Assembly (NCBI GenBank): GCA_002355455.1
Contig: AP017375.1
Span: forward strand, 3,534,001-3,598,000
Reading direction: 5' to 3'
Length of the DNA stretch: 64,000 bases
Origin: Stanieria sp. NIES-3757
GTDB lineage: Bacteria > Cyanobacteriota > Cyanobacteriia > Cyanobacteriales > Xenococcaceae
Shown: piece after piece, positions 1 through 64,000 of the stretch
How positions within the stretch are numbered: the stretch's first letter is position 1
How the letters are laid out: every line of letters begins with the position of its first letter
Notes under the pieces: generated by a model
What the model was told of the DNA's origin: nothing
Databases searched by the model: none
The model's input: the letters and a program-made list of their open reading frames with translations, nothing else
Position numbers and translations under genes: made by a program

Positions 1-255
1 CAATTTACTTGCGTAGAACCTGCTAGTTTACAATTTGCTTTTGAAGTACAAACTCGTAATACTTTTTTAGAACAAGTTGAATTAGTAATTCAAGAAACAC
101 CTTTGATTGCTTTTTGTCACACTTGTAGAACAGAATACCAACCACAACTAGGTTTGCAATACAATTGTCCTCAATGTCAGTCGGCAATGGAAGATATTCG
201 CTCCGGAAGAGAACTAAAAATTGATCGCATTGAATATGCCAAAATTGCTAGTTAA
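1..255 (+). CDS. hypA: HypA-type nickel chaperone (3' part)
   Basis: The last 84 codons of a gene that begins left of the window are visible, ending in TAA. The sequence carries two CxxC pairs, CHTC and CPQC, spaced as in the zinc-binding domain of HypA. HypA proteins deliver nickel to metalloenzymes together with the GTPase HypB, whose gene follows 109 bp downstream. No hydrogenase gene is in view. The order hypA, hypB, binding protein, permease, ATPase matches Synechocystis PCC 6803 sll1078-sll1082, where the chaperones serve the nickel-dependent guanidine hydrolase Sll1077 (GdmH); that role here is inference from gene order. Confidence 0.9.
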   Translation, partial: QFTCVEPASLQFAFEVQTRNTFLEQVELVIQETPLIAFCHTCRTEYQPQLGLQYNCPQCQSAMEDIRSGRELKIDRIEYAKIAS

Positions 256-364
256 ATAGAAAATTATTTTCGATTTAGACAATTATTTTTTTTCTGTGGT
301 TCGATCCCCTCCCCTAGTTCAGTATCTCAAAAACTTACCTAATCAAATTTAAAAGCTAATACCT

Positions 365-1060
365 ATGCATCAAACATTCGACGCTGCTTTAGAACTTAAT
401 TTACTTCATGCTAATCAAGAAGGTGCAAATCATAACCGCGAACATTTTGACGAATGGGGTATTACTTGCCTTAATGTTATGAGTAGTCCGGGGGCAGGTA
501 AAACTGCTCTTTTAGAAAAGACTATTATTGCTATCAAAGATCAATTAAAAATTGCTGTTATTGAAGGCGATATGACAACCGAATTAGATGCAGAACGTTT
601 GCGTCAATACGGTGTTCCTGTTATTGCTATTAATACAGGTCGTTCCTGTCATTTAGACTCCAAAATGGTAGCAGGAGGAATTCATCAATTAGCCCATGAA
701 CATAATCCCGAAGAATTTGATTTAGTTTTAGTAGAAAATGTGGGTAATTTAGTTTGTCCTGCCGAATTTGAAGTAGGAGAACACGCTAAAGTTGCTCTAC
801 TTAGTGTGACTGAAGGAGAAGATAAACCGCTCAAATATCCTGTAATGTTTCAGGAAGCAGACTGTTTATTAATTACTAAAACCGATTTAGCTCCTTATTT
901 AGAAATAGATTTAGAGCTTATTAAAGCTAATGTTAGACAAATGAATCCTCATGTAACCATTATTCCTATTTCTGCTAAAACAGGTGAAGGATTAGAAACG
1001 TGGTTCAATTGGTTAAAAATGCAAACAAAACAGGCTAAACCTTTTGCTAATTATTTATAA
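365..1060 (+). CDS. hypB: HypB-type nickel-inserting GTPase
   Basis: A 231-residue SIMIBI-class GTPase that acts with HypA in nickel insertion. The P-loop SPGAGKT lies at residues 41-47, the GDMTTE switch at 68-73 and a TKTD base-recognition motif at 171-174. The GTPase-domain metal ligands C95, H96 (TGRSCHLD) and C131 (ENVGNLVCP) are all present. The N-terminal CxxCGC and His-rich nickel-storage segments of some HypB proteins are absent. The ATG follows an AT-rich leader without a clear Shine-Dalgarno. Its position between hypA and an importer suggests the accessory copy serving guanidine hydrolase rather than hydrogenase, but the sequence alone cannot exclude a hydrogenase role. Confidence 0.93.
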
Positions 1061-1266
1061 AATCAATAAGTCTACTTTAGATAATTAACAGGCTTGTTTG
1101 ATTAACTAATTAATTAGTTGATTAGTTTTTGCTAGGTTCTAAAACTTACTTTTTATTAGGTATTGCTACTTTATTATTTTTTTCATTTGCTAAATTAAAG
1201 CAAATAAAATCAAATTTTTATTCGACGACAATTGCTTATCTAATCGTTAATTATTCAATTAAATTT

Positions 1267-2310
1267 ATGATGAAAACTCGTTCTTTTTTATCTTATCTCA
1301 TTCTTTTTATTTTTAGCTTAAGTGTAGTAGTTGGTTGTAATCCTGCTACTTCAATTAAAACTACCAACGATACAGGTTCTACTTCTTCTGGAAATACAGC
1401 TAGTGTCAGTTTAGGATATAGTGCTTGGCCTGGTTGGTTTCCTTGGCAAGTCACCCAAGAACAAGGAATTTTTAAGACTAATAATGCTTCAGTAGATTTG
1501 AAGTGGTTTGATGGTTATTTAGAATCGATTAATGCCCTTAATGCCCAACAAATCAATGCTAACAGTCAAACCTTAAACGATACTATTAGTGCCATAGCAG
1601 GAGGCGCGGAACAAGTTATTGTTTTAGTTAACGACAATTCTACTGGTAACGACAAAATAATTGTTAGTGAAGAGATTAATAGTATTGCTGATCTTAAAGG
1701 CAAAAAAATTGCTGCTGAAGAAGGTACAGTAGACCATTATCTGCTTTTACTAGGTTTACAAAAAGAAGGCTTATCTCCAGAAGATATTGAATTTATACCT
1801 TTAGAAACAGGTCAAGCAGCAACAGCTTTTGTTGGTGGACAGGTAGATGCAGTCGCAGTATTTGCGCCTTTTACCACTCAAGCTTTAAAACGTGCTGGTA
1901 GTAAAGAACTTTTTAGTTCTAAAGACTTTCCTGGGGCAATTTCTGACCACTTAGTGTTTACTCGTCAATTTGTTGAAGAAAATCCTGAACAGGTGCAAGC
2001 AGTAGTAAATTCTTGGTTTGCCACTCTTGATTATCTGGAACAAAATCAAGCACAAGCTTACGAAATTATGGCAAAACGGGCAAATGTCACTGTTGAAGAA
2101 TATCAAGATTATGCTGACGGGACTACTATTTTTTCGGTAGAAGACAACCTGAAAGCTTTTCAACCAGGCAATGACGCGAGTTCTCTTCAGTATTCGGCTC
2201 AACAAATTAGTAAATTTTTAGTACAAGTAGGTTTAGCACCTCAAGTACCTGATACGAGTCAACTTTTTGATGATCGTTTTGTTAAAGCTTACGCAGAAAA
2301 AGCCAAGTAA
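1267..2310 (+). CDS. ABC transporter substrate-binding lipoprotein (NMT1/SsuA type), probable guanidine uptake
   Basis: Periplasmic binding lipoprotein of 347 residues. I start it at the MM pair at 1267 because a clean lipoprotein signal follows: basic MMKTR, a hydrophobic stretch, then the lipobox VVGC with C24 as the lipidation site. The frame stays open to a TTG at 1129, but that adds an implausible second hydrophobic segment. The mature domain has the two-lobed fold signatures of the nitrate/sulfonate/taurine family, for example SAWPGWFPW near the start and DLKGKKIAAEEGTVDHYLL in the middle. The permease and ATPase follow directly. By synteny with Synechocystis sll1080-1082 beside the guanidine hydrolase gene, the ligand may be guanidine; the family also takes up sulfonates and taurine. 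Confidence 0.88.
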   Translation: MMKTRSFLSYLILFIFSLSVVVGCNPATSIKTTNDTGSTSSGNTASVSLGYSAWPGWFPWQVTQEQGIFKTNNASVDLKWFDGYLESINALNAQQINANSQTLNDTISAIAGGAEQVIVLVNDNSTGNDKIIVSEEINSIADLKGKKIAAEEGTVDHYLLLLGLQKEGLSPEDIEFIPLETGQAATAFVGGQVDAVAVFAPFTTQALKRAGSKELFSSKDFPGAISDHLVFTRQFVEENPEQVQAVVNSWFATLDYLEQNQAQAYEIMAKRANVTVEEYQDYADGTTIFSVEDNLKAFQPGNDASSLQYSAQQISKFLVQVGLAPQVPDTSQLFDDRFVKAYAEKAK

Positions 2311-2378
2311 TTATGAATAATTGAAGCAATCAAACTAAATTTCACAGTTTCTTGCAGCTCTGCATAGGAAGTTACATT

Positions 2379-3224
2379 ATGAGTCAAGCTGATAGCCCAA
2401 AGGTAATTGCCAGTCAATCAAGTACTTTGCCTCCAACTATTTTCTGGAGATTGGCGGAAGATATTCCCAAACCTCTATCTACTACTTTAGTGATTATTTC
2501 AATTCTTGCTCCTTTATTAGTTTGGTGGCTAATCACGGCTTTTGGTAATATCGACCCCAAATTTTTACCCTCGCCAGGAAAAGTAGTTGAAGCATTTGTC
2601 CGACTTTGGAGTACAGGAGAATTACTTAAAGATACACTAGCCAGTCTTTGGCGGGTAGTAGTTGGGTTTAGTTTAGCTTCACTCATTGCTATTCCTACAG
2701 GAATTTTGATGGGCAGTTTTGCCAGTATTAGGGCGTTGCTAGAACCTCTGTTTGGGTTGATGCGTTATATGCCAGCCCCTGCTTTTATTCCTTTACTGAT
2801 TCTTTATTTGGGTATTGGAGAAGAACCTAAAATTGCTTTAATTTTTATTGGAGTATTTTTCTTTAATTCACTGATGGTGATGGATACAGTTAAGTTTGTT
2901 CCTAAAGACTTGATTGAATCTACTTATATGCTGGGGGGAAGTCGTTGGCAGACTCTAACTCAAGTAATTTTTCCTCATGTTATCCCTGGAATTATTGATG
3001 CTTGTCGAATTAATTTAGCTGCTGCGTGGCAGTTAGTAATTGTTTCAGAATTAATTGCTTCGACTGAAGGTTTAGGTCGTCGAATTAGTGTAGCTGGTCG
3101 ATTTCTCAGAACTGATGAAATTTTTGTGGGATTGATTGTAATTGGAATTATTGGCTTATCTTTTGATTTATTTTTCCAATATCTTTTGAAAGTTTTTTGT
3201 AAATGGGCTTCTCAAAAAAGATAG
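2379..3224 (+). CDS. ABC transporter permease (SsuC/TauC type)
   Basis: Inner-membrane permease of 281 residues with about six hydrophobic segments and the EAA-type cytoplasmic loop near residues 180-200 (LGGSRWQTLTQVIFPHVIPG). The start at 2379 is preferred over a TTG at 2352 because AGGAA lies 8 nt before this ATG. It belongs to the nitrate/sulfonate/bicarbonate permease family and would form the channel for the lipoprotein encoded 68 bp upstream and the ATPase downstream. Substrate assignment follows only from the neighbouring hypAB genes. Confidence 0.9.
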   Translation: MSQADSPKVIASQSSTLPPTIFWRLAEDIPKPLSTTLVIISILAPLLVWWLITAFGNIDPKFLPSPGKVVEAFVRLWSTGELLKDTLASLWRVVVGFSLASLIAIPTGILMGSFASIRALLEPLFGLMRYMPAPAFIPLLILYLGIGEEPKIALIFIGVFFFNSLMVMDTVKFVPKDLIESTYMLGGSRWQTLTQVIFPHVIPGIIDACRINLAAAWQLVIVSELIASTEGLGRRISVAGRFLRTDEIFVGLIVIGIIGLSFDLFFQYLLKVFCKWASQKR

Positions 3225-3321
3225 TTAATCGATTAGTTTTGAAAAATGTGTTTTTGATTACAGCGAATAACTTCAATGAATTGATAGCAAGTAGTTATTA
3301 AATATCTAAAGGATGAGATTA

Positions 3322-4095
3322 ATGTATCTACAAATCAATAGTCTTCATAAGCACTTCCAGACTAAGCAAGGCAATCTTGTGGTGCTTAAAGATATTAACA
3401 TGAAAATCGCTCAAGGCGAATTTATTTGTGCGGTAGGGGCTTCAGGTTCTGGTAAATCCACTTTACTTCGGCAAATTGCTGGATTAGATCTACCTACTTC
3501 GGGAGAAGTAAAAATTGGTGACAAGTTAGTAACCGGGCCAGGACCAGACCGCGGTATGGTCTTTCAGCATTATACTCTTTATCCTTGGATGAATGTGCAA
3601 GAAAATACTGAATTTGGGCTAAAACTTCAAGGATTATCTAAAAAAGAACGACGAGAACAAGCCAGCTATTATTTGAGTGTAGTGGGCTTATCTAAATTTG
3701 CCAAATCATTACCTAAAGAACTATCTGGCGGAATGAAACAAAGAGTTGCGATCGCTCGTGCTTTGGCTTCTGAACCAAAAGTTTTGTTGATGGATGAACC
3801 TTTTGGCGCACTAGATATCCATACTAAAGAAGCGATGCATGAATTTATGCTAGACCTTTGGTATCGGACTAATCTAACAATTTTTATGATTACTCATGAT
3901 GTAGAGGAAGCAGTATTTCTTTCTAATCGAATTTATGCTTTGGGCGCGCGTCCTGGTACAGTAAGAAAGGAAATGCTCATTGATTTACCAGAACGTACTC
4001 ATCACATTAAACGCCAATCGATCTTTCACGATTATCGGGACGAATTAATGGATTTACTGCGCAAACATGGACAAGAAGCATTATCTGCTGCTTAG
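3322..4095 (+). CDS. ABC transporter ATP-binding protein (SsuB/TauB type)
   Basis: Cytoplasmic ATPase of 257 residues that powers the importer. Visible motifs are Walker A GASGSGKST, the signature LSGGMKQRVAIARAL, Walker B VLLMDEPFGAL and the switch histidine in MITHD. AAGGA ends 8 nt before the ATG at 3322, so this start is preferred to the ATG at 3313. It closes the set hypA, hypB, binding protein, permease, ATPase; the next gene is convergent. Confidence 0.93.
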   Translation: MYLQINSLHKHFQTKQGNLVVLKDINMKIAQGEFICAVGASGSGKSTLLRQIAGLDLPTSGEVKIGDKLVTGPGPDRGMVFQHYTLYPWMNVQENTEFGLKLQGLSKKERREQASYYLSVVGLSKFAKSLPKELSGGMKQRVAIARALASEPKVLLMDEPFGALDIHTKEAMHEFMLDLWYRTNLTIFMITHDVEEAVFLSNRIYALGARPGTVRKEMLIDLPERTHHIKRQSIFHDYRDELMDLLRKHGQEALSAA

Positions 4096-4209
4096 ATAGC
4101 GAGATTAATTATTCTTCTAAGTTGTCCACATTTAAGTTGCTGGTTATAAAAAGGCAGGAGTTAGAGGGCAGAAGCTTGAAAAGAATATGCAGTTGAAATA
4201 CACATCAGC

Positions 4210-7200
4210 TTACTGACAATTAAGAGGAACATTCTGACTTCGTTGAGGAGTATTAGGAATAGGTTCAGCAGTTAAAATAACTGTGCCATCTTGTTGACGC
4301 ACGATTCCCTGGGCAGGATAAATTACGCCTTGAGAGGTAACTATTTTTAAGTCTTCTGCTGTTTGAGGATTAGAAGCATGACAATTTAATAAAGTTAATG
4401 CGTCAAGATTGAGATAGTTTCCTGAAAATTTTATTTCTTCGGTACTCAAGTCTACGTCAGGAACTGAAATTGCGAAAGTTTCATCTAAACCAATTACAGA
4501 ATTACTAACAATATCATTATTATCAGAATTCTGACGACGTTGTTCTAAATTAAAAACTGAATCAACATTAAAAGTAATCTTGCCTCCATTGTTGGCAATG
4601 ATATCGTTACCATTGTTTTGACTGGGAGAAGCAATCAAATATTTAGCGTTCAGATTAATCTCACTCCCAGGATCGCTAGTAAAGAGAGTGCTGTCGTTTC
4701 GTAAGGTGACAATACCATCAGTTTCTAAATTAATACTGCCTCCGTTACTGTTTTCAAGCTTGGTATTATCTAAGTTAAGGTTATCTGCTTGAATAGTAAT
4801 ATCTCCACCATTACTGATAAAGGAAGCATTATTAAGATTCAAATCTCCTTCCGCAATGGCAATTCCAATATCTTTTCGAGCATTTAAGTGAATTTTACTT
4901 TCTCGATTGTTTTCTGTAGAGCTAAGATTGCCTGTCGTAATTGAACCATTAGTACTAGTAAGATTGATATCTCCAGTTGCACTAAGGGAACCTGTAGTTA
5001 GATTTCCTGCTGCGGTTAAATCGATATCTTTAGCGACAAGATTGCCTAACTTAAGATTACCTGCTGTTGTAATGCTAATTGGTTGAAGATTAACATTAGA
5101 TCTAGATAGGCGAACATTATTTGTTCCTGTTGCATCAGCATCAGCTTTGGAATTAGCAGTTAAAGATCTAGCAATCGGTGTTAACTGGTTAGTAGCTTGA
5201 GTAGTAGAAGCAACAAAGTTTAAATTCTCCGCACTTAAATCTTCTACTGCACTGAGAGAAATCACCCCATTTTCACCATTAGCATTAGTGTTAAGTGCAA
5301 CATCATGGTTAGCAAAGGCGAAGACAGTGGTATCGTTATCAGCTACAGCATTGGCAACCGAAGAAGCATTGGAAGTAGTAAATAAAGAAGAGTCTAACTT
5401 ACCAGCATTAATAGCACCACCACTCGACAGGATAATTGCACCACCATTACCTTCTAGATCACTATTAACATTGAGTTGAACGTTAGCACGAGCAGTAGTA
5501 GAATTATTTGTAGAACTCAATACTGGATTAGTACCAAAAACTTGGACTAAATTATTTACTCTTGCGATCGCGCCAACTGAAGATTGTACCAATCCTAAGT
5601 TTAAATCTCCTCCGCTGATTAAATCGACTGCGCCTGCTGAACCAATAGTTGCATCGGCATCAAGCTTGATTTGAGATTCACGATTAATACCATTGGTATC
5701 GATAGCTTGTACTTGGTTGTTCAAATTAAAGAAAGCAAAAACAGAAGAATCAATTACATTAGTAGTTAAATTACCATTGGCATTAATTTGAACTTTGCCA
5801 CCATTACCAACATTAAAATTGAGATAACTATTAACTAAAGAAAAATTATTAGGATTTAGAATATTGGCAATTGTAGCGATAGAAGAAGAAGAATTTAAAA
5901 TATTTAAGTTGAGATTTCCATTGCTTTTAATTTTGATTGTACCACCTTTACCAGATGTAGCCGTTGCTTGAGTGGGTATTACACCTAGAGTATCAGCTTC
6001 GCTTTGAACATCCGTAGCTAAATTAAAGCGAACTTGAGAAAAAGAACTCAAATTTTGACCGCTAATATCGCCATTAGCAAAAATTGTAATTGCCCCACCA
6101 TCACCAGAATTAACTGTAATTATAGGATTATCGGGTTGATTAATTAAAGTTTTGATTTCAGTAGAGTTGAAAGCAAAAGAATCAAGATTTCCTTGAAGAT
6201 TAACACTCCCACGAGAGTCAATAATCACATCGCCTCCATCACCAAAAGCATTACTGGTGTTAATGCCTCCTACTTGAATCGTTCCTGCTGGTATACTAGT
6301 ATTCGGTTGATACTGATTAGTTAAAAAAACCGTACCGCCATTATTAGTAATATTGCCACCAATAATTAAATCTGCGCTGGTTGGATTTGTTACACTAAGA
6401 TTAGAAGTAAAACCAGTAAGTTCCCCAGTGACTTCAGGTAGAGCGATCGCAGTAGTACCTGCTCTCAAATCTAAAGTTGGTTTGCTACTACCATCAATTC
6501 CAATTATCGTTTCACCATCAGAAAGAGTAACCTTTTCTTGAATTGAATTAGCTGTGGTATCTGTACCTGTAATGGTAATATTTCCAGTAACCTCAATTTT
6601 GCCACCAGCAAATATATGTAAAGATGCGCCTTGATAACTTTGAAAACTAACATCTCCCGCGGTTTTAATTACAGGATCGTAGAGACTAAATAAATTACTT
6701 AAGCTTCCATCTAATTGTTCGATGCGAAAGCTGCCTCCACTATAATAATGAGCATCACCATTGATAGCATTATTACTACGTAAGATTAAGTTACTACCAG
6801 AAACAAAACTACTATCAGGATGATTGAGGGTAAATATATCAATAACTTGATTACCTTCAATTAATAATTCACCACCAGCACTAGCAACAAAAGGATTAAC
6901 TTCACTATCTCTAATCTTAACTGTATCAGTTGCTTGAAAAGTTAAATTTTCTCCTGCTTGAAGTTGCCCTTGTAAATCCAAATTTCCACCAGCAAGAGTT
7001 AAATCTTTAGTAACGTTTAAATTACCTTGATTCGTAATAATTGCCGAATTATTTCCTCTTAAATTTAAGCCGATTGGTGCATTAATAGTTAAAATAGGCG
7101 GGGTTTCAGTATCAACAGCACTAAATTCTGTACCATCATCAAACAACAAACCATCAGCCGTACTACTCAAAAAAGAACCACCAATATCTAATGAAGCATT

Positions 7201-7560
7201 TTTACCAAAAATAATTCCCGCAGGATTAATTAAAAATAAATTGGCACTACCATTAGCTCTCAGTAAACCATCAATTGAAGATAAATTTCCACCAGTAACG
7301 CGATTGAGAATATTAACTACATTAGGTGCATTGTTAAAGTATGCCTCATTGCCCGTAGGTACGGAAAAATCCTTAAAACTATGAAACAGATTATTGCCTG
7401 CTTCTCCTCCTCCAGTAATTTCCCAAACTTTGCCTTGAAGATTAATTTGGGTTGGTAGTGTGCCATCGGAAGAAATTTGTGCTGAAGCTAAAGGCAAGAC
7501 AAATAAAGAACCAATGGTAATCGTACCAGCTAGAGGAAAAGAAAACCAAACCTGTTTCAT
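4210..7560 (-). CDS. Filamentous haemagglutinin-type two-partner-secretion exoprotein
   Basis: A large secreted protein of 1116 residues. A signal peptide (ending near LPLASAQ) is followed by the conserved haemagglutination-activity/TPS domain, with VNILNRVTGGNLSSIDG and LFLINPAGIIFGKNA around residues 80-130. The rest is a long stretch of degenerate repeats rich in N, G, T and S (NGG, GNL, ITTAGNLKLGN), which should form a right-handed beta-helix. The C-terminal 70 residues hold two cysteines (NCHAS and PLNCQ at the very end), typical of cyanobacterial members. Such proteins cross the outer membrane through a TpsB/ShlB partner, which is not in this window. Role in adhesion or surface layers is inferred from the family. 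Confidence 0.85.
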   Translation of the reverse strand: MKQVWFSFPLAGTITIGSLFVLPLASAQISSDGTLPTQINLQGKVWEITGGGEAGNNLFHSFKDFSVPTGNEAYFNNAPNVVNILNRVTGGNLSSIDGLLRANGSANLFLINPAGIIFGKNASLDIGGSFLSSTADGLLFDDGTEFSAVDTETPPILTINAPIGLNLRGNNSAIITNQGNLNVTKDLTLAGGNLDLQGQLQAGENLTFQATDTVKIRDSEVNPFVASAGGELLIEGNQVIDIFTLNHPDSSFVSGSNLILRSNNAINGDAHYYSGGSFRIEQLDGSLSNLFSLYDPVIKTAGDVSFQSYQGASLHIFAGGKIEVTGNITITGTDTTANSIQEKVTLSDGETIIGIDGSSKPTLDLRAGTTAIALPEVTGELTGFTSNLSVTNPTSADLIIGGNITNNGGTVFLTNQYQPNTSIPAGTIQVGGINTSNAFGDGGDVIIDSRGSVNLQGNLDSFAFNSTEIKTLINQPDNPIITVNSGDGGAITIFANGDISGQNLSSFSQVRFNLATDVQSEADTLGVIPTQATATSGKGGTIKIKSNGNLNLNILNSSSSIATIANILNPNNFSLVNSYLNFNVGNGGKVQINANGNLTTNVIDSSVFAFFNLNNQVQAIDTNGINRESQIKLDADATIGSAGAVDLISGGDLNLGLVQSSVGAIARVNNLVQVFGTNPVLSSTNNSTTARANVQLNVNSDLEGNGGAIILSSGGAINAGKLDSSLFTTSNASSVANAVADNDTTVFAFANHDVALNTNANGENGVISLSAVEDLSAENLNFVASTTQATNQLTPIARSLTANSKADADATGTNNVRLSRSNVNLQPISITTAGNLKLGNLVAKDIDLTAAGNLTTGSLSATGDINLTSTNGSITTGNLSSTENNRESKIHLNARKDIGIAIAEGDLNLNNASFISNGGDITIQADNLNLDNTKLENSNGGSINLETDGIVTLRNDSTLFTSDPGSEINLNAKYLIASPSQNNGNDIIANNGGKITFNVDSVFNLEQRRQNSDNNDIVSNSVIGLDETFAISVPDVDLSTEEIKFSGNYLNLDALTLLNCHASNPQTAEDLKIVTSQGVIYPAQGIVRQQDGTVILTAEPIPNTPQRSQNVPLNCQ

Positions 7561-7897
7561 TATTCAAATTGGGGCAAATTAATTAAAAATTTTATAGATA
7601 ATATCTCATAATTTGATCTTAGTAACAAGCGATTCATTTTTAGAGCTACTTTACGAACCTATAGTTAAATTAACTTAAATTAATGATTTACTTTGAGCTG
7701 TTGTATTTTTTTCTTTTTATTTGATTCAATAAATATTTGATTAAATTAACTAAAAAAGCTTTTATTTTAATAATAATTTGAGTTTAAAATAATACTTAAT
7801 AAGACAAAAATAATAGTGACTAGTATCACTTGCACAATCAGCTAAAACCAATATTCTAATTCTTATAAGTTTAAATTTTTCAATCAATTACTTGGTT
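7561..7897. other. AT-rich divergent intergenic region
   Basis: About 337 bp separate the divergently transcribed haemagglutinin-type gene and the small exported-protein gene, so promoters for both should lie here. The sequence is very AT-rich with many TTAATT and TAATAATTT runs. I see no coding frame, RNA gene or strong hairpin. Confidence 0.6.
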
Positions 7898-8428
7898 ATG
7901 TTTAAAAAAGTCTTATCTTTCTTTTTATTAAATTTGTTTTGTTTAGCATTTCGAGTCGATTCTGTTTATGCTCAACCTGATGAAACTTGTGATTTTGCTT
8001 TAAATTCTGTGGCTGAACAAATTTATCAATCTGGCTCTTCAGTTAATATCATTCAAGCAAATGATGCCAATCAAGATCACATAGGTAATCCTAGTCAAAG
8101 AAAAACGAGAGTCATAATTATCTTAGGAAAATTAATTTATCCAATGGAAAATATTTTTATTTCAAAAGAATATGATTCTTCCTCTTCAAATGAGCTTAAT
8201 GATATTGCTGAGAATATTTTAAACTCATTCCAATTACAACAAGAATGGGCAAATTATTTAGTCAAAAACTGTCGCGATCTAGCTGTGGTTGCTTTTGGTC
8301 AAGCTTATACTGATTGGATTAATGAATATGCGATTAATACTGATGGTTTGGCTAAAGCTAGAGAATGTATAGATAGTACCAATGAATTTAATAATTCATT
8401 ACCTTGGAATTATCAGTTTTGTCTTTAA
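7898..8428 (+). CDS. Small exported protein of unknown function
   Basis: A 176-residue protein starting at ATG 7898; a TTG two codons upstream is less likely. The N-terminus MFKKVLSFFLLNLFCLAF followed by VYAQ looks like a Sec signal peptide with cleavage after about residue 25. The mature protein has four cysteines that could pair outside the cytoplasm. I do not recognise a family. It stands alone, divergent from the haemagglutinin-type gene and convergent with the glycosyltransferase gene. Confidence 0.65.
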   Translation: MFKKVLSFFLLNLFCLAFRVDSVYAQPDETCDFALNSVAEQIYQSGSSVNIIQANDANQDHIGNPSQRKTRVIIILGKLIYPMENIFISKEYDSSSSNELNDIAENILNSFQLQQEWANYLVKNCRDLAVVAFGQAYTDWINEYAINTDGLAKARECIDSTNEFNNSLPWNYQFCL

Positions 8429-8463
8429 ATTCTAAGCTTTAATGTAATCTCAAATGTTATTTT

Positions 8464-9618
8464 TTAAATAGCTTCTCTCAATAAATTTTTGACAGTGTTT
8501 ACTGTTACGTTCCAATTGAGTCTAGTTTGATACTCATTAAAAGCCGAGAAAGCTAATTGTTGATATTGCGAATAATTAACAAACAGATCAGAAATATATT
8601 GGCAATATTGAGATACTTCAGCATCTTGATTAAATAGTTTGCCATTGATATTTGTTTTGATAATTGTGGGGATTCCACCAACTTTCCTAGAAATACAAGG
8701 AACACCAAACGAATTTGCTTCACAAAAAACAACTCCATAACATTCTGCTTTTGAAGGCAGAATCAGAAAATGAGACTCCGCAATGAGTTGATTGATTCTT
8801 TTTTTTCCATTAGCAGTAGACTTACTAATAAATCCCAAAGGTTTAACAAAGCTAGGGACAGTTCCATCCACAATCGGTTCACAGCCAACAACTGTTAATT
8901 CCGTATCTAAACCTGCATTATTCAGTTTTTCAGCAACTTTGAGCGCAATATCTCCTCCCTTACGATACCAATCAACACCTAAAAACAAGAGTTTGCAAAG
9001 ATTTGAGGGTCTAGCTTCGATTAGATATTTAACCTCATCGAAAGTTGGTGAAGCATCAATATTTGCACCAAAGGGTACTACCTTCACTTTATTAAGATCT
9101 GCACCATAATACTCAATCGCTGTCTGGGCTGCCCAGTCAGAAGCGTAAATCGCTAATTTGCAACGATCTAAGGTATTTTGTTCCATTAAATGACCGTTTT
9201 TCAATGATTCTTTACACAAATTACTGTATTTTGGGTAAAAATCCACTAAGCTGGCAAAGGTAGCATCAGTCCAAAAAGCAATAGGTCGATCGCATTCTAA
9301 ATGACCAATATGCATTGTGCCTGGACTAAAGACTAAATCTACATCTTTTAGTTTAGATAGATTTTGAACGGTTTTCTTGGCATACTGTTTGAGCAAAAGA
9401 GGTTCGCGATCGCATAAATAGCTTTGCTTTAGTAACCACTTGTATAAATATTCTTTCCCTTTTGCTGCTAATGAGACAGGTGAATATTTGTTTTTAACTG
9501 AACCAATTAACTCTACTTGCAGAGATTGTTTTCTTAAAGCTTGAAGAATATAAAAGCCTGTTCCCGACCAATTAGCAACATCTTCAGCATTGTAAGTAGT
9601 TACGTATGCTAATTTCAT
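8464..9618 (-). CDS. Family 4 glycosyltransferase
   Basis: A 384-residue cytoplasmic glycosyltransferase of the GT-B fold. The C-terminal Rossmann half carries LLFLGVDWYRKGGDIALKVAEKL and the donor-binding segment FLILPSKAECYGVVFCEANSFG, with the ExxxxxxxE pattern of retaining GT4 enzymes. The N-terminal acceptor half begins MKLAYVTTYN. Such enzymes add sugars to lipid-linked or surface polysaccharides. No polysaccharide operon surrounds it, so donor and acceptor are unknown. Confidence 0.85.
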   Translation of the reverse strand: MKLAYVTTYNAEDVANWSGTGFYILQALRKQSLQVELIGSVKNKYSPVSLAAKGKEYLYKWLLKQSYLCDREPLLLKQYAKKTVQNLSKLKDVDLVFSPGTMHIGHLECDRPIAFWTDATFASLVDFYPKYSNLCKESLKNGHLMEQNTLDRCKLAIYASDWAAQTAIEYYGADLNKVKVVPFGANIDASPTFDEVKYLIEARPSNLCKLLFLGVDWYRKGGDIALKVAEKLNNAGLDTELTVVGCEPIVDGTVPSFVKPLGFISKSTANGKKRINQLIAESHFLILPSKAECYGVVFCEANSFGVPCISRKVGGIPTIIKTNINGKLFNQDAEVSQYCQYISDLFVNYSQYQQLAFSAFNEYQTRLNWNVTVNTVKNLLREAI

Positions 9619-9696
9619 AATCCTTAATTGTTAAATTTCTTTAACCAAACGTTATCAAAGGAAGGTCAAGAAATAGTTAGTTATCAGTTGATTGAT

Positions 9697-10893
9697 TTAA
9701 GCAATACTACCTCGCTTACGAGTTTCTTTAGAAGAAGTACCAACATTTCTAATCCCAGCACGAATCATTTGTTGTTCGAGGAGAGCAAAAAAACGGGCGC
9801 GATCGCTTCCTCTAACTACAGCTTGATTGTGGGCTTCGGCTAAAGCCACAGGATAACCATAACCTTTATGGACTTGTGCCAGCATAATACTAAGGGAGCG
9901 ATCGAATAAAGCTGAATCTTCTGTTACCCAAGCAGGGACTTCAATCCGAGCAATTTCTGTGCCAACATGAACGTAGCAAAAGTAAACTCGTTGTGATTCA
10001 TCGTAGAGTTCAAGGATGCGTAAAGAACTACGATAAAGCGGGCTTCTTTGCCCAGGCTGCAAGCGATTTGCCCAAAAAGTCGCATCCCGTAGAGGGTCAA
10101 CTTTTTGACAGGGATATTTATCTACTAAATCACTACAGTTGGCATAACAATTAGGATGTTCGTGGATACAAGTGTGTAAGCGAAGAAAATTTAAGGCTTC
10201 GGTACTCCGAGAAGAACTAACATAACCCATTAAAGGTATTTGAGTTTCTTTTAACTGTTCCCAAGCAGACAAAATGGGGGGCAAAATTTGTTCTCTAGCT
10301 TCTACGGGTAAACCATCCAAAAACCAGTAGATCAGCGAACCATCTACCATCGCTAAATTGGGAATATCTGGATGTGCGCCTGGTGGTAAAACCCATTTAC
10401 ACGCCATCTCAGCTAACATTTGCGCTTCTGAAACTGTACGACGGTGACTCATCCATTCTTCGAGACGAATACCCCATTCTTTAGGAATATAAAGATCTTC
10501 TTGTTTGTAAAATACTTCGGGCAAACTATCTAATAATGGATGTAAACTTTGCCCATAATGCAGCATGATCCGCCCGACATTGATCAAATAGCAGTAAGCA
10601 ATTTCGTGGTGAGAAGGGGCAATTTGAGAACCATCGGTAGCAAAAACACTGTGACTGTAAGGTGCTGCTTGAATTTCAATCGCCGTATCGAGAGGTTCAA
10701 CAGGAGTAGCAACCGCAAAAATCAGGCGATCGCGCCACATTTCTAATTTCTCAATTAATTCTGCTTGTTGACTCCACGCTTGCTGAGTTAATTTCTCAGC
10801 CAATTCTAATCTCTGGCGAGAAGCAATAGTTTCTTGATGTAAATGCTGACTGATACCTGGAATTTGTCCAGCTAGCTTGTTTAAGTCGAGCAT
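9697..10893 (-). CDS. NurA-domain nuclease
   Basis: A 398-residue protein with the NurA 5'-3' nuclease domain. The two metal-site aspartates characteristic of the family are seen in FATDGSQI and in AMVDGSLIYWF, followed by MGYVSSSRS. The N-terminal 80 residues look alpha-helical. NurA works with the HerA helicase in archaea and some bacteria; no herA is in the window, and an SbcD-like nuclease gene lies 10 kb away. It sits downstream of the arsenic island on the same strand but is separated by a gene fragment, so it is probably not part of that operon. Confidence 0.82.
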   Translation of the reverse strand: MLDLNKLAGQIPGISQHLHQETIASRQRLELAEKLTQQAWSQQAELIEKLEMWRDRLIFAVATPVEPLDTAIEIQAAPYSHSVFATDGSQIAPSHHEIAYCYLINVGRIMLHYGQSLHPLLDSLPEVFYKQEDLYIPKEWGIRLEEWMSHRRTVSEAQMLAEMACKWVLPPGAHPDIPNLAMVDGSLIYWFLDGLPVEAREQILPPILSAWEQLKETQIPLMGYVSSSRSTEALNFLRLHTCIHEHPNCYANCSDLVDKYPCQKVDPLRDATFWANRLQPGQRSPLYRSSLRILELYDESQRVYFCYVHVGTEIARIEVPAWVTEDSALFDRSLSIMLAQVHKGYGYPVALAEAHNQAVVRGSDRARFFALLEQQMIRAGIRNVGTSSKETRKRGSIA

Positions 10894-10965
10894 ATTAAAT
10901 TTATGATCGGCAGGATTTTCTTCTCAAATATACAATAGAGCTTTGGTTTTAGGGCGAGCTTCAAT

Positions 10966-11058
10966 TCAAAACTTTGGTAATGTCAACAAAAATTGCTTTT
11001 GAGCCTCTCTTAATTCGGCAGTAGGACGTGCTGTTTGTACAAGCTGAGTTTGCTTTGT
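10966..11058 (-). pseudogene. Fragment of a dual-specificity-phosphatase gene
   Basis: Thirty codons ending in TGA match the C-terminus of the phosphatase encoded at 12182-12640. Both read TARPTAELREAQK followed by a similar FL segment. No start codon and no upstream catalytic part are present, so this is a remnant. It lies immediately downstream of arsC and marks the edge of the arsenic island, consistent with an old tandem duplication or recombination scar. Confidence 0.75.
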
Positions 11059-11060
11059 AA

Positions 11061-11456
11061 CTAACTAAGTTGCTCAATGAGTTTGGCTACTCGCTTTTTG
11101 ATTTCATCTCTGACACGGTGAAAAGTTTCTATTGGTTGTCCATCAGGATCATCTAATTGCCAATCTTCAAAGACTTCTTGAGTCACCCATTCGGTCGGTA
11201 AATTAACCCCACAACCACACATGGAAATAACTGCATCGTAATCATTGGCATTAAAATTACTCAAAGGATCTGAAGTTTGGTTACTGATATCAATTCCAAT
11301 TTCAGACATCACCTTAATAGCAGTGGGATGTACCCGACTGGCTTCCAAACCAGAAGATGTAACTTCAATTTTGCCTTCTCCTAATGTTTTGGCAAAACCT
11401 TCTGCCATCTGGGAACGACAGGAATTTCTTTTGCACACAAACATGACTTTTTTCAT
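11061..11456 (-). CDS. arsC: Arsenate reductase, Synechocystis ArsC type
   Basis: A 131-residue enzyme of the low-molecular-weight tyrosine-phosphatase fold that reduces arsenate to arsenite. The catalytic loop CKRNSCR begins at C8, and the redox pair C80 and C82 sits in MCGCG. C8, C80 and C82 are exactly the residues used by Synechocystis ArsC, which draws on glutathione and glutaredoxin. It is the last intact gene of the arsenic island, after arsH. Its product is exported by the Acr3 pump encoded upstream. Confidence 0.95.
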   Translation of the reverse strand: MKKVMFVCKRNSCRSQMAEGFAKTLGEGKIEVTSSGLEASRVHPTAIKVMSEIGIDISNQTSDPLSNFNANDYDAVISMCGCGVNLPTEWVTQEVFEDWQLDDPDGQPIETFHRVRDEIKKRVAKLIEQLS

Positions 11457-11515
11457 GGCTATTTTTCCTCTGGATTCAAATTACAATTGCAGAACATCGA
11501 CTTAAGGGAATCTGT

Positions 11516-12160
11516 TCAAACCGCATTTTTAGCAGTCTGAATAATTGCCTGATTTGTTTTTTCTTTTCTTTCGCTATAGCGATCGGTTAAGTAGTCTACT
11601 TGATCTCGCAGTAGCAGAGTAAACTTGTAAAGTTCTTCCATCACATCCACTACTCTGTCTCGATAGGGAGAATCTTTCATTGTGCCATCCTCATTAAACT
11701 CCTGATAAGCTTTCGCTATCGAGGATTGATTAGGAATAGTAAACATCCGCATCCACCTTCCCAAAATACGCAGGGTATTGACCGCATTAAATGATTGCGA
11801 ACCCCCACTAACCTGCATTACAGCTAAAGTTTTTCCTTGAGTTGGTCTTACTGCACCAATATTTAAAGGTATCCAATCGATCTGATTTTTGAGAATACCC
11901 GTAACATTACCGTGCATTTCGGGAGAAGACCAAACTTGACCTTCTGACCATTGACTTAACTCTCTTAACTCCTGTACCTTGGGATGGGTTTCTTCTACCT
12001 GTCCCCTTAGTGGTAGTTCATGGGGATGAAAAAATTTAACTTCTGCCCCCATGTCGCTAATAATTCGGGCTGCTTCTTCTGCTAACAACCGACTGTAGGA
12101 ACGCTCTCTTAATGAGCCGTATAAAAATAGTATTCTTGGTGGATGATTGAATGTAGTCAT
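11516..12160 (-). CDS. arsH: ArsH NADPH-dependent FMN oxidoreductase
   Basis: A 214-residue flavodoxin-fold protein. The FMN-phosphate loop [10 protein letters not shown] lies near the start, followed by the ArsH signatures WSSPEMHGN and [12 protein letters not shown]. ArsH oxidises trivalent methyl- and aromatic arsenicals to pentavalent forms and can reduce quinones or chromate. It is encoded between the phosphatase gene and arsC, so the island can treat organoarsenicals by both oxidation (ArsH) and C-As cleavage (ArsI). Confidence 0.95.
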
Positions 12161-12181
12161 GCTTGGTGTTGCTCGATGAAA

Positions 12182-12640
12182 TTATCGTAGTAACTCAGAC
12201 AAATTAAATAAAAATTCTTTTTGTGCTTCCCTGAGTTCGGCTGTAGGACGTGCTGTTTCAACCAGGGAAATCGCGGTTTCTGGTAATTCTCCTTGCGCAA
12301 CTAAATAAGCAGCAAGTAATGTTCCCGTTCGACGATTTCCACTGGTACAGTGAACTACTACTGGTTGATTTTCTTCTATTAATGGTTTGGCAAATCTAAC
12401 AAACTGCTTGACTTGTTCGACAGTTGGCGGTTTACCCCCCGTAACTGGTAGCCACAGAGCTTGAAAGCCAGCCTCTTCATATTTTTTTATCCCTGAAGGC
12501 TCATCCATTACTGAAACAATACCTCGCATCCCTGCTTGATAGAGTTGGGGTAAATCCTCCAAAGGAGGGCGAGACATTCCTGCTAGTTTCTCTGGAATGA
12601 GCCACCAAATATAATCGGGATATAAAACTTGGGCTGACAT
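12182..12640 (-). CDS. Dual-specificity-type protein phosphatase in the arsenic operon
   Basis: A 152-residue cysteine phosphatase with the P-loop HCTSGNRRTG (HCx5R) and an upstream general-acid region. Proteins of this type recur in cyanobacterial arsenic clusters, but their substrate is not established. It lies 21 bp from arsH and 24 bp from the 3' end of arsI, so it is probably co-transcribed with both. A broken copy of its C-terminus lies at 10966-11058. The fold resembles atypical dual-specificity phosphatases; a role on arsenylated or phosphorylated metabolites is possible but unproven. Confidence 0.8.
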   Translation of the reverse strand: MSAQVLYPDYIWWLIPEKLAGMSRPPLEDLPQLYQAGMRGIVSVMDEPSGIKKYEEAGFQALWLPVTGGKPPTVEQVKQFVRFAKPLIEENQPVVVHCTSGNRRTGTLLAAYLVAQGELPETAISLVETARPTAELREAQKEFLFNLSELLR

Positions 12641-12664
12641 TTATATATTCTCCAAGATATTGAC

Positions 12665-13084
12665 TTAACAGCTAGCACAAATCGAAGTCGATTCATGAGG
12701 TTGAGTGCATCCGAAAGTACTAGAATCATCTAAAACCGTATAAATCTCCCAAGGTGAGTTATCGGGACCGCTGACCCAAAACTTATCTTGTACTGCATAA
12801 CAGCAGGAAACTTGTTTTTCGGTTTTGGTTTTTAATCCTTTATCTTGTAAACGATGTTCTGCTGCTGTAACTTCAGCCGAGGTTTCTACTTCTACTCCCA
12901 AATGATTGAGAGTCCCTGCTTTAGGAGCATTTTCAATCAGCACTAATTTTAAGGGCGGTTCGGCGACGGCAAAATTAGCATAGCCAGGGCGACGTTTAGC
13001 AGGTTCAACTCCAAATAGTTGGCTATAGAAAGCAACTGACTCATCGATATTACTTACGTTAAGGGCAAGCTGAATACGTGACAT
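12665..13084 (-). CDS. arsI: ArsI C-As lyase (vicinal-oxygen-chelate dioxygenase)
   Basis: A 139-residue type I extradiol dioxygenase-like enzyme that demethylates trivalent organoarsenicals. The vicinal cysteine pair that binds arsenic is seen in KQVSCCYAVQDKFWV, and the Fe(II) ligands fit NHLGVEVE and the glutamate in PWEIYTV. The C-terminus ends in further cysteines (TSICASC). I choose the ATG at 13084 because GAGGAGG precedes it by about 8 nt; an upstream ATG at 13144 lacks this. It sits between sigZ and the phosphatase gene. Confidence 0.92.
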   Translation of the reverse strand: MSRIQLALNVSNIDESVAFYSQLFGVEPAKRRPGYANFAVAEPPLKLVLIENAPKAGTLNHLGVEVETSAEVTAAEHRLQDKGLKTKTEKQVSCCYAVQDKFWVSGPDNSPWEIYTVLDDSSTFGCTQPHESTSICASC

Positions 13085-13188
13085 AATTAAAACCTCCTCA
13101 AAGAGTTTTGTAAAAAAACTGAGGTTAATCCTCTCTAATTTCATAGACGGGGCACTCTATGAAAAGACGCATTAAATAGTCAGCAGCT

Positions 13189-13740
13189 TTAACAACCATT
13201 TGGTTTAACTTGATAATCAATAAGATTGCCCCTAACATCTGAGTTGTAATAGCAGCATTCATGAAACTTGTTTTGAAGCATACGACGACCTCTCTGTACC
13301 CGCGATTTGACTGCCGAATGAGATAGTCCTAGTTTATTTGCTAATTCCTTCTGAGATTTACTTTGTAAGTCCACTATCTCAATAGCTTCACGATATTTTT
13401 CTGGAAGTCGCTCAAGCAAGGGTCGAATGCAGTTAGTCAATTCTTGTCGAATTTGTTCGTATTGCTCTGGTTGTTCGTCCGTCAACATTGTATCGTTCAC
13501 CTTGTCCTGGCGCGAAGTTTCCACACGGGACTTTCGATAATAATCAATTACAGTGTTCCTAGTAATTTGAAACAGCCACGAACGCAATTTTTCTGGCTCT
13601 TTGAGAGTGTTGAGATGTTGATGCGTTTTGATGAAAATTTCTTGAAGTAAGTCATCTACATCTGCTGAATTTTTGACTTGCGATCGCAAGAACTGTTGAA
13701 GGGGGTCTTTATATTGCTGCCAAAGCTGTTGAAATTTCAT
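13189..13740 (-). CDS. sigZ: ECF-type RNA polymerase sigma factor (SigZ-like)
   Basis: A 183-residue group IV sigma factor. Region 2 contains DVDDLLQEIFIKTHQHL and the DNA-melting part WLFQITRNTVIDYYRK; region 4 contains the helix-turn-helix KELANKLGLSHSAVKSRVQRGRRML. The C-terminal extension is unusual for an ECF factor and carries three cysteines (HECCYYN and the final C). No anti-sigma gene is adjacent. It sits between acr3 and arsI, about 40 bp from the end of acr3. A link to arsenic or thiol stress through those cysteines is inference. Confidence 0.88.
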   Translation of the reverse strand: MKFQQLWQQYKDPLQQFLRSQVKNSADVDDLLQEIFIKTHQHLNTLKEPEKLRSWLFQITRNTVIDYYRKSRVETSRQDKVNDTMLTDEQPEQYEQIRQELTNCIRPLLERLPEKYREAIEIVDLQSKSQKELANKLGLSHSAVKSRVQRGRRMLQNKFHECCYYNSDVRGNLIDYQVKPNGC

Positions 13741-13781
13741 ACTATATTACCGTAGAAGTATTTTATGTAATTTCATTGAAA

Positions 13782-14936
13782 TTACCGATAAGGACTTGCA
13801 CAACGAGGGTCAAGTAAGGTTGCTTTTTCGGGATGTCTAGGAAACCAATTAGCAGTACGCTTACAAACTTCCACCAGCATTAACATTACAGGTACTTCAA
13901 TCAATACCCCAACCACAGTGGCTAAAGCTGCACCAGAATCTAATCCGAATAAAACTACCGCAGTTGCGATCGCAACTTCAAAGTGATTACTAGCTCCAAT
14001 TAGGGCTGCGGGGGCTGCATCTTCGTAATCTAAATTTAGTTTTAGTGCTGCTACATAGCTAATTAAGAAAATAAAGTTAGTCTGAATAAATAAAGGAACG
14101 GCAATTAATAAAATGTGTAGGGGATTGTTAACGATTAATTCTCCTTTAAAGGCAAATAATAAAATTAAAGTCAACAATAAAGCTGCGATCGCAACTGGAG
14201 AAAGATAGTGTAAAAACTTTTCTTCAAACCATTGTCTTCCTTTATATCTAAAGATCCATTGCCTACTTAAAATTCCTGCTGCTAAGGGCAGCCCGACATA
14301 AATTAAAACTGACAAGACGATTGTTTCCCAAGGTACAGTCAGATTATTGGCAGACAGTAACCATTTTCCTAATGGCGCGTAAAGAAACAACATTGCTAGG
14401 GAATTAACCGCTACCATCACCAAAGTATGTCCTTGGTTACTGTAAGATAAGTAACCCCACATCAGTACCATCGCCGTACAAGGTGCAATTCCCAATAAAA
14501 TCGCACCAGCAATATACGAATTAGCTAGAGTAACTTCTACACCTCTAATCAATTCGGTTTGTGATAATAAAGGCAGAAATAACCAGCCGAGAAAAAACTG
14601 AGCAAATGCTACCATTGTAAACGGCTTTACTAACCAGTTAATTACCAAGGTTAATAATACTGGTTTAGGTGACTTTGCTGCCTTCTTTGCCTGAGAAAAG
14701 TCAATCTTGACCATGATCGGGTACATCATGAAAAACAGACAAATGGCAATGGGAATGGAAACGTTGTAAATGCTTATGGCATCTAAGGATTGAGCTACTC
14801 CAGGAAAGGTTTTTCCGAGAATAATCCCCGCAATAATACAAAGAGCAACCCAGATAGTCAGGTATTTCTCAAAGAAACTCAGTTGGCTGCCAGCTTTAAC
14901 CGCTCGCTTGTTGATTTCTGGACTTTCAGGATTCAT
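13782..14936 (-). CDS. acr3: Arsenite efflux permease Acr3
   Basis: A 384-residue inner-membrane exporter with about ten transmembrane segments, of the BASS/Acr3 superfamily. The conserved essential cysteine lies in [17 protein letters not shown], and a second signature, [16 protein letters not shown], lies near residue 320. It expels As(III) made by ArsC. It follows the second pstS gene by 18 bp, so the two are almost certainly co-transcribed from the ArsR-operator promoter at 16018-16056. Confidence 0.94.
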
Positions 14937-14954
14937 AAAATTTCTAGTTAAAGA

Positions 14955-15980
14955 TTAAAATCGGGCTTGTTTCCGTAATAGTTCGGGTATAGTGAGGTTG
15001 AATTGCGATTGTCCTTCAAACACAGTTCCCACTTCGCCTTTGTGAAAAGTAACTTTATCGATGTGATAAGCTTCTTCTGGCAGAGGAACATAACCGACTT
15101 GAGTTACTAGCTCTGGTGCTTGAGCAAGATAAAAATCGATAAATTCTCTCAAAGTTTGGTTTTTCTGCGCTGAAGCTGCGTTGACATATATAAATAAGGG
15201 ACGGGACAAAGGTTGGTATTGAGCTTGTTCAACGGTTTCTCTGGAAGGTAAAATTGCTCCCTTACCACTATCGACAGCTACGGCTTTCATTTCATTGGCA
15301 CGTTGCTCATAATAAGCTAAACCGAAGTAACCTAAAGCGTTAGGATCTTGACTGACTCCTTGAACTAAAACATCATCATCTTCACTAGCGGTAAGATCGT
15401 TACGACTTGAACCCGCTTCTCCTATAACAGCTTCAGTAAAATAATCAAAAGTCCCTGAATCTCTCCCAGGAGAATAAAGATTAAGAGGTTGGTCGGGAAA
15501 ATCTGGTCTAACTTGATTCCAACGTGTAATTTTTCCCTCTGCCTCTGGTGACCAAATCTTGGCTAATTCCTCAAGAGTAATGCTTTCTAACCAATTGTTT
15601 TGAGGATTGACCACCACTGTGAGCGCATCAAAGGCAACAGGTAATTCGATATAACGAACCTCTGAGTTGTTACAGGCTTCCATCTCATCGAGTTGAATCG
15701 GACGGGAAGCGTTATTAATATCAGTTTCCCCACGACAAAACTTATCAAACCCACCTCCTGTCCCAGAAAAATTGCTCTCAATATTTACTGGTTGTTTTTG
15801 ATTGGCTTGATACTCTTCGATGATTTTTTTAGTGATGGGATAGACGGTGCTAGAACCATCAACTTTTATTGATTGTTTTTCTTGAGAAGCCAGGGGAATG
15901 GCAACAGCTACCAGTGCTGTACCTACTCCAAAAGCTATGAATTGAGATAGCTTTAGCGGTATTTTGTTCAAAATATTCAT
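14955..15980 (-). CDS. pstS: Phosphate-binding protein PstS (second copy, inside the arsenic operon)
   Basis: A 341-residue periplasmic binding protein with a signal peptide. The phosphate-binding loops [19 protein letters not shown] and [10 protein letters not shown] are all visible. I choose the ATG at 15980, which has GGAG about 6 nt upstream, over a GTG at 15992. It is the first gene after the tandem ArsR operators and lies directly before acr3. Compared with the copy at 18962-20005 it is clearly paralogous but divergent. Two binding proteins with one permease set could allow discrimination between phosphate and arsenate; that is inference. Confidence 0.92.
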   Translation of the reverse strand: MNILNKIPLKLSQFIAFGVGTALVAVAIPLASQEKQSIKVDGSSTVYPITKKIIEEYQANQKQPVNIESNFSGTGGGFDKFCRGETDINNASRPIQLDEMEACNNSEVRYIELPVAFDALTVVVNPQNNWLESITLEELAKIWSPEAEGKITRWNQVRPDFPDQPLNLYSPGRDSGTFDYFTEAVIGEAGSSRNDLTASEDDDVLVQGVSQDPNALGYFGLAYYEQRANEMKAVAVDSGKGAILPSRETVEQAQYQPLSRPLFIYVNAASAQKNQTLREFIDFYLAQAPELVTQVGYVPLPEEAYHIDKVTFHKGEVGTVFEGQSQFNLTIPELLRKQARF

Positions 15981-16017
15981 TTTTTTCTCCACTCACAATT
16001 GTGGAACTGATTTTAAT

Positions 16018-16056
16018 TTTATATCAAATAATCTTGATGCATCAAATATTTTTGAT
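16018..16056 (-). promoter_or_regulatory. Tandem ArsR operators overlapping a promoter
   Basis: Two ATCAA-N6-TTGAT inverted repeats (16023-16038 and 16041-16056) stand in tandem 2 bp apart, between pstB and the second pstS. On the minus strand a possible -35 TTGATG (16045-16040) and -10 TATAAA (16023-16018), 16 bp apart, overlap them. Two direct repeats, each an inverted repeat, is the arrangement reported for ArsR at the Synechocystis arsBHC operator. The site would control pstS, acr3, sigZ, arsI, the phosphatase gene, arsH and arsC. Confidence 0.8.
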
Positions 16057-16091
16057 GAATAGAAGTAGCAGATCGCTAAAAGATCACCAAA

Positions 16092-16898
16092 TTAGCCAAA
16101 ACGACCACTGACGTATTCTTGGGTTGATTCCTCCTGGGGATTGTTAAACAGTTGAACTGTTGGGCTATACTCCACTAAATAACCAGAGCGTTTTCCTTCC
16201 TCAGAAGTCACGACATTAAAAAAAGCAGCCATGTCCGAAGCTCGACTTGCCTGTTGCATATTATGAGTTACGATCACGATCGTATAGGTTTGTTTAAGCT
16301 GCTGAATTAACTCTTCAATTTTGAGAGTAGAAATGGGATCGAGGGCAGAACAAGGCTCATCCATCAGCAATACTTCTGGTTCAATAGCGATCGCACGCGC
16401 AATACAGAGACGTTGCTGCTGTCCACCAGAGAGAGATAAACCGTTTTCTCTAAGCTTATCTTTAACTTCATCCCAAAGAGCAGCTTGCTTAAGCGATCGC
16501 TCTATCAGTTTATCCATATCTCCGCGATAGCCATTAACTCTTGCCCCAAACGCAATATTGTCATAGATTGATTTAGGAAATGGATTAGGTTTTTGAAATA
16601 CCATACCGATGCGACGGCGCACTTCTACCGCTTCCATACCTCTACCATACAAATTGCGATCATGATAGGTAATTCGTCCTTCTACTCTTGCTCCAGGAAT
16701 AAGGTCGTTTAAGCGATTTAAACAACGTAGTAGGGTACTTTTTCCGCAACCAGAAGGACCGATAAAAGCAGTAATTTTGTTTTTGGGGATATTCATGTTA
16801 ACTTGACGAACCGCCTCGAAGTTACCGTAGTAAACCGAAACTTGTTCTAGTTGAAAAATTGCTTCTGCTACAGCATTTTCTAGAGTATTAGTGTTCAT
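16092..16898 (-). CDS. pstB: Phosphate ABC transporter ATP-binding protein PstB
   Basis: A 268-residue ATPase of the high-affinity phosphate importer. It shows Walker [10 protein letters not shown], the signature [17 protein letters not shown], Walker [13 protein letters not shown] and the switch region VTHNMQQA. It follows pstA with a 100-bp gap on the same strand and ends just before the tandem ArsR operators, which begin a new transcription unit. Confidence 0.95.
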
Positions 16899-16998
16899 AA
16901 AAATTAAATTTTAAGTAGATCAATATCAATAAAAAAAAGGGAATGCTCAACCCAAGCAGAATTGGTACTTAATTTTGTTCAAATGCTTATCTCAAGAT

Positions 16999-17925
16999 TT
17001 ACTTGTCTTGTTGAAACTTATTACGTAACCAAACTGCGGTAGCATTCATCAACAGAAGTACTACCATCAGTACAATAATTCCTGCTGCTGCTAAGGTGTG
17101 AAAGTCCTTTTGAGGACGGGAAACCCAGTTGAAAATTTGGATAGGTAAAGCGGTAAATGGGGTTTGCAAACCTTCTAGAGATAGGGGAGGTAAAAAAGCA
17201 ATAAAAGTTAAAGCTCCAATGGTAATTAAAGGCGCAGTTTCACCAATAGCACGAGAAAGAGCTAGAATTGTCCCCGTCAAAATTCCTGGAAATGCCAGTG
17301 GAAAAACCTGAGAACTAATTACTTGCCAGCGCGTTGCCCCTAGGGCAAATCCTGCTTGACGGAGACTATCGGGAACCGCCCGCAGAGCTTCTCTAGTTGC
17401 GACAATCACAATGGGAAGAACTAATAAGCTGAGAGTCATCGCACCTGCTAAGACGCTGCGACCACCAGTAATTGGCTCCATGACTCGTACAAATACAGCC
17501 AGACCTAGCAAACCGTAAATAATCGAAGGAACAGCAGCAAGATTACTGATATTTACCTCAATAACCTTGGCATACCAGGTATCTTTCACAAATTCTTCTA
17601 GAAAAATACCTGCACCCACACCAAGGGGAAAGGTTAAAATAGCAGTCATTAGCATTAGCCAAATCGTTCCCACTAAGGCTGATTTTAAACCCGCACGACT
17701 AGCGCGACGGGAGGGAAATTCACTTAAAAGTGTCCAATCTAAACGGGGTAAACCGTCAATAAGCACATCAACGAGCAAAACAACTAGAGCGACCAATCCA
17801 ATAATTACCGCCGTCCAGCAGACAATTTGAAAAATGCGATCAATCATAAAGCGTCGGGACAAACCGACATCAAAGTTAGATTGATTTTGCTGCGATGAAA
17901 ATTGGGAAGAATTATTGATGTTCAT
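16999..17925 (-). CDS. pstA: Phosphate ABC transporter permease PstA
   Basis: A 308-residue permease with about six transmembrane helices and the EAA-type loop [23 protein letters not shown] (quoted in part). The start is set at 17925 because this ATG overlaps the pstC stop as ATGA, a usual sign of translational coupling; an upstream start at 17958 would sit inside pstC. With PstC it forms the phosphate channel in the inner membrane. Confidence 0.94.
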
Positions 17926-18860
17926 TCGTATTTTTGTTGAAAACGACGGACAAACCAAAAGCTAAAAACATTCAAAACTAGCGTAATTATGAACAAAGTC
18001 AAACCTACGGCGTAGATTGTTTTAAAGGCCAAAGAACCAGCAGGAGCATCCCCCAAACTAACCTGAACGATATAGGCAGTCATCGTAGCAACCGGGACGA
18101 GAGGATTAAGAGTTAGAGTGGGACTTTGACCCGCAGCAATGGTAACAATCATCGTTTCTCCTACAGCACGAGAAACTCCCAGAATAAAGGAAGCGACAAT
18201 TCCTGATAGGGCAGAGGGAATTACTACGCCTAAAATTACTTCCCGTTTGGTTGACCCCAGAGCGTAAGCTCCCTGCCTTAAGCTATTGGGAACTGCATAA
18301 ATTGCATCTTCACTAAGAGACGCAACCGTAGGGATGATCGCAATACCCAATACTATTCCTGCACTTAGGGAGTTAAACGGCTGCATACCTGGAATAAAAC
18401 TACGCAGTATGGGAGTGACAAATAAAAGAGCAAAATAACCGTATACTACGGTCGGCACACCAGCCAGAATCTCCAAAGCTGGTTTGAGCCAGCGACGCAG
18501 AGAACGGGGAGCGTATTCGCTCAAGCAAACGGCAGAAAGCAAACCCAAAGGTAGAGCTACTGCTACTGCAATTACTGAAGTCAAAAAGGTCGCGCTAATT
18601 AGGACAAAAATTCCGTATTCTTTCTGGGTAAATAGGGGAGTCCATTGGGTGTCTGTTAAGAAATTAACCAAAGGAACTTCCTGAAAGAAAGGAATGGCAT
18701 CCACCAGTAAAGTAATAACAATGCCGAATGTAGTTAAAACAGAAATTAGGGCAAACAATCCAAAGATGGCGACAATAGTTCTCTGTAGCCATTTGTTCAG
18801 ACTACGATTTGGTCGCCACCTCTTACTTCGGTCGAATTGTTCAAACGAACTGATACTCAT
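17922..18860 (-). CDS. pstC: Phosphate ABC transporter permease PstC
   Basis: A 312-residue permease with about six transmembrane segments and the conserved loop [19 protein letters not shown]. It heterodimerises with PstA. The stop overlaps the pstA start by 4 bp. The gene is 101 bp downstream of the first pstS in the island. Confidence 0.94.
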
Positions 18861-18961
18861 TAAGGTTAATTAAAAATTTTAGTAAACAGAAAAAAATTTC
18901 GGCTAACCCAGCTCCAACTATTTAGAATCGGAGTGGACTAGCCTAGACCTAAAATAATGAT

Positions 18962-20005
18962 TTATTGAGCGAGTACCTCTGTAAGTTTTACTCCCACGGT
19001 AGAACCACCTTCAAAAACTGTTCCCGTGGTTTGATTTTCCAAACGAGTTTGCACTGCTTGATATACTCCTTCTGTTAAAGGAACGTAACCAACTTCACTT
19101 ACTAGTTCGCTATTGGCAGGATCCATATAATAGTTGACAAAACTCTGCACTTCTGGACGAGACAAAGCCTCTTTTTTAACGTAGATAAAGATAGGACGTG
19201 CTAATGGTTGATAGGTACTGTCATCTACTGTTGCTACTCCAGGAGCAACACAACCATCTCCATTACTCGGATCTCCGTCGTCAATACTGATGGCTTTGAG
19301 ACTGTTTTGGTTTTCTTCATAGTAAGCTAAACCAAAATAACCCAAGGCATTGGGGTCGTTAGCCACACCCTGCACGATGACATTATCATCTTCACTAGCA
19401 GTATAGTCACCACGACTAGCTCCTTCTTCACCGTTAATAGCATCAGTAAAGTAGTCAAATGTCCCCGAATCAGTACCCGCTCCGTAAAGAGTCAGTTCTT
19501 GATCTGGAAACTCTGGTCTGACTTGATTCCAGTTGGTAATCTTACCCTGAGCTGCTGGTTCCCAGATTTTTTTAAGTTCTTCAGTAGTCAAGCAGTCTAA
19601 CCAATCATTTTGAGGGTTTGCTACCACTGATAGTGCATCGTAAGCAACTGGCAGTTCGATATACTCAATTCCTGCTTGCTGACAAAGTTCTATTTCTTCA
19701 GTTTTAATGGGACGGGAAGCATCTTGAATATCGGTTTCTCCCGCACAGAATTTTTTAAAACCACCTCCAGTACCAGAAATTCCTACTGTTATTCTAGTTC
19801 CAGGATTGGCTATTTGAAATTCTTCCGCCATTGCTTCGGTGATGGGAAATACCGTACTTGAACCGTCAACCGTAATCAATCCACCATCTTGCTGCTTATT
19901 AGCATTGGAAGCAAAGGATTGAGTGGCTACGCTACCAACAGATACACTGGCGAGCAAAATAGCTAGGGTTGAACTTAAAGGAAGCTGATATTTCTGCTTC
20001 ATCAT
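18962..20005 (-). CDS. pstS: Phosphate-binding protein PstS (first copy in the island)
   Basis: A 347-residue exported phosphate-binding protein. After a signal peptide ending near ATQSFAS, the ligand loops [19 protein letters not shown] and [10 protein letters not shown] are intact. It heads the pstS-pstC-pstA-pstB set. A single ATCAA-N6-TTGAT site lies 126 bp upstream of its start, so ArsR may control it. A second, divergent pstS lies at 14955-15980. Confidence 0.93.
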
Positions 20006-20130
20006 AAATTTTTAAATTCCTCTTTAACTCTTTTTAACTTGTGAGACTTAACTTAGAATTTGCATCACTATATAAGTCCCTTTAATCGCTCAAATATAAA
20101 AGTACTAATACTCGGTAACAAGGATAATAT

Positions 20131-20146
20131 ATCAAAAAAAGTTGAT
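20131..20146 (-). promoter_or_regulatory. Predicted ArsR operator upstream of pstSCAB
   Basis: One perfect ATCAA-N6-TTGAT inverted repeat, extended by flanking T and A to TATCAA-N6-TTGATA, lies between arsR and the first pstS. It has the same half-sites and spacing as the tandem pair at 16023-16056, suggesting the same regulator binds both. No clear second copy sits next to it. Confidence 0.65.
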
Positions 20147-20247
20147 AAATAAAATATTTTTTTTAGTTCTTACACAATTTAGTTTGAATAAGAATTGAAG
20201 GAATTTATATTTTCTGTATTTTTTTTCTCAACAAAAAAAGTTAATCT

Positions 20248-20565
20248 TTAATCACAGCCTCTTGCTGGTAAAATATCTCCAAAACGTCGATATTCGGCTA
20301 AATACTGTTCGAGAACAATAAACTGAGCCAAATTGAGACTATAGTAAATCCAACGTCCTTCTTGTCGAGCGCGAACGAGATTGGCTTCCTTGAGAGTTTT
20401 TAGATGGAAAGAAAGTTTCGATTGATTTACCTCTAGTTTGTTACACAGTTCACAAACACATAACTCATGAGAGTGCAACAGTTCGATAATTTGTAACCTT
20501 AAGGGTTCTGATAGCGCGTGAAAACCAGCCCAAATTTGGGTTAAATCTGAAGTAGTAACTTGCAT
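20248..20565 (-). CDS. arsR: ArsR-family arsenic-responsive repressor
   Basis: A 105-residue winged-helix repressor. I start it at the ATG at 20565; a longer frame from 20670 adds residues that do not resemble the family. The recognition helix is CELCNKLEVNQSKLSFHLKTL, quoted in part as NQSKLSFHLKTL. The As(III) site C36-V-C38-E-L-C41 lies in the DNA-binding helix, as in classical ArsR, so arsenite or antimonite would release it from DNA. A near-match to its operator overlaps its own start codon. It heads the island and probably represses both pst and ars units. Confidence 0.93.
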   Translation of the reverse strand: MQVTTSDLTQIWAGFHALSEPLRLQIIELLHSHELCVCELCNKLEVNQSKLSFHLKTLKEANLVRARQEGRWIYYSLNLAQFIVLEQYLAEYRRFGDILPARGCD

Positions 20566-20579
20566 CAAATTTATTTGAA
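20564..20579 (-). promoter_or_regulatory. Imperfect ArsR operator over the arsR start codon
   Basis: The sequence ATCAAATTTATTTGAA keeps one full half-site, the 6-bp spacer and four of five bases of the other half-site of the ATCAA-N6-TTGAT motif. It overlaps the arsR ATG, which would suit weak autorepression. Confidence 0.45.
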
Positions 20580-20711
20580 ATGTTTTTTTTATTTTAGACT
20601 CATTGCTAACCAGGTTGCTAAACACATCCTTCCTGGCAATAAAAAAGGCATCCATTAAGGATACCAACAAAAAAAATTTTAGATGTTATTGTAATTTTAC
20701 AGCGAGAAAAC

Positions 20712-20849
20712 TTATCGAAATCCCACTGCTGCTTGCCAAACAAAAGCCAGTAAAAGGAAAAATAAGGGAATCAAGGGCAGAACATCTACTAAAGGGTTAA
20801 AAATAGCGTAGGCTTCTGGTAGCTTTGCTAATAGCATTGCTGCTTCCAT
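20712..20849 (-). CDS. psbK: Photosystem II reaction-centre protein PsbK
   Basis: A 45-residue single-span thylakoid protein. The precursor starts [20 protein letters not shown], and the strongly conserved mature core [17 protein letters not shown], then [18 protein letters not shown], identifies PsbK. The first eight or so residues form the short leader removed on maturation. GGAAGG lies about 11 nt before the ATG. It sits alone between arsR and the SbcD-like gene. PsbK binds near CP43 in photosystem II. Confidence 0.95.
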
Positions 20850-20973
20850 ATATCTATCTACCTTCCAAAAATTTTCTTAAAGATAGTAGCAATGGTATCA
20901 CGATTTGGATATGTATAAACGCTCCTCTTACCAGTTACCAGTTATCCCTAAAACCTAATCTTTTTGTCAATGC

Positions 20974-22206
20974 CTAATTTTCTACTGTATCTTTAGCTAG
21001 CAAACTTTGAGCAGCATTAATTAAATCTACTTTAAGCTCTTTTAGATCTTCGCGGTTATTTAAATAGGTTTTTAGTGCAAAGATCGGATCGAGAGTGTTT
21101 TCTACTCCTAATTCTGGCAGACGCGGACGAGCTAATTGACTAATTAATTCAGGACGAATTGTGTAACTATGAGCAGGTTGAAGAGCTTGATAAAGTGCAG
21201 TTGTATTAATTAATTCTAATTGTTCAGAGCGGATTTGATAAATTAGTCTGACTACAGCATCTTCGATTGGTTCTTTTGCGATCGCATTTAACACTGCCTC
21301 TTGAGGATCTTGCGCGCTAGAAATATCTAAATTAATCGTACAAAAAGGACGAACGGGTAAGGGACAAAATTCCCAATTTACTTTTCCTTTCGCTATTTCT
21401 AATAAAACATAGCCTTTATCTTCTTTTTCTTCGCTAAAATCAACTCTTTCAATACTGCCAGGATAAATGATCGGAGGATCGTTAGTTTTGTTGAGATTTT
21501 GATGTTTGTGAACGTGACCTAAAGCGACATAATCAAATTCAGGACGAATTAACAACGATAGGGGAATGCTAAATCCTTTTCCTACGGCGAGTAATCTTTC
21601 TGCACCCAAATTAGCACGATCTGCCATCAAATGACCTAACAGGATCGTAGGCACATTAGGATCGAGACGACGAATTTCCGCTTCTAAAACTGGTTGTAAC
21701 TTTTCGATTAATAATTGATGGACTTCTTCTAAAGATAAACCTTCGGTTTCAGGACGAGTAAGCAGCGTCGAACGATTCAACCAAGGTAAAGTAATAACTT
21801 GAAGACCACCATTAATAGTATTAATGCGATGGGTAGTAATGCGATCGCCCACAATAAATCCAGGCACTACTAAGGTACGATAAATACATAAACTCGCTCC
21901 TCCATTGCCTTGAGAATGTTGATCGTGATTGCCTACTAAAAGAATAGTAGGAATATTGGCATCAGCTAAACGGCGAAACTGGCTAGCAAAAGCTTCATGA
22001 ATAAAAGGTGCAGGTGTCGCATCAGGAAAAGCATCTCCAGCAAATAAAACTACATCTACAGGTTCTGCGATCGCTCTGTCAATACAAATACTTAAAGTTT
22101 TAACAAAATCTTCTAAACGAGTATTTATTCCAGTTTCAGGATTGATTCTACCGTGAGAAAAACCGCTTCCCAGATGAATATCTGCCAAATGAAGAACTTT
22201 GATCAT
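20974..22206 (-). CDS. SbcD/Mre11-family DNA repair exonuclease
   Basis: A 410-residue metallophosphoesterase. The calcineurin-type metal motifs appear in order: ADIHLG at residue 8, FAGDAFPD, LVGNHDQHS, LGHLMAD and LGHVHKH. The C-terminal 130 residues form the capping and SbcC-binding region. It should act as a nuclease with an SbcC ATPase on DNA ends and hairpins; no sbcC is adjacent, which is common in cyanobacteria. Confidence 0.88.
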   Translation of the reverse strand: MIKVLHLADIHLGSGFSHGRINPETGINTRLEDFVKTLSICIDRAIAEPVDVVLFAGDAFPDATPAPFIHEAFASQFRRLADANIPTILLVGNHDQHSQGNGGASLCIYRTLVVPGFIVGDRITTHRINTINGGLQVITLPWLNRSTLLTRPETEGLSLEEVHQLLIEKLQPVLEAEIRRLDPNVPTILLGHLMADRANLGAERLLAVGKGFSIPLSLLIRPEFDYVALGHVHKHQNLNKTNDPPIIYPGSIERVDFSEEKEDKGYVLLEIAKGKVNWEFCPLPVRPFCTINLDISSAQDPQEAVLNAIAKEPIEDAVVRLIYQIRSEQLELINTTALYQALQPAHSYTIRPELISQLARPRLPELGVENTLDPIFALKTYLNNREDLKELKVDLINAAQSLLAKDTVEN

Positions 22207-22403
22207 AATAATTCTCTTAGATGTTGTGGATAAAATCTTGCTGATACTATAAATTTTTAAACAAAAAACTCCAATAAATAAAGCAAATCAAATTATGTTA
22301 AAACTCATTATTATTACTCTAATTGCTGATAGGTTCCTACAAAAAACACTGCCAATCAATAACTCCATCTGAGTTCATCCATGTTCATCAATGGATAGAT
22401 TTT

Positions 22404-22658
22404 TTAACCGTACTTAAATTTAAAATACAAAATTGTTGAAGCAAAAATAAAAGTCATAATATTAGCAACTATGACAGGAATATCTCCAACACACAAACCA
22501 TAAATTATCCATAAAAATACTCCTGTACAAAAAGTTAAAAACATTCCCAAAGAAATATCTTTAGCTGATTTACTTTTCCAAGTTTTAAGAACTTGAGGAA
22601 GAAAGGCGATCGTTGTCAAACCACCAGCAAGTAGACCAATGACAGTAATAAAATTCAT
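22404..22658 (-). CDS. SemiSWEET-type sugar transporter (PQ-loop)
   Basis: An 84-residue membrane protein with three hydrophobic helices, the unit length of SemiSWEETs, which dimerise to transport sugars. The PQ-loop signature is seen in FLPQVLKTWKSKSAKDISLG, and an asparagine lies in the third helix (VANIMTF). It stands alone; the sugar is not known. Confidence 0.88.
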   Translation of the reverse strand: MNFITVIGLLAGGLTTIAFLPQVLKTWKSKSAKDISLGMFLTFCTGVFLWIIYGLCVGDIPVIVANIMTFIFASTILYFKFKYG

Positions 22659-22721
22659 TTTTGTGCGAGCAAATAAAAAAGTTTTGCTTATAGTTTAATC
22701 AAGTTAATTGACAAAAAAAAA

Positions 22722-23180
22722 TTAATCAACAATGATTACTGCTTCTGGATTAATTAATAATTTAACGCGATCACTATACTTCAAATTAGGAATAGAAGGA
22801 GCAATAATTTCTAACGTAGACTTATCTTGAAAATGTCCAATTTTAGTTTCTGGATGAGGATAATAAATCCAAGCATTGTAATTTTTTGTTTGAAAAATAA
22901 TTTGACAAGCAGAAAAAGAAAAATCTTCCGCAGGATAATCAGGATGCCATTGAACTTGCTTAAAAGTATATTCTGGATGTTCCAAAATAAAATTAGCAGG
23001 TGCAATTGAAATATTTAAAGTACCTAAAAAACATGAGCTTAAATCTAATCCTCGCTCTTGAAAAAACGGTAATTGCATGGCAATTGTTCCACGAGGATAA
23101 GGAGTATCATTAGCTGAACCAGAAGCTACTTGATGTCCTGATTTAACCACTCCATTTATTGTTAACCAATTTTGAACCAT
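22722..23180 (-). CDS. Conserved protein of unknown function, possibly DUF120-like
   Basis: A 152-residue soluble protein without signal peptide or membrane segment. The pattern VVKSGHQVASG, then YPRGTIAMQLPFF, then LGTLNISIAP resembles the cradle-loop barrel of archaeal CTP-dependent riboflavin kinases (DUF120), which share an S-G...G-A element and a GTLN motif. The similarity is by eye only. It lies 13 bp from the divergent gene at 23194. Confidence 0.55.
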   Translation of the reverse strand: MVQNWLTINGVVKSGHQVASGSANDTPYPRGTIAMQLPFFQERGLDLSSCFLGTLNISIAPANFILEHPEYTFKQVQWHPDYPAEDFSFSACQIIFQTKNYNAWIYYPHPETKIGHFQDKSTLEIIAPSIPNLKYSDRVKLLINPEAVIIVD

Positions 23181-23193
23181 TAATTTTAATCAA

Positions 23194-23484
23194 ATGAATA
23201 AACCAGAAAATAATCAAACAGAAGAAGCACTAATTAAAGAAGTTTGTCGTCGGATTAGAGTCGCTCGAAGTTATTGGGATGCTCATAATAATCGCGCCTG
23301 TCGTCAGGAAAGAGAAAAAGCCTTAGCACTATATAACACTTTAACTAAAGCACAAAAAGAAAAAATACCCCAAGTTTTAAGAGTTTGGTTACGCTATCGC
23401 AGTGAAAAATATTTTGGTTCACATCAAACTCCACCTCAAGGAAATAAATCAAGTAATAAAAGTAAACATCGTAAAAGAACTTGA
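23194..23484 (+). CDS. Small basic protein of unknown function
   Basis: A 96-residue charged, helical protein without cysteine motifs. The C-terminal 20 residues are rich in K, R, S and N (SSNKSKHRKRT). Its core (RRIRVARSYWDAHNNRACRQEREKAL, quoted in part as RVARSYWDAHNNRACRQE) looks like a helical bundle and may bind nucleic acid. It is divergent from the gene at 22722. I do not recognise a family. Confidence 0.6.
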   Translation: MNKPENNQTEEALIKEVCRRIRVARSYWDAHNNRACRQEREKALALYNTLTKAQKEKIPQVLRVWLRYRSEKYFGSHQTPPQGNKSSNKSKHRKRT

Positions 23485-23535
23485 TTGTTTGGTTTCATTA
23501 AATTAGAAATTATTTCAAATAGTCAGACAAGCAAT

Positions 23536-24477
23536 TTACCTAAGTTTTTCTTGGACAAACTGGCTTAATTTTTCAATAACTAAAGCATTGCCTTGCGGAC
23601 TTAGATGAATATGATCGCGGTATAAAAATTCTGGTTGAGGAAAATCTTGAAAAATAGGCAAAAAATCAAGATAAACAAAGTTTTCGGTGATAGCAAAATC
23701 TTGAAGCCTGTTTCTCGCTTTTTTTTCGTAATCTCGCATTCCCTTTGTCTCTGTCTCTCTCAGTAAAGGAGTCATTGCTAACATAAATTGAGTATTTTGT
23801 TCAGCAGCAAGGGTTTGAATTTCTTTAATTGCTGTTAAAATTTTACCAACGCGATCGCCTGGTTCTTGTTTAATCTTTTCTAATTCAGGAATCGGTTGAT
23901 TTTGACCAAACTTTTGATTAAATAATTCGACTAACGCTAAAGGCGGTTTACTATCTGGATAATTCTTCTCTCTCCCAACAGGTAAAGCAGTTGGTGCAGT
24001 CCCAAACAAATCATCTGTATTAATTACCAAAATCAAAAGATCGGCTTCAAATAAGCCAAAACGACGCAAATAAGCCAGTTGATTGCGAGGACTCCAAGAA
24101 TTAGCTGAAACATTTAACACTTCCACTGTTTGATTTTGAGCCAAATTAGACTCAATTTGCCGTTTCAGTAAAGTAGAAAGAGTTTCCTCTTGATCTGTCC
24201 ACCAACCTCCATTAACAATCGAATCACCCAATAACATCACCCGAAAAGTATCAGTAGATTTGTTAAGTGCGATCGCTTTATTTCGCATAGAATATTGATT
24301 AATTACAATGCTATTACCCATCCGACGTAACTGCTGATTTGGTTTGAGTAAGTAGCCAATTTCTTCGTCGGGAATATATAAAGGAGGATTGCCTAATCCC
24401 CATAACAATCGCAAACCACCTTCGACAAAAATGATAATTCCCGTCACACTAGCAAGGATAATCAATAAGAGCTTCAT
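23536..24477 (-). CDS. Membrane-anchored SGNH/GDSL hydrolase
   Basis: A 313-residue protein with one N-terminal transmembrane anchor (MKLLLIILASVTGIIIFVEGG, shortened to LLLIILASVTGIIIF) and an SGNH hydrolase domain. Block I is LLGDSIVNGG with the catalytic serine; the catalytic Asp-His pair is in YRDHIHLSPQGN near the C-terminus. The ATG at 24477 is preferred to a TTG five codons upstream. Such proteins often act as esterases or O-acetyl transferases on envelope polysaccharides; the substrate is unknown. Confidence 0.82.
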   Translation of the reverse strand: MKLLLIILASVTGIIIFVEGGLRLLWGLGNPPLYIPDEEIGYLLKPNQQLRRMGNSIVINQYSMRNKAIALNKSTDTFRVMLLGDSIVNGGWWTDQEETLSTLLKRQIESNLAQNQTVEVLNVSANSWSPRNQLAYLRRFGLFEADLLILVINTDDLFGTAPTALPVGREKNYPDSKPPLALVELFNQKFGQNQPIPELEKIKQEPGDRVGKILTAIKEIQTLAAEQNTQFMLAMTPLLRETETKGMRDYEKKARNRLQDFAITENFVYLDFLPIFQDFPQPEFLYRDHIHLSPQGNALVIEKLSQFVQEKLR

Positions 24478-24690
24478 CAAGAACAACCACAACCCAAATT
24501 AATCTTTATAAATCAATATCCCGAACAGGACTCCACCCTATAATATAAAGGTCAGTTATGATAACGTCATTACGAACATCTCAAGCTTTGGAACTTTATC
24601 TCCAAAGAAAAAGAAGTGTTCTCTAATTTAAATTCCGAGCAAACTAGCCTATTGTTTCGTGGCTTACAAGCAAATAGGAGCAATACACTT

Positions 24691-24831
24691 ATGTCAGATC
24701 TAAATCGTGGAATTATGAAATTTGACGGAGCAGACAAACCAGTTGTTGTCGCAGTCTCCGCAGCTTTGATTTTTGGTAGCATTCTTGTGTTAATTATATG
24801 GGCAATTAATTCTGCTTACGCGATTAATTAA
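24691..24831 (+). CDS. Small single-span membrane protein
   Basis: A 46-residue protein starting MSDLNRGIMKFDGADKP followed by one hydrophobic helix of about 25 residues. AGGAG lies 10 nt before the ATG at 24691, which is why longer upstream starts are rejected. It resembles conserved small thylakoid-type proteins of cyanobacteria in size and layout, but I cannot name it. It lies 78 bp upstream of tRNA-Tyr. Confidence 0.7.
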   Translation: MSDLNRGIMKFDGADKPVVVAVSAALIFGSILVLIIWAINSAYAIN

Positions 24832-24909
24832 ACTAACCGAGAAAATTTTTTTCTAAAAGTGAAAAAAATAGAAAAAGGTATGCTACTATAAATAACCGTG
24901 ACGCAAAAA

Positions 24910-24994
24910 GGGTCGATGCCCGAGTGGTTAATGGGGGCGGACTGTAAATCCGCTGGCTATGCCTACGCTGGTTCAAATCCAGCTCGGCCCACCA
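24910..24994 (+). tRNA. trnY: tRNA-Tyr (GTA)
   Basis: Class II tRNA with a long variable arm. The acceptor stem GGGTCGA pairs with TCGGCCC, the anticodon loop is ctGTAaa with GTA at 24944-24946, and the T arm reads GGTTCAAATCC. The discriminator A at 24991 is followed by an encoded CCA (24992-24994). Confidence 0.95.
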
Positions 24995-25022
24995 CAATTA
25001 ATTTTGACAAGTTAATACAATT

Positions 25023-25094
25023 GCCCTTGTAGCTCAGTGGTAGAGCACACCCTTGGTAAGGGTGAGGTCACGAGTTCAATCCTCGTCAAGGGCT
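25023..25094 (+). tRNA. trnT: tRNA-Thr (GGT)
   Basis: A 72-nt tRNA. The acceptor GCCCTTG pairs with CAAGGGC, the D arm is AGCTCAGTGGTAGAGC, the anticodon GGT is at 25055-25057 and the T arm is GAGTTCAATCCTC. CCA is not encoded. Bases 25043-25057 with the preceding GTA (25040-25042) form the apparent target and PAM of the adjacent CRISPR-associated transposon. Confidence 0.96.
25040..25059 (+). other. Homing protospacer and PAM inside tRNA-Thr
   Basis: GTA at 25040-25042 fits the GTN PAM of type V-K systems. The next 15 bases, GAGCACACCCTTGGT, match the terminal guide encoded at 25255-25274 on the minus strand with one mismatch; 15 of the first 17 bases agree. The transposon end starts at 25103, which is 60 bp beyond the PAM and within the 60-66 bp insertion window known for V-K elements. 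Confidence 0.85.
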
Positions 25095-25102
25095 TTTTTA
25101 TT

Positions 25103-25215
25103 TGTACAGTGACACTTTATTTGTCATCGGGGACACATTACTGTCATTGAGTCAAATTATTTGTCGTCGGGACTAATTGTTGTCTTTAAAATAGTAGTGA
25201 CAAATTAATGTCATT
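25103..25215 (+). repeat. Left end of the CRISPR-associated transposon
   Basis: Begins with TGTACAGTGACA and contains repeated transposase-binding-type motifs: TTTGTCATCGGGGACA, TTTGTCGTCGGGAC and GTGACAAATTAATGTCA. The motif set and order closely resemble the left end of the Scytonema hofmannii V-K element (from memory of that sequence). It lies on the tRNA-proximal side, consistent with the left end facing the PAM. Confidence 0.85.
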
Positions 25216-25254
25216 TTTAGACGATAGATATTATTTATCATTCCTATACAATTA

Positions 25255-25467
25255 CAATGACCAAGAGTGTGCTCCTTTCAATCCATCTTAACACTCAAAA
25301 AATTGACTATTCTCTAATAAGAATGATCATTAACATTGAAATAATTTAGAGAAGCTTTTTTCCTGCATTGCAGTTCTGTTTCAACCCATCCCTAGCTGGA
25401 ATGATCGTTAAAACAGAAGTAATCAACCCACATTTAACGGGCGCATCCGTCTTTCAACCCATACCTA
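25255..25467 (-). CRISPR. Degenerate type V-K array with terminal homing guide
   Basis: Transcribed on the minus strand. The one well-kept 37-bp repeat lies at 25378-25414 (GTTTCAACCCATCCCTAGCT on the plus strand, then GGAATGATCGTTAAAAC). A decayed repeat starts at 25451 (CTTTCAACCCATACCTA), with a 36-bp spacer between them at 25415-25450. A half repeat remains at 25320-25336. The last, truncated repeat at 25275-25291 (CTTTCAATCCATCTTAA) is followed by the guide GAGCACACTCTTGGTCATTG (25274-25255), which targets the neighbouring tRNA-Thr. The layout is that of a delocalised homing crRNA. Confidence 0.82.
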
Positions 25468-25479
25468 TAAAGAAAAAAT

Positions 25480-25710
25480 GAAGATGGATTCCTCCTTGCT
25501 CGGAGGTGAAGGGGTAGCCACCACTGTAATACATTTACACCACATATTGCTGGGGGCGCACCTTGTTTCTCATCAATTGACGACAGCATCAGGGCGGGTA
25601 GCTACCAGGGTCAGAAAGCACAACTGTCTACCGACAGTCAAACTAACCCAGATTTAACACAAATCAGAGGTTTGAAACAAACATGACTTGCGGCGCTGTT
25701 AATAATGCTA
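25480..25710 (-). ncRNA. tracrRNA of the type V-K system
   Basis: The minus strand between cas12k and the array carries the characteristic V-K tracrRNA blocks in order: AGCGCCGCAAG, GGGTTAGTTTGACTGTC with its hairpin, CTTTCTGACCCTGGTAGCT, CCCTGATGCTG, GGTGCGCCCCCAGCAATA, GTGGTGGCTACC and a hairpin with CTCCGAGCAAGGAGG. An anti-repeat AATCCATC follows at 25500-25493. Unlike cas12k, the RNA looks intact. Ends are approximate. Confidence 0.83.
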
Positions 25711-25741
25711 TTCAATTTTCCAGGTTCGTAATTGATTTACT

Positions 25742-27535
25742 TTAATAATTTAAACGATTAGTATAAGCAGAAATTGCTATTTCCTTTGCTTGATCTTGAG
25801 GACTACCTCTAATTGACTGTTTGCTTTCCTCGATCACAATTCCTGCTTTGGCAGCCTGAGCCTTGATATTTTCCATTAATCTGCCGTAACTCCATTGATG
25901 AACATTAACTCTATACTGCTTGGCGTATTTTTTTTGTCCTTCTTTGTTGCCAGGAATTTTTTGTTCTGCTAAAGCTTGAATTTCGCTTTGAACTATTTCC
26001 CGCATATTCCCTAGTTTTGGTAATACTATGCTTCCTACTTGGTAAGTTTTAGCTAGATTAACGATCGCATTGGCTAACAAACGGTCTAAATGTTGACCTA
26101 ATTTTGATTCTCCCAATTGATTGTTGGCATGATGTTTTTGATTGAGATGACGTTGGTGAGATAAAAAGCTTTTTTGTCGTCTCTGGCGATTGAGAAGTTG
26201 ATAATTATCTCCCAGTAATTGTTTAGTGCTGCGATAAGTAATTACCTTTCCTGAGATGGCATCAATCACTGCTGCTGTAGCTGGTTTTTCTAGTCCCATA
26301 TAAATACCTAATAAAATATGAGCTTGACCTTGATAAAGAGGTCGATCGGGACGAGGAAAAGGGTTGTTAATTCGAGAAAGACAAGTTTGTTTGCGTTTGA
26401 CAAAAGCTTGTTGTTTGGCATTTAAATCGCCTTTTTCTTTCATGCGAGTGAGAGTTGTAGCAATTTCAGCAGCTTTTTCTTGTCTTACCTGTTCTGTTCC
26501 TTCAGCAGTTAATAAACGAGTACCTAGTGTACAGTAAAGAGTGAGATGATTGACATTCCAAGGTTCGCCTTTCCCTTCGCCCTCTTGCCAAGCAATTCTT
26601 GACGAGCGCAACAAAAATAATGCACTCGAATGAAGATTTTTACTAGCTTTTTTGACTTCTTGGTCTTGGTAAAAACGTTGAAATAAAGGTAGTTGGCGTT
26701 GGTCGCAATAAATTTCAAAAATATGTTCGCCCAAGCCACTAAAACGAACGCACAAGCGACTTTTTTCGTTTTTAGACCAAGTCATGTCTTCGTTGGTTTC
26801 GTAGGTAATAGGAAAAGGAACAGATTTGGGTTTAGTTAAGAGTATGTCTTGCCACAATTTAGCTTGTACTTCATCCTGGGGTACGTGAGTTGCGACAGTA
26901 ATCAGAGTATCTAACCATTGTTGCCCAGTTAAATCTCTTCCTTTGGGGGTTTGGCTATTAAGCTTTTTGAGCAGTCGCTCGACCTTGATTTCAGTTTTAC
27001 GGCGACGTTTGGCAAATTTTTTGGGGTCTTCTGGTTTTTGCCTCAATCTACAGCCATTTTTGATTAAGTAAATAATGGCACTGCGACGGAGAAGATTTTT
27101 GGTCTGCTCAAATTTCTCAAACAGAGTGTTGGATAAGGTGCTATCTTCACTAACTTTGAGCGATTCGAGAATTTCTTTAGCTGTGGCGCGAATTGTCTCT
27201 AAACTAGCCTGAGTTTCCTCTACTAATTCTTCATCGCTTTTTAGAATGGCTAGCCAGCGTTGTTGTCCTTGAAGTCGGTACTTTAATTGTTTCTGAAGCT
27301 TTAACCAAGACTTATAAATGTATGTGACAAGCGCGATCGCACTTGTATAAAACCTTGCGGGTTGACCGATGTAGCGAGGGTCGGTTTTAAGAGGTTCGCA
27401 AAGATTTTTAATTGTACCAATAGGAATTTTCCCTTTAGTTTTCCAGGTTTCAAAGTCAAGATAATTTGCAAAATTTTTACCGCAAAAAATAGCTTGGAAA
27501 ATAATTTCAACAACAGACTAATAAGTTTACTTGGA
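25742..27535 (-). pseudogene. cas12k: cas12k, N-terminally truncated and frameshifted
   Basis: About 590 codons of Cas12k, the RNA-guided DNA-binding effector of V-K transposons (normally near 640 residues). The long open part, from about 27480 to 25742, includes FETWKTKGKIP, EPLKTDPRYIGQPARFYTSA, FAKRRRKTEIKVERLL, TNEDMTWSKNEK, GEGKGEPWNVNHLTLYC and KKYAKQYRVNVHQWSYGRL. It has no ATG, GTG or TTG before a TTG at 27046. Near 27480-27520 the frame shifts; LISLLLKLF, matching family residues about 30-40, is read in another frame. The first 28 or so residues are missing, and the sequence runs into the helicase 3' end at 27547. A 434-residue product from 27046 would lack the N-terminal lobe. Confidence 0.88.
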
Positions 27536-27546
27536 TAATTTTTTGT

Positions 27547-28368
27547 TCAAATTAAAGAGTGTAGATATTCCAACTGAGATAATAAATCTTCCTGATAATT
27601 GATCGAAACAGCCATATATCCAGTAACCGACTCTAAGTTTTCTCTTTGAACGCGATCGCGTTGTTGTTGTTCTGGTGAATCGTGAACCGAACCGTCACAG
27701 AAAATAGCTATTTTGGCTTTTTTATAAATAAAATCGGGCTTGCAGTTGGCTTCTGGGATTAATTCTTGAGCAGAATCAGGTAGTTTAATCCCCTGTTCAT
27801 ATATGGCTTTTAAAACAACTCGCTCGAATTGTGAATTAGGATCGGTTTGTTCGAGTAATGTTTGGTAATGTTCTAAACGAGATCGCGTATCTTGTTCTAA
27901 AGCTACTTGACTATGCTCTAATTGTTTTAAAAATTCGCTAATTAAATAACGATTGAGATGAGGATGGTCAAATTGATTGCGGTAAGACAATAAGCATTGA
28001 TAACAGGCTTGAGCGCAACTATCTTTTGGTTCTAGGAAATGACAGATATCTAAAGCTTCCTGGGCGATTTTTTGAAATGAAGTAAAATCTTCCAAAATTT
28101 GAGACAATACACCTGCACCGCCTTCGGCTGCTTCCCAGAATAAAAGATATTTACCTTTTCCAACTCTTTCGGAAGCCAGTTCGTCATTTTCCAGTTTGTA
28201 TAATGCTTGAATAGCTCTTTCTAGGGTGTATTGCAAGGTAATAATAAAAGCATCCGTATTTGTTTCTGGAAGACTCAGGGGTTCAATAACTAAAATGTTT
28301 GAGGTATCTTTAACCATCAGTTGAACATTAGTATCTACCGCCTCGGTAAGCTGCTCTTGTTCTTTACT
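27547..28368 (-). pseudogene. DUF1998 helicase, C-terminal segment
   Basis: The last 273 codons of the helicase cut by the insertion at 28374-29470. Read through the target site, the frame is continuous: SGEWVSKEQEQL then VDTNVQLMVKDTSN. It contains the DUF1998 zinc-type cysteines (CHFLEPKDSCAQACYQCLLS, then YRNQFDHPHLNR) near residue 150. A C-terminal part with FIYKKAKIAIFCDGSVHD resembles a PD-(D/E)XK or DUF559-type fold. A shorter frame could start at ATG 28317 but would encode no ATPase. Confidence 0.85.
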
Positions 28369-28373
28369 TACCC

Positions 28374-29470
28374 ACTGATGTTACGCAAAAGCTATAATAC
28401 TCGAATGGACAAAAAGCTTTTGGAACTATACAGCGATTATATTATCAGCTCGTTTGGACAGATAACAGCGACAGGATTATCAAGAGTATTAGAAGGAAGT
28501 ATCAGTCACGATAAAATAACTCGTTTCCTGTCGGCTAAAGACTTAGAGTCACGAGAGCTGTGGAAGTTAGTGAAACCAGTGGTCAGGGAGTATGAACAAG
28601 AAGATGGTGTGTTGATTGTGGATGACACCATAGAGAAAAAACCTCATACCCAAGAGAATGAGTTAGTGTGCTGGCATCATGACCATCAAGAAAACCGTTC
28701 TGTCAAGGGAATTAACATCATCAACTATGTTTATAGTGTCGAAGACATAAGCCTACCAATTGGGTTTGATGTCGTCAAAAAGTCCATAAAATTTTGTGAG
28801 GTAAAAACAAAGAAGGAAAAACGAAAAGCAACAGCAACAAAAAATGAATTAACACGAAATCAATTAAAAATTTGCTCCCAGAATCAACTCAAATACAGGT
28901 ATGTGCTAGCTGATAGTTGGTTTTCCTCGAAGGAAAATATGGCTTTTATCTGTCAGGATTTAGATAAGCACTTGATCATGGCTCTCAAAAGCAATCGTAC
29001 CGTAGCCTTGAGTGAAGAAAACAAAAAACAGGGTTGTTTTACCAGAATTGATGAACTCAACTGGTCAGAACAGATCTCAGTCAGAGGATGGCTTAAAGGA
29101 CTGGACTTTCCTGTTCTCATCTATCGTCAAGTCTTTAAAAACCAAGATGGCAGTACTGGTATTTTGTATTTGGCTTGTAGTGATTTAAACTGTAATGTCC
29201 CTCAAATAGAAGCAATCTACCAAAAACGGTGGAACGTGGAAGTCTTTCATAAAACGCTCAAGTCTAATACTGGTTTAGCTAAGTCCCCAACTAAATGTCT
29301 TCGTACTCAAGGAAACCATATCTTTATGTCTATCTATGCTGCATTTCAATTAGAGTGTCTGAAATTGAAACACAAGATGAACCATTTTGCTTTGCGCAGT
29401 ACTATTTATGTCAAAGCTTTGCAACAAGCTATGTGTGAATTACATTTACTCAAGAGTGCGTAACATCAGT
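28374..29470 (+). mobile_element. IS4/IS701-type insertion sequence
   Basis: A 1097-bp element bounded by inverted ACTGATGTTACGCA repeats (28374-28387 and 29457-29470) and flanked by TACCC direct repeats (28369-28373 and 29471-29475), a 5-bp target duplication. It carries one transposase gene. Removing the element and one TACCC copy restores the helicase frame exactly, so this was a simple insertion, probably recent. Confidence 0.9.
28405..29463 (+). CDS. IS4/IS701-family DDE transposase
   Basis: A 352-residue transposase starting at MDKKLLELYSDY. The catalytic triad is seen as D in VLIVDDTIE, D in VLADSWFS and E in the Y-R-E-K signature YQKRWNVEVFHKTLKS. The frame is intact and fills the insertion sequence, so it may be active. 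An in-frame ATG at 28378 inside the inverted repeat is the alternative start. Confidence 0.9.
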   Translation: MDKKLLELYSDYIISSFGQITATGLSRVLEGSISHDKITRFLSAKDLESRELWKLVKPVVREYEQEDGVLIVDDTIEKKPHTQENELVCWHHDHQENRSVKGINIINYVYSVEDISLPIGFDVVKKSIKFCEVKTKKEKRKATATKNELTRNQLKICSQNQLKYRYVLADSWFSSKENMAFICQDLDKHLIMALKSNRTVALSEENKKQGCFTRIDELNWSEQISVRGWLKGLDFPVLIYRQVFKNQDGSTGILYLACSDLNCNVPQIEAIYQKRWNVEVFHKTLKSNTGLAKSPTKCLRTQGNHIFMSIYAAFQLECLKLKHKMNHFALRSTIYVKALQQAMCELHLLKSA

Positions 29471-29475
29471 TACCC

Positions 29476-31308
29476 ATTCTCCAGAAGTAGTGTCGAGTTT
29501 AAACCCCTTTTCTTGCGATCGCGTTAATCCCTGATTGATTCTCCAGATATCGGCAGTTTCTCCATAAGTAAGGCGGAGTAATTTTGTCTCGTCATTTGCT
29601 GTAATAGTAGCTACTTGTTGTTTGTCTTTGGCATAACGGAAATGAGTAATTAATTTATAACCGTATTTGAGCCTTTCTTCTTCATCACAGGTAATACGAT
29701 TGGTTCTACGGGCGATCGCGTTATCCATTTCTAAAACTTTGGGTAGTTTAGCAAGATTACCTTTATCGTTTTGAGATAGTCTTTGTCCGCAGTTGGCACA
29801 AGTATTACGAATAAAATCTTCGCCATCGTGAAAATATCCACAATGATGGCAAATAGCAACTCGGTTGTAAGTAACTCTTTTGACGGAAATACGAGTTTTA
29901 CTAACTTTATATTTATTACCTTCGTAGTACAGAACATTAGTTGGGGCAAGTTCGCGGATGGCAATGATTCGGGGACGAGCGATAAATTCACCTTTATCTC
30001 CTGCACGAATATATGCTCTAACTGGAAGACGGGGAAAGTTAAACCCTGGTAAGAATCCTTCGGAAGCAAAGTAACGATAGGGATAAAAATCGAACTGACT
30101 GTTATTGTTATTTTGGGATTGACCGACTAATAAATCTTTTTGGCGTTGAGCTTCTCTAGCCATAGATTCAGCTTCTTGGCGTTCTTTTTCGGTTACATTT
30201 CCTCGGCTATGACGGTCGATAACTTCTCTAGCTTTAATTAGTTGATGTTCGGCATCTTTGTAAAAATCGCGCCAACGCTGACAAGCTATGTCAAATTCAT
30301 GGAAAGCATTGTTTAGAGTATTCTTAAGCCACTCGGAACTATACCAATTGACGCGCTGTAAGTCATTCTGGCAAAAGCGATCGCTCAATACCCGATCTAA
30401 ATCTTCAAAACACTGTTGCAAGCTATTTGGGTTCAGATTAAGTTGAGCTTTGATATCTTCTTTTAACGGATAACCATCTTTTTCTAAGTCCAAAATCTCA
30501 TTCATGGAGTTTCTAAAATTTGCTCCTGTATAAGACAGCCAGAGAGAATAAACATGAGATTTAATTAAATCTTGATTGGCTAATTCTAGTTTTGGGGGAA
30601 CTACTACCCCTGCTACCATCTGCTGTTGACGCTGATAAAAATATTGGTCGTGGGGACTACCCGCAGCAGCATAGGTTACAACTAAGGCATTTTGACCGCC
30701 ACGACCCGCCCGTCCGCTACGTTGGGCATAATTAGCTGGAGAAGGGGGAACATTACGTAAATGAACGACACTGAGGTTAGAAATATCAATTCCTAATTCC
30801 ATTGTGGGAGAACAAAACAGAGTAGATAGTTTTCCGTTACGGAATTTATCCTCTCTGTCTTTACGATTGTCGTAATTTACCTGACCTGTATGTTCCCGCC
30901 CCTCCATTATTTTTATAGTTTGGGCGTTACTACTATAAAAGGTTTGGAAAAACTGATTAATTTTGCGTCCCTGTTCTTCCTTTCCTTGGAGACGCTTGCT
31001 AGTGAGAATATCTACAGCAAGGCGATCGCTTTTACTTGACTTCCAGACTATCGAATCAATGCGTAATTGAATTTCAGTTTTACTATTTTGTTTGAGATAA
31101 CCGTAATCTCTTAGGGTATTAATAAGTGACGTAATTAGCTGTTGATATTCAGATTCAGATAGAGAAATAGTTAACCACGACCAAGCGCGATCGCTTTTTA
31201 GGAAACGTCCGATCTTACTTTGCCCTGAAAGTTTGACTTTGCTTTTATCTTTGGAATCTCCCTTAGTAGTAGTCGCCCATCTTGCTTCATGAAGTCTTTC
31301 TTCAGGCT
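29476..31308 (-). pseudogene. DUF1998 helicase, middle segment
   Basis: The second RecA-like domain and following region of the same helicase. The frame is open from the frameshift near 31308 to the insertion at 29475. It includes the helicase motifs CSPTMELGIDISNL and QRSGRAGRGG (motifs V and VI), then PRPRIIAIRELAPTN-like beta-rich sequence and two CxxC pairs (CHHCGYFHDGEDF, CANCG) near 29790-29850. The 15 codons after the break (KQPEERLHEARWATT) continue the N-terminal segment in another frame. Alone it lacks Walker A and cannot be a functional helicase. Confidence 0.82.
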
Positions 31309-33815
31309 GCTTCTAATTCTTCGTATTCAATTTCTAGTAAGCCACACTGTTCTAAGTTTGGCTGAACGATCCGCCATCCTCTACGTAAGTCTTCATAGAG
31401 ACGATATTCAATTAATTGCTCAAAAATCCTTTGATTGCGCCTTTTGCCCGCACCATGTTCTGCTGGTTGTTCGGCATATTCGCTTTGGGATAGTTCCATT
31501 TGCTGCACGACGATTGATGCTAAGTTTGCATGGGTAAGCCTTTGTTTCGCTTGTAATGCACCGTTAAGACTGGCTCTTAAAAAGCTAGTTTGCACAAAAT
31601 CATTAAAATGTCCTGCTTGAAGCGATGCGTCTTGACGGTTATCGGTAAAGCTGAGAATTTTTGCCGAGTCTGGGGAAATAGCCTGAGTTTCTTTGAGTCG
31701 GGTGACTGAAGATAGGCACAGTAAGGTAGTAGAGGTGCTGCGTCCTTCGCTACTCAGACGGGCTAATTTAGTGTATTCGCTAGTTTTGCGATCGTAAAGA
31801 ATACCACAGTTTAAACAGGTTAGAAAGGGTTTGAGAATAAACCAGAAAGGAATCGGTTGGTTAGCTTGGCTATCGGCAATTGCTCTTTTTTCAATTGTGC
31901 CATTGGGATAAATATATAGTTTTTGAGGAATGAATTTTTGATATTCCTTTTTAACGGTTCTTCCGTAGCGTTTAGTTTCTCTAAACCAATTATCAGGGAG
32001 TGAATCTAGATCGTCATCGCTCCAAAGATCGGGTTCATCTAATGTTAAATAACCTTCCTCTATATCTTCATCGCCGTCATTATCGATCGCAATAGGTAAC
32101 AAAGGAGTTATTTCGTCTTTATCAGTGTTGTAGCGTACTGCATAATAATCTTGACCGCATTCGCGACAGAATACTAAAGGAAATAATAAGCGATCGCCTG
32201 TTGTTTTATACTGTCCTTCTAAAGTTAAATATCTTTTGTCTTTTGATTCCAAAGTGGCATAAACACTACCACCCTGAGAAATAAACTGATGTAGTCGAAA
32301 AGGTAAACCTTTATCTATTCGACTACTCCAAAAGAACATTTGTTTGAGAATGTCAGAACAACTTTCTTTTTTAATTCCAGTGATTTTTGATAATTCTTCA
32401 CTTCCATTAGAGAGAGCAATAGGTTTTCGACGAATTAAATGACCATCACTTTCTTCTAAACCAAAATTCATCTCGATCCATTTACTGAGAGGATGCTGTA
32501 AAAATGCTTCTGAGGTTTGGTTTTCTAGGTCAGGTAGTCCATTCAAACATTCGATCAGTTCTTCTACAGTTGGTTGAGGTCTAGTAATAGCTGGTTCTAA
32601 AGTCTCATCAATAATATTGGTGGGTTTGACTTCTACTCCAAATAATTTACTGGCTACATCAGCTACAGTAGTTTGGCGGTTCGTGCGATCGCCTTCTGTA
32701 GACATGGTGGCGGAAGTACCGATACATAGAATGGGGATATTCTGACCTTGTTTAGCTTTGTAGGAAATTTGCCGTAGTTTTCTAATAACCAATGCTACAT
32801 CTGCACCCTGGCGACCTCTATAGGTATGTAATTCGTCTAGTACGAGATATTTAAGAATCGGTGATTTAACAAACTTCTCTTCGTGGACGCGAGAAAGCAT
32901 CAACTCCAGCATCACGTAGTTGGTTAGGAGAATTTGAGGCGGATTGTTTTGAATGTCAGATTTCTGGGATAGGCTTTCTTGTCCTGTATATCGGGCGAGT
33001 CGAATATGAGAATCTCTGCCAGATTTTTCTTTGTACTTAGTCAAAAATTTATTAATTTCTTCTTCTTGAGAATTAATGAGAGCATTCATCGGATAAACCA
33101 ATATTGCTCTAATTCCCTTTAGCTGAGGATTTTGCAGTAAGTCGTTAATTATCGGTACGACATAAGAAAGGCTTTTTCCCGAACCCGTACCAGTGGTAAC
33201 GACATAGGGTTCATTTCTTTTGGCGCAACGAAAGGCTTGTTCTTGGTGATAATAGAAGCGAAAGCCAGGAAAATATTTTTTACAATCCGAATGCAGAATA
33301 CCTTCATCAATCAAGGCATTAATTGCAGCACCTTGTTTGTAAGCGGGATTAATTTGAACTAAAGGATCGCTCCAAAGATAACCCTTGTCTAGTTCTTGTT
33401 TAACGAAATCTGCTATATGGCGATCGCGTATTTCTAAAAAACTTTCAAGATAATTGCGGTAGTCACCAATGACTTCATCTCTAAGCTTGAAAATGTCTAA
33501 AGCCTTTTTCTCTTCAGCTTTATCCTTGAGAATGAGTTTTGGTTGAGGCTGTTTTTCTTGTCGAAGATTGCACCATTCTGCAAGTTGTCGTTCTAAATTA
33601 TCGCTAATAGTATCGGCATTGTAGATAGTTTTTAATCGATTAAAGTCCCAAGTTTTAGGAAGATTGCCCAATATTTGCTCTAACTGTTCGGGAGTTAAGC
33701 TATCTATGCCAGTAGCATCCAAAATTACCATTTCTTGAGCAATTAATGTGCTAGTAGCTGCGATCGCGCTTTGGTTTTGGGCTAATAATTCCTGAAGTTT
33801 AACTGGTAGCTTCAT
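31302..33815 (-). pseudogene. DUF1998 superfamily 2 helicase, N-terminal segment
   Basis: The first 837 codons of a helicase of about 1700 residues. Walker A is TTGTGSGKS, motif Ia lies in ILVYPMNALINSQ, the DExH box is VLDELHTYRGRQGADV and motif III is IGTSATMS. Zinc-type cysteine pairs (FCRECGQDYYAV, CLNCGILYDRK) interrupt the second half. It ends at a stop caused by a 1-nt frameshift, since the next frame continues the family at once. DruE of Druantia, DrmA/DrmB of DISARM and MrfA share this helicase-plus-DUF1998 plan; which one is closest cannot be settled by eye. It lies downstream of a toxin-antitoxin pair, in the cargo of the transposon. Confidence 0.85.
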
Positions 33816-33943
33816 ATTCGATGAGTTGGTGAGGGTAATTGGAAAGTTGTAAAACTCTCAAATATTTACAACTGTTGTAGTTATAGTTCCCACTTCTTAC
33901 GGACTATTACTTGTAAAAACAAACTTGTTAGCCTAATGTCTGT

Positions 33944-34288
33944 TTAAATTTGAAATGTTGTTGTTAAAACTCGATCTAATTGCTGAATTTGATTGATTCC
34001 TAATTTACCAATACGTCTAGTAATTAAACGGCGTTCGAGAGTAACTATTCTTGCTACTCTAACTTTAGAGGCAACTTTTAAGCCCGTTCCTGGAAATTCT
34101 GCATCGGCAGGATCGAGGCTAAATTCTTCTGGACTTAAACGAGTAACATTTTGTGATGAAATAAAACAGAGAGTAACATCATCACCTTTGCTATCTACCC
34201 ACAACACTACAGCAGGGCGTAACTTAGTTGTACTCAAGTCTGTAAATGGAAAGGGAACGAGAACGATATCGCCTTTAGCTAATGGCAC
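33944..34288 (-). CDS. MazF/PemK-type endoribonuclease toxin
   Basis: A 114-residue toxin of the MazF fold: GDIVLVPFPFTDLSTTKLRPAVVL is the family's N-terminal signature (core PFPFTDLSTTKLRPAVVL), followed by the SKVRVARIVTLERR strand region. These toxins cut mRNA. It starts at a GTG that overlaps the antitoxin stop by one base (TAGTG), so translation is coupled. It is one of few intact genes in the transposon cargo, as expected of an addiction module. Confidence 0.9.
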   Translation of the reverse strand: MPLAKGDIVLVPFPFTDLSTTKLRPAVVLWVDSKGDDVTLCFISSQNVTRLSPEEFSLDPADAEFPGTGLKVASKVRVARIVTLERRLITRRIGKLGINQIQQLDRVLTTTFQI

Positions 34289-34494
34289 TATACAGGTTCT
34301 CCATCTTGAGAAGTGTAAATGTCTGGTTCATCTTCCAAAAAGTCGAATGAACTGCCATTTTTTGCTAGTTGCATCAATTCTTTAGTTGAAGGTTCCACTC
34401 CATCAACAAATAATTTTGTTTCTAATAAATTTCGTTCTTCTTGGGAAAGGGAAAGAATAATTTGAACTAGAGAATCGACCAATTTTGTATTCAT
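34288..34494 (-). CDS. Antitoxin partner of the MazF/PemK toxin
   Basis: A 68-residue acidic protein, MNTKLVDSLVQIILSLSQEE at the start, with a predicted helical N-terminus and an acidic C-terminus (FDFLEDEPDIYTSQDGEPV). This layout is usual for antitoxins whose tail wraps the MazF dimer. It overlaps the toxin gene by one base and lies just downstream of the AbiJ-like pseudogene. Confidence 0.85.
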   Translation of the reverse strand: MNTKLVDSLVQIILSLSQEERNLLETKLFVDGVEPSTKELMQLAKNGSSFDFLEDEPDIYTSQDGEPV

Positions 34495-34499
34495 AATAT

Positions 34500-35474
34500 T
34501 TATTTTTCTGGTATGAGTTTATCTTTTCTAGATTTTATCGATTTATTGTTTGAGGATGTATCTGACATATCAAAATCCTTTTCTAATGCTGCGCCCCGTG
34601 TACACCAAGTGCGTCGAAGACTAGCGGATCTCTTTGAGATCGCTGTTTCTGGATTAATGAATCTTTTGATTTTTGACATTGCTGGGTTTTTATATTTATT
34701 TTCTGCATAATGACTAATATCATCTACGAGGATTGCGTAACGTTTATTATTCCAAAAAGCTACAAAATCAACTCTATACAAGTCATCAGCATAAGAAGAA
34801 TTATTAGAGCGTAATTCATTTTTGCTTTTTGAATGCCACTGTATCCAAGCTTGAGGAATTAAAATTGGTAAGTTGTGATTTCTTCTAATATAATTCGTTA
34901 AATAATAGTTTAAAAAAAACTTTTCAGATGGTGTTTGACAAATATCAATTAAAGTTTCTTGAAAATCCCAACTATATAATATTATTTTTGTATGAGATAA
35001 TGATTTAATTAATTGGGTTAAAGTAAAGTTAGGATAAACGTTATTTTTAATAACTCCAATTTCTGAAGTTTCTTCAAAATAAAAATATTGAGTTCCTCGA
35101 TCTGGTTCAATAGCAAGATTGGGTTTTTTTAAACCAAATGGCATTCCTATAGGAAATTGTCTCAAAAATCAATCATCTATTTGAATAATTGAGCTATTAT
35201 TAAATTCTAAAAAACTATATACAAGAGCAAATTGCTGATTTAAATAATTTCTACGCTCTGAATAAGTATGAAATTGATTTTTGATAAAATCCCAAAAATC
35301 TAGTGGTTTTCGGCAGTCTTGGATTATTTGAGGCAAATATTGCTTGATATTATAATTATTTAAAAGTTGCTGACGCAAAGCAATATACTTATTTTCGTCT
35401 ACATATCTTCCAGTAGCTTGATTTTCTAAAATCCGATGAATTGCTTCCACTTGACTAAGAAGTTGATTATTCAT
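34500..35474 (-). pseudogene. AbiJ-like/PD-(D/E)XK protein with in-frame stop
   Basis: Two stretches in the same frame (35474-35172 and 35168-34500) are separated only by one TGA at 35171-35169, so they were one gene of about 324 codons. The N-terminal part (YIALRQQLLNNYN, DFWDFIKNQF, YSERRNYLNQQF) resembles the helical N-terminal domains of abortive-infection AbiJ-type proteins. The second part has RVDFVAFWNNKRYAILVDD, a D-x-D-x-x motif like a PD-(D/E)XK nuclease core with the usual E-x-K altered. The last 40 codons look atypical and may be scrambled. A shorter product could start at TTG 35165. The AbiJ assignment is by eye. Confidence 0.6.
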
Positions 35475-35497
35475 TGTGTCTTTTTCTTTATTACCTA

Positions 35498-35705
35498 TTA
35501 CTTAAACATCCTGTCCCATGCCTCCAATACCAATCTTTGTGTCCGATATTCCCCATATTGATTAATTTCCTTATTCTTCAAAACTCGGAAAGTTTCGCTG
35601 GGAAAATCTTCGCCATAAACATCAGCAGGATCGAGAATATAACGCAGTTCATCGCGGGTAAGTCCGTAAAGTTTGGCGTAATATGCGTCTAATTCTGCTC
35701 TTAAT
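35498..35705 (-). pseudogene. C-terminal fragment of an Eco57I-like DNA methylase
   Basis: Sixty-eight codons ending in TAA, with AELDAYYAKLYGLTRDELRY, then ILDPADVYGEDFPSETFRVL and EYRTQRLVLEAWDRMF. This tail is typical of large adenine-specific methylases in Eco57I-like and related defence loci. The reading frame is cut exactly at the left end of the element at 35706, and no upstream part is found beyond its right end. The methylase would have been the first gene of the defence operon that includes the AbiJ-like gene and helicase. Confidence 0.7.
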
Positions 35706-35871
35706 TGTAGCGACCCGAAATAAAAATCACACCGACCCGAAATAACGGCATTTTTCGACCCAGATTAAATGACAATATAAAGAGGTCAAACCCACTCTTT
35801 ATGACAATAGACCCAGATTATTCTGACACTGACCCACAATCATAATCAAGGGCCCACAATAACTGACAATA
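35706..35871 (+). repeat. Left long terminal inverted repeat of the 1.05-kb element
   Basis: Starts TGTAGCGACCCGAAATAA and carries five GACCC-type motifs. It is about 85% like the reverse complement of 36592-36755 by eye. Confidence 0.8.
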
Positions 35872-35877
35872 AACATT

Positions 35878-36561
35878 TCACAATGGAATACCAATTTTGA
35901 GAATCAGGTCTCTGAGATCTTGAGTTTTTTCTGGAGGAAGTTGACCGTGAAGAAATGAACGCACCTCAGCAGGTCTAACATTTAACAACCTAGCAATAGA
36001 TTGGGTGTTGTAACCATGCCGAATTAAATTAGGTTCGAGGTCATCAAAGCCAATAGCCAAGACTGTTTCCATAAATTCAGTAGTAATTGGTTTCTGCCCT
36101 ACTTGATAAGCCTCATTCATAGCTAAAGTGAGATATTGCTCGATTTGCAGTGGTGTAGATAATCGCTTTCCTAAGAAAGAAATAGTGGATGATTCCAAAA
36201 TATCTGTAGGCTGAACTTTATCAGACGCAGCCATTCTCAAAATCCATTGAATATATTCTTCCTGATGACCTCGAATACCTTCTAAGGCAAAAATATGAGT
36301 GCGACCGCCAATTTCCTCCAAGGTCGGTCTTTTCAAATCATTTTTAAGTTTGGGATGTCCTGCCAAGATAACACTTAATTTGTCCCCATTATTGCGTACC
36401 AACTCAACTAACCGTTTCAAACTCACCAGAGTTTGATTGTGGAGTCCGTGAGCATCATCTACAAATAAAGCTACGGGAGAACGACATTTCTTCATTAATT
36501 CCAGCAAATGTCGTTCCTTTTTTCTAGACAGTTTGAGAAGGGTCTTATTGAGAAACAGTTA
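35878..36561 (-). pseudogene. Truncated TnsC/ExeA-type AAA+ transposition ATPase
   Basis: The open frame from 36507 encodes 209 residues with Walker B VALFVDDAHGLH, then LSVILAGHPKLKNDL (sensor I region) and a C-terminal helical domain with a helix-turn-helix (NTQSIARLLNVRPAEVRSFL). Upstream codons in frame (NKTLLKLSRKKERHLLEL) reach back only to a TAA near 36562, so the P-loop glycines and the preceding 80 or so residues are gone. The product cannot bind ATP normally. It resembles ATPases of Mu/Tn7-like elements but is not the TnsC of V-K systems. Confidence 0.75.
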
Positions 36562-36591
36562 AAGCCAATAATAGGTAAAGCTTCTAGGCTA

Positions 36592-36755
36592 TTGTCAATT
36601 ATTGTGGGTCGATTGTGATTATTTCGGGTCAGTGTCAAAATAATCTGGGTCGATTGTCATAAAGAGTGGGTCTGACTTCTCTATATTGTCATTTAATCTG
36701 GGTCGAAAAACTTCATTATTGCGGGCCGGAGTGATTCTTATTTCGGGTCGCTACA
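36592..36755 (-). repeat. Right long terminal inverted repeat of the 1.05-kb element
   Basis: Read on the minus strand it starts TGTAGCGACCCGAAATAA and parallels the left repeat for about 165 bp, including GACCCAGATTAAATGACAAT and GACCCACTCTTTATGACAAT. Confidence 0.8.
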
Positions 36756-37033
36756 CCTAAACGAAATTTTTTTTATTTCACCAGGCACAATCAGTCTCTT
36801 AAAGATTGAAAAGCAACAAAGGCAGAAAAGAGAACTATTGGATAAAGTTTTCTCCTAGTTTTACATTTCCTACCTTTGTAACCCGATCTAAATTAAAGAA
36901 GAATTTTTTGCCGTAAGCCTCCCTCTAAGGATAGCTATTCTACTTCTCAAGTCTTCTCTTTAGGCTGACTAGTAGCAAAGGTACGTGTCACCTCTAAAGA
37001 GAAAATTAGTATTGATGATGAGGAATTTATTAA
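36756..37033. other. Non-coding remnant between the 1.05-kb element and the transposon right end
   Basis: About 278 bp without a recognisable gene. A plus-strand frame open from the element border to TAG at 36858 encodes 33 residues (with KIEKQQRQKRELLDKVFS at its end); it could be the tail of a lost gene or chance. No trace of the missing methylase part or of tnsB is seen. Confidence 0.5.
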
Positions 37034-37092
37034 AACGACACTAATTTTGTTATCGATGACAAATAATTTGGCAATCGACAACTTAGTGTACG
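37034..37092 (-). repeat. Degenerate right end of the CRISPR-associated transposon
   Basis: Contains ACGACACTAATTTTGTTATC, GATGACAAATAATTTGGCAA and CGACAACTTAGTGTACG. These match the TGACAATAATTTGTCA and CGACATATAATTAGTCACTG blocks of V-K right ends, but the terminal TGTACA has decayed to TGTACG. It lies 30 bp from tRNA-Ser. Confidence 0.65.
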
Positions 37093-37122
37093 CAACAAAC
37101 GAAAAAGCAACTTGAAAAAATA

Positions 37123-37207
37123 CGGAGAGGGTGGGATTTGAACCCACGGAACCTTTCGGTTCACTCGATTTCAAGTCGAGCGCGATCGACCACTCTGCCA
37201 CCTCTCC
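37123..37207 (-). tRNA. trnS: tRNA-Ser (TGA)
   Basis: Class II tRNA of 85 nt on the minus strand. The acceptor GGAGAGG pairs with CCTCTCC, the anticodon loop is CTTGAAA with TGA, the variable arm is GAACCGAAAGGTTC and the discriminator is G. CCA is not encoded. Confidence 0.94.
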
Positions 37208-37247
37208 AGGTACAGCTTTAATATAATAGCAAAAATGAATCCACAGT

Positions 37248-38171
37248 TTAAGCCAAAAAAGATCGAATTTGCTGAAAAAGAATTTCTTCACTAATGACAT
37301 TAAAGTCTCGATCCACCCAAATTAAAGAAGCTTGAGTTACTTGATGATGCTGTAAATGAACAAGAGAAAAACTTCTGTAGGAATCATTGTCTGTGTGTTT
37401 AATCCGAGGTACACAAGCAGAATTTAAATAAACAGTTCCTTCTGGACTTGTATTAATAATAGTTCTCAAGCGGTCTTTGCGATGGCGTAGACGATGATGC
37501 ATGTGTCCGAAGGTAACTAGAGGGATTGATTTACCTAAGATTCGGATTTTCTCAATGGCATCAGTAAAATCAGGATCGCCATGATCACCACCAAGAGGTT
37601 GCCAATCTTTGCCACAAGAATCTTCTGGTAATTCTCCTAATCCTGTGGGTCCATTATGACCGATCATAATCACAGTATCGTAAAGTGTAGCAGCAGCAGC
37701 AGCTACAATGCGAGTAGTCGACTCGGCGAAATTATTCACTTGATAGCGATCGCGATAAAAGTCTTCGTTTTTCCATTCCGCACCACCCCAACTGAAGGGA
37801 CGACTACCGACTATAGATAATTGAAATTGGGGCAAATCGAGTTTAGCAAAACCAACATGAGTTTCTCCTAATAAGTCTAGCTGCTGTTGGACTCGATCTT
37901 CTTTGCTGCGATCATAGGGTGCTTTGGCTCTTCCCCAAGGAGAAGCAGTGTACCAACAATCGTGATTACCTAAAATAACTGCTTTAGGAATATTAATGGC
38001 AGTAATTTGGCGGACTATTTCAATCGATTCATTACCAAAATCGCCTACAAATAAAACTAAATCTACACCAAGATGTTGTAACGCTTGTTCATCTGCTGCT
38101 TCCCATTGATCGTGAACATCTCCTACAATTGCAATTTTAAGAGGTGAGGTTTGATTCTCTGTTTCGGTCAT
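37248..38171 (-). CDS. Metallophosphoesterase (cyanobacterial TIGR04168-like family)
   Basis: A 307-residue calcineurin-type phosphoesterase. Metal motifs appear in order: VGDVHDQ, LFVGDFGNE, ILGNHDCW, MIGHNGP and FGHMHHRLRH. No signal peptide is present, so it is cytoplasmic. It resembles a family conserved in cyanobacteria and plants; the substrate is unknown. It stands alone beside tRNA-Ser. Confidence 0.85.
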   Translation of the reverse strand: MTETENQTSPLKIAIVGDVHDQWEAADEQALQHLGVDLVLFVGDFGNESIEIVRQITAINIPKAVILGNHDCWYTASPWGRAKAPYDRSKEDRVQQQLDLLGETHVGFAKLDLPQFQLSIVGSRPFSWGGAEWKNEDFYRDRYQVNNFAESTTRIVAAAAATLYDTVIMIGHNGPTGLGELPEDSCGKDWQPLGGDHGDPDFTDAIEKIRILGKSIPLVTFGHMHHRLRHRKDRLRTIINTSPEGTVYLNSACVPRIKHTDNDSYRSFSLVHLQHHQVTQASLIWVDRDFNVISEEILFQQIRSFLA

Positions 38172-38421
38172 TATGAAATTAAACTTTTTTCTTCTACTGA
38201 ATATCCTATCCGAACTAATTGGAAAAATCAGCGATGACCGATTCTAGTCAACATTGCGGTTTTTATTAATGATTGATTATTGAAAAAGATTTTACTTCCC
38301 CGAGATGATAATAGGAGATACAGGAAAACTCAAGCTATTTAAAATTGTTAAAATTGGCGATCGCAGTTAGGAGAAAATATTAATTTGCCTTTGGCTTAAC
38401 TCAACCTACTAGCTAGCGGAA

Positions 38422-38925
38422 CTATAAAGTAGGGGGAACAAGTTTTACTTTATACTTGGTTAAAGCAAGTTCAACAAATTTTTCAATGTCGGCTGGAGAA
38501 GGAGGAACAGAAAGGTTACGCTTTTCTTTCTCACTCATAAGTAGATTTACTAGCTGTCCTATTTCTGCATAAAATTGCTCACCTCCTGGTGGTGTTACCC
38601 ACATTAAGACTTTGGCAGTTGTTGAGCCGATATTTTTAAACCCGTGACCTTTACCTTTTGGAAAATAAAGGTATGTTCCAGGAATTGCAGTAATAGTCCG
38701 CTCGTCAAGCTGGTACTCAACTTTCCCTTCTAAAATATAGTGCGCTTCGTCTTCTTCATTAATATGTTGTGGTGTGTTGCTTTGGGGTTGCAGTACCATC
38801 TCTACTAGTGCATACTTTCCATCTGTATCTTCTCCCGTAGCCAGAAAGGTGTAGAGATCACCTAGTGCTAAGTATGTAGCACCTTTACCTGGCTCAACCA
38901 AAGTAGCTTTGAGATTGACTGTCAT
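38422..38925 (-). CDS. Cupin-domain protein
   Basis: A 167-residue single-domain cupin. Motif 1 is seen as PQHINEEDEAHYILEGKVEY, with H, E and H-type metal ligands, and motif 2 as PKGKGHGFKNIG. Small cupins may be dioxygenases, isomerases or sugar-binding proteins. The neighbours give no hint of a pathway. Confidence 0.8.
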   Translation of the reverse strand: MTVNLKATLVEPGKGATYLALGDLYTFLATGEDTDGKYALVEMVLQPQSNTPQHINEEDEAHYILEGKVEYQLDERTITAIPGTYLYFPKGKGHGFKNIGSTTAKVLMWVTPPGGEQFYAEIGQLVNLLMSEKEKRNLSVPPSPADIEKFVELALTKYKVKLVPPTL

Positions 38926-39232
38926 AATAATCGCCCGATTAAATACTTTACTTTCCTTTTGTGAACAGCCTAAATCTGGATAGATATACTTTTAACCCTA
39001 CTGATGTTTTCTTTATTCACAAATAATAGGTAATAAAATTTAACAGCTTTATGTTGACAATATTAACGGTAGTAATTACAAGAGCTTTCAAATATTTACA
39101 TCACGGAATCGTCCCACCAATTAAAAGGAAGTCATTGACAGAAATAGTCTGTTGGTTGGGTTGAGGGACGAAACCCAACAACTGCTGAAGATAAGATATC
39201 GGTTAACTTCTATGTAGTTCAAAAAAGATAGA
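38926..39232. other. Intergenic region with a short dispersed-type hairpin
   Basis: A 307-bp spacer without coding frames of note. It contains GTTGGGTT-gagggacga-AACCCAAC (39155-39179), a sequence of the kind found dispersed in cyanobacterial genomes (GTTGGGTTGAGGGACGAAAC). The rest is AT-rich and should hold the promoter of the cupin gene. Confidence 0.6.
39155..39179. repeat. Hairpin of the GGGTTTCGTCCCTCAACCC repeat type
   Basis: Perfect 8-bp stem GTTGGGTT/AACCCAAC with a 9-base loop, located just beyond the uvrC stop. It might also serve as a weak terminator, although no T-run follows. Confidence 0.6.
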
Positions 39233-41125
39233 TTAATTAGGATGAAAATAGTCGTAAATTTCCTGAGCTAAACTATTACCAATACCAGGAACTTCTGTTA
39301 ATTGTTTAAGCGAAGCTTCACGAATGTAATCAACCGAATGAAAATGGGCGAGTAACTGTTTTTGCCTGTGAAAACCCAAACCAGGAATTTCTTCTAAACG
39401 CGATCGCTTGTTTTTTTGGAGTCTTTGTTGGCGATGAAAACTAACGGCGAAACGATGGGCTTCATCTCGAACTCGGCGTAATAATTGGACTCCTGGTTGT
39501 TCGGAATTAGTAGTTAATGGTTCGGATTCTCCTGGTAAAAAAATCTCTTCTCTTTTTTTGGCTAAACTGACAACTTTGACTACTTCTAATAAGTTTAATT
39601 CTTGTAAAACAGCTACGACTGCTGATAGTTGTCCTTTGCCACCATCAATCATTACTAAATCAGGAAAATTTTCATCGAAATCTTCAGAAGAGGCAGCAAT
39701 TACATTATCATCAACTGCATATTTACGAAAACGACGACGAATTACTTCCGCCATACTAGCAAAGTCATCAGAATGACCAATCGTAACCGTAGGATTTTTG
39801 ATTTTATAGTGACGATAGTGTTGTTTAGCAGCAACTCCATCGATAAAAACTACTTGAGAAGCAACGGCATTAGAACCCTGAATATGTGAGATGTCATAAC
39901 CTTCGATTCGTTTGGGAAGTTCTGGTAAATCTAAGATAGTAGCTAAGTCTTGTAAAGCTTGTTCATTGCGATCGCTGTTTTTTTGAGTGCGTTCTAATTC
40001 GTATTGGGCATTACGTTCGACCATTTCGATCAATTCGGCTTTGGTTTGTCTTTGGGGAACGATTAAATTGACTTTGCGCCCTTTTTGTTGGGTTAACCAT
40101 TCAGTTAAGATTTCTGCTTCAGGTAGTTCATGTTGTAATAAAATTTCGCTGGGAATTTCTATCGAGTCGACAGAAGCATAATGTTCTTCCAACACTCGTT
40201 GTAAAATCGCCCCTGGTGTAGCAGATTTTGCTTCTGCAAAAAATCCCAATCTTCCCACTAATCTCCCAGCCCGAATTTGAAACAATTGAATACAACAATG
40301 TTGCTCATTACTTGCTAAAGCGATCGCGTCACGGGAAATGGTATCATCGGGTAGAGAAACTTTTTGATCGGCATTGAGAGCGTATAAAGCTTTAATTTGG
40401 TCGCGGAATTTCCCTGCTTGTTCAAAATTTAACTCTTCAGCAGCTTTTTCCATTTGTGTTTGCAGCATTTTAACTAATTCATCGGTTCTGCCTTGGAAAA
40501 TCATCGCTACTTTTTGCATCGTTTGACGATACTCTTGAGGCGTAATTAAGCTTTGGCACACACCAGGACAACGCCCTAGATCGTAGTTGAGACAGGGACG
40601 GTCTTTAAATAAGGGTTTGGGACGCTGACGTAAAGGAAACGTGCGTTTGATAATATGAAGAGTGTATCTTAGTAGACGAGTATCTACATAAGGGCCATAA
40701 TAACGGTCTTCTGGTTTGTTTAATTTTCTTTTACGGGTAATAAAAATCCGAGGATACTCTTCTGACCAAGTGATACAAACGTAGGGATATTTTTTGTCGT
40801 CTTTTAATAGTACGTTGTAGTAAGGTTGATGTTGTTTGACGAGATTGGCTTCTAAAGCTAAAGCTTCCGCTTCAGTATCGGTAACAATAAACTCGATCTC
40901 AACGATCTGACGCACCATCATTTTAATGCGATCGCTCAAACGATTGGTATCGCGGAAATAAGAACGAACTCGCGCCCGCAGTTTTTTGGACTTACCAATA
41001 TAGAGAATATCTCCCTGGCGATCGCGCATGAAGTAGACTCCAGGTTCAGCAGGGATTTCTTTGAGGCGAGTTTCTAAACGTTCGGGTTCTTTAATTAAGG
41101 ATTTGGTTTCTATCAGTGCAGTCAT
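39233..41125 (-). CDS. uvrC: Excinuclease ABC subunit C
   Basis: A 630-residue nuclease of nucleotide excision repair that makes both incisions around UvrB-bound lesions. The GIY-YIG domain starts at residue 25 ([20 protein letters not shown]); a four-cysteine cluster is in [13 protein letters not shown]; the UVR motif is near residue 220; the RNase H-like domain contains [16 protein letters not shown] and [12 protein letters not shown]; two helix-hairpin-helix motifs end the protein ([19 protein letters not shown]). Length and order are normal. It stands alone. Confidence 0.97.
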
Positions 41126-41353
41126 GAACAGACTTAAATTACTTCCTCTTTAGATCATAGAAAAATTTTGATTGTTGAGATCGACAGCATTGATAAATAG
41201 AGGCGAGATGTCTAATATGAAATACTTAAATTTTTGCTATGCTCAACAATTTTTCAAATTTTTTGAGCTTAAGTTCAGTAATTTTGATGAAGTCATAATT
41301 TTGAACCTTGATTAAATTCTACTAAATATTGATTATTTGAAGCTCTATAAATT

Positions 41354-43822
41354 ATGGCAATGTTTACAATTTATAAAGGAACTAACGATAATGATTCTTT
41401 AGTAGGAGGAACTGGGAATGATTATCTTTATGGTTATTTAGGTAACGATACTTTAAAGGGATTAGCAGGAATAGACATTATTTCTGGTGGAGTAGGGAAT
41501 GACTCTATTGAAGGTGGATTAGGTAATGATCAGCTTTCCGCAGGAAAGAACTATTATACGGTAGAAACAGGTAATGACACTCTCAAGGGTGGTAATGGAG
41601 ACGATCTTATCTGGGTTAATGGTGGTATCGATAGTGTTGATGGTGGTATCGGTAGGGACTATTTTATTCTCGACTTATCCTACGCTACTGACGATCTAAC
41701 AATTGATTATTCTAACCCGAACAATGGTACTTCTTCCAATGGCTCAACGTTTCAGAATATCGAAGGGATAACTATAGAATCTGGTTCGGGCAATGATAGC
41801 CTCAATGTACCTGGGATTAGTTACAGTCAAATATATAGTGGCGGAGGGAATGATACTCTTCAAGGAAGTTCTGGTGATAACAATCTCGAAGGGGAAGAGG
41901 GAAATGATTCAATCATAGGTGGTAATTCCCAAGACACAATCTACGGTGGTAATTGGCGTGATGACGATGGTGATAATGGGTTAGATACTCTGGTTGGTAA
42001 TGCTGGTAATGACAGGCTTTTTGGTCAAGCAGGAGATGATAGCTTAGATGGCGGTGAGGGAGACGATCAACTCTATGGTCAAAAAGGCAATGACTCTATT
42101 GTAGGTGGGTTAGGTAACGATCTGCTTTACGCTGGGAAAAATATGTACTTAGAAACAGGCGATGATACCCTAAATGCTGGCGATGGCAATGATACTATTT
42201 ACGTGGCTGGTGGTGTCGATAGTATTGATGGTGGTATTGGTACGGACGATCTTAATGTCTGGTTATCTAACGCTATTAACAATCTAACAATTGATTATTC
42301 TGACCCGAACAATGGTACTTTTTCTAATGGCATAACGTTTCAGAATATCGAACGAATAAAACTAAACTCTGGTTCGGGTAATGATAACCTCAATTTATCT
42401 GGGATTAGTTATAACAATTACTTGGGTAGTAGAGTATATAGTGACGAAGGTGATGATACTCTAGTTGGAGGTTTGGGTTATAACGATCTCAGTGGGGGAC
42501 AGGGAAATGATTCAATTATAGGTAGTAATTCCAATGACAACCTCTCTGGTGGTAGTGGTAATGACACTCTCGATGGCGGTGTAGGTAATGACACACTATA
42601 CGGAGGAAGAGGAAACGATAGTTTGGTTAGCGGTAATAATAACGACCTACTCATTAGTAACGAAGGTTCAGATTTATTATTGGCTGGTAGTGGTAATGAC
42701 ACTCTTTATGGTGGTGCTGGTAATGACACTCTTTATGGCAGTGTAGGTAATGATAGCCTAATGGGTCAACAAGACGATGATACTTACATTGTCGATAGCC
42801 TAAGTGATATCGTTACAGAGAAGTATGCTGGAGGTATAGATACGATTCAAACTGAACTTGACTACAGTTTAGCCTCCATTACTAACGTCGAAAATTTGCT
42901 TTTGACAGGGACTGTTGCTCTAAATGGAAGAGGAAACATTCTCAAAAATACCATTACAGGGAATAGTAACAATAATACTCTTAACGGTAGTTCAGGAGAT
43001 GATACTCTCAATGGCGGTGCTGGTAATGACAGTTTAATCGGTGATTTTGGTAATGACAGTTTGAACGGTGGCTTAGATAACGATACATTGATTGGCGGTA
43101 ATAATAACGACTTACTCAATGGTAACGAAGGTTCAGATTTATTATTGGCTGGTACTGGTAATGATACTCTCAATGGTGGTACTGGTAATGATACTCTCAA
43201 TGGTGGTGCTGGTAATGACAGCCTAATTGGAGGAACAGGAAATGATAGTTTGGTTGGTAGTACAGGAAATGATGTTTTCAATGGTGGAGAGGGTAACGAT
43301 ATTTACTCTATTGATAGTATCGACGATGTAATTTTAGAAAATTCTGGTGAAGGAATAGATACGGTTAAAAGCTTGGTTAATTATTCTTTAACAGAAAATG
43401 TGGAAAAATTAACTCTGCTTGAAACAGATGCTCTTAGCGGTACGGGTAACAACCGCAATAATACCATCGTCGGCAATAGGGGAAATAATCTCCTTCACGG
43501 TGGAGAGGGGAATGATCTTATTCGCGGTAATGAAGGTAATGATGTTATTTATGGAGATTTAGGATTAGATAAGTTGTATGGTGGTGTTGGGACAGATACC
43601 TTTGCGATTCAACTTAATCTAGATAAAGATACTATCTATGATTTTCAAGTTGGTAGCGATCGCTTGGGATTATCTGATAGTCTTAGTTTTGGCGATCTAA
43701 CTATTACTGCTAATTACAATAATTCAGCCACTTTGATCAAAGATAATACTAATAATGTCTTGGCTATTTTATCTGGAATAAATTCTAGTCTGATTACGCA
43801 AGCAGATTTTGTAACTCTTTAA
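41354..43822 (+). CDS. RTX calcium-binding repeat protein
   Basis: An 822-residue acidic protein made mostly of GGxGxDxLx nonapeptides, such as GGTGNDYLYG, GGAGNDTLYG and GGEGNDLIRG, which fold as calcium-bound beta-rolls. Two half-length internal copies share LTIDYSNPNNGT/LTIDYSDPNNGT and TFQNIE blocks. Around residues 480-520 and 650-690 are DDTYIVDSLSDIVTE- and EGIDTVKSLVNYSL-type connecting modules. No Sec signal is present, and the C-terminus (LAILSGINSSLITQADFVTL) fits type I secretion. No export genes are nearby. No catalytic domain is seen, so it may be an S-layer or adhesin-like protein. Confidence 0.88.
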   Translation: MAMFTIYKGTNDNDSLVGGTGNDYLYGYLGNDTLKGLAGIDIISGGVGNDSIEGGLGNDQLSAGKNYYTVETGNDTLKGGNGDDLIWVNGGIDSVDGGIGRDYFILDLSYATDDLTIDYSNPNNGTSSNGSTFQNIEGITIESGSGNDSLNVPGISYSQIYSGGGNDTLQGSSGDNNLEGEEGNDSIIGGNSQDTIYGGNWRDDDGDNGLDTLVGNAGNDRLFGQAGDDSLDGGEGDDQLYGQKGNDSIVGGLGNDLLYAGKNMYLETGDDTLNAGDGNDTIYVAGGVDSIDGGIGTDDLNVWLSNAINNLTIDYSDPNNGTFSNGITFQNIERIKLNSGSGNDNLNLSGISYNNYLGSRVYSDEGDDTLVGGLGYNDLSGGQGNDSIIGSNSNDNLSGGSGNDTLDGGVGNDTLYGGRGNDSLVSGNNNDLLISNEGSDLLLAGSGNDTLYGGAGNDTLYGSVGNDSLMGQQDDDTYIVDSLSDIVTEKYAGGIDTIQTELDYSLASITNVENLLLTGTVALNGRGNILKNTITGNSNNNTLNGSSGDDTLNGGAGNDSLIGDFGNDSLNGGLDNDTLIGGNNNDLLNGNEGSDLLLAGTGNDTLNGGTGNDTLNGGAGNDSLIGGTGNDSLVGSTGNDVFNGGEGNDIYSIDSIDDVILENSGEGIDTVKSLVNYSLTENVEKLTLLETDALSGTGNNRNNTIVGNRGNNLLHGGEGNDLIRGNEGNDVIYGDLGLDKLYGGVGTDTFAIQLNLDKDTIYDFQVGSDRLGLSDSLSFGDLTITANYNNSATLIKDNTNNVLAILSGINSSLITQADFVTL

Positions 43823-43854
43823 GCAAAGTTAAATTAACATTTGATTCAGCAGTT

Positions 43855-43879
43855 AGTGGGAAAATTAGCCCACTTTTTT
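43855..43879 (+). terminator. Intrinsic terminator after the RTX gene
   Basis: AGTGGG-aaaattag-CCCACT followed by TTTTT, 33 bp past the stop. Confidence 0.8.
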
Positions 43880-43932
43880 GCTTGTGTTATTAATTTAAAA
43901 ATAAAAATAGTTTTTTGGTGCGATTTTTGTTA

Positions 43933-44979
43933 ATGATTAATTTGCATCGCCGTCAGTTTTTGCTGACAGTTATTGGTTTAGTTATAGCGATCGCTTTTGC
44001 TACTGTTAATAACTTAATTGCGGTTAAAGCAGTTCCCGATGGTGTTAGCGATAACAAAGCCAAAATTGTGGTAATTAGCGATCTTAATAGCCAATACGGT
44101 TCGACTACCTACGAACCAGAAGTACATCAAGCAATTTCTTTAATCCAAAAATGGCAACCAGATTTAGTTCTTTGCGGTGGTGACATGATCGCAGGACAAA
44201 AATTAAGCCTAAGTACTACACAAATTAAAGCCATGTGGGCAGCCTTCGATCATCAGATTGCCAAACCCCTCCGCGATCGCTCAATTCCCTTTGGTTTTAC
44301 AATTGGTAATCACGATGGTTCAGGGGCAATTTCAGAAGGAAATGAAATTTTTAAACGAGAACGAGAGTTAGCCTCGGCTTATTGGAACGATCCTAAACTT
44401 AATTATAATTTAAATTTTATAGATAAGGCTCAATTTCCGTTTTATTATACCTTTGAATATCAAGGAATTTTTTTCTTAGTCTGGGATGCTTCGACTAATG
44501 TTATTTCTCCACAACAACTAAGTTGGGTAGAACAAAGTTTGGCTAGTAATGAGGCTCAACAAGCCAAGATGAGAATTGCGATCGGACATTTACCCTTGTA
44601 TCCAGTCGCAGTAGGAAGAGAGAAATCGGGAGAGTATCTAAAAGAAGCGGAAAAGTTGCGTAATTTGTTAGAAAAATATCAAGTTCATACTTATGTAAGC
44701 GGACACGATCATGCTTACTATCCAGGCAAAAAAGGTCAACTTCAATTACTCAATGCAGGAGCTTTAGGCAGTGGTCCAAGACAGTTACTTAATAGCAATT
44801 TACCACCGCGCAAAACTATTACTATAGTTGACATTAATTTATCGGCTTCCAGCACAGTTTATACAACCTATGACCTTCAAACATTAGAAATTATCGATCC
44901 TCTTTCCTTACCACCAATTATTTTTGCTCCCAATGGTAAAGTTTTACGTCGAGACTTAACTCAAGCAGAAAAATCCTAA
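43933..44979 (+). CDS. Exported metallophosphoesterase
   Basis: A 348-residue calcineurin-like phosphoesterase. The N-terminus NLHRRQFLLTVIGLVIAI resembles a twin-arginine signal followed by a hydrophobic stretch. Metal motifs are VISDLNSQY, LCGGDMI, TIGNHDGSG, AIGHLPLYP and YVSGHDHAYY. The ATG at 43933 is preferred over upstream TTG and GTG codons at 43915-43920. Members of this group act on nucleotides or phosphodiesters in the periplasm; the substrate is unknown. Confidence 0.82.
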   Translation: MINLHRRQFLLTVIGLVIAIAFATVNNLIAVKAVPDGVSDNKAKIVVISDLNSQYGSTTYEPEVHQAISLIQKWQPDLVLCGGDMIAGQKLSLSTTQIKAMWAAFDHQIAKPLRDRSIPFGFTIGNHDGSGAISEGNEIFKRERELASAYWNDPKLNYNLNFIDKAQFPFYYTFEYQGIFFLVWDASTNVISPQQLSWVEQSLASNEAQQAKMRIAIGHLPLYPVAVGREKSGEYLKEAEKLRNLLEKYQVHTYVSGHDHAYYPGKKGQLQLLNAGALGSGPRQLLNSNLPPRKTITIVDINLSASSTVYTTYDLQTLEIIDPLSLPPIIFAPNGKVLRRDLTQAEKS

Positions 44980-45066
44980 TTATTGTTGATCTAGATCGAG
45001 AGCTTTCTTAGTTTTTCTCTGTAATAATTTTTATTAGGGATAACCCAAGCATAGAGTAAAGAAGAG

Positions 45067-46257
45067 ATGAATTTAAACAAATTGGGTGTCTATTTAGGAA
45101 TATTAGCACTCGGTGTTAGTGCGGGGTTTTGGAGTAGTCGTTATTTACGGCAACCGATAAATATCGTCGAAAAACCTCAAACCTATTCAAACACTATACC
45201 AACTTTATCTCCAGGCTCAAATTTCACCAATCTCAATCAAAACGTTAACTTTATTGCTCAAGCTGTCCAAAAAGTTGGGCCAGCAGTAGTAAGGATTGAT
45301 GCTGCACGTCAAGTTTCTTCCAGCATTCCCGAACAATTTAAACAGCCTTTTTTCCATCGTTTTTTTGGTAGTGATCAATCTGTCCCTGAAAAAGTAGAAC
45401 GAGGAACTGGTTCAGGTTTTATTGTTAGTTCTGATGGTCGTTTACTGACCAATGCTCACGTGGTTGAAGGTACAAACCGAGTTCAAGTAACTCTTAAAGA
45501 TGGTCAAATTTATGAAGGGGAAGTGTTAGGAGTTGATTTAATTACGGACATTGCTGTAGTTAAAATCGAAGGAACTAATTTACCTACAGTGACTTTCGGT
45601 AATGGTGATAATCTTACTCCAGGAGAATGGGCGATCGCAATTGGGAATCCTTTGGGTTTGGATAATACAGTAACAGTTGGAATTATTAGTGCAATTGACC
45701 GCTCTAGTTCTCAAGTGGGTGTACCAGATAAACGAGTAAAATTTATTCAAACTGATGCAGCCATTAATCCTGGGAACTCAGGAGGCCCTTTACTTAATGC
45801 GGAAGGAGAGGTAATTGGCATCAATACTGCTATTAGAGCAGATGCTCAAGGGTTGGGTTTCGCAATTCCGATTGAAACGGCTCAACGTATAGCCAATCAA
45901 TTGTTTACTAAAGGTAAAGCCGATCATCCCTATTTAGGCATTCACATGATTACTCTCAATCCGAACACCAAAGAAGAGATTAATCTTAACAGCGATTATA
46001 AGTTTAATGTAACCGAAGACCAAGGAGTTTTAGTCGTTCGGGTTGTGCCTCAATCTCCTGCTGCTAAAGCAGGTTTACAAGAAGGAGATGTGATTAGTAA
46101 AGTCGGTAATTATCCTGTCGCAACGGCTAATCAAGTCCAGGAGCAAGTCGAAACCAGCGAAATTGGGACAGCGTTAGAAGTCGAAATAATCAGGAACGGT
46201 ACAATAAAAGTTGTTGAAGTACGACCAGGAGCTTTTCCTCAATCAGAATTTGAATAG
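45067..46257 (+). CDS. HtrA/Deg-family serine protease
   Basis: A 396-residue trypsin-like protease with one PDZ domain, the Hho/HtrA type of cyanobacteria. A signal anchor occupies residues 8-24. The catalytic triad is H in LLTNAHVVEG, D in DLITDIAVVK and S in NPGNSGGPLLN. The PDZ domain follows (VVPQSPAAKAGLQEGDVISK). It degrades misfolded envelope proteins. Which of HtrA, HhoA or HhoB it matches cannot be decided by eye. The DinG-like gene starts 33 bp downstream. Confidence 0.93.
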   Translation: MNLNKLGVYLGILALGVSAGFWSSRYLRQPINIVEKPQTYSNTIPTLSPGSNFTNLNQNVNFIAQAVQKVGPAVVRIDAARQVSSSIPEQFKQPFFHRFFGSDQSVPEKVERGTGSGFIVSSDGRLLTNAHVVEGTNRVQVTLKDGQIYEGEVLGVDLITDIAVVKIEGTNLPTVTFGNGDNLTPGEWAIAIGNPLGLDNTVTVGIISAIDRSSSQVGVPDKRVKFIQTDAAINPGNSGGPLLNAEGEVIGINTAIRADAQGLGFAIPIETAQRIANQLFTKGKADHPYLGIHMITLNPNTKEEINLNSDYKFNVTEDQGVLVVRVVPQSPAAKAGLQEGDVISKVGNYPVATANQVQEQVETSEIGTALEVEIIRNGTIKVVEVRPGAFPQSEFE

Positions 46258-46290
46258 TGGATTGGTCGGATTAGTTTCGATGAGGCAATT

Positions 46291-47793
46291 GTGATTGAAG
46301 TAGAAGTTCATTCTTCCCTACGGGATTTTCTGCGAGAACAAGATAAAGAAAATTGGCCTCATCATTTAACTATGGCACGGTTGGTAGCTAGAGCTTTGCG
46401 ATTGAGTCGTCCTGCCTTAATTCAAACTGGTAGTAGTGTAGGTAAATATTGTCTTAGCTATTTGATGCCCGCTTTAGTTGGAGATTGGTCGGTAATTATT
46501 GTCGCACCTGAAAAAGTACAGTCTTATCTGATTGAAGATTTTATTCCTGCGCTACAAACTTGGTTAGGTACTCAAAAAAATGTCAGAATTGGAGAGCGTT
46601 GGCAAAATACAGATCATTTATTACTAACCACACCTCACATTTGGTTAGGCGCTCGCTTTAATTACTCAGAAGCTTTTCCTGCTCATATTCCTACTATTAT
46701 TGATCGCGCTGACGATCTGGAAGATTTGGTGCGCCAAGAATTAACTGTTAATCTGAACAGATACGATTGGGAAGAATTGGGTCAAAATGCACCAGAATAT
46801 GCAGAATTAATTCGAGAATTCCGAATTAAGTTTACAAAAGCTATATTTTCTCGTCCAGCCAACCCTTATGAATGTTATTTACTTGAACCATCAGAACAAG
46901 AAAATCTGTTTCAGTTGCTGCAAACTTTAGCCAAACAACAATTATTAACTCCCAAACTGGATCAATTTTGGCAACAATGGCAACAACCCCACCCAATTCT
47001 TTGGGCTGCGATCGCTAGAAGTCGAGGAGAAATCAGCTTACATACAGCACCCGCCGACGTAGCACCTATTTTAAGACCGATTTGGCAACAACAACCGATA
47101 GTTTTGATTGGTAGTTTTCTGGATTTAGAAGCTGATGCGCCTATTTATCGACAACAATTGGGCATTGGTGAAATTTTATCTCTTAAATTTTCCCCCAATC
47201 GACAAAATGAACACATCAATCTTTATTTACCAGATCGTTTTCCTTTGCCTAATACACCAGAATTTCGGCAAGCTTTAATTGAACAAACTCGAACTTTAGT
47301 TGATTTAAGTAGTCAAGTTAATCAGCCTGTCGTAATTTTGATTAATGATGTTCCTCTCAAAGCTCAAGTAGGGACATTTTTAGCTGCCGAATTTGGTTCT
47401 CGAGTTCGGGTAGAACAAACTAATTTAGCTGTAGACGGAATTTTAATTAGTGGTTGGGAATTTTGGTGTAGTCATCAAGATCGATTGCCTACTCCCCAAC
47501 TTTTAATTATTGCTACTTTACCTTTACCTTCTTTAGAAAATCCCCTCGTTGCTAGTCGAGTTGCCTATTATAAAAGTCAGCGACAAGATTGGTTTCGTCT
47601 TTATCTATTACCCAGTGCTTTAAGAAGAATTCAGCAAGCGATCTTACCTTTAAGAGAATCTCAAGGAGTAGTAGCTTTATTGGATAATCGAGTTAATTAC
47701 CGCAGTTACGGTAAAACAATTTTAACTGCCCTTGAACCTTGCGCCCGCATTAATTTTATTGATCCTACTTGGTTTAAGTTGGCTATTTCTTAA
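46291..47793 (+). CDS. DinG/Rad3-like helicase homologue with degenerate ATP site
   Basis: A 500-residue protein starting at GTG. The C-terminus LLPSALRRIQQAILPLRESQG, in part, and VVALLDNRVNYRSYGKTIL match motif VI of DinG-type helicases. But the Walker A equivalent reads QTGSSVGKY instead of GKT, and the DEAH box is IIDRADDLEDL. No Fe-S cysteine cluster is seen. It may therefore have lost helicase activity. It lies 33 bp after the HtrA-type protease gene and is probably co-transcribed. Confidence 0.75.
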   Translation: MIEVEVHSSLRDFLREQDKENWPHHLTMARLVARALRLSRPALIQTGSSVGKYCLSYLMPALVGDWSVIIVAPEKVQSYLIEDFIPALQTWLGTQKNVRIGERWQNTDHLLLTTPHIWLGARFNYSEAFPAHIPTIIDRADDLEDLVRQELTVNLNRYDWEELGQNAPEYAELIREFRIKFTKAIFSRPANPYECYLLEPSEQENLFQLLQTLAKQQLLTPKLDQFWQQWQQPHPILWAAIARSRGEISLHTAPADVAPILRPIWQQQPIVLIGSFLDLEADAPIYRQQLGIGEILSLKFSPNRQNEHINLYLPDRFPLPNTPEFRQALIEQTRTLVDLSSQVNQPVVILINDVPLKAQVGTFLAAEFGSRVRVEQTNLAVDGILISGWEFWCSHQDRLPTPQLLIIATLPLPSLENPLVASRVAYYKSQRQDWFRLYLLPSALRRIQQAILPLRESQGVVALLDNRVNYRSYGKTILTALEPCARINFIDPTWFKLAIS

Positions 47794-47817
47794 ATGTTTC
47801 CAGTCTGCTCTTTTTAT

Positions 47818-49956
47818 TTATCTTCTTAATCTCCCTAATCTTTCTAACAACCAATCATTGCCTTCTTCAGTAATGGGATAGTTGGGAATTTTCTTTAACT
47901 TATTCAGTCTCTGTAGGATTGAGGTTCGTCTGGGTGCTTCATCATGAGAACGAACTTCGCTTCTACCATAAATGGATGTTGATGGAGTTTGTTCCAAATA
48001 AAAGCTACTTTTGGGTTTTACAGGTTCGGCTTTAATCGACGGTTTTTTACTGGTTACGGGACGAGGAGGAAAATTTTGGACTGGTAGATCTTTGACTACT
48101 TCTAACATGAATTTTCGCCAAGTTTCAGCAGCGATCGCACTAGTTCCGTGGGTTGGTTGATTATCGTCATTCCCTAACCAAATTCCTGTAGTGACTTGGG
48201 GAATATAACCAATAAACCAGAGATCGCGAGCCTTGTCAGAAGTTCCAGTTTTGCCTGCTACTGGTCTGCCAATTTGAGCGGGTATTCCTGTACCATTATT
48301 GACAACACCTTGTAACATCCAAGTCATCGTAGCAGCACTATCTTTATCTATGGCTGTTCGAGATTTAGATTTAGCTTCGTAGATAATTTTACCGTAGCGA
48401 TCGCGTATACGTTCAATTCCATACCCTGGTTGATAAACTCCTTGATTAGCTAAAGTTGCATAGGCATTGGTTAATTCTAAGAGATTGACTTCCCAAGCAC
48501 CCAAAGCTAGAGAATAGGTAGGAATTAATTCTGATTGAATGCCCATTTTCTTGGCAATTTCAATAGTCGGTTCCCAACCAACATCGATCAAGGTGCGTAA
48601 GGCAACCACGTTAATTGAAGCAGCTAAAGCATCATAAAGAGATACTTCCCGATGACGATATTTATCTCCATAGTTTTTTGGTTGATAACCATCGACCATA
48701 TATTCAGAATCGAGATAAGATTTGTAAGGAGAAAAACCTGCTGCGATCGCTGTAGTATAAACAAAGGGTTTAAAGGTTGAACCTGGTTGACGTTGAGCTT
48801 GAGTAACGCGGTTAAATTGATTATTGCCAAAATCTCTTCCTCCCACCATCGCCTTAATGCCACCAGTAAGAGGATCGAGAGCGACTAAAGCAGCTTGCTG
48901 AAAAGTTTGCCACTTACCATATCGATCTAAAGCTTCGTTAACTTTCTCTTCGGCTGCTTGTTGCCATTTGTAATTGAGAGTAGTTTCGACTACAACTCCT
49001 CCTGCGTGCAAAATTTCTGGAGAGACGTATTGAGGCAGTTGCTTCTGAATATAATCGGTAAAATAAGGAGCAAATCTTTGAAACCGTTTGAGTTGATGAG
49101 GCTTGATTGTTAAAGGAGACGCGATCGCATCTTGGGCGATTTTACCATCGATTAATCCTTGTTGTGCCATCTTATTCAAAACGATGTTGCGTCTTTGTTT
49201 AGCTAACTCAGGATTGTTAATCGGAGAATAAAGACTGGGTGCAGGGACAATTCCCACCAAAGTTGCTACTTCTGATAAAGTTAACTCATCTAAAGACTTG
49301 CCAAAATAAACCCAAGCTGCATCCGCTACTCCATAAGCACCCGAACCAAAATAAACTGAATTAAGATAACATTCTAAAATTTCTTCTTTAGCAAAGTTTC
49401 CTTCAATCTGACTAGCAATAATAAGTTCTTGCAGTTTGCGCCAAATCGTTCTTTCTTGATTGAGATAAACCATCCGTGATAGTTGTTGGGTAATTGTACT
49501 ACCACCTTCAACTACACTTCCTGCTAGTAAATTACTAGCAGCAGCCCTAGAAATACCGAAAAAATCTATGCCATCATGGTCATAAAAACGACGATCTTCG
49601 CTAGCAATAAAAGCTTGAGTCAGAATTTGAGGAGTTTCGGCAAGTTTAACTTTTTCGTGAGTAACTGCACCAATTTCTTGTAAGACAGTCCCATCTGCTG
49701 CTTTGATCGTTAAAGTATCGGGACGAACATAACTAGATAAATCACTAACTGTTTGAGGTAAGCTTGATTTTAATTGCTGCCACGACCAACTAAAAGCGAT
49801 CGCGCTACTACTAATCCCAATCGCCATACCAATGTTGAACCAAAAGGGTAATTTATCTTTCAGTTTTGAGATTGATAATTGTTGTAAGGACTGAGATAGT
49901 AATGATGATGGAGTAGTGTTAGAAAGTTCTGGTTGACTGTTAGAAATCGGTTTCAC
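47818..49956 (-). CDS. Class A penicillin-binding protein (PBP1A family)
   Basis: A 712-residue bifunctional peptidoglycan synthase. One N-terminal transmembrane helix (near residues 40-60) is followed by the GT51 domain, with EDRRFYDHDGIDFFGI and the GGSTITQQLSRMVYL motif. The transpeptidase domain has the S-x-x-K serine in PGSTFKPFVY, the SxN motif AASINVVALRT and KTGTSDKARD. The proline- and lysine-rich C-terminus is disordered. It starts at a GTG. Confidence 0.92.
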   Translation of the reverse strand: MKPISNSQPELSNTTPSSLLSQSLQQLSISKLKDKLPFWFNIGMAIGISSSAIAFSWSWQQLKSSLPQTVSDLSSYVRPDTLTIKAADGTVLQEIGAVTHEKVKLAETPQILTQAFIASEDRRFYDHDGIDFFGISRAAASNLLAGSVVEGGSTITQQLSRMVYLNQERTIWRKLQELIIASQIEGNFAKEEILECYLNSVYFGSGAYGVADAAWVYFGKSLDELTLSEVATLVGIVPAPSLYSPINNPELAKQRRNIVLNKMAQQGLIDGKIAQDAIASPLTIKPHQLKRFQRFAPYFTDYIQKQLPQYVSPEILHAGGVVVETTLNYKWQQAAEEKVNEALDRYGKWQTFQQAALVALDPLTGGIKAMVGGRDFGNNQFNRVTQAQRQPGSTFKPFVYTTAIAAGFSPYKSYLDSEYMVDGYQPKNYGDKYRHREVSLYDALAASINVVALRTLIDVGWEPTIEIAKKMGIQSELIPTYSLALGAWEVNLLELTNAYATLANQGVYQPGYGIERIRDRYGKIIYEAKSKSRTAIDKDSAATMTWMLQGVVNNGTGIPAQIGRPVAGKTGTSDKARDLWFIGYIPQVTTGIWLGNDDNQPTHGTSAIAAETWRKFMLEVVKDLPVQNFPPRPVTSKKPSIKAEPVKPKSSFYLEQTPSTSIYGRSEVRSHDEAPRRTSILQRLNKLKKIPNYPITEEGNDWLLERLGRLRR

Positions 49957-50175
49957 GCTAGAAAAATCCTTAAGAGATTACAGCCAGCAAGACGCAAGAT
50001 TGGCTATGAAACGGAAATGTTCCTGTTTTTTAATTAATTAAATTTTATTTGCCAATTTTTTCTGCTTTTTATCTACTCATTAACGAGCGATAATTTTGCT
50101 GCGGCTATTTTAGCCTCTGAGATTTTTCCTAGACAAAATCTTAACAGTTATGATACAGAAGTCATTTACCAGTAG

Positions 50176-50195
50176 AGACGTAACATGTTACGTCT
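50176..50195. repeat. Perfect 20-bp palindrome
   Basis: AGACGTAACATGTTACGTCT reads the same on both strands. Palindromes of the AGACGT(N)ACGTCT kind are dispersed in many cyanobacterial genomes. It lies about 220 bp upstream of the PBP gene and could equally be a regulator site. Confidence 0.7.
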
Positions 50196-50223
50196 GTAAA
50201 CCATTTACCAATTATTATACCAA

Positions 50224-50311
50224 TTCTCAAAAGTAACTGGAGACTTAGTTGAGTTAAATTTTTGATATATCTTTATTTTAGGCTTTTTATCTATCTAGCG
50301 ACTTTTGAGAA
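50224..50311. repeat. Possible small MITE with 11-bp inverted repeats
   Basis: TTCTCAAAAGT (50224-50234) and ACTTTTGAGAA (50301-50311) are perfect inverted copies 88 bp apart end to end. The inside is AT-rich and non-coding. Outer flanks (TATACCAA and ACGATATTA) show no clear duplication. Confidence 0.5.
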
Positions 50312-50406
50312 ACGATATTAGTTTAAATTATGTAGAGTTAATGGACATTAGTTGATTAAAAAGTTTGTAATTTTGATAAAAAATGCCCATTCTCTAGACA
50401 ATCAAT

Positions 50407-52092
50407 TTACTGGGAAACAGTAACAACGGTCGCTACTTCAGGTTCGACAACTTGCGGAAATAAGAATTTTTGAGCATAAATTTGTGGATTACCTTCGGCA
50501 AATTGAGTATAAGATTGACGAATCTGAGTATTAATAGCAACAGTTTTTACGTCATACATCTGAGTAGTCAACTTGGGATAAACTCCAATCCCAATAATCA
50601 TAATTAGAAAACAAGCAGCAATAAATATTTCCCGTGGTTTAGCATCACTGTAATCTGCATCCGCTGGTAAGACACAACTCGTGCCAAAACATACTGCTTG
50701 ATCGTTATTTTTATTTTTGAAACTATTATCTTCTAAAGTGCAAGCTGGTGCTGTATGAGATTGGTAAAAAACCTGTCTAAGCATCGAAAGTAAATAAATC
50801 GGCGTGAGGATTAATCCTACTGCTGCCAGAATAACAGTTACCGTACGGAAAGTAGAACTATAAATATCGCTCGTAGCAACTCCCACAAACACGGCAAGTT
50901 CACTAGCAAAACCACTCATTCCAGGCAACGCCAGAGAAGCCATTGCAGCTATAGTAAACAGAGCAAATACTTTCGGCATTGCTTGAGCTAATCCACCCAT
51001 TTTATCCATAAATAAGGTGTGAGTGCGATCGTAGGTAACTCCTGTGAGGAAAAATAAAACTGCTGCGATCAAACCGTGGGAAAGCATTTGTAGCATAGCA
51101 CCACTGATTCCTAAGTCAGTAAAAGAAGCGATGCCTAACAAAACAAAACCCATGTGAGATACTGAGGAATAGGCTAGGCGACGTTTCATATTGGATTGAC
51201 CAAAAGAGCTAAACGCGCCATAAATAATATTAACCACACCCAAAGTAGCGAGAATCGGTGCAAAATAAACGTGAGCTTCGGGTAAAACTTCTAAATTGAG
51301 GCGAATTAAACCATATCCACCCATTTTTAAAAGTACACCTGCTAAAATCATCGAAACAGGTGCAGATGCTTCACCATGAGCATCGGGTAACCAAGTATGA
51401 AGAGGGAAAATCGCTAATTTAACCCCAAACGCAATTAATAAGCCTGCATAAACTGGTAATTCTAAAGCAAGAGGATAATCTTTTAAGCCTAATTCGGCAA
51501 GATCAAAGGTGACATTATTGCCGTAAAAAGCCATTGCTAAACCCGCTACTAAAATAAAGATTGAAGCTGCTGCGGTATAGAGCAAAAATTTAGTAGCTGC
51601 GTAACGACGCTTTTCACCACCCCAAATAGAAACGAGAAGATACACTGGAACTAGCTCTATTTCCCACATAATGAAAAAGAGCAGAATATCTTGGGCGATA
51701 AACACACCAATTTGTGCTGAATACAATACCAGCATCAAGAAATAAAAGAGACGAGGTTTGCGATCAACTTGCCAAGCAGACAAAATTGATAGGGTAGTGA
51801 CAAAACCTGCTAATAGAACCAAAGGAGCAGACAAACCATCAACAGAAACTGCCCAGTTCAATCCTAACTGAGGCATCCAACTATACTTTTCTACCAGTTG
51901 AAATTGGGCATTACTAGGATCGTAATTTTGCCAAAATACGTAACACATTAAAACAAAGTCTGCAACGCCTACACCCAACGCATACCAACGTATACGCTTG
52001 CCTTCTTTATCCGGTAAAAAGGGAATAGCCAAAGAAGCGAGTAGTGGTAGTAGAGCGATCGCGGTAAGCCAGGGAAATTGATCCGCTATCAT
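50407..52092 (-). CDS. ndhD: NADH dehydrogenase-like subunit NdhD (chain 4)
   Basis: A 561-residue membrane subunit of NDH-1 with about 14 transmembrane helices, one of the three antiporter-like proton-pumping subunits. Conserved motifs include the lysine/glutamate region [12 protein letters not shown] and [22 protein letters not shown]. The long C-terminal loop [20 protein letters not shown] is typical of cyanobacterial NdhD of the respiratory/cyclic complex (D1/D2 group). The ATG at 52092 is preferred to a TTG four codons upstream. Confidence 0.94.
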
Positions 52093-52309
52093 GATAATGA
52101 GCAAAAATACTTAATATCGTGGATGGGATCATTATATTAAATTTTGTAAACAATTAAACACGATTTTTTTCTTAGTTAAACATAGTATTATTTCAATGGT
52201 TATTAATTTATGATTGATTTTTATGAATCCAAAAGATAGTTTAAGTCAAATATTTTGGTACAGATTCTGAAGAAAATAGAAAAGAGAAGTAAGTGTAAAT
52301 TAACCAGAA

Positions 52310-52639
52310 CTATCGACAAGTGGTAGTAGTAGAAGAAGAACTACTTCTCATGACGCCACCACCTGTACTACGGTTGCTACTGTAAGTAGAGCTACTTTGA
52401 CTACATTTGCTAGAGCTAGAAACCTGAGATTGAGAAGAAGTAGAACCAGAACGTATACTGCGCCAATTAATTAGGCGATCGATAAAAGAAGGAGAAGGGT
52501 TATTTCTAATATTGATGCCGTTATTATCGATAGAAACTTGTGTATGACCGTTTTTGACTTCGATATTATTGGCAGTAGCTACTCCAGCAGAAAGAATGAT
52601 CACAACTGGAATTAAAAATAAAGACTGTTTGGTAAACAT
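52310..52639 (-). CDS. Small exported serine-rich protein of unknown function
   Basis: A 109-residue protein with a signal peptide (MFTKQSLFLIPVVIILSAGVATA, shortened to LFLIPVVIILSAGVATA). After a short beta-like part (VKNGHTQVSIDNNGINI) the C-terminal half is almost only serine, threonine and glycine with two cysteines. GGGAG lies 11 nt before the ATG at 52639, which is why a longer start at 52687 is rejected. No family recognised. Confidence 0.65.
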   Translation of the reverse strand: MFTKQSLFLIPVVIILSAGVATANNIEVKNGHTQVSIDNNGINIRNNPSPSFIDRLINWRSIRSGSTSSQSQVSSSSKCSQSSSTYSSNRSTGGGVMRSSSSSTTTTCR

Positions 52640-52854
52640 GGTTTGAACCACTCCCTTAAAAAAAATAGTAAATCTTGAAACATCCATAGATAACCGCTTG
52701 TAGAAACTTCTTATTTATTGTTAAGGTGGAATGCGGTATCTGGTAATAACCTTTCATTTATATGTCTGCTTAATTTTATTTATGCAGAAGATTTAGTTAA
52801 TGCTTAGGTTAAATATCGACCTCACTATTTCAATACGTCTGCTGACTTTTTTTT

Positions 52855-53811
52855 ATGCAGGGGTTTGCTCAATTGACTACCAAAAAAGTTTTTAGCCTCT
52901 TACAAAAACTAGCTATTGGCATCATCATAGCTAGCTTGATAATTACACCTGTTAATGCCCAATCTGTTCTCAAGCGTGCTGAACTATATAAGATTCGCAA
53001 TCAAGTCGATCTTAGTCGTCAAAATCAATCTAGCTGGAATCCTGCTCAACAAGGGGAAGCAATTGTTCCTCAAGATGCCGTTCGTACAGGAGCTAATTCT
53101 CGCGCCGAATTACTTTTTAATGAGGGAACATTAGTTAGAACGGGGGCAGGGACTATTTTTCGCTTTGCTCCAGGTAAACGTAGCTTTGAGTTGGATAGTG
53201 GTGCAGCTTTAATTATGATTCGTCCAGGACAAGGACAAAGCATGATTACAACTCCAGAAGCAAGGGTTCAATCTCAGGGAACGGCTCTTTTCCTCCAACA
53301 CGATCCTAATCGCAATGCTTCTCTAATTGGAGTGTTGACTAATAGTCCAGCAGGATTGGTCCAAGTCTCTAACGCTAATGGAGATGTTACAATTCAACTA
53401 CAAGCTGGTCAATTTGTTTCTATTATTAATGGTGTGGTGGGATTAGTTGAATATTTTATCCTACCCATGTTTTATGAAAGTGTTGAATTAGCAGTAGGTT
53501 TGGGAACTGGACAAGAACAATTGGTCGCGCAAGAATCTCCTGAAGTTCAAAAAACAATTAACGTAGTTCGAGCAGAGGCAGTAGGATCGCTAAGAAATCA
53601 ACTTTCTTGGTTAAATGGTTTTTGTCAAATTGAAGTTCAACCTCAGCAACTTGCACCCTTATTTCAATGGTTGGGTTTATCTGTTCCAGGAGAACAAATT
53701 GCATTAAAGTTTCCAACAACAGACTTATTTGTCACTCCAGTTCGTTCTTTAAGTGGTATAGCTTGGTTAGGCAATTATTGTCAAAACTATCGTAAGTCTC
53801 ATCAAAAATAA
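52855..53811 (+). CDS. FecR-domain exported protein
   Basis: A 318-residue protein with a signal peptide (ending near ITPVNAQ) and a FecR domain: VPQDAVRTGANSRAELLFNEGT, in part VRTGANSRAELLF, then VRTGAGTIFRF and ITTPEARVQSQGTALFL. In cyanobacteria such stand-alone FecR proteins are periplasmic and often accompany polysaccharide or adhesin genes; no sigma factor or TonB receptor is adjacent. It lies upstream of the phycoerythrin operon. Confidence 0.82.
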   Translation: MQGFAQLTTKKVFSLLQKLAIGIIIASLIITPVNAQSVLKRAELYKIRNQVDLSRQNQSSWNPAQQGEAIVPQDAVRTGANSRAELLFNEGTLVRTGAGTIFRFAPGKRSFELDSGAALIMIRPGQGQSMITTPEARVQSQGTALFLQHDPNRNASLIGVLTNSPAGLVQVSNANGDVTIQLQAGQFVSIINGVVGLVEYFILPMFYESVELAVGLGTGQEQLVAQESPEVQKTINVVRAEAVGSLRNQLSWLNGFCQIEVQPQQLAPLFQWLGLSVPGEQIALKFPTTDLFVTPVRSLSGIAWLGNYCQNYRKSHQK

Positions 53812-53961
53812 TATTAAGCAATCTGAAACTCGCCAAAATGTTAGAAACCTGTTGCAATTGGCTCAAAGTGTAACAAGATTTGCTCAAACGTTACAGATTA
53901 TTACTTTGTTTCTAATAAATGAGACTGTCGTATCCTCCATCTTTTATCTTCTATATTGGTT

Positions 53962-53981
53962 GGTCAAACGAGTAATTGACC
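53962..53981 (+). promoter_or_regulatory. Inverted repeat upstream of cpeB
   Basis: GGTCAA-N8-TTGACC (53962-53981), extended imperfectly to TTGGTCAA...TTGACCGA, lies 47 bp before the cpeB ATG. It could be a regulator site for light-controlled phycoerythrin expression. Confidence 0.45.
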
Positions 53982-53991
53982 GATACAGTAA

Positions 53992-54582
<591 letters not shown>

Positions 54583-54603
54583 AATTTTTCCCTTAATTAA
54601 TGA

Positions 54604-55176
<573 letters not shown>

Positions 55177-55226
55177 GCATAGTTGTTTTAAGTAAGCTGA
55201 TTGGTTATTATGCTGATCGGTTAATG

Positions 55227-55284
55227 GAGACTCTTAGTCTGTTGCTTTGGCTTCAAATAGTTAAAGTTCCAGTCTGAGAGTCTC
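55227..55284 (+). terminator. Long hairpin between cpeA and the CpeZ-like gene
   Basis: GAGACTCTTAGTCTG (55227-55241) pairs with CAGTCTGAGAGTCTC (55270-55284), 13 of 15 bases. No T-run follows, so it is more likely an attenuator or RNA-stabilising processing site than a full terminator. It would make cpeBA mRNA more abundant than the downstream gene. Confidence 0.7.
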
Positions 55285-55319
55285 TAATCATTGTGATTGT
55301 ACGGAAAAGTATTCAACCT

Positions 55320-55928
55320 ATGACGCTCGACTCTTTGTTTGAACAATTAAAACATCCTAACCCCAATCTGCGGAAGCGAGCCATGCTAGAAATAGCAGAA
55401 CTTAGAGATGAAAGAACGATTCCTCGCTTGATGAACAATTTAGAAGCAGAAGACGTTGTTTATCGGCGAGCTAGTGTAAAAACTTTAGGGGTGATTGGGG
55501 TAGATGCGGTTTCTCCTTTAGTAGACTCTCTGCTTAATAGTGATAATGCTACAGTTCGCTCTAGTTGTGCCAAAGCTTTAGCACAAATTATTGTGAATTA
55601 TCCAGAAGTTCCTCTACCTAGTGAGGGAATTGAAGGCTTAAAAAGAGCTATTAATGACCCTAATCCTGTAGTTTATATTGCTGCAATTATGGCTTTAGGC
55701 GAAGTTGGTTCTCTCGCACTCGATCTTTTACTAGAAGCCTTACAAACAACTGATAATGTAGCGATCGCAGTAACTATTCTTAATGCTTTGGGTTCAATGG
55801 GCGATCCCAGAGCGATAGAAACCCTGAATCAATTGACTAACGATGAATCAGCCGATCGTTATGTCCGTGAGTCTGCGGTGAGTGCGTTATCTCGTTTAGA
55901 AATGGTGATGAAATATAATCAGGATTAA
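55320..55928 (+). CDS. cpeZ: CpeZ-like HEAT-repeat phycoerythrin lyase/chaperone
   Basis: A 202-residue protein of HEAT/PBS-type repeats (LFEQLKHPNPNLRKRAMLEIAEL, in part HPNPNLRKRAMLEIAEL, and RASVKTLGVIGVDAV). Length and place after cpeBA fit CpeZ, which assists bilin attachment to CpeB with CpeY in Fremyella. cpeY is not in the window. ATG at 55320 aligns with the usual N-terminus; a GTG at 55293 is the alternative. It lies after the hairpin at 55227-55284. Confidence 0.8.
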   Translation: MTLDSLFEQLKHPNPNLRKRAMLEIAELRDERTIPRLMNNLEAEDVVYRRASVKTLGVIGVDAVSPLVDSLLNSDNATVRSSCAKALAQIIVNYPEVPLPSEGIEGLKRAINDPNPVVYIAAIMALGEVGSLALDLLLEALQTTDNVAIAVTILNALGSMGDPRAIETLNQLTNDESADRYVRESAVSALSRLEMVMKYNQD

Positions 55929-56002
55929 TAAATGTTGGAGAAATAATGTTGTTAGAGCGATCGCATTTACTTAGTCTACATCGAGATTGCGTTTTTAATT
56001 AA

Positions 56003-59000
56003 TTATCTAAGTGCTGCGTTTAATACAAAAGCTTTTACCACTATATTAGACTGAGATATTTGTTCTGCTTGTTGAGTAAATTGTTGTCTTGCTTCTTCGA
56101 TATTGATTTTTGGAGCTTTACCTTTTCTGGAATCGCTATCATTCCATTGATCGCAGTTAAACCAACCAACTAAATAAAGACCGTGTTGGCAAGTACTATC
56201 TTTTAAATAGCGATTTACTAGCTGAGTTTCCATTGCTGTATTTAGTTCATTGTGCCAACAACCTTTAACTTCGATAATGGCAGTTATAGAGTCGAAAATT
56301 TCACCACTTGCTTTTTTTATAACAGCATCAACCTGAATATCAGTTATTTCGCCTCTTCTAATTTCAACTTCACGGTTAACCACAATTCCTTTTTGCCCAA
56401 GATAATCCTTGAGATAACGTACTATATAGTCTGACAATCTTTCCTCGTCTTTGGGAATATAGGCATTCCCATTGATTTTTCTCCAATTAATCTCTTTCCA
56501 AACATCAATTTTTAGAGTTTTTTCTAAACTCAACCATACTTTTAATTGCTTAACTAGAGAATCAGCTAGTTTTCTAACCTGAGTCCATTTAATTTCATTC
56601 CACAAATCTATAACGGCTGGTGTTTGAGCATGAAGTTTGACTTGTAATTCGTTCATTACTTCAATCAAAACATCTAATAATTCATTTCCATCATTGACTA
56701 AGCGTTTATTGCGATCGCTGACAAGTTTAAAAATCTCAGCAGATGTAGGAGGTTGCCAAGTTTTGATTCTAGTATTTTTCTGAGCATCAAATAGTACATA
56801 TTTCAACCAATCTAACTGGGGAAAATGACTTATAATACGCTGAATTTCTTGACAGGCTTGAAGTGTTCCCCAATCTCTTAATCGATACAAGACATTATCT
56901 CTTAAATGACCAATGCTTTCTCTTGTTCCTACGAAATGAGCATTATCATAATCGGGATCTTCATTATGAGGATAATTTTCTTCTAACCAAATAAAAAAAT
57001 CAGCAATTTGTTTTTCAGTTAAATCAAAAAACTCACCTCGTATAGCGTGATCCATCATATTTTCTAGAACTTCACGACCAAAGGTTTTATCTTGTTGAAC
57101 TGTAGACCAAAAAACAGACCAAAGATCGCCAGTCGCATTTATCATTAAAACTTGGGAAGCTTTAATAGCCCTTTTTCTGGCTTCTTCTGCTGAAGGTAGA
57201 GGATGAGTAATTAAAGTTTTGACATAATCTTTAGCTGGAGAATAATTACGTTCCAAAAGCTCCTCTAGCAAATAATTCATACACAAAGGCTTAATAGAAG
57301 AATCTTTGGCTCGTTCCAAAACAACAGACATCAAACGTTCGTCCCAACACTTTTTAAATTGTCTGGTTGCAAAAATATAATCACTATCTTTATTTTCGCT
57401 ATCAATAAGTATAGTTAGCGTATCAATAGCTTCAGATGGAGCTTTTTCGTAAGCTAATCTGACTAAATCAAAATAAGGATCTTTTCTGTTACTGTTATCA
57501 AAACTCCCAATAATCACAGGTGTCCATCTTTGCCAAATTTCAGAAGACAGAGAATTAAGAAAATCAGGTGATTCTTTTGATAGCAAAACAAGACTTAATA
57601 GTAATAATAATGCTTTTGAACCTGCTAATGCAGATCTACAATAATTGTTAGTACCTATCCAGTCATATTTAATATTTGTTTGTTCTAATAAATATTTTTT
57701 AGCTCCATTTATTATTCTAGTTTGAGTTTTACTATCAGCATTTTGCCATCCTGGGAGCTTTGTTAAATCGTACTCAAATTCTTTATCATAATATCTACTA
57801 TCTGGCTCAAGAGACAGATCTCTACATAAAAGCCACCAAGATTCAAGATTTCCAGACTCTAATTTATCTAGCTGCATACTTATTCTTTCTTGTGGAGATG
57901 GAGCTAAGAAAAACGTATCTTGTTTTTGATTTTCATAACTTTGCATTTCCCTATAGATTGATTTTGCCCGTTCAGCTTGTTCTGAATTCAGTTCAATGGC
58001 TTCTAAATAATATTGAAATTGTTCTTTTAAAATTTGATTATTTTGACTGACAGAGACAATAGCATTTATTTGCTTTGCATCTTGAAGATTAAATTTTTTT
58101 TCAATTAAATACGCCCAAATTTTTTCTATTTCTTGAGATTCTGCTTTTTGTATTTTTTCTATCATCCAGAAAATATCTTTCTGTAGACATAAGTTTTCAG
58201 TTGCATGACTTAGCAAGATATTTGGATTAAATCCTGATTGAGATAGCAGTAAAACTAAAGCTTTAATTAACTTATGTCTTTTATCATTATCTTCAGCGAT
58301 AAGTAACTCAAATTGTTTTTTATCACTACTACAATGTGTGATTATTCTCTGGTATTTTTTCAATTGCACCAAAGCTATTTTTGCAAAGCCTTTAACTATG
58401 TCAGGATTATCAAAATGTTCCCATGCTTTTAGAAGAATGCTATCACCTAGATATTCAAATGGATGTCCAAAACATCTAACACCTTGCTTTTCTAGCCAAT
58501 TAAGAGCAATGATAATATCTTCTGGATTGAGCTTTGATACAATATCTCTTTGGATAAATCCCTGATATCCTCCATAAAAATTAGCTTTTTTGGGAGGAGT
58601 TAAAATCTCAAATAATTCTTTAGCGTTTAAATGTTCTGACCAAACTGCTCTTAACCCATATCCTTTTAATTGATCTTCTTCATCTTCTGGTAATTCTTTT
58701 ACAGCTAGAGGTTTTAATCTTAATTTTGTATTAGAGTCACCTATTGAAACAATAGCAGCAGCAGCATTAGCTCTTAAATTTATCTTTTGAGTTTTATCTA
58801 ATGCTAACTCAACTAAGTTATTTTGCAATTCTTTGACTTCACAAACTTCAGCTATATCGATCGCTTTATATCTAGAATTGAAGTTTTTATTTTTATCTTG
58901 AATATAAGGTTGTAATTGTTCTGCTAACTTAGGATGTTTAAGTTTTTTGTATCGTAAATGATTGCCTAAACCGCGATCAAATAGTTTTTCTTGTTCGTAT

Positions 59001-60331
59001 TGTTCTAGTAAATTACCAACTATTGCTTCTCGAATATTTCTATCTTCTGATACATCGCTGTACAGCAAAACATCAGGATCGGTTGTCATTATTTTTTCTA
59101 AAACTTTACAATTTAGACTAGCCAACCACGCAGCAGTTTCATGAAGTTGAGGAACTAATTTTCTTTCGGCATCTTGAGGAGAAACGATTAAACTCATTAT
59201 CTGCACTAAAGGTATTTGATGTTGAGTTAAATACCATGCTGCTAAAAACTCAGCATAAGTTTTGTGAGCAAAACCCATGCGATTTGTACCCCTCGAAGAA
59301 AATAATCCTGAAATAGATAAAACTTCTTCGATACAGGTTTTAGTAATATCAAATTCTTGTCCGTCAATTTTTTCTTTACCAATACATAAATCTTGTATTG
59401 CTATGTCAGATTCAGGCATTTCTGCACAATCTGGATTTGTCCAAATCGCAACTTTGTTGGCAAAAATATTTATAGCTGCAATTCTTCCTGCCACTATCAA
59501 ACGCTTTTTATCACTTAATTTTCCTTTAAAATCACAGTCAAGACGATCTGAATTAACTTCCTTACATAGTTCCAAACAGCCTTGCTCGTATAACTCTTTT
59601 TGAGAAAGAGGAAAGCAATTATTCTTCTTATAAGTACTCAATAAAAATTTTAGAGTAATAGGTTTAATTGCTAACGGTACAGCTTGTTTATCAAAGAGTT
59701 CTTCTATAAACTTATTTGCATCAATATCTTGTTTTCCTGCTGCTTCTTTAACGTCTATCTGGCGCAAAGGACATAATTCATATATTTGAACATTATCTTT
59801 GCCCCATTTTTCCTGAAACTTTTCTGTTAAACTAACTTTCCATTCTGCCGTTCTACAAGTAATTCTTAAATAAAGGCGATCGCAAGGTAAGTTATCGATT
59901 TCTCGCTTAAGAATTCTAGTAAGTATTTTAATTGACAATAAGCCTTCATCAAGACTATCTAAAAATAGATGTAATTTATGAGTCCCATTAAGCCAATTTT
60001 TAAATTTATCATTTCTAAAAATGGCATTACACAAACTGTTATCGGAATCATAATCACCCAAACTAAACCACAAGCAGTCATCTTGCGATCGCTGTAACTT
60101 AGCTTCAAATTTTTCATATTCTTGTTTAGTCGCTGTAGTTTTACCAATGCCAGCTTCGCCTAACAAGATTAAACAAGGTATATCTGATATAACATCAAAC
60201 TTAACTAGATCGGGATTATAAGAATCTCCATACTTTGACTCTGGATCGTAGAGAAAACCAGAATAATCTAAGTTTAAATTACCTGTAGTTGGACACCAAA
60301 AACGTTCCCAATTATAGACTTTTTCCTGCAT
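56003..60331 (-). CDS. NACHT-type STAND ATPase with helical repeats and C-terminal nuclease-like domain
   Basis: A 1442-residue protein. The NACHT module starts near residue 50: Walker A LGEAGIGKTT (58-66), Walker B LFLDSLDEG (122-130) and the sensor CRTAEW (159-164). From about 280 to 1290 it is alpha-helical with HEAT/TPR-like stretches, as expected of a ligand-sensing arm. The last 110 residues contain D1335 and E1354-V-K1356 (VDAV, then IIEVKG), a PD-(D/E)XK-type nuclease pattern, followed by an LYLVGWF strand. STAND proteins of this size act in antiphage defence, commonly with N-terminal effectors; a C-terminal one is unusual. It stands alone; many long runs of charged and asparagine-rich codons and few HIP1 sites suggest transfer. 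Confidence 0.8.
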   Translation of the reverse strand: MQEKVYNWERFWCPTTGNLNLDYSGFLYDPESKYGDSYNPDLVKFDVISDIPCLILLGEAGIGKTTATKQEYEKFEAKLQRSQDDCLWFSLGDYDSDNSLCNAIFRNDKFKNWLNGTHKLHLFLDSLDEGLLSIKILTRILKREIDNLPCDRLYLRITCRTAEWKVSLTEKFQEKWGKDNVQIYELCPLRQIDVKEAAGKQDIDANKFIEELFDKQAVPLAIKPITLKFLLSTYKKNNCFPLSQKELYEQGCLELCKEVNSDRLDCDFKGKLSDKKRLIVAGRIAAINIFANKVAIWTNPDCAEMPESDIAIQDLCIGKEKIDGQEFDITKTCIEEVLSISGLFSSRGTNRMGFAHKTYAEFLAAWYLTQHQIPLVQIMSLIVSPQDAERKLVPQLHETAAWLASLNCKVLEKIMTTDPDVLLYSDVSEDRNIREAIVGNLLEQYEQEKLFDRGLGNHLRYKKLKHPKLAEQLQPYIQDKNKNFNSRYKAIDIAEVCEVKELQNNLVELALDKTQKINLRANAAAAIVSIGDSNTKLRLKPLAVKELPEDEEDQLKGYGLRAVWSEHLNAKELFEILTPPKKANFYGGYQGFIQRDIVSKLNPEDIIIALNWLEKQGVRCFGHPFEYLGDSILLKAWEHFDNPDIVKGFAKIALVQLKKYQRIITHCSSDKKQFELLIAEDNDKRHKLIKALVLLLSQSGFNPNILLSHATENLCLQKDIFWMIEKIQKAESQEIEKIWAYLIEKKFNLQDAKQINAIVSVSQNNQILKEQFQYYLEAIELNSEQAERAKSIYREMQSYENQKQDTFFLAPSPQERISMQLDKLESGNLESWWLLCRDLSLEPDSRYYDKEFEYDLTKLPGWQNADSKTQTRIINGAKKYLLEQTNIKYDWIGTNNYCRSALAGSKALLLLLSLVLLSKESPDFLNSLSSEIWQRWTPVIIGSFDNSNRKDPYFDLVRLAYEKAPSEAIDTLTILIDSENKDSDYIFATRQFKKCWDERLMSVVLERAKDSSIKPLCMNYLLEELLERNYSPAKDYVKTLITHPLPSAEEARKRAIKASQVLMINATGDLWSVFWSTVQQDKTFGREVLENMMDHAIRGEFFDLTEKQIADFFIWLEENYPHNEDPDYDNAHFVGTRESIGHLRDNVLYRLRDWGTLQACQEIQRIISHFPQLDWLKYVLFDAQKNTRIKTWQPPTSAEIFKLVSDRNKRLVNDGNELLDVLIEVMNELQVKLHAQTPAVIDLWNEIKWTQVRKLADSLVKQLKVWLSLEKTLKIDVWKEINWRKINGNAYIPKDEERLSDYIVRYLKDYLGQKGIVVNREVEIRRGEITDIQVDAVIKKASGEIFDSITAIIEVKGCWHNELNTAMETQLVNRYLKDSTCQHGLYLVGWFNCDQWNDSDSRKGKAPKINIEEARQQFTQQAEQISQSNIVVKAFVLNAALR

Positions 60332-60448
60332 TGCGCTTAACTAAAGAAGAGAACATCTTTACTAAGATAACTTTTTTTATTTTGGCTCAACAGGAAAAGA
60401 TAAGATAAATATTTTTCACTAAAAACCTCAAATGCAAAACATTAAATC

Positions 60449-61870
60449 CTAAAAACGGCGTAGAAATTGCCATAATTTAGGTAAAAACTGATTTAATAAT
60501 TGGTTTTTGGCATACTTTTGTTTAGTTAATTGTAAAGCAGCTTTATTAGTAACTTCTGAAAGAGTAGGATAAATGTGAATACCACCAAGAGCAGAAACTT
60601 TGAGATTATTAGCCATCGCTAAAACAATTTCGTGAATTAACTCTCCTGCTGATTCTCCTACTAAATGTGCGCCCAAAATTTCTCCCTTACTAGTAGTGAT
60701 AATTTTGCCAAAACCTACTGTTGCTGCTTCGGCTTGGGCGCGGTCTACTTCAGCAAAGTTTTGTTTCAGAATGTAAATATCGTCACCATAGCTTTCTCTA
60801 GCTTGTTCTTCAGTTAAACCAACACGGGCTAATTCTGGTTCGGTAAAAGTAGCCCAAGGAATTACTCGGTAATTAGCCTTTTTACTAGGGAAAAATAAAG
60901 CGTTTTGAACAATTACACCAGCTTCATAACCAGCAACGTGAGTAAATCGATAACCTCCGATGACATCACCACAAGCATAGATACAAGGATTGCTAGTTTG
61001 TAGTTTTGCGTTTACTTTGATGCCTTTGTCGTCATAGTTTACTTTTGCTGCTTCTAAATTAAGAGAATTTAGATTAGGATTTCTTCCCGTAGCAACTAGA
61101 ATTTCGTCCACCACAATTTCCTGATTTCCCGTCCAAAGATGTTTTTTGCCATCTTTCACTTCTACTTTTTCGGCACGGCTATTTTTGAGAATAGTAATTC
61201 CTTCAGATAATAATTGCTGTTCGACTACTGCTGCTGCTTCGGAGTCTTCTTTAGGTAAAATGCGATCGCGACTGCTGATAAGAGTGACTTTTGACCCTAA
61301 ACGATGGAAAGATTGACCTAATTCGCAACCAATTGGCCCCGCACCAATAATAGCTAAAGATTCTGGACGTTCGGTAACAGAAAAAACCTGTTCGTTAGTC
61401 AGAAAACCTGCTTCCCTTAATCCAGGAATTGGGGGAATAGCAGGGTGAGAACCTGTAGCAATGACAAAACTACGAGCTTTAAGCTGTTTACCATCGACTT
61501 CAAAAGTACGATGATTGATAAACTTCCCCGAACCAAAAATTACTTCTACTCCTAAACCACGAAATCTTTCAGGAGAGTCATGAGGTTCAATGGCTGCAAT
61601 TACTTTTTGTACGTGATTATTAGCTTGGGCAAAGTTGATTTCTGGAGGATTAGTATAGATACCAAAACGAGAACTGTGTTGGACTTCATAAGCAACTCTG
61701 GCAGCATGAATTAAAGATTTACTAGGAACACATCCAGTCCACAAGCATTCACCGCCTAGTTTATCTTTTTCAATTAGAGCTACTTTGGCGTGTAATTGTG
61801 CTGCTGCACTAGCAACTACTAGTCCACCTGAACCACCACCAATCACCACTACATCATAATCTACTGCCAT
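60449..61870 (-). CDS. Mercuric-reductase-like FAD/NAD(P) disulfide oxidoreductase
   Basis: A 473-residue flavoprotein of the pyridine nucleotide-disulfide family. FAD binding is IGGGSGGLVVAS near residue 10, the redox pair is C42 and C47 in GGECLWTGCVPSK, NAD(P) binding is IIGAGPIGCELGQ, and the dimer interface has the histidine in GGIHIYPTLSE. It resembles Synechocystis MerA (Slr1849). It lacks the N-terminal metal-binding domain and the C-terminal vicinal cysteines of classical MerA, so mercury reduction is uncertain; another substrate is possible. Confidence 0.82.
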   Translation of the reverse strand: MAVDYDVVVIGGGSGGLVVASAAAQLHAKVALIEKDKLGGECLWTGCVPSKSLIHAARVAYEVQHSSRFGIYTNPPEINFAQANNHVQKVIAAIEPHDSPERFRGLGVEVIFGSGKFINHRTFEVDGKQLKARSFVIATGSHPAIPPIPGLREAGFLTNEQVFSVTERPESLAIIGAGPIGCELGQSFHRLGSKVTLISSRDRILPKEDSEAAAVVEQQLLSEGITILKNSRAEKVEVKDGKKHLWTGNQEIVVDEILVATGRNPNLNSLNLEAAKVNYDDKGIKVNAKLQTSNPCIYACGDVIGGYRFTHVAGYEAGVIVQNALFFPSKKANYRVIPWATFTEPELARVGLTEEQARESYGDDIYILKQNFAEVDRAQAEAATVGFGKIITTSKGEILGAHLVGESAGELIHEIVLAMANNLKVSALGGIHIYPTLSEVTNKAALQLTKQKYAKNQLLNQFLPKLWQFLRRF

Positions 61871-62111
61871 TTTTTTACCTGGTTGAGTGTCTATTTATAT
61901 TAAAGCTGGCAAAACTGAAGATGTTTGAGAGTTCAATGAAAGATTAATTAAAAAATTGATGCTTTAAAACCTAGACATTCAAGGTATGGAGAAATATTTC
62001 CCTAATCAAAATTAATCAAAATAAAATTTACCCTGCATAAAAAAATCGAACCCGACATACATAGATAGTGAAGACAAAAACCACCAAAAAAAACTTTCGA
62101 GGTCTATAAAA

Positions 62112-62450
62112 ATGAAAAAAGTTTCCTTAATCATCTCTACTCTTGCTTTAGCTCTTGCTCCCGTCGCTGCTTTCGCTAATCCACAAGTTCAAACTTCTGT
62201 TCAAGGTGGCAGTAACACTGCTGTTAGTGTTGGAGCCGAAAACTACACCAATCAGGCAGTTTCTAACGATTTAACTCAAACTCAAGTTGGTGCTGATGGT
62301 TATTATGGTGTCGATCCTCAAATCCAACATTCCGTTCAAGCTGGTCAAAACCAATCTTTAACTAGTGGTTACGGAAATGTTACTAACCAAGGTGTTTACA
62401 ATAGTGCAGATCAAACTCAAATTGATTTCCCTGCTTACCCTCACTACTAA
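62112..62450 (+). CDS. Small secreted curlin-like repeat protein
   Basis: A 112-residue exported protein; the signal peptide ends near VAAFANP. The mature part has two imperfect repeats of about 45 residues: VQTSVQGGSNTAVSVG, then NYTNQAVSNDLTQTQ; and IQHSVQAGQNQSLTSG, then NVTNQGVYNSADQTQ. The pattern Q-x-x-x-Q-x-G-x-N-x-x-x-x-x-G resembles curlin/CsgA repeats, which build amyloid fibres. No csg genes are near. It lacks cysteines. The resemblance is by eye. Confidence 0.7.
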   Translation: MKKVSLIISTLALALAPVAAFANPQVQTSVQGGSNTAVSVGAENYTNQAVSNDLTQTQVGADGYYGVDPQIQHSVQAGQNQSLTSGYGNVTNQGVYNSADQTQIDFPAYPHY

Positions 62451-62483
62451 TAATTAATTCACTTTTCTTGAAAATCAATTGAC

Positions 62484-62506
62484 AGGGGCGATAACTGCCC
62501 CTTTTG
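62484..62506 (+). terminator. Intrinsic terminator after the curlin-like gene
   Basis: AGGGGC-gataact-GCCCCT followed by TTTTG, 34 bp after the stop. Confidence 0.85.
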
Positions 62507-62630
62507 TTTTGGAAATTTTATTAGTACAAACTTAAATGAACTTTAAATAGAGATAGAAAAAAACTAGATAAGAAAAAAAGGTAGGTAAATAACCCACCTT
62601 TAATTAAATAATTGAGTAATAATTAGTGAT

Positions 62631-64000
62631 TTAATTCATTTGAGATAACAAGATTTTTGTTTCTGATGCACCTGCTTGACGTAATTGTCGAGTCATTTGC
62701 AAACTAACTAAGGCGATCGCGAGCCATTGTCCTAGAATAGACACAATTACAGTAGACATAGTGGTGTATTCAGTCGCAATGGATGGGATAAAGGTAAACA
62801 ACCAAATTAGAGGGGAAGAGTGAGGATCAAATCTACTAATCCCTAGAATAAATGGTGGTAAAACTATTAAACTAAAGATAGTGACAGTAGCCCAAATTGC
62901 TCTTCTTGGTGTTTTGATAGTTAAAAACCATTGAGCGATCGCAGCATACAATAAAATCATATTAGCAGTGAGTATTAGTCCCCACAATGCAGGTAAAGTT
63001 TTGTCTTCAAAGGAAAACAGAACTAAACAGGGAAGAGTATAAACAATAGCGATTGATAAATTAATACTAATAGCTACTGTAGAAGGACTTTTTTCACCAA
63101 AAACTAATTCTTGCCAAAGGTGTTTACCTTCTTTTCTGAGTTGATGACGATAACGCGCCCAATCTTGTAAAGTTTGACGATGGGGACTTAAGGCTGCAAT
63201 TAATCCTAAAAACATAACTACTAGAAAACATTGCAGCATCGAAAAGTTTTCAAATAAGCGATATTCTTTAGTAGTTTGGAGAGTAAAACCTAAAGCAACT
63301 GCGGTAAAACAACCAGTAAACCAATAACTTTGTGTTTTATTAAATAAGGTACTAACGGGATTATGAAAACGACGTTTTAATCCTTGCCATAACCAATAAG
63401 TCCACAAACAGTAATTTAAGAAAACTAAGCCTATTCCCGAACTAGCTTTATGCCAAAAAGTTTGTCCATAAAATAATAACTCGGCAATGTTTTTGACCTC
63501 TAAAGAATAAACATCTTGGTGAGGTAGATAAGTAGCATCAACTAAATAAGGTAAAACTATGCCTGGATGAAATAAAGTCAACCAATCGCCTGGTGTATTA
63601 CTAACCGAATAACTGTTGAAGATGATGATATTAGTTATGAAGAGAAAAAATAAAACTACGCCACTTCCTACCCAAGGTTTAAATCCCGGCAATTTACTAT
63701 TGATGAAGCTAAATAGTAACGCAAAACTATAAAAGAAAGCACAACTAGCAACAATAACTGCATCAAAAGCTAACCATAAGCTAATGGGAATTTTTGCACC
63801 TAAACCTGCTACTAAATGAAAAGGTAGGACAACTAAAACAAATAAATAAAGTAGAATTGGTACTCCTAAAATTTTTCCAAGTAAAATACTCGTGGCAGAT
63901 TGAGGACTTAAACGAATAAAGTTTAAAGTTCCTCTACTTTCTTCTTGAGTAACATCAGCAATTAATAAATAAGTACCGGCAACTAATAAACCAAAAATTC
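62631..64000 (-). CDS. ABC-2-type transporter permease (5' part beyond the right edge)
   Basis: The frame is open from 62631 through the right edge of the window, so more than 455 residues exist and the start is missing. About ten hydrophobic segments alternate with short loops. The segment VTQEESRGTLNFIRLSPQSA, near the right edge, is typical of the membrane-spanning unit of ABC-2 exporters. A TTG at 63692 sits inside the frame and is not a real start. No ATPase gene is in view; it may lie further right. Substrate unknown. Confidence 0.78.
   Translation of the reverse strand, partial: IFGLLVAGTYLLIADVTQEESRGTLNFIRLSPQSATSILLGKILGVPILLYLFVLVVLPFHLVAGLGAKIPISLWLAFDAVIVASCAFFYSFALLFSFINSKLPGFKPWVGSGVVLFFLFITNIIIFNSYSVSNTPGDWLTLFHPGIVLPYLVDATYLPHQDVYSLEVKNIAELLFYGQTFWHKASSGIGLVFLNYCLWTYWLWQGLKRRFHNPVSTLFNKTQSYWFTGCFTAVALGFTLQTTKEYRLFENFSMLQCFLVVMFLGLIAALSPHRQTLQDWARYRHQLRKEGKHLWQELVFGEKSPSTVAISINLSIAIVYTLPCLVLFSFEDKTLPALWGLILTANMILLYAAIAQWFLTIKTPRRAIWATVTIFSLIVLPPFILGISRFDPHSSPLIWLFTFIPSIATEYTTMSTVIVSILGQWLAIALVSLQMTRQLRQAGASETKILLSQMN

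Follow-up and report, generated by a model that had tools for sequence, protein, structure and literature searches.

Two adjacent palindromes within a single promoter very probably switch on a phosphate-binding protein, PstS2, together with the arsenic-resistance genes that follow it. They lie in the window, by which we mean the whole 64,000-nucleotide stretch analysed (G000:C1:3534001-3598000), in a cyanobacterial genome of 5.46 Mb and 2 contigs. A preliminary description of this DNA was right in its core reading, and its main claim, the co-regulation of PstS with arsenic genes, is already in print. What is new is the class-wide geometry of the operator, a separate arsenic lineage of PstS and, above all, an element that accompanies the sigma factor gene sigZ.

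Gene organization of the locus

The genes run on the minus strand, from 20565 down to 11061, in the order arsR-pstS1-pstC-pstA-pstB-pstS2-acr3-sigZ-arsI-phosphatase-arsH-arsC. Names come from NCBIfam and Pfam matches, mostly above cut-off:

20248-20565, minus strand: arsR, ArsR/SmtB metalloregulator with C-V-C-E-L-C (NF033788, 95.1 bits, cut-off 55; PF01022, 59 bits)
18962-20005, minus strand: pstS1, transporter-linked PstS branch (TIGR02136, 318 bits; tree)
17922-18860, minus strand: pstC (TIGR02138, 267 bits)
16999-17925, minus strand: pstA (weaker match to the pstC model; pstS-C-A-B order)
16092-16898, minus strand: pstB (TIGR00972, 390 bits)
14955-15980, minus strand: pstS2, arsenic-linked PstS branch (TIGR02136, 296 bits; tree)
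13782-14936, minus strand: acr3, arsenite efflux (TIGR00832, 426 bits)
13189-13740, minus strand: sigZ, ECF sigma factor (TIGR02959, 208.2 bits, cut-off 168.65; NF007215, 224.7, cut-off 212)
12665-13084, minus strand: arsI, organoarsenical C-As lyase family (NF041414, 199 bits, cut-off 116)
12182-12640, minus strand: dual-specificity-type phosphatase (PF22784/PF22785)
11516-12160, minus strand: arsH (TIGR02690, 392 bits)
11061-11456, minus strand: arsC, glutaredoxin-type arsenate reductase (TIGR02689, 249 bits)

The arsI start was corrected to 13084, which is conserved among relatives; the alternative, longer ORF has its start at 13144, within the -10 region of the candidate SigZ promoter described below. 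With this start, the successive gaps from pstS2 to arsC on the minus strand are 18, 41, 104, 24, 21 and 59 bp, so the close spacing of these genes noted in the preliminary description is confirmed, and a sequence scan found no terminator-like site between them on this strand. A second pst locus lies elsewhere in the genome (C1:5202453-5204198). At 25742-27046 of the window an ORF resembles, as judged by eye, a transposon- or CRISPR-associated nuclease-like protein.

ArsR-type sites in the window and in the genome

Copies of ATCAA-N6-TTGAT and the promoter hexamers around them were located at the following places:

16041-16056, minus strand: predicted operator site 1 (distal), exact match; its right half TTGATG (16045-16040) is also the -35 hexamer (TTGATG-18-TAAAAT in the promoter scan)
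16023-16038, minus strand: predicted operator site 2 (proximal), exact match in conserved phase, filling the -35/-10 spacer of the pstS2 promoter
16016-16023, minus strand: -10 region, TAAAAT (16021-16016) or TATAAA (16023-16018) in the promoter scan; TATAAT there in the sister locus L303
20131-20146, minus strand: single ArsR-type site, exact match, 141-126 bp before pstS1, lacking a -35 at offset -7
20564-20579, minus strand: ArsR-type site with 1 mismatch, covering bases 1 and 2 of the arsR start codon (20565-20563)
15858-15873, no strand assigned: fourth exact copy of the motif, within the pstS2 coding sequence

The preliminary description had reported the exact tandem with 2 bp between its members, its overlap with a promoter, one exact copy before the first pstS and a near copy over arsR. 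All of these were found, the overlap being seen both in the promoter scan and in a phase conserved in relatives. Absent from its list was the exact copy within pstS2. We reject this copy as an operator: it recurs at the same codon position, over the codons of S-I-K-V-D, in loci L303 and L304, and is therefore put down to coding constraint. The site before pstS1 should be weaker, since the -35 seen elsewhere is missing from it. A Pho-box-like repeat, scanned for with a Pho-box consensus, was not found before pstS2, and a weak one was found before pstS1.

The bare motif cannot be regarded as unique, as it has 37 exact places genome-wide against 16 for a reversed-pattern control, and 29 of the 33 exact sites outside the cluster fall inside ORFs of at least 80 aa. 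Four exact sites within 4.3 kb, where about 0.03 are expected from the genome rate, are nevertheless too many for the cluster to be due to chance, and no other pair of exact sites 18 bp apart occurs across the genome. The pattern TTGACA-N-site-ATAAT, with at most 3 mismatches, matches two places, of which one is the window promoter and the other has a damaged half-site; the control gave 0. The promoter-embedded form is essentially unique in this genome. The preliminary description had named a motif common throughout the genome as evidence against its proposal. This applies to the bare motif and does not apply to the promoter-phased form. The other intergenic exact sites were rejected as regulon members by ORF reading of the neighbouring genes: L003 stands before an SbcC-like gene, L011 precedes an IS200-like transposase, and near L010 and L023 no gene has an evident link to arsenic.

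Operator geometry across cyanobacteria

Matches to acr3 were found in 175 of the 388 genomes of the class, from which 60 loci of 60 genomes were sampled; most of them came from the top of the score ranking, and the counts are therefore weighted towards close relatives. A search of the upstream 250 bp that tolerated one mismatch placed the motif before pstS2 in 23 of 32 regions (0.75 in shuffles; window counted), arsR in 26 of 47 (1.0 in shuffles) and acr3 in 22 of 61 (1.35 in shuffles). Many acr3 genes need no site of their own because they often stand close behind pstS. Many loci have a site at -14 relative to the start of arsR.

The position of the site relative to promoter hexamers is strikingly constant. 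We compared 62 distinct sites, drawn from 41 loci. In 37 of them a hexamer within 2 mismatches of TTGACA begins exactly 7 bases upstream of the site, and 28 of these hexamers are within 1 mismatch; no more than 7 sites share any other offset outside the site. Offset +11 also scores high, an effect of the half-site TTGAT being itself -35-like. A TATAAT-like hexamer stands at offset +15 in 37 of the 62. From a -35 at offset -7 and a -10 at +15 it follows that the site fills the spacer.

A second site lies exactly 18 bp away in 18 loci, the next most frequent distances being 53 bp (5 loci) and 29 bp (4). The arsR set gave 28 family matches, of which 20 were fetched (family and own genome), 2 were already in the sample and 6 were left out; the 18-bp tandem is present in 11 of the 14 fetched loci (out of 20) that had regions for testing. 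We can explain this period by the right half of site 1, TTGATG, sitting on the -35 phase of site 2. It follows that the window promoter has TTGATG as its -35 and TAAAAT or TATAAA as its -10, and the sister locus L303 has TATATAAT there. A palindrome at a fixed -35/-10 phase, conserved in relatives, makes the tandem a predicted promoter-overlapping ArsR-type operator, for which repression by steric exclusion would be the natural reading.

The ArsR regulator and its paralogue

CxCxxC is the arsenite site of ArsR/SmtB metalloregulators, and the window ArsR has this pattern as CVCELC. It is kept in 42 of the 47 ArsR proteins at the examined loci, the other 5 missing the third cysteine. A paralogue elsewhere in the genome (G000:C1:1258744-1259046; L321) is 67% identical to the window ArsR, keeps CxCxxC and has an ArsR-type site at its own start codon; none of the arsenic genes of the query set adjoins it. 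Since the paralogue has its own start-codon site, cross-regulation between the two proteins appears possible.

Two lineages of PstS

In a tree of 69 distinct PstS proteins, 34 acr3-linked ones and 2 unlabelled ones fall on one side (100/98) and 26 pstCAB-linked ones on the other, so that the tree sets arsenic-linked PstS apart as a branch separate from transporter-linked PstS. It also rejects the notion that pstS2 is a local copy of pstS1, and the two proteins of this genome are 52% identical. The operator follows the same division: a site with at most 1 mismatch precedes 31 of the 34 arsenic-linked pstS genes versus 6 of the 26 transporter-linked ones, and a promoter-phased site 25 of 34 versus 1 of 26. 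The sole phased transporter-linked case, G372 (L190), has a one-mismatch site behind a perfect TTGACA before its pstS, which the tree places closest to the window pstS1. In that locus (L190 3244-6284, of another family) pstSCA is convergent with arsH-arsC.

Immediately before DSGT, 25 of 26 transporter-linked PstS proteins have Thr, against 3 of the 34 that are arsenic-linked. This difference in the loop hints at an altered selectivity between phosphate and arsenate. The hint is a weak one because the nearest solved relative, 4jwo, also differs at that place, its binding loop being likewise without the TD pair in the alignment.

The pst block and the sister genome

In the nearest relatives from other genera, arsR is followed directly by pstS2 or acr3. 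Compared with these, pstSCAB between arsR and pstS2 reads as a genus-level insertion, which is partly deleted in a sister genome. This genome, G398 of the same genus (L303), is without window 20180-16409 (deletion at L303 1449-1455), including the single site before pstS1 (20131-20146), and a pstB stub remains between arsR and the tandem. A further deletion, of 13751-12509 (at L303 4102-4104), has removed sigZ and arsI and cut off the 5' portion of the phosphatase gene, a phosphatase remnant being left behind. On the simplest reading, the genus ancestor had the full locus and G398 lost parts of it. As sigZ, arsI and most of pstSCAB were lost in the sister, none of them would be essential.

SigZ and its candidate promoter

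One more feature lies in the gap between sigZ and arsI:

13143-13171, minus strand: candidate SigZ promoter, TGCGTCTTT-N12-CCGTCTAT

Few genomes of the class carry sigZ: at an E value of at most 1e-35 it is found in 10 of 388. The gene adjoins arsI in L203 (Symploca MAG), L204 (the L180 record, Pseudanabaenales MAG), L206 (Xenococcaceae MAG, with sigZ in two frames) and L182 (in the order arsI-sigZ), and is not beside arsI in L181/L205 (Acaryochloris MAG). The sequence TGCGTCTTT-N12-CCGTCTAT is unchanged in the sigZ-arsI gap of the window, L203, L204 and L206 and near-perfect in L182. There the neighbouring intergenic sequence has diverged, and all fixed bases of the element are retained.

Beside sigZ in several phyla the element has the consensus T[GT]CGTCTTTT-N12-CGTCT[TA]. 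Its two CGTC boxes 16 bp apart have a shape that we take to resemble ECF promoters. In the SigZ sample (L203-L282, the best 80 of at least 378 loci in a genome-wide scan, which are not phylogenetically independent), 55 of the 80 loci have CGTC-N16-CGTCT no farther than 1.3 kb from sigZ and 25 have no exact element in that range; the density is 0.228 per kb near sigZ versus 0.008 per kb farther off, and enrichment is confined to the 16-bp spacing, every other spacing from 10 to 23 giving at most 5 loci. The 80 arsR/acr3 loci where no sigZ was seen, 1.06 Mb in all, contain 3 copies. In this genome the window element has 0 mismatches. The next best matches, at six places, have 3, and the control has 12 such matches.

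A stricter pattern gave 56 element copies in the same best 80 of at least 378 SigZ loci, and the next ORF was glutathione-transferase-like with CPFVQR in 29 (Pfam on two), ArsH by blastp in 10, ArsM in 3 (all above the NCBIfam cut-off), arsI in 2 and another or an unassigned ORF in 12. NCBIfam placed one of two ArsH proteins scanned, out of the ten, above the cut-off and the other, an incomplete frame, below it. The glutathione-transferase gene follows the element in marine bacteria. In Marinifilum (L218, L223, L226, L229, L231, L244) a Cys-rich ORF of 83-84 residues stands directly after the element; the one scanned matched no Pfam family.

In two annotated plasmid neighbourhoods a link between SigZ and arsenic was not seen. 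The open-access papers searched yielded neither an arsenic link, promoter motif or role for SigZ nor the conserved element T[GT]CGTCTTTT-N12-CGTCT beside sigZ.

Discussion

The anatomy of the locus, the conservation and phase of its sites and the lineage of PstS2 can be read from sequence. From them we infer ArsR binding, induction, a relay through SigZ and a function for PstS2, as follows. ArsR, from the neighbouring gene or the paralogue, would bind as dimers to the two adjacent palindromes and, as these cover the -35 and the spacer of the pstS2 promoter, exclude RNA polymerase. Arsenite on the CxCxxC cysteines would release ArsR and turn on pstS2-acr3-sigZ and the genes behind. PstS2, of the arsenic-specialised lineage, probably alters how the Pst transporter handles phosphate versus arsenate. 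In a feed-forward branch directed against methylated arsenic, SigZ would then activate a further promoter, at 13171-13143, upstream of arsI-phosphatase-arsH-arsC. We consider this explanation as a whole, from the ArsR switch on the pstS2 promoter to the SigZ relay onto arsI and beyond, to be probable. The preliminary description had put all these genes under one switch. That part stands insofar as promoter-embedded, conserved sites mark arsenic-linked pstS and the arsR start, and it must be amended insofar as a second, SigZ-type promoter seems to be present between sigZ and arsI.

Given the SigZ element, an ArsR-SigZ-arsI layout of the relay is likely. A wider reading is a two-stage arsenic circuit with a promoter class of SigZ's own, in which SigZ would be a sigma factor of organic-arsenic detoxification in several phyla. 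It is suggested by the element preceding arsI, arsH and arsM next to sigZ and, among marine bacteria, the glutathione-transferase gene, and we regard the chances for and against it as evenly balanced.

It might be objected that the ATCAA-N6-TTGAT sites are chance AT-rich palindromes, given 37 exact copies in the genome; yet their enrichment, phase and tandem spacing are conserved over many genomes, and the conserved position refutes this view in silico, so that we give it next to no credence. The regulator could also be another protein of the ArsR family, such as the paralogue, which with its 67% identity, its CxCxxC and the similar site at its start codon would be equipped to bind the tandem in place of the neighbouring ArsR. 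However, in most loci examined pstS2 or acr3 is preceded by an arsR of the same orientation, and the neighbouring arsR has a site at its own start, which makes a different binder improbable.

The promoter might respond mainly to phosphate starvation, with the arsenic genes following passively: Crocosphaera arsB is induced by phosphate starvation, as cited in the excerpted review PMC4284471, and sphX of the Nodularia ars cluster is up to about 2-fold higher under P limitation in the excerpts of PMC9846622. In the window, however, the conserved element is an ArsR-type site and the Pho-box scan gave nothing before pstS2 and a weak repeat before pstS1, and we hold a mainly phosphate-driven promoter to be very unlikely. 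Somewhat better placed, though still unlikely, is the alternative to the relay, in which the ArsR promoter alone transcribes the row and the element before arsI is an inactive leftover of a transferred sigZ-arsI cassette. The sigZ-arsI pair does occur at other loci whose read stretch shows no acr3, and it is missing from the sister genome; fixed bases that have all been kept between diverged intergenic flanks speak against an inactive leftover.

If the preferred explanation, ArsR control of pstS2 with a relay through SigZ, is true, cyanobacteria would have a concrete and widespread ArsR operator architecture usable for reading regulons from sequence. A distinct PstS lineage would travel with arsenite efflux, and discrimination between arsenate and phosphate therefore becomes testable on the PstS1/PstS2 pair. 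SigZ would gain a promoter sequence, and methylated arsenic would be its likely signal.

Several known systems resemble the locus in part. Cyanobacterial operons of the pstS-acr3-arsC type are proposed in the review PMC4284471, whose excerpts infer arsenic co-regulation from gene order, and excerpts of PMC3610870 and PMC9846622 describe Nodularia arsR-sphX-gap-arsJ (and acr3-arsH) genes. These clusters likewise bring together arsR, pstS (sphX), acr3 and arsH or arsC; unlike them, as far as the excerpts of the three accounts extend, the window has the inserted pstSCAB, sigZ, arsI and an internal candidate promoter of SigZ type. The same excerpts give no operator anatomy. In Agrobacterium tumefaciens 5A, ArsR1 represses pstS1-phoB1 and arsenite relieves the repression, binding being seen by mobility shift (excerpts of PMC7965956); there too phosphate-binding/Pst genes lie near the ars locus, but motifs and phylum differ from those of the window.

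In Synechocystis, ArsR controls an acr3-type arsB together with arsH and arsC (excerpts of PMC4010505, on the ArsR regulon). The preliminary description gives the operator of this ArsR as two direct repeats, each of them an inverted repeat; the window tandem has such a form and may be of this type. According to the excerpts of PMC4010505, the Synechocystis arsR is, unlike in the window, unlinked and the operon is without pstS, and arsenic lowers the expression of phosphate-transport genes, which counts against our explanation. Arsenic islands with pst operons are described in the excerpts of PMC3834237: a pst operon stands beside ars genes and a second pst elsewhere, as in this genome, whereas the islands centre on arsenite oxidase, unlike the window, and cyanobacteria go unmentioned in that text. 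Finally, the window SigZ belongs with the SigZ ECF family, scoring above the curated cut-offs of TIGR02959 and NF007215, and its gene forms part of an ArsR-type operon in which the candidate SigZ promoter precedes arsI.

Follow-up and report, generated by a model that had tools for sequence, protein, structure and literature searches.

In Stanieria sp. NIES-3757, the crRNA unit downstream of the tRNA-Thr(GGT) gene is, with a probability that we put at about 0.87, the anchor unit of a type V-K CAST that was once inserted at this site, subsequently decayed and had its left part duplicated to a tRNA-Gly locus. Judged from the sequence, crRNA-guided homing to tRNA-Thr is well supported as a historical event, not as a present activity. 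The stretch of DNA analysed (hereafter the window) comprises 64,000 nucleotides and corresponds to G000:C1:3534001–3598000, and the features of the attachment site, in window positions, are the following.

24910–24994, tRNA-Tyr, which precedes tRNA-Thr(GGT)
25023–25094, plus strand, tRNA-Thr(GGT), the attachment gene (ARAGORN and Rfam), with the protospacer at 25043–25059
25040–25042, plus strand, GTA, a candidate PAM of the GTN type, followed directly by GAGCACACCCTTGGTAAGGG from 25043
25103–25220, plus strand, V-K CAST left end, TGTACAGTGACA together with the TnsB-type repeats ATTTGTCATCGG, ATTTGTCGTCGG and TTAATGTCA
25255–25274, minus strand, predicted anchor (homing) spacer GAGCACACTCTTGGTCATTG, of which ~17 nt are used
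25275–25291, minus strand, truncated repeat R* TTAAGATGGATTGAAAG, directly 5' of the guide on that strand

A preliminary description of this DNA had proposed a truncated repeat on the minus strand followed by a guide, and the position of the repeat proved correct to the base; its form, ending in GGATTGAAAG, also precedes the guides of other V-K elements. The claim that the first 15 bases of the guide match tRNA-Thr 25043–25057 with a single mismatch was borne out (14/15 identical, the mismatch being at position 9, where the guide has T and tRNA-Thr(GGT) has C); over 17 nt the identity is 15/17, with mismatches at positions 9 and 16. The GTA preceding the match does fit a GTN PAM, as had been suggested, and TGTACAGTGACA indeed starts at 25103, 60 bp past it. 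This TGTACA-type end with TnsB-binding repeats (TGTACAGTGACACTTTATTTGTCATCGGGGAC at 25103, after tRNA-Tyr and tRNA-Thr(GGT)) lies 8 bp past tRNA-Thr, which is directed into the element, and its boundary is set by a second copy of the left end that is identical from 25100. A search of the whole genome with the pattern GTN+GAGCACACTCTTGGT(A/C)A, allowing ≤2 mismatches, retrieved only this tRNA-Thr and two copies of the guide. No better target was found for the guide, and none of the tRNAs in 60 relatives matched it exactly.

Delocalised crRNAs of V-K elements at tRNA genes were reportedly described by Saito et al. in 2021 and by Hsieh and Peters in 2021. ShCAST and AnCAST are the V-K prototypes, with a target spacing of ~60 bp. 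The window element resembles them in its Cas12k family, end motifs and target spacing of ~60 bp but, unlike these complete elements, is incomplete and would not be expected to be active. In the anchor-spacer scheme of Ziemann et al. (2023), a truncated repeat and a ~17-nt spacer lie inside the left end, a GTN PAM is found 46–82 nt from the left end, the tRNA points into the element and the genes are ordered cas12k-tracr-array (PMC9938897). The window shares with this scheme R*, a ~17-nt spacer for the adjacent, inward-facing tRNA (15/17), the GTN PAM (GTA, at 60 bp) and the gene order; it differs in that the element is decayed, lacking tnsB, tnsC, tniQ and the right end, in that its guide has two mismatches to the target, and in that a second copy of its left end adjoins a tRNA that the guide does not match. 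To judge by its anatomy, the guide unit is an ordinary member of the known V-K anchor-spacer class.

For comparison, 80 loci from public genomes, collected with a Cas12k profile, and four left ends of the present genome were surveyed, and the 59 loci with an inward tRNA within 5 kb were retained. The best R*-anchored 17-mer of each was compared with the adjacent tRNA behind GTN, ≤3 mismatches out of 17 counting as a match, so that GTN in all guide-matched loci was imposed by the search. A guide to the adjacent tRNA was found in 55 of the 59 left ends: 36 without mismatches, 16 with one, two with two (the window being one of these) and one with three. The remaining four had 9–10 mismatches, that is, no match. 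When the same guides were set against tRNAs of other isotypes, none of 595 mispaired trials gave ≤3 mismatches, the minimum being 4. Just one matched survey guide exceeds the 2/17 mismatches of the window guide. The commonest PAM was GTA (29/55 guide-matched loci), and the distance from PAM to TGTAC[AG], readable at 36 loci, was 42–66 bp, compared with 60 bp in the window. The crRNA-guided homing to tRNA-Thr that the preliminary description had deduced is thus supported as history, both by the survey and by agreement with all structural rules of V-K homing guides.

Comparison with guides of other strains, which had been suggested as a check, was likewise favourable: the same or nearly the same guide adjoins the same tRNA-Thr gene in other genomes. 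The guide pattern search covered 390 genomes of the class together with G049, which came from an order-level search. A guide with T at position 9 was found beside tRNA-Thr(GGT) in G049, G173 and G433 (the last differing by one further base), and a version with C at this position in G307 and G342; position 9 of tRNA-Thr is C in each of these genomes, and T at that position was absent from the tRNAs of 60 relatives. Since the guide has T in several genomes and the tRNA has C in each, the mismatch persists or recurs, and the C-to-T change is seen in four cyanobacterial lineages. The window element shares with the V-K elements of G049, G173 and G433 the guide GA[GA]CACACTCTTGGTAA, in which position 9 is T where tRNA-Thr has C, as well as the GTA PAM, offsets of 55–66 and the tandem tRNA-Tyr-tRNA-Thr. 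The window guide alone continues with CATTG, whereas the other three continue with AA, and most of the left end of G049, the sole one compared, is too diverged for alignment with that of the window. In the crRNA-DNA hybrid the mismatch would place rU opposite dG, a wobble that may account for its tolerance; enrichment of wobbles among the guide mismatches, counted by eye at ~9/24, was not convincing. The recurrent C-to-T at position 9, possibly an rU:dG wobble, offers a testable detail on the mismatch tolerance of natural Cas12k guides. The T-versus-C difference was observed at loci L157 and L158 (G049:C260 and C295), L163 and L167, and the left end at L158 adjoins just the 3' half of a tRNA-Thr.

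With its machinery broken, the V-K element of the window is, as far as its genes can be read, dead. The following components are left.

25376–25480, minus strand, CRISPR array remnant consisting of one 36-nt spacer and two copies of the repeat with the ending ATGGGTTGAAA[CG]; direct repeat family D1/D2
25487–25700 (limits approximate), minus strand, putative tracrRNA region between cas12k and the array
25742–27470, minus strand, cas12k without start codon and ~40 N-terminal residues (PADLOC Cas12k, E 5e-217)

The truncated Cas12k matches model positions 40–149 and 174–639 only. Searches (tblastn) with intact Cas12k N-termini stopped at residue 37–39, and the first 36–38 residues of intact homologues have no upstream counterpart in any frame; therefore, the start of the gene has been lost. 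The gap at 149–174 was also considered as a deletion and rejected, being common to intact relatives. Downstream of cas12k, the array repeat copies end at 25376 and about 25452, and the tracrRNA is recognised by similarity, its DNA being 73% identical to the corresponding part of a further V-K remnant of this genome; Rfam gave nothing at the gathering threshold for this region. Neither the array spacer nor the left end matched plasmids. Queries (tblastn) with V-K TnsB, TnsC and TniQ found none of these proteins in the window, and a V-K TnsC fragment and TniQ were located only at the tRNA-Gly locus. The genome-wide search for Mu-transpos_C yielded two matches, a TnsA-TnsB fusion that belongs to a different Tn7-like element and an open frame of 153 aa, and neither this search nor tblastn found an intact V-K TnsB in the genome. 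No right end and no 5-bp target-site duplication (specifically, no duplication of TTATT) was found at the window element. Because tnsB, tnsC and tniQ are missing, the element is a remnant and not a complete CAST, and because the interval holds no right end, duplication or tns genes, a simple insertion is unprovable at both ends.

The cargo contains a defence gene broken by an insertion sequence.

27547–33815, minus strand, broken Druantia/helicase-type defence gene (DEAD, Helicase_C, MZB and REase)
28321–29463, DDE insertion sequence splitting the Druantia-like helicase gene

A PemK/MazF-type toxin gene is also present in the cargo (33944–34288). Further on, 35706–36755 is occupied by what looks like a small non-autonomous transposon, in which inverted repeats of 169 bp, 86% alike, flank a truncated AAA (TniB/TnsC-like) gene.

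At its far side the interval is closed by another V-K terminus.

37030–37093, minus strand, left-end remnant of a second V-K CAST, from a different clade, ATTTGTCATCGATAACAAAATTAGTGTCG

This remnant adjoins an inward-facing tRNA-Ser(TGA) (37122–37208). Its repeats, read inward from the tRNA, are ATTTGTCATCG and then TTAGTGTCG, which is the order of V-K left ends; the motif order equals that of the left ends in G037 and G036, unlike that of the right end in G037, which was recovered by comparison of the two V-K copies of that genome. A near-identical 25-mer of the terminus (2–3 mismatches) adjoins cas12k in G004 and G007. The 25-mer also occurs exactly at G000:C1:4899846 in the present genome, beside genes that follow tRNA-Ala in a genome of the same genus. 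A single element running from tRNA-Thr to tRNA-Ser, with its right end at 37093, was considered and rejected, as the motifs there are those of a left end and no matching duplication was seen. On either side, therefore, the interval is bounded by a V-K left end next to an inward-facing tRNA, and it is without a transposase gene.

An empty site, anticipated in the preliminary description, was obtained in part. In a genome of the same genus (G001), which lacks cas12k, native sequence follows tRNA-Thr, tRNA-Gly, tRNA-Ala and tRNA-Ser, four genes that lie far apart, and its synteny with the window runs through tRNA-Thr and ends at ~25098. Since its tRNA-Thr is divergent and its gene order different, G001 provides a distant empty site rather than one in a close relative. 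The syntenic tRNA-Thr(GGT) (L034:4919–4990, against window 25023–25094) is strongly different in the D- and anticodon-stem, and the guide would therefore match it poorly. The genes that follow these tRNAs in G001 sit elsewhere in the present genome, with no V-K right end beside those following tRNA-Thr and tRNA-Gly, and gene order is too rearranged for the original right flank to be reconstructed.

The second copy of the left end, revealed by blastn and base-by-base alignment, corresponds to segment 25103–27731 and is located beside tRNA-Gly(TCC) at G000:C1:4969648–4972276 (L007:14649–17276), 1.41 Mb from the window. The preliminary description had missed this copy, along with the truncation of Cas12k, the absence of transposase genes and the left end at tRNA-Ser. 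The copied 2.63 kb, guide included, are essentially identical, with zero differences over 25100–27717; positions 27718 and 27729 each show a single indel in a homopolymer, after which the copies diverge. At tRNA-Gly the guide mismatches the equivalent site at 11/15 positions, the sole guide-site conflict met in the survey; because a left end with a tRNA-Thr guide adjoins tRNA-Gly, guide and site can uncouple. The distance to the tRNA-Gly left end is 60 bp from a GTA in the D-arm of the tRNA and 63 bp from a GTG, and in Leptolyngbya, elements whose guides do match tRNA-Gly(TCC) use the same site with that GTG as the PAM, at an offset of 62 in one of them. The own guide of a V-K element at tRNA-Gly would be GTAAAACCTTAGCCTTC or similar; a genome search for such a leftover guide gave nothing above the background of a reversed-pattern control. 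The right part of the locus carries restriction-modification genes, a TniQ gene and a V-K-type TnsC fragment. The break at 27731 falls inside the nuclease domain (residues 164–239) of the 27547–28317 ORF, a domain that is complete in the window but truncated in the copy, indicating that the window was the donor. Both copies carry the same Cas12k defect; thus Cas12k was truncated before copying, which makes guided transposition unlikely for the tRNA-Gly copy. A single replicative inversion that exchanged flanks and produced both loci was also considered, but found no support, given that the genes after tRNA-Thr and tRNA-Gly in G001 have other positions here and show no V-K right end.

We tentatively propose that the V-K left-end module, together with its homing guide, was copied by recombination onto another V-K element at tRNA-Gly, so uncoupling the guide from its site. 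The right junction of the copy is without extended homology and would therefore have to be illegitimate. Off-target transposition by the tRNA-Thr guide, followed by loss of the right part, seems to us unlikely: V-K elements do transpose replicatively (PMC11406308) and the tRNA-Gly left end is precise, with the geometry of the window (60 bp after GTA), but the site is mismatched at 11 of 15 positions, Cas12k was already truncated and no intact V-K TnsB was found in the genome. Moreover, an older tRNA-Gly element would explain the geometry, since natural tRNA-Gly(TCC) guides occur at that site, with GTG, in Leptolyngbya. More doubtful still is an error of assembly, by which one repeat consensus would have been used at both of two similar V-K left ends. 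Near-perfect identity over 2.6 kb, with differences just in homopolymers near the break, would fit such an error; the flanks, however, differ exactly at the left-end boundary, the sequence at the right break is unrelated and contains a truncated gene, and the assembly consists of only two contigs.

The left end might also have reached tRNA-Thr itself by recombination between V-K elements, its guide-site match being inherited or coincidental. The locus has evidently been rearranged, as the interval is bounded by left ends of two V-K clades, and essentially identical sequence is found at two tRNA loci; yet the guide fits tRNA-Thr, where PAM and spacing are also right, but does not fit tRNA-Gly, and the cargo crosses the break only in the window copy, the donor, which renders this route very improbable. 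That guide and tRNA match by chance deserves practically no credence, short and imperfect as the match is: the survey refutes it, with 0/595 controls at ≤3 mismatches, and the guide is correctly placed and oriented behind R*. According to the preferred reading of insertion, decay and duplication, Cas12k with this crRNA would have bound the tRNA-Thr gene, with recruitment of TniQ, TnsC and TnsB, and the left end would have been attached at a point 60 bp from the PAM and immediately after the 3' end of the tRNA, which would have stayed whole. The element would then have lost the cas12k 5' end, tnsB-tnsC-tniQ and the right end, and later the left 2.63 kb with the guide would have been duplicated to tRNA-Gly, most likely through recombination with an older V-K element there.

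One more cyanobacterium is thereby added to those in which V-K CASTs keep a record of their own target beside the left end, so that even a dead element can reveal its past homing. The use of attachment sites by V-K elements is dynamic, for unknown reasons, according to a review (PMC11406308), and left-end exchange suggests a concrete route for attachment-site switching. If this is true, elements could swap homing guides and an active recipient could come to home to another tRNA. Two points are worth the attention of specialists, namely the separation of guide from site at the tRNA-Gly copy and the recurring mismatch at position 9; the element is otherwise of a known kind.

Other elements in the genome also adjoin tRNA genes. 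Between tRNA-Phe and tRNA-Val (L009:6489–12623; G000:C1:731488–737622) lie two further V-K remnants in facing orientation, and the one on the tRNA-Phe side retains a perfect 17-nt guide to tRNA-Phe. A Tn7-like element situated beside tRNA-Ala(GGC) (L073:6137–11422; G000:C1:3114136–3119421) has a TnsA-TnsB fusion, TnsC and a TniQ of 455 aa; it is possibly related to elements that use a protein to target tRNA.
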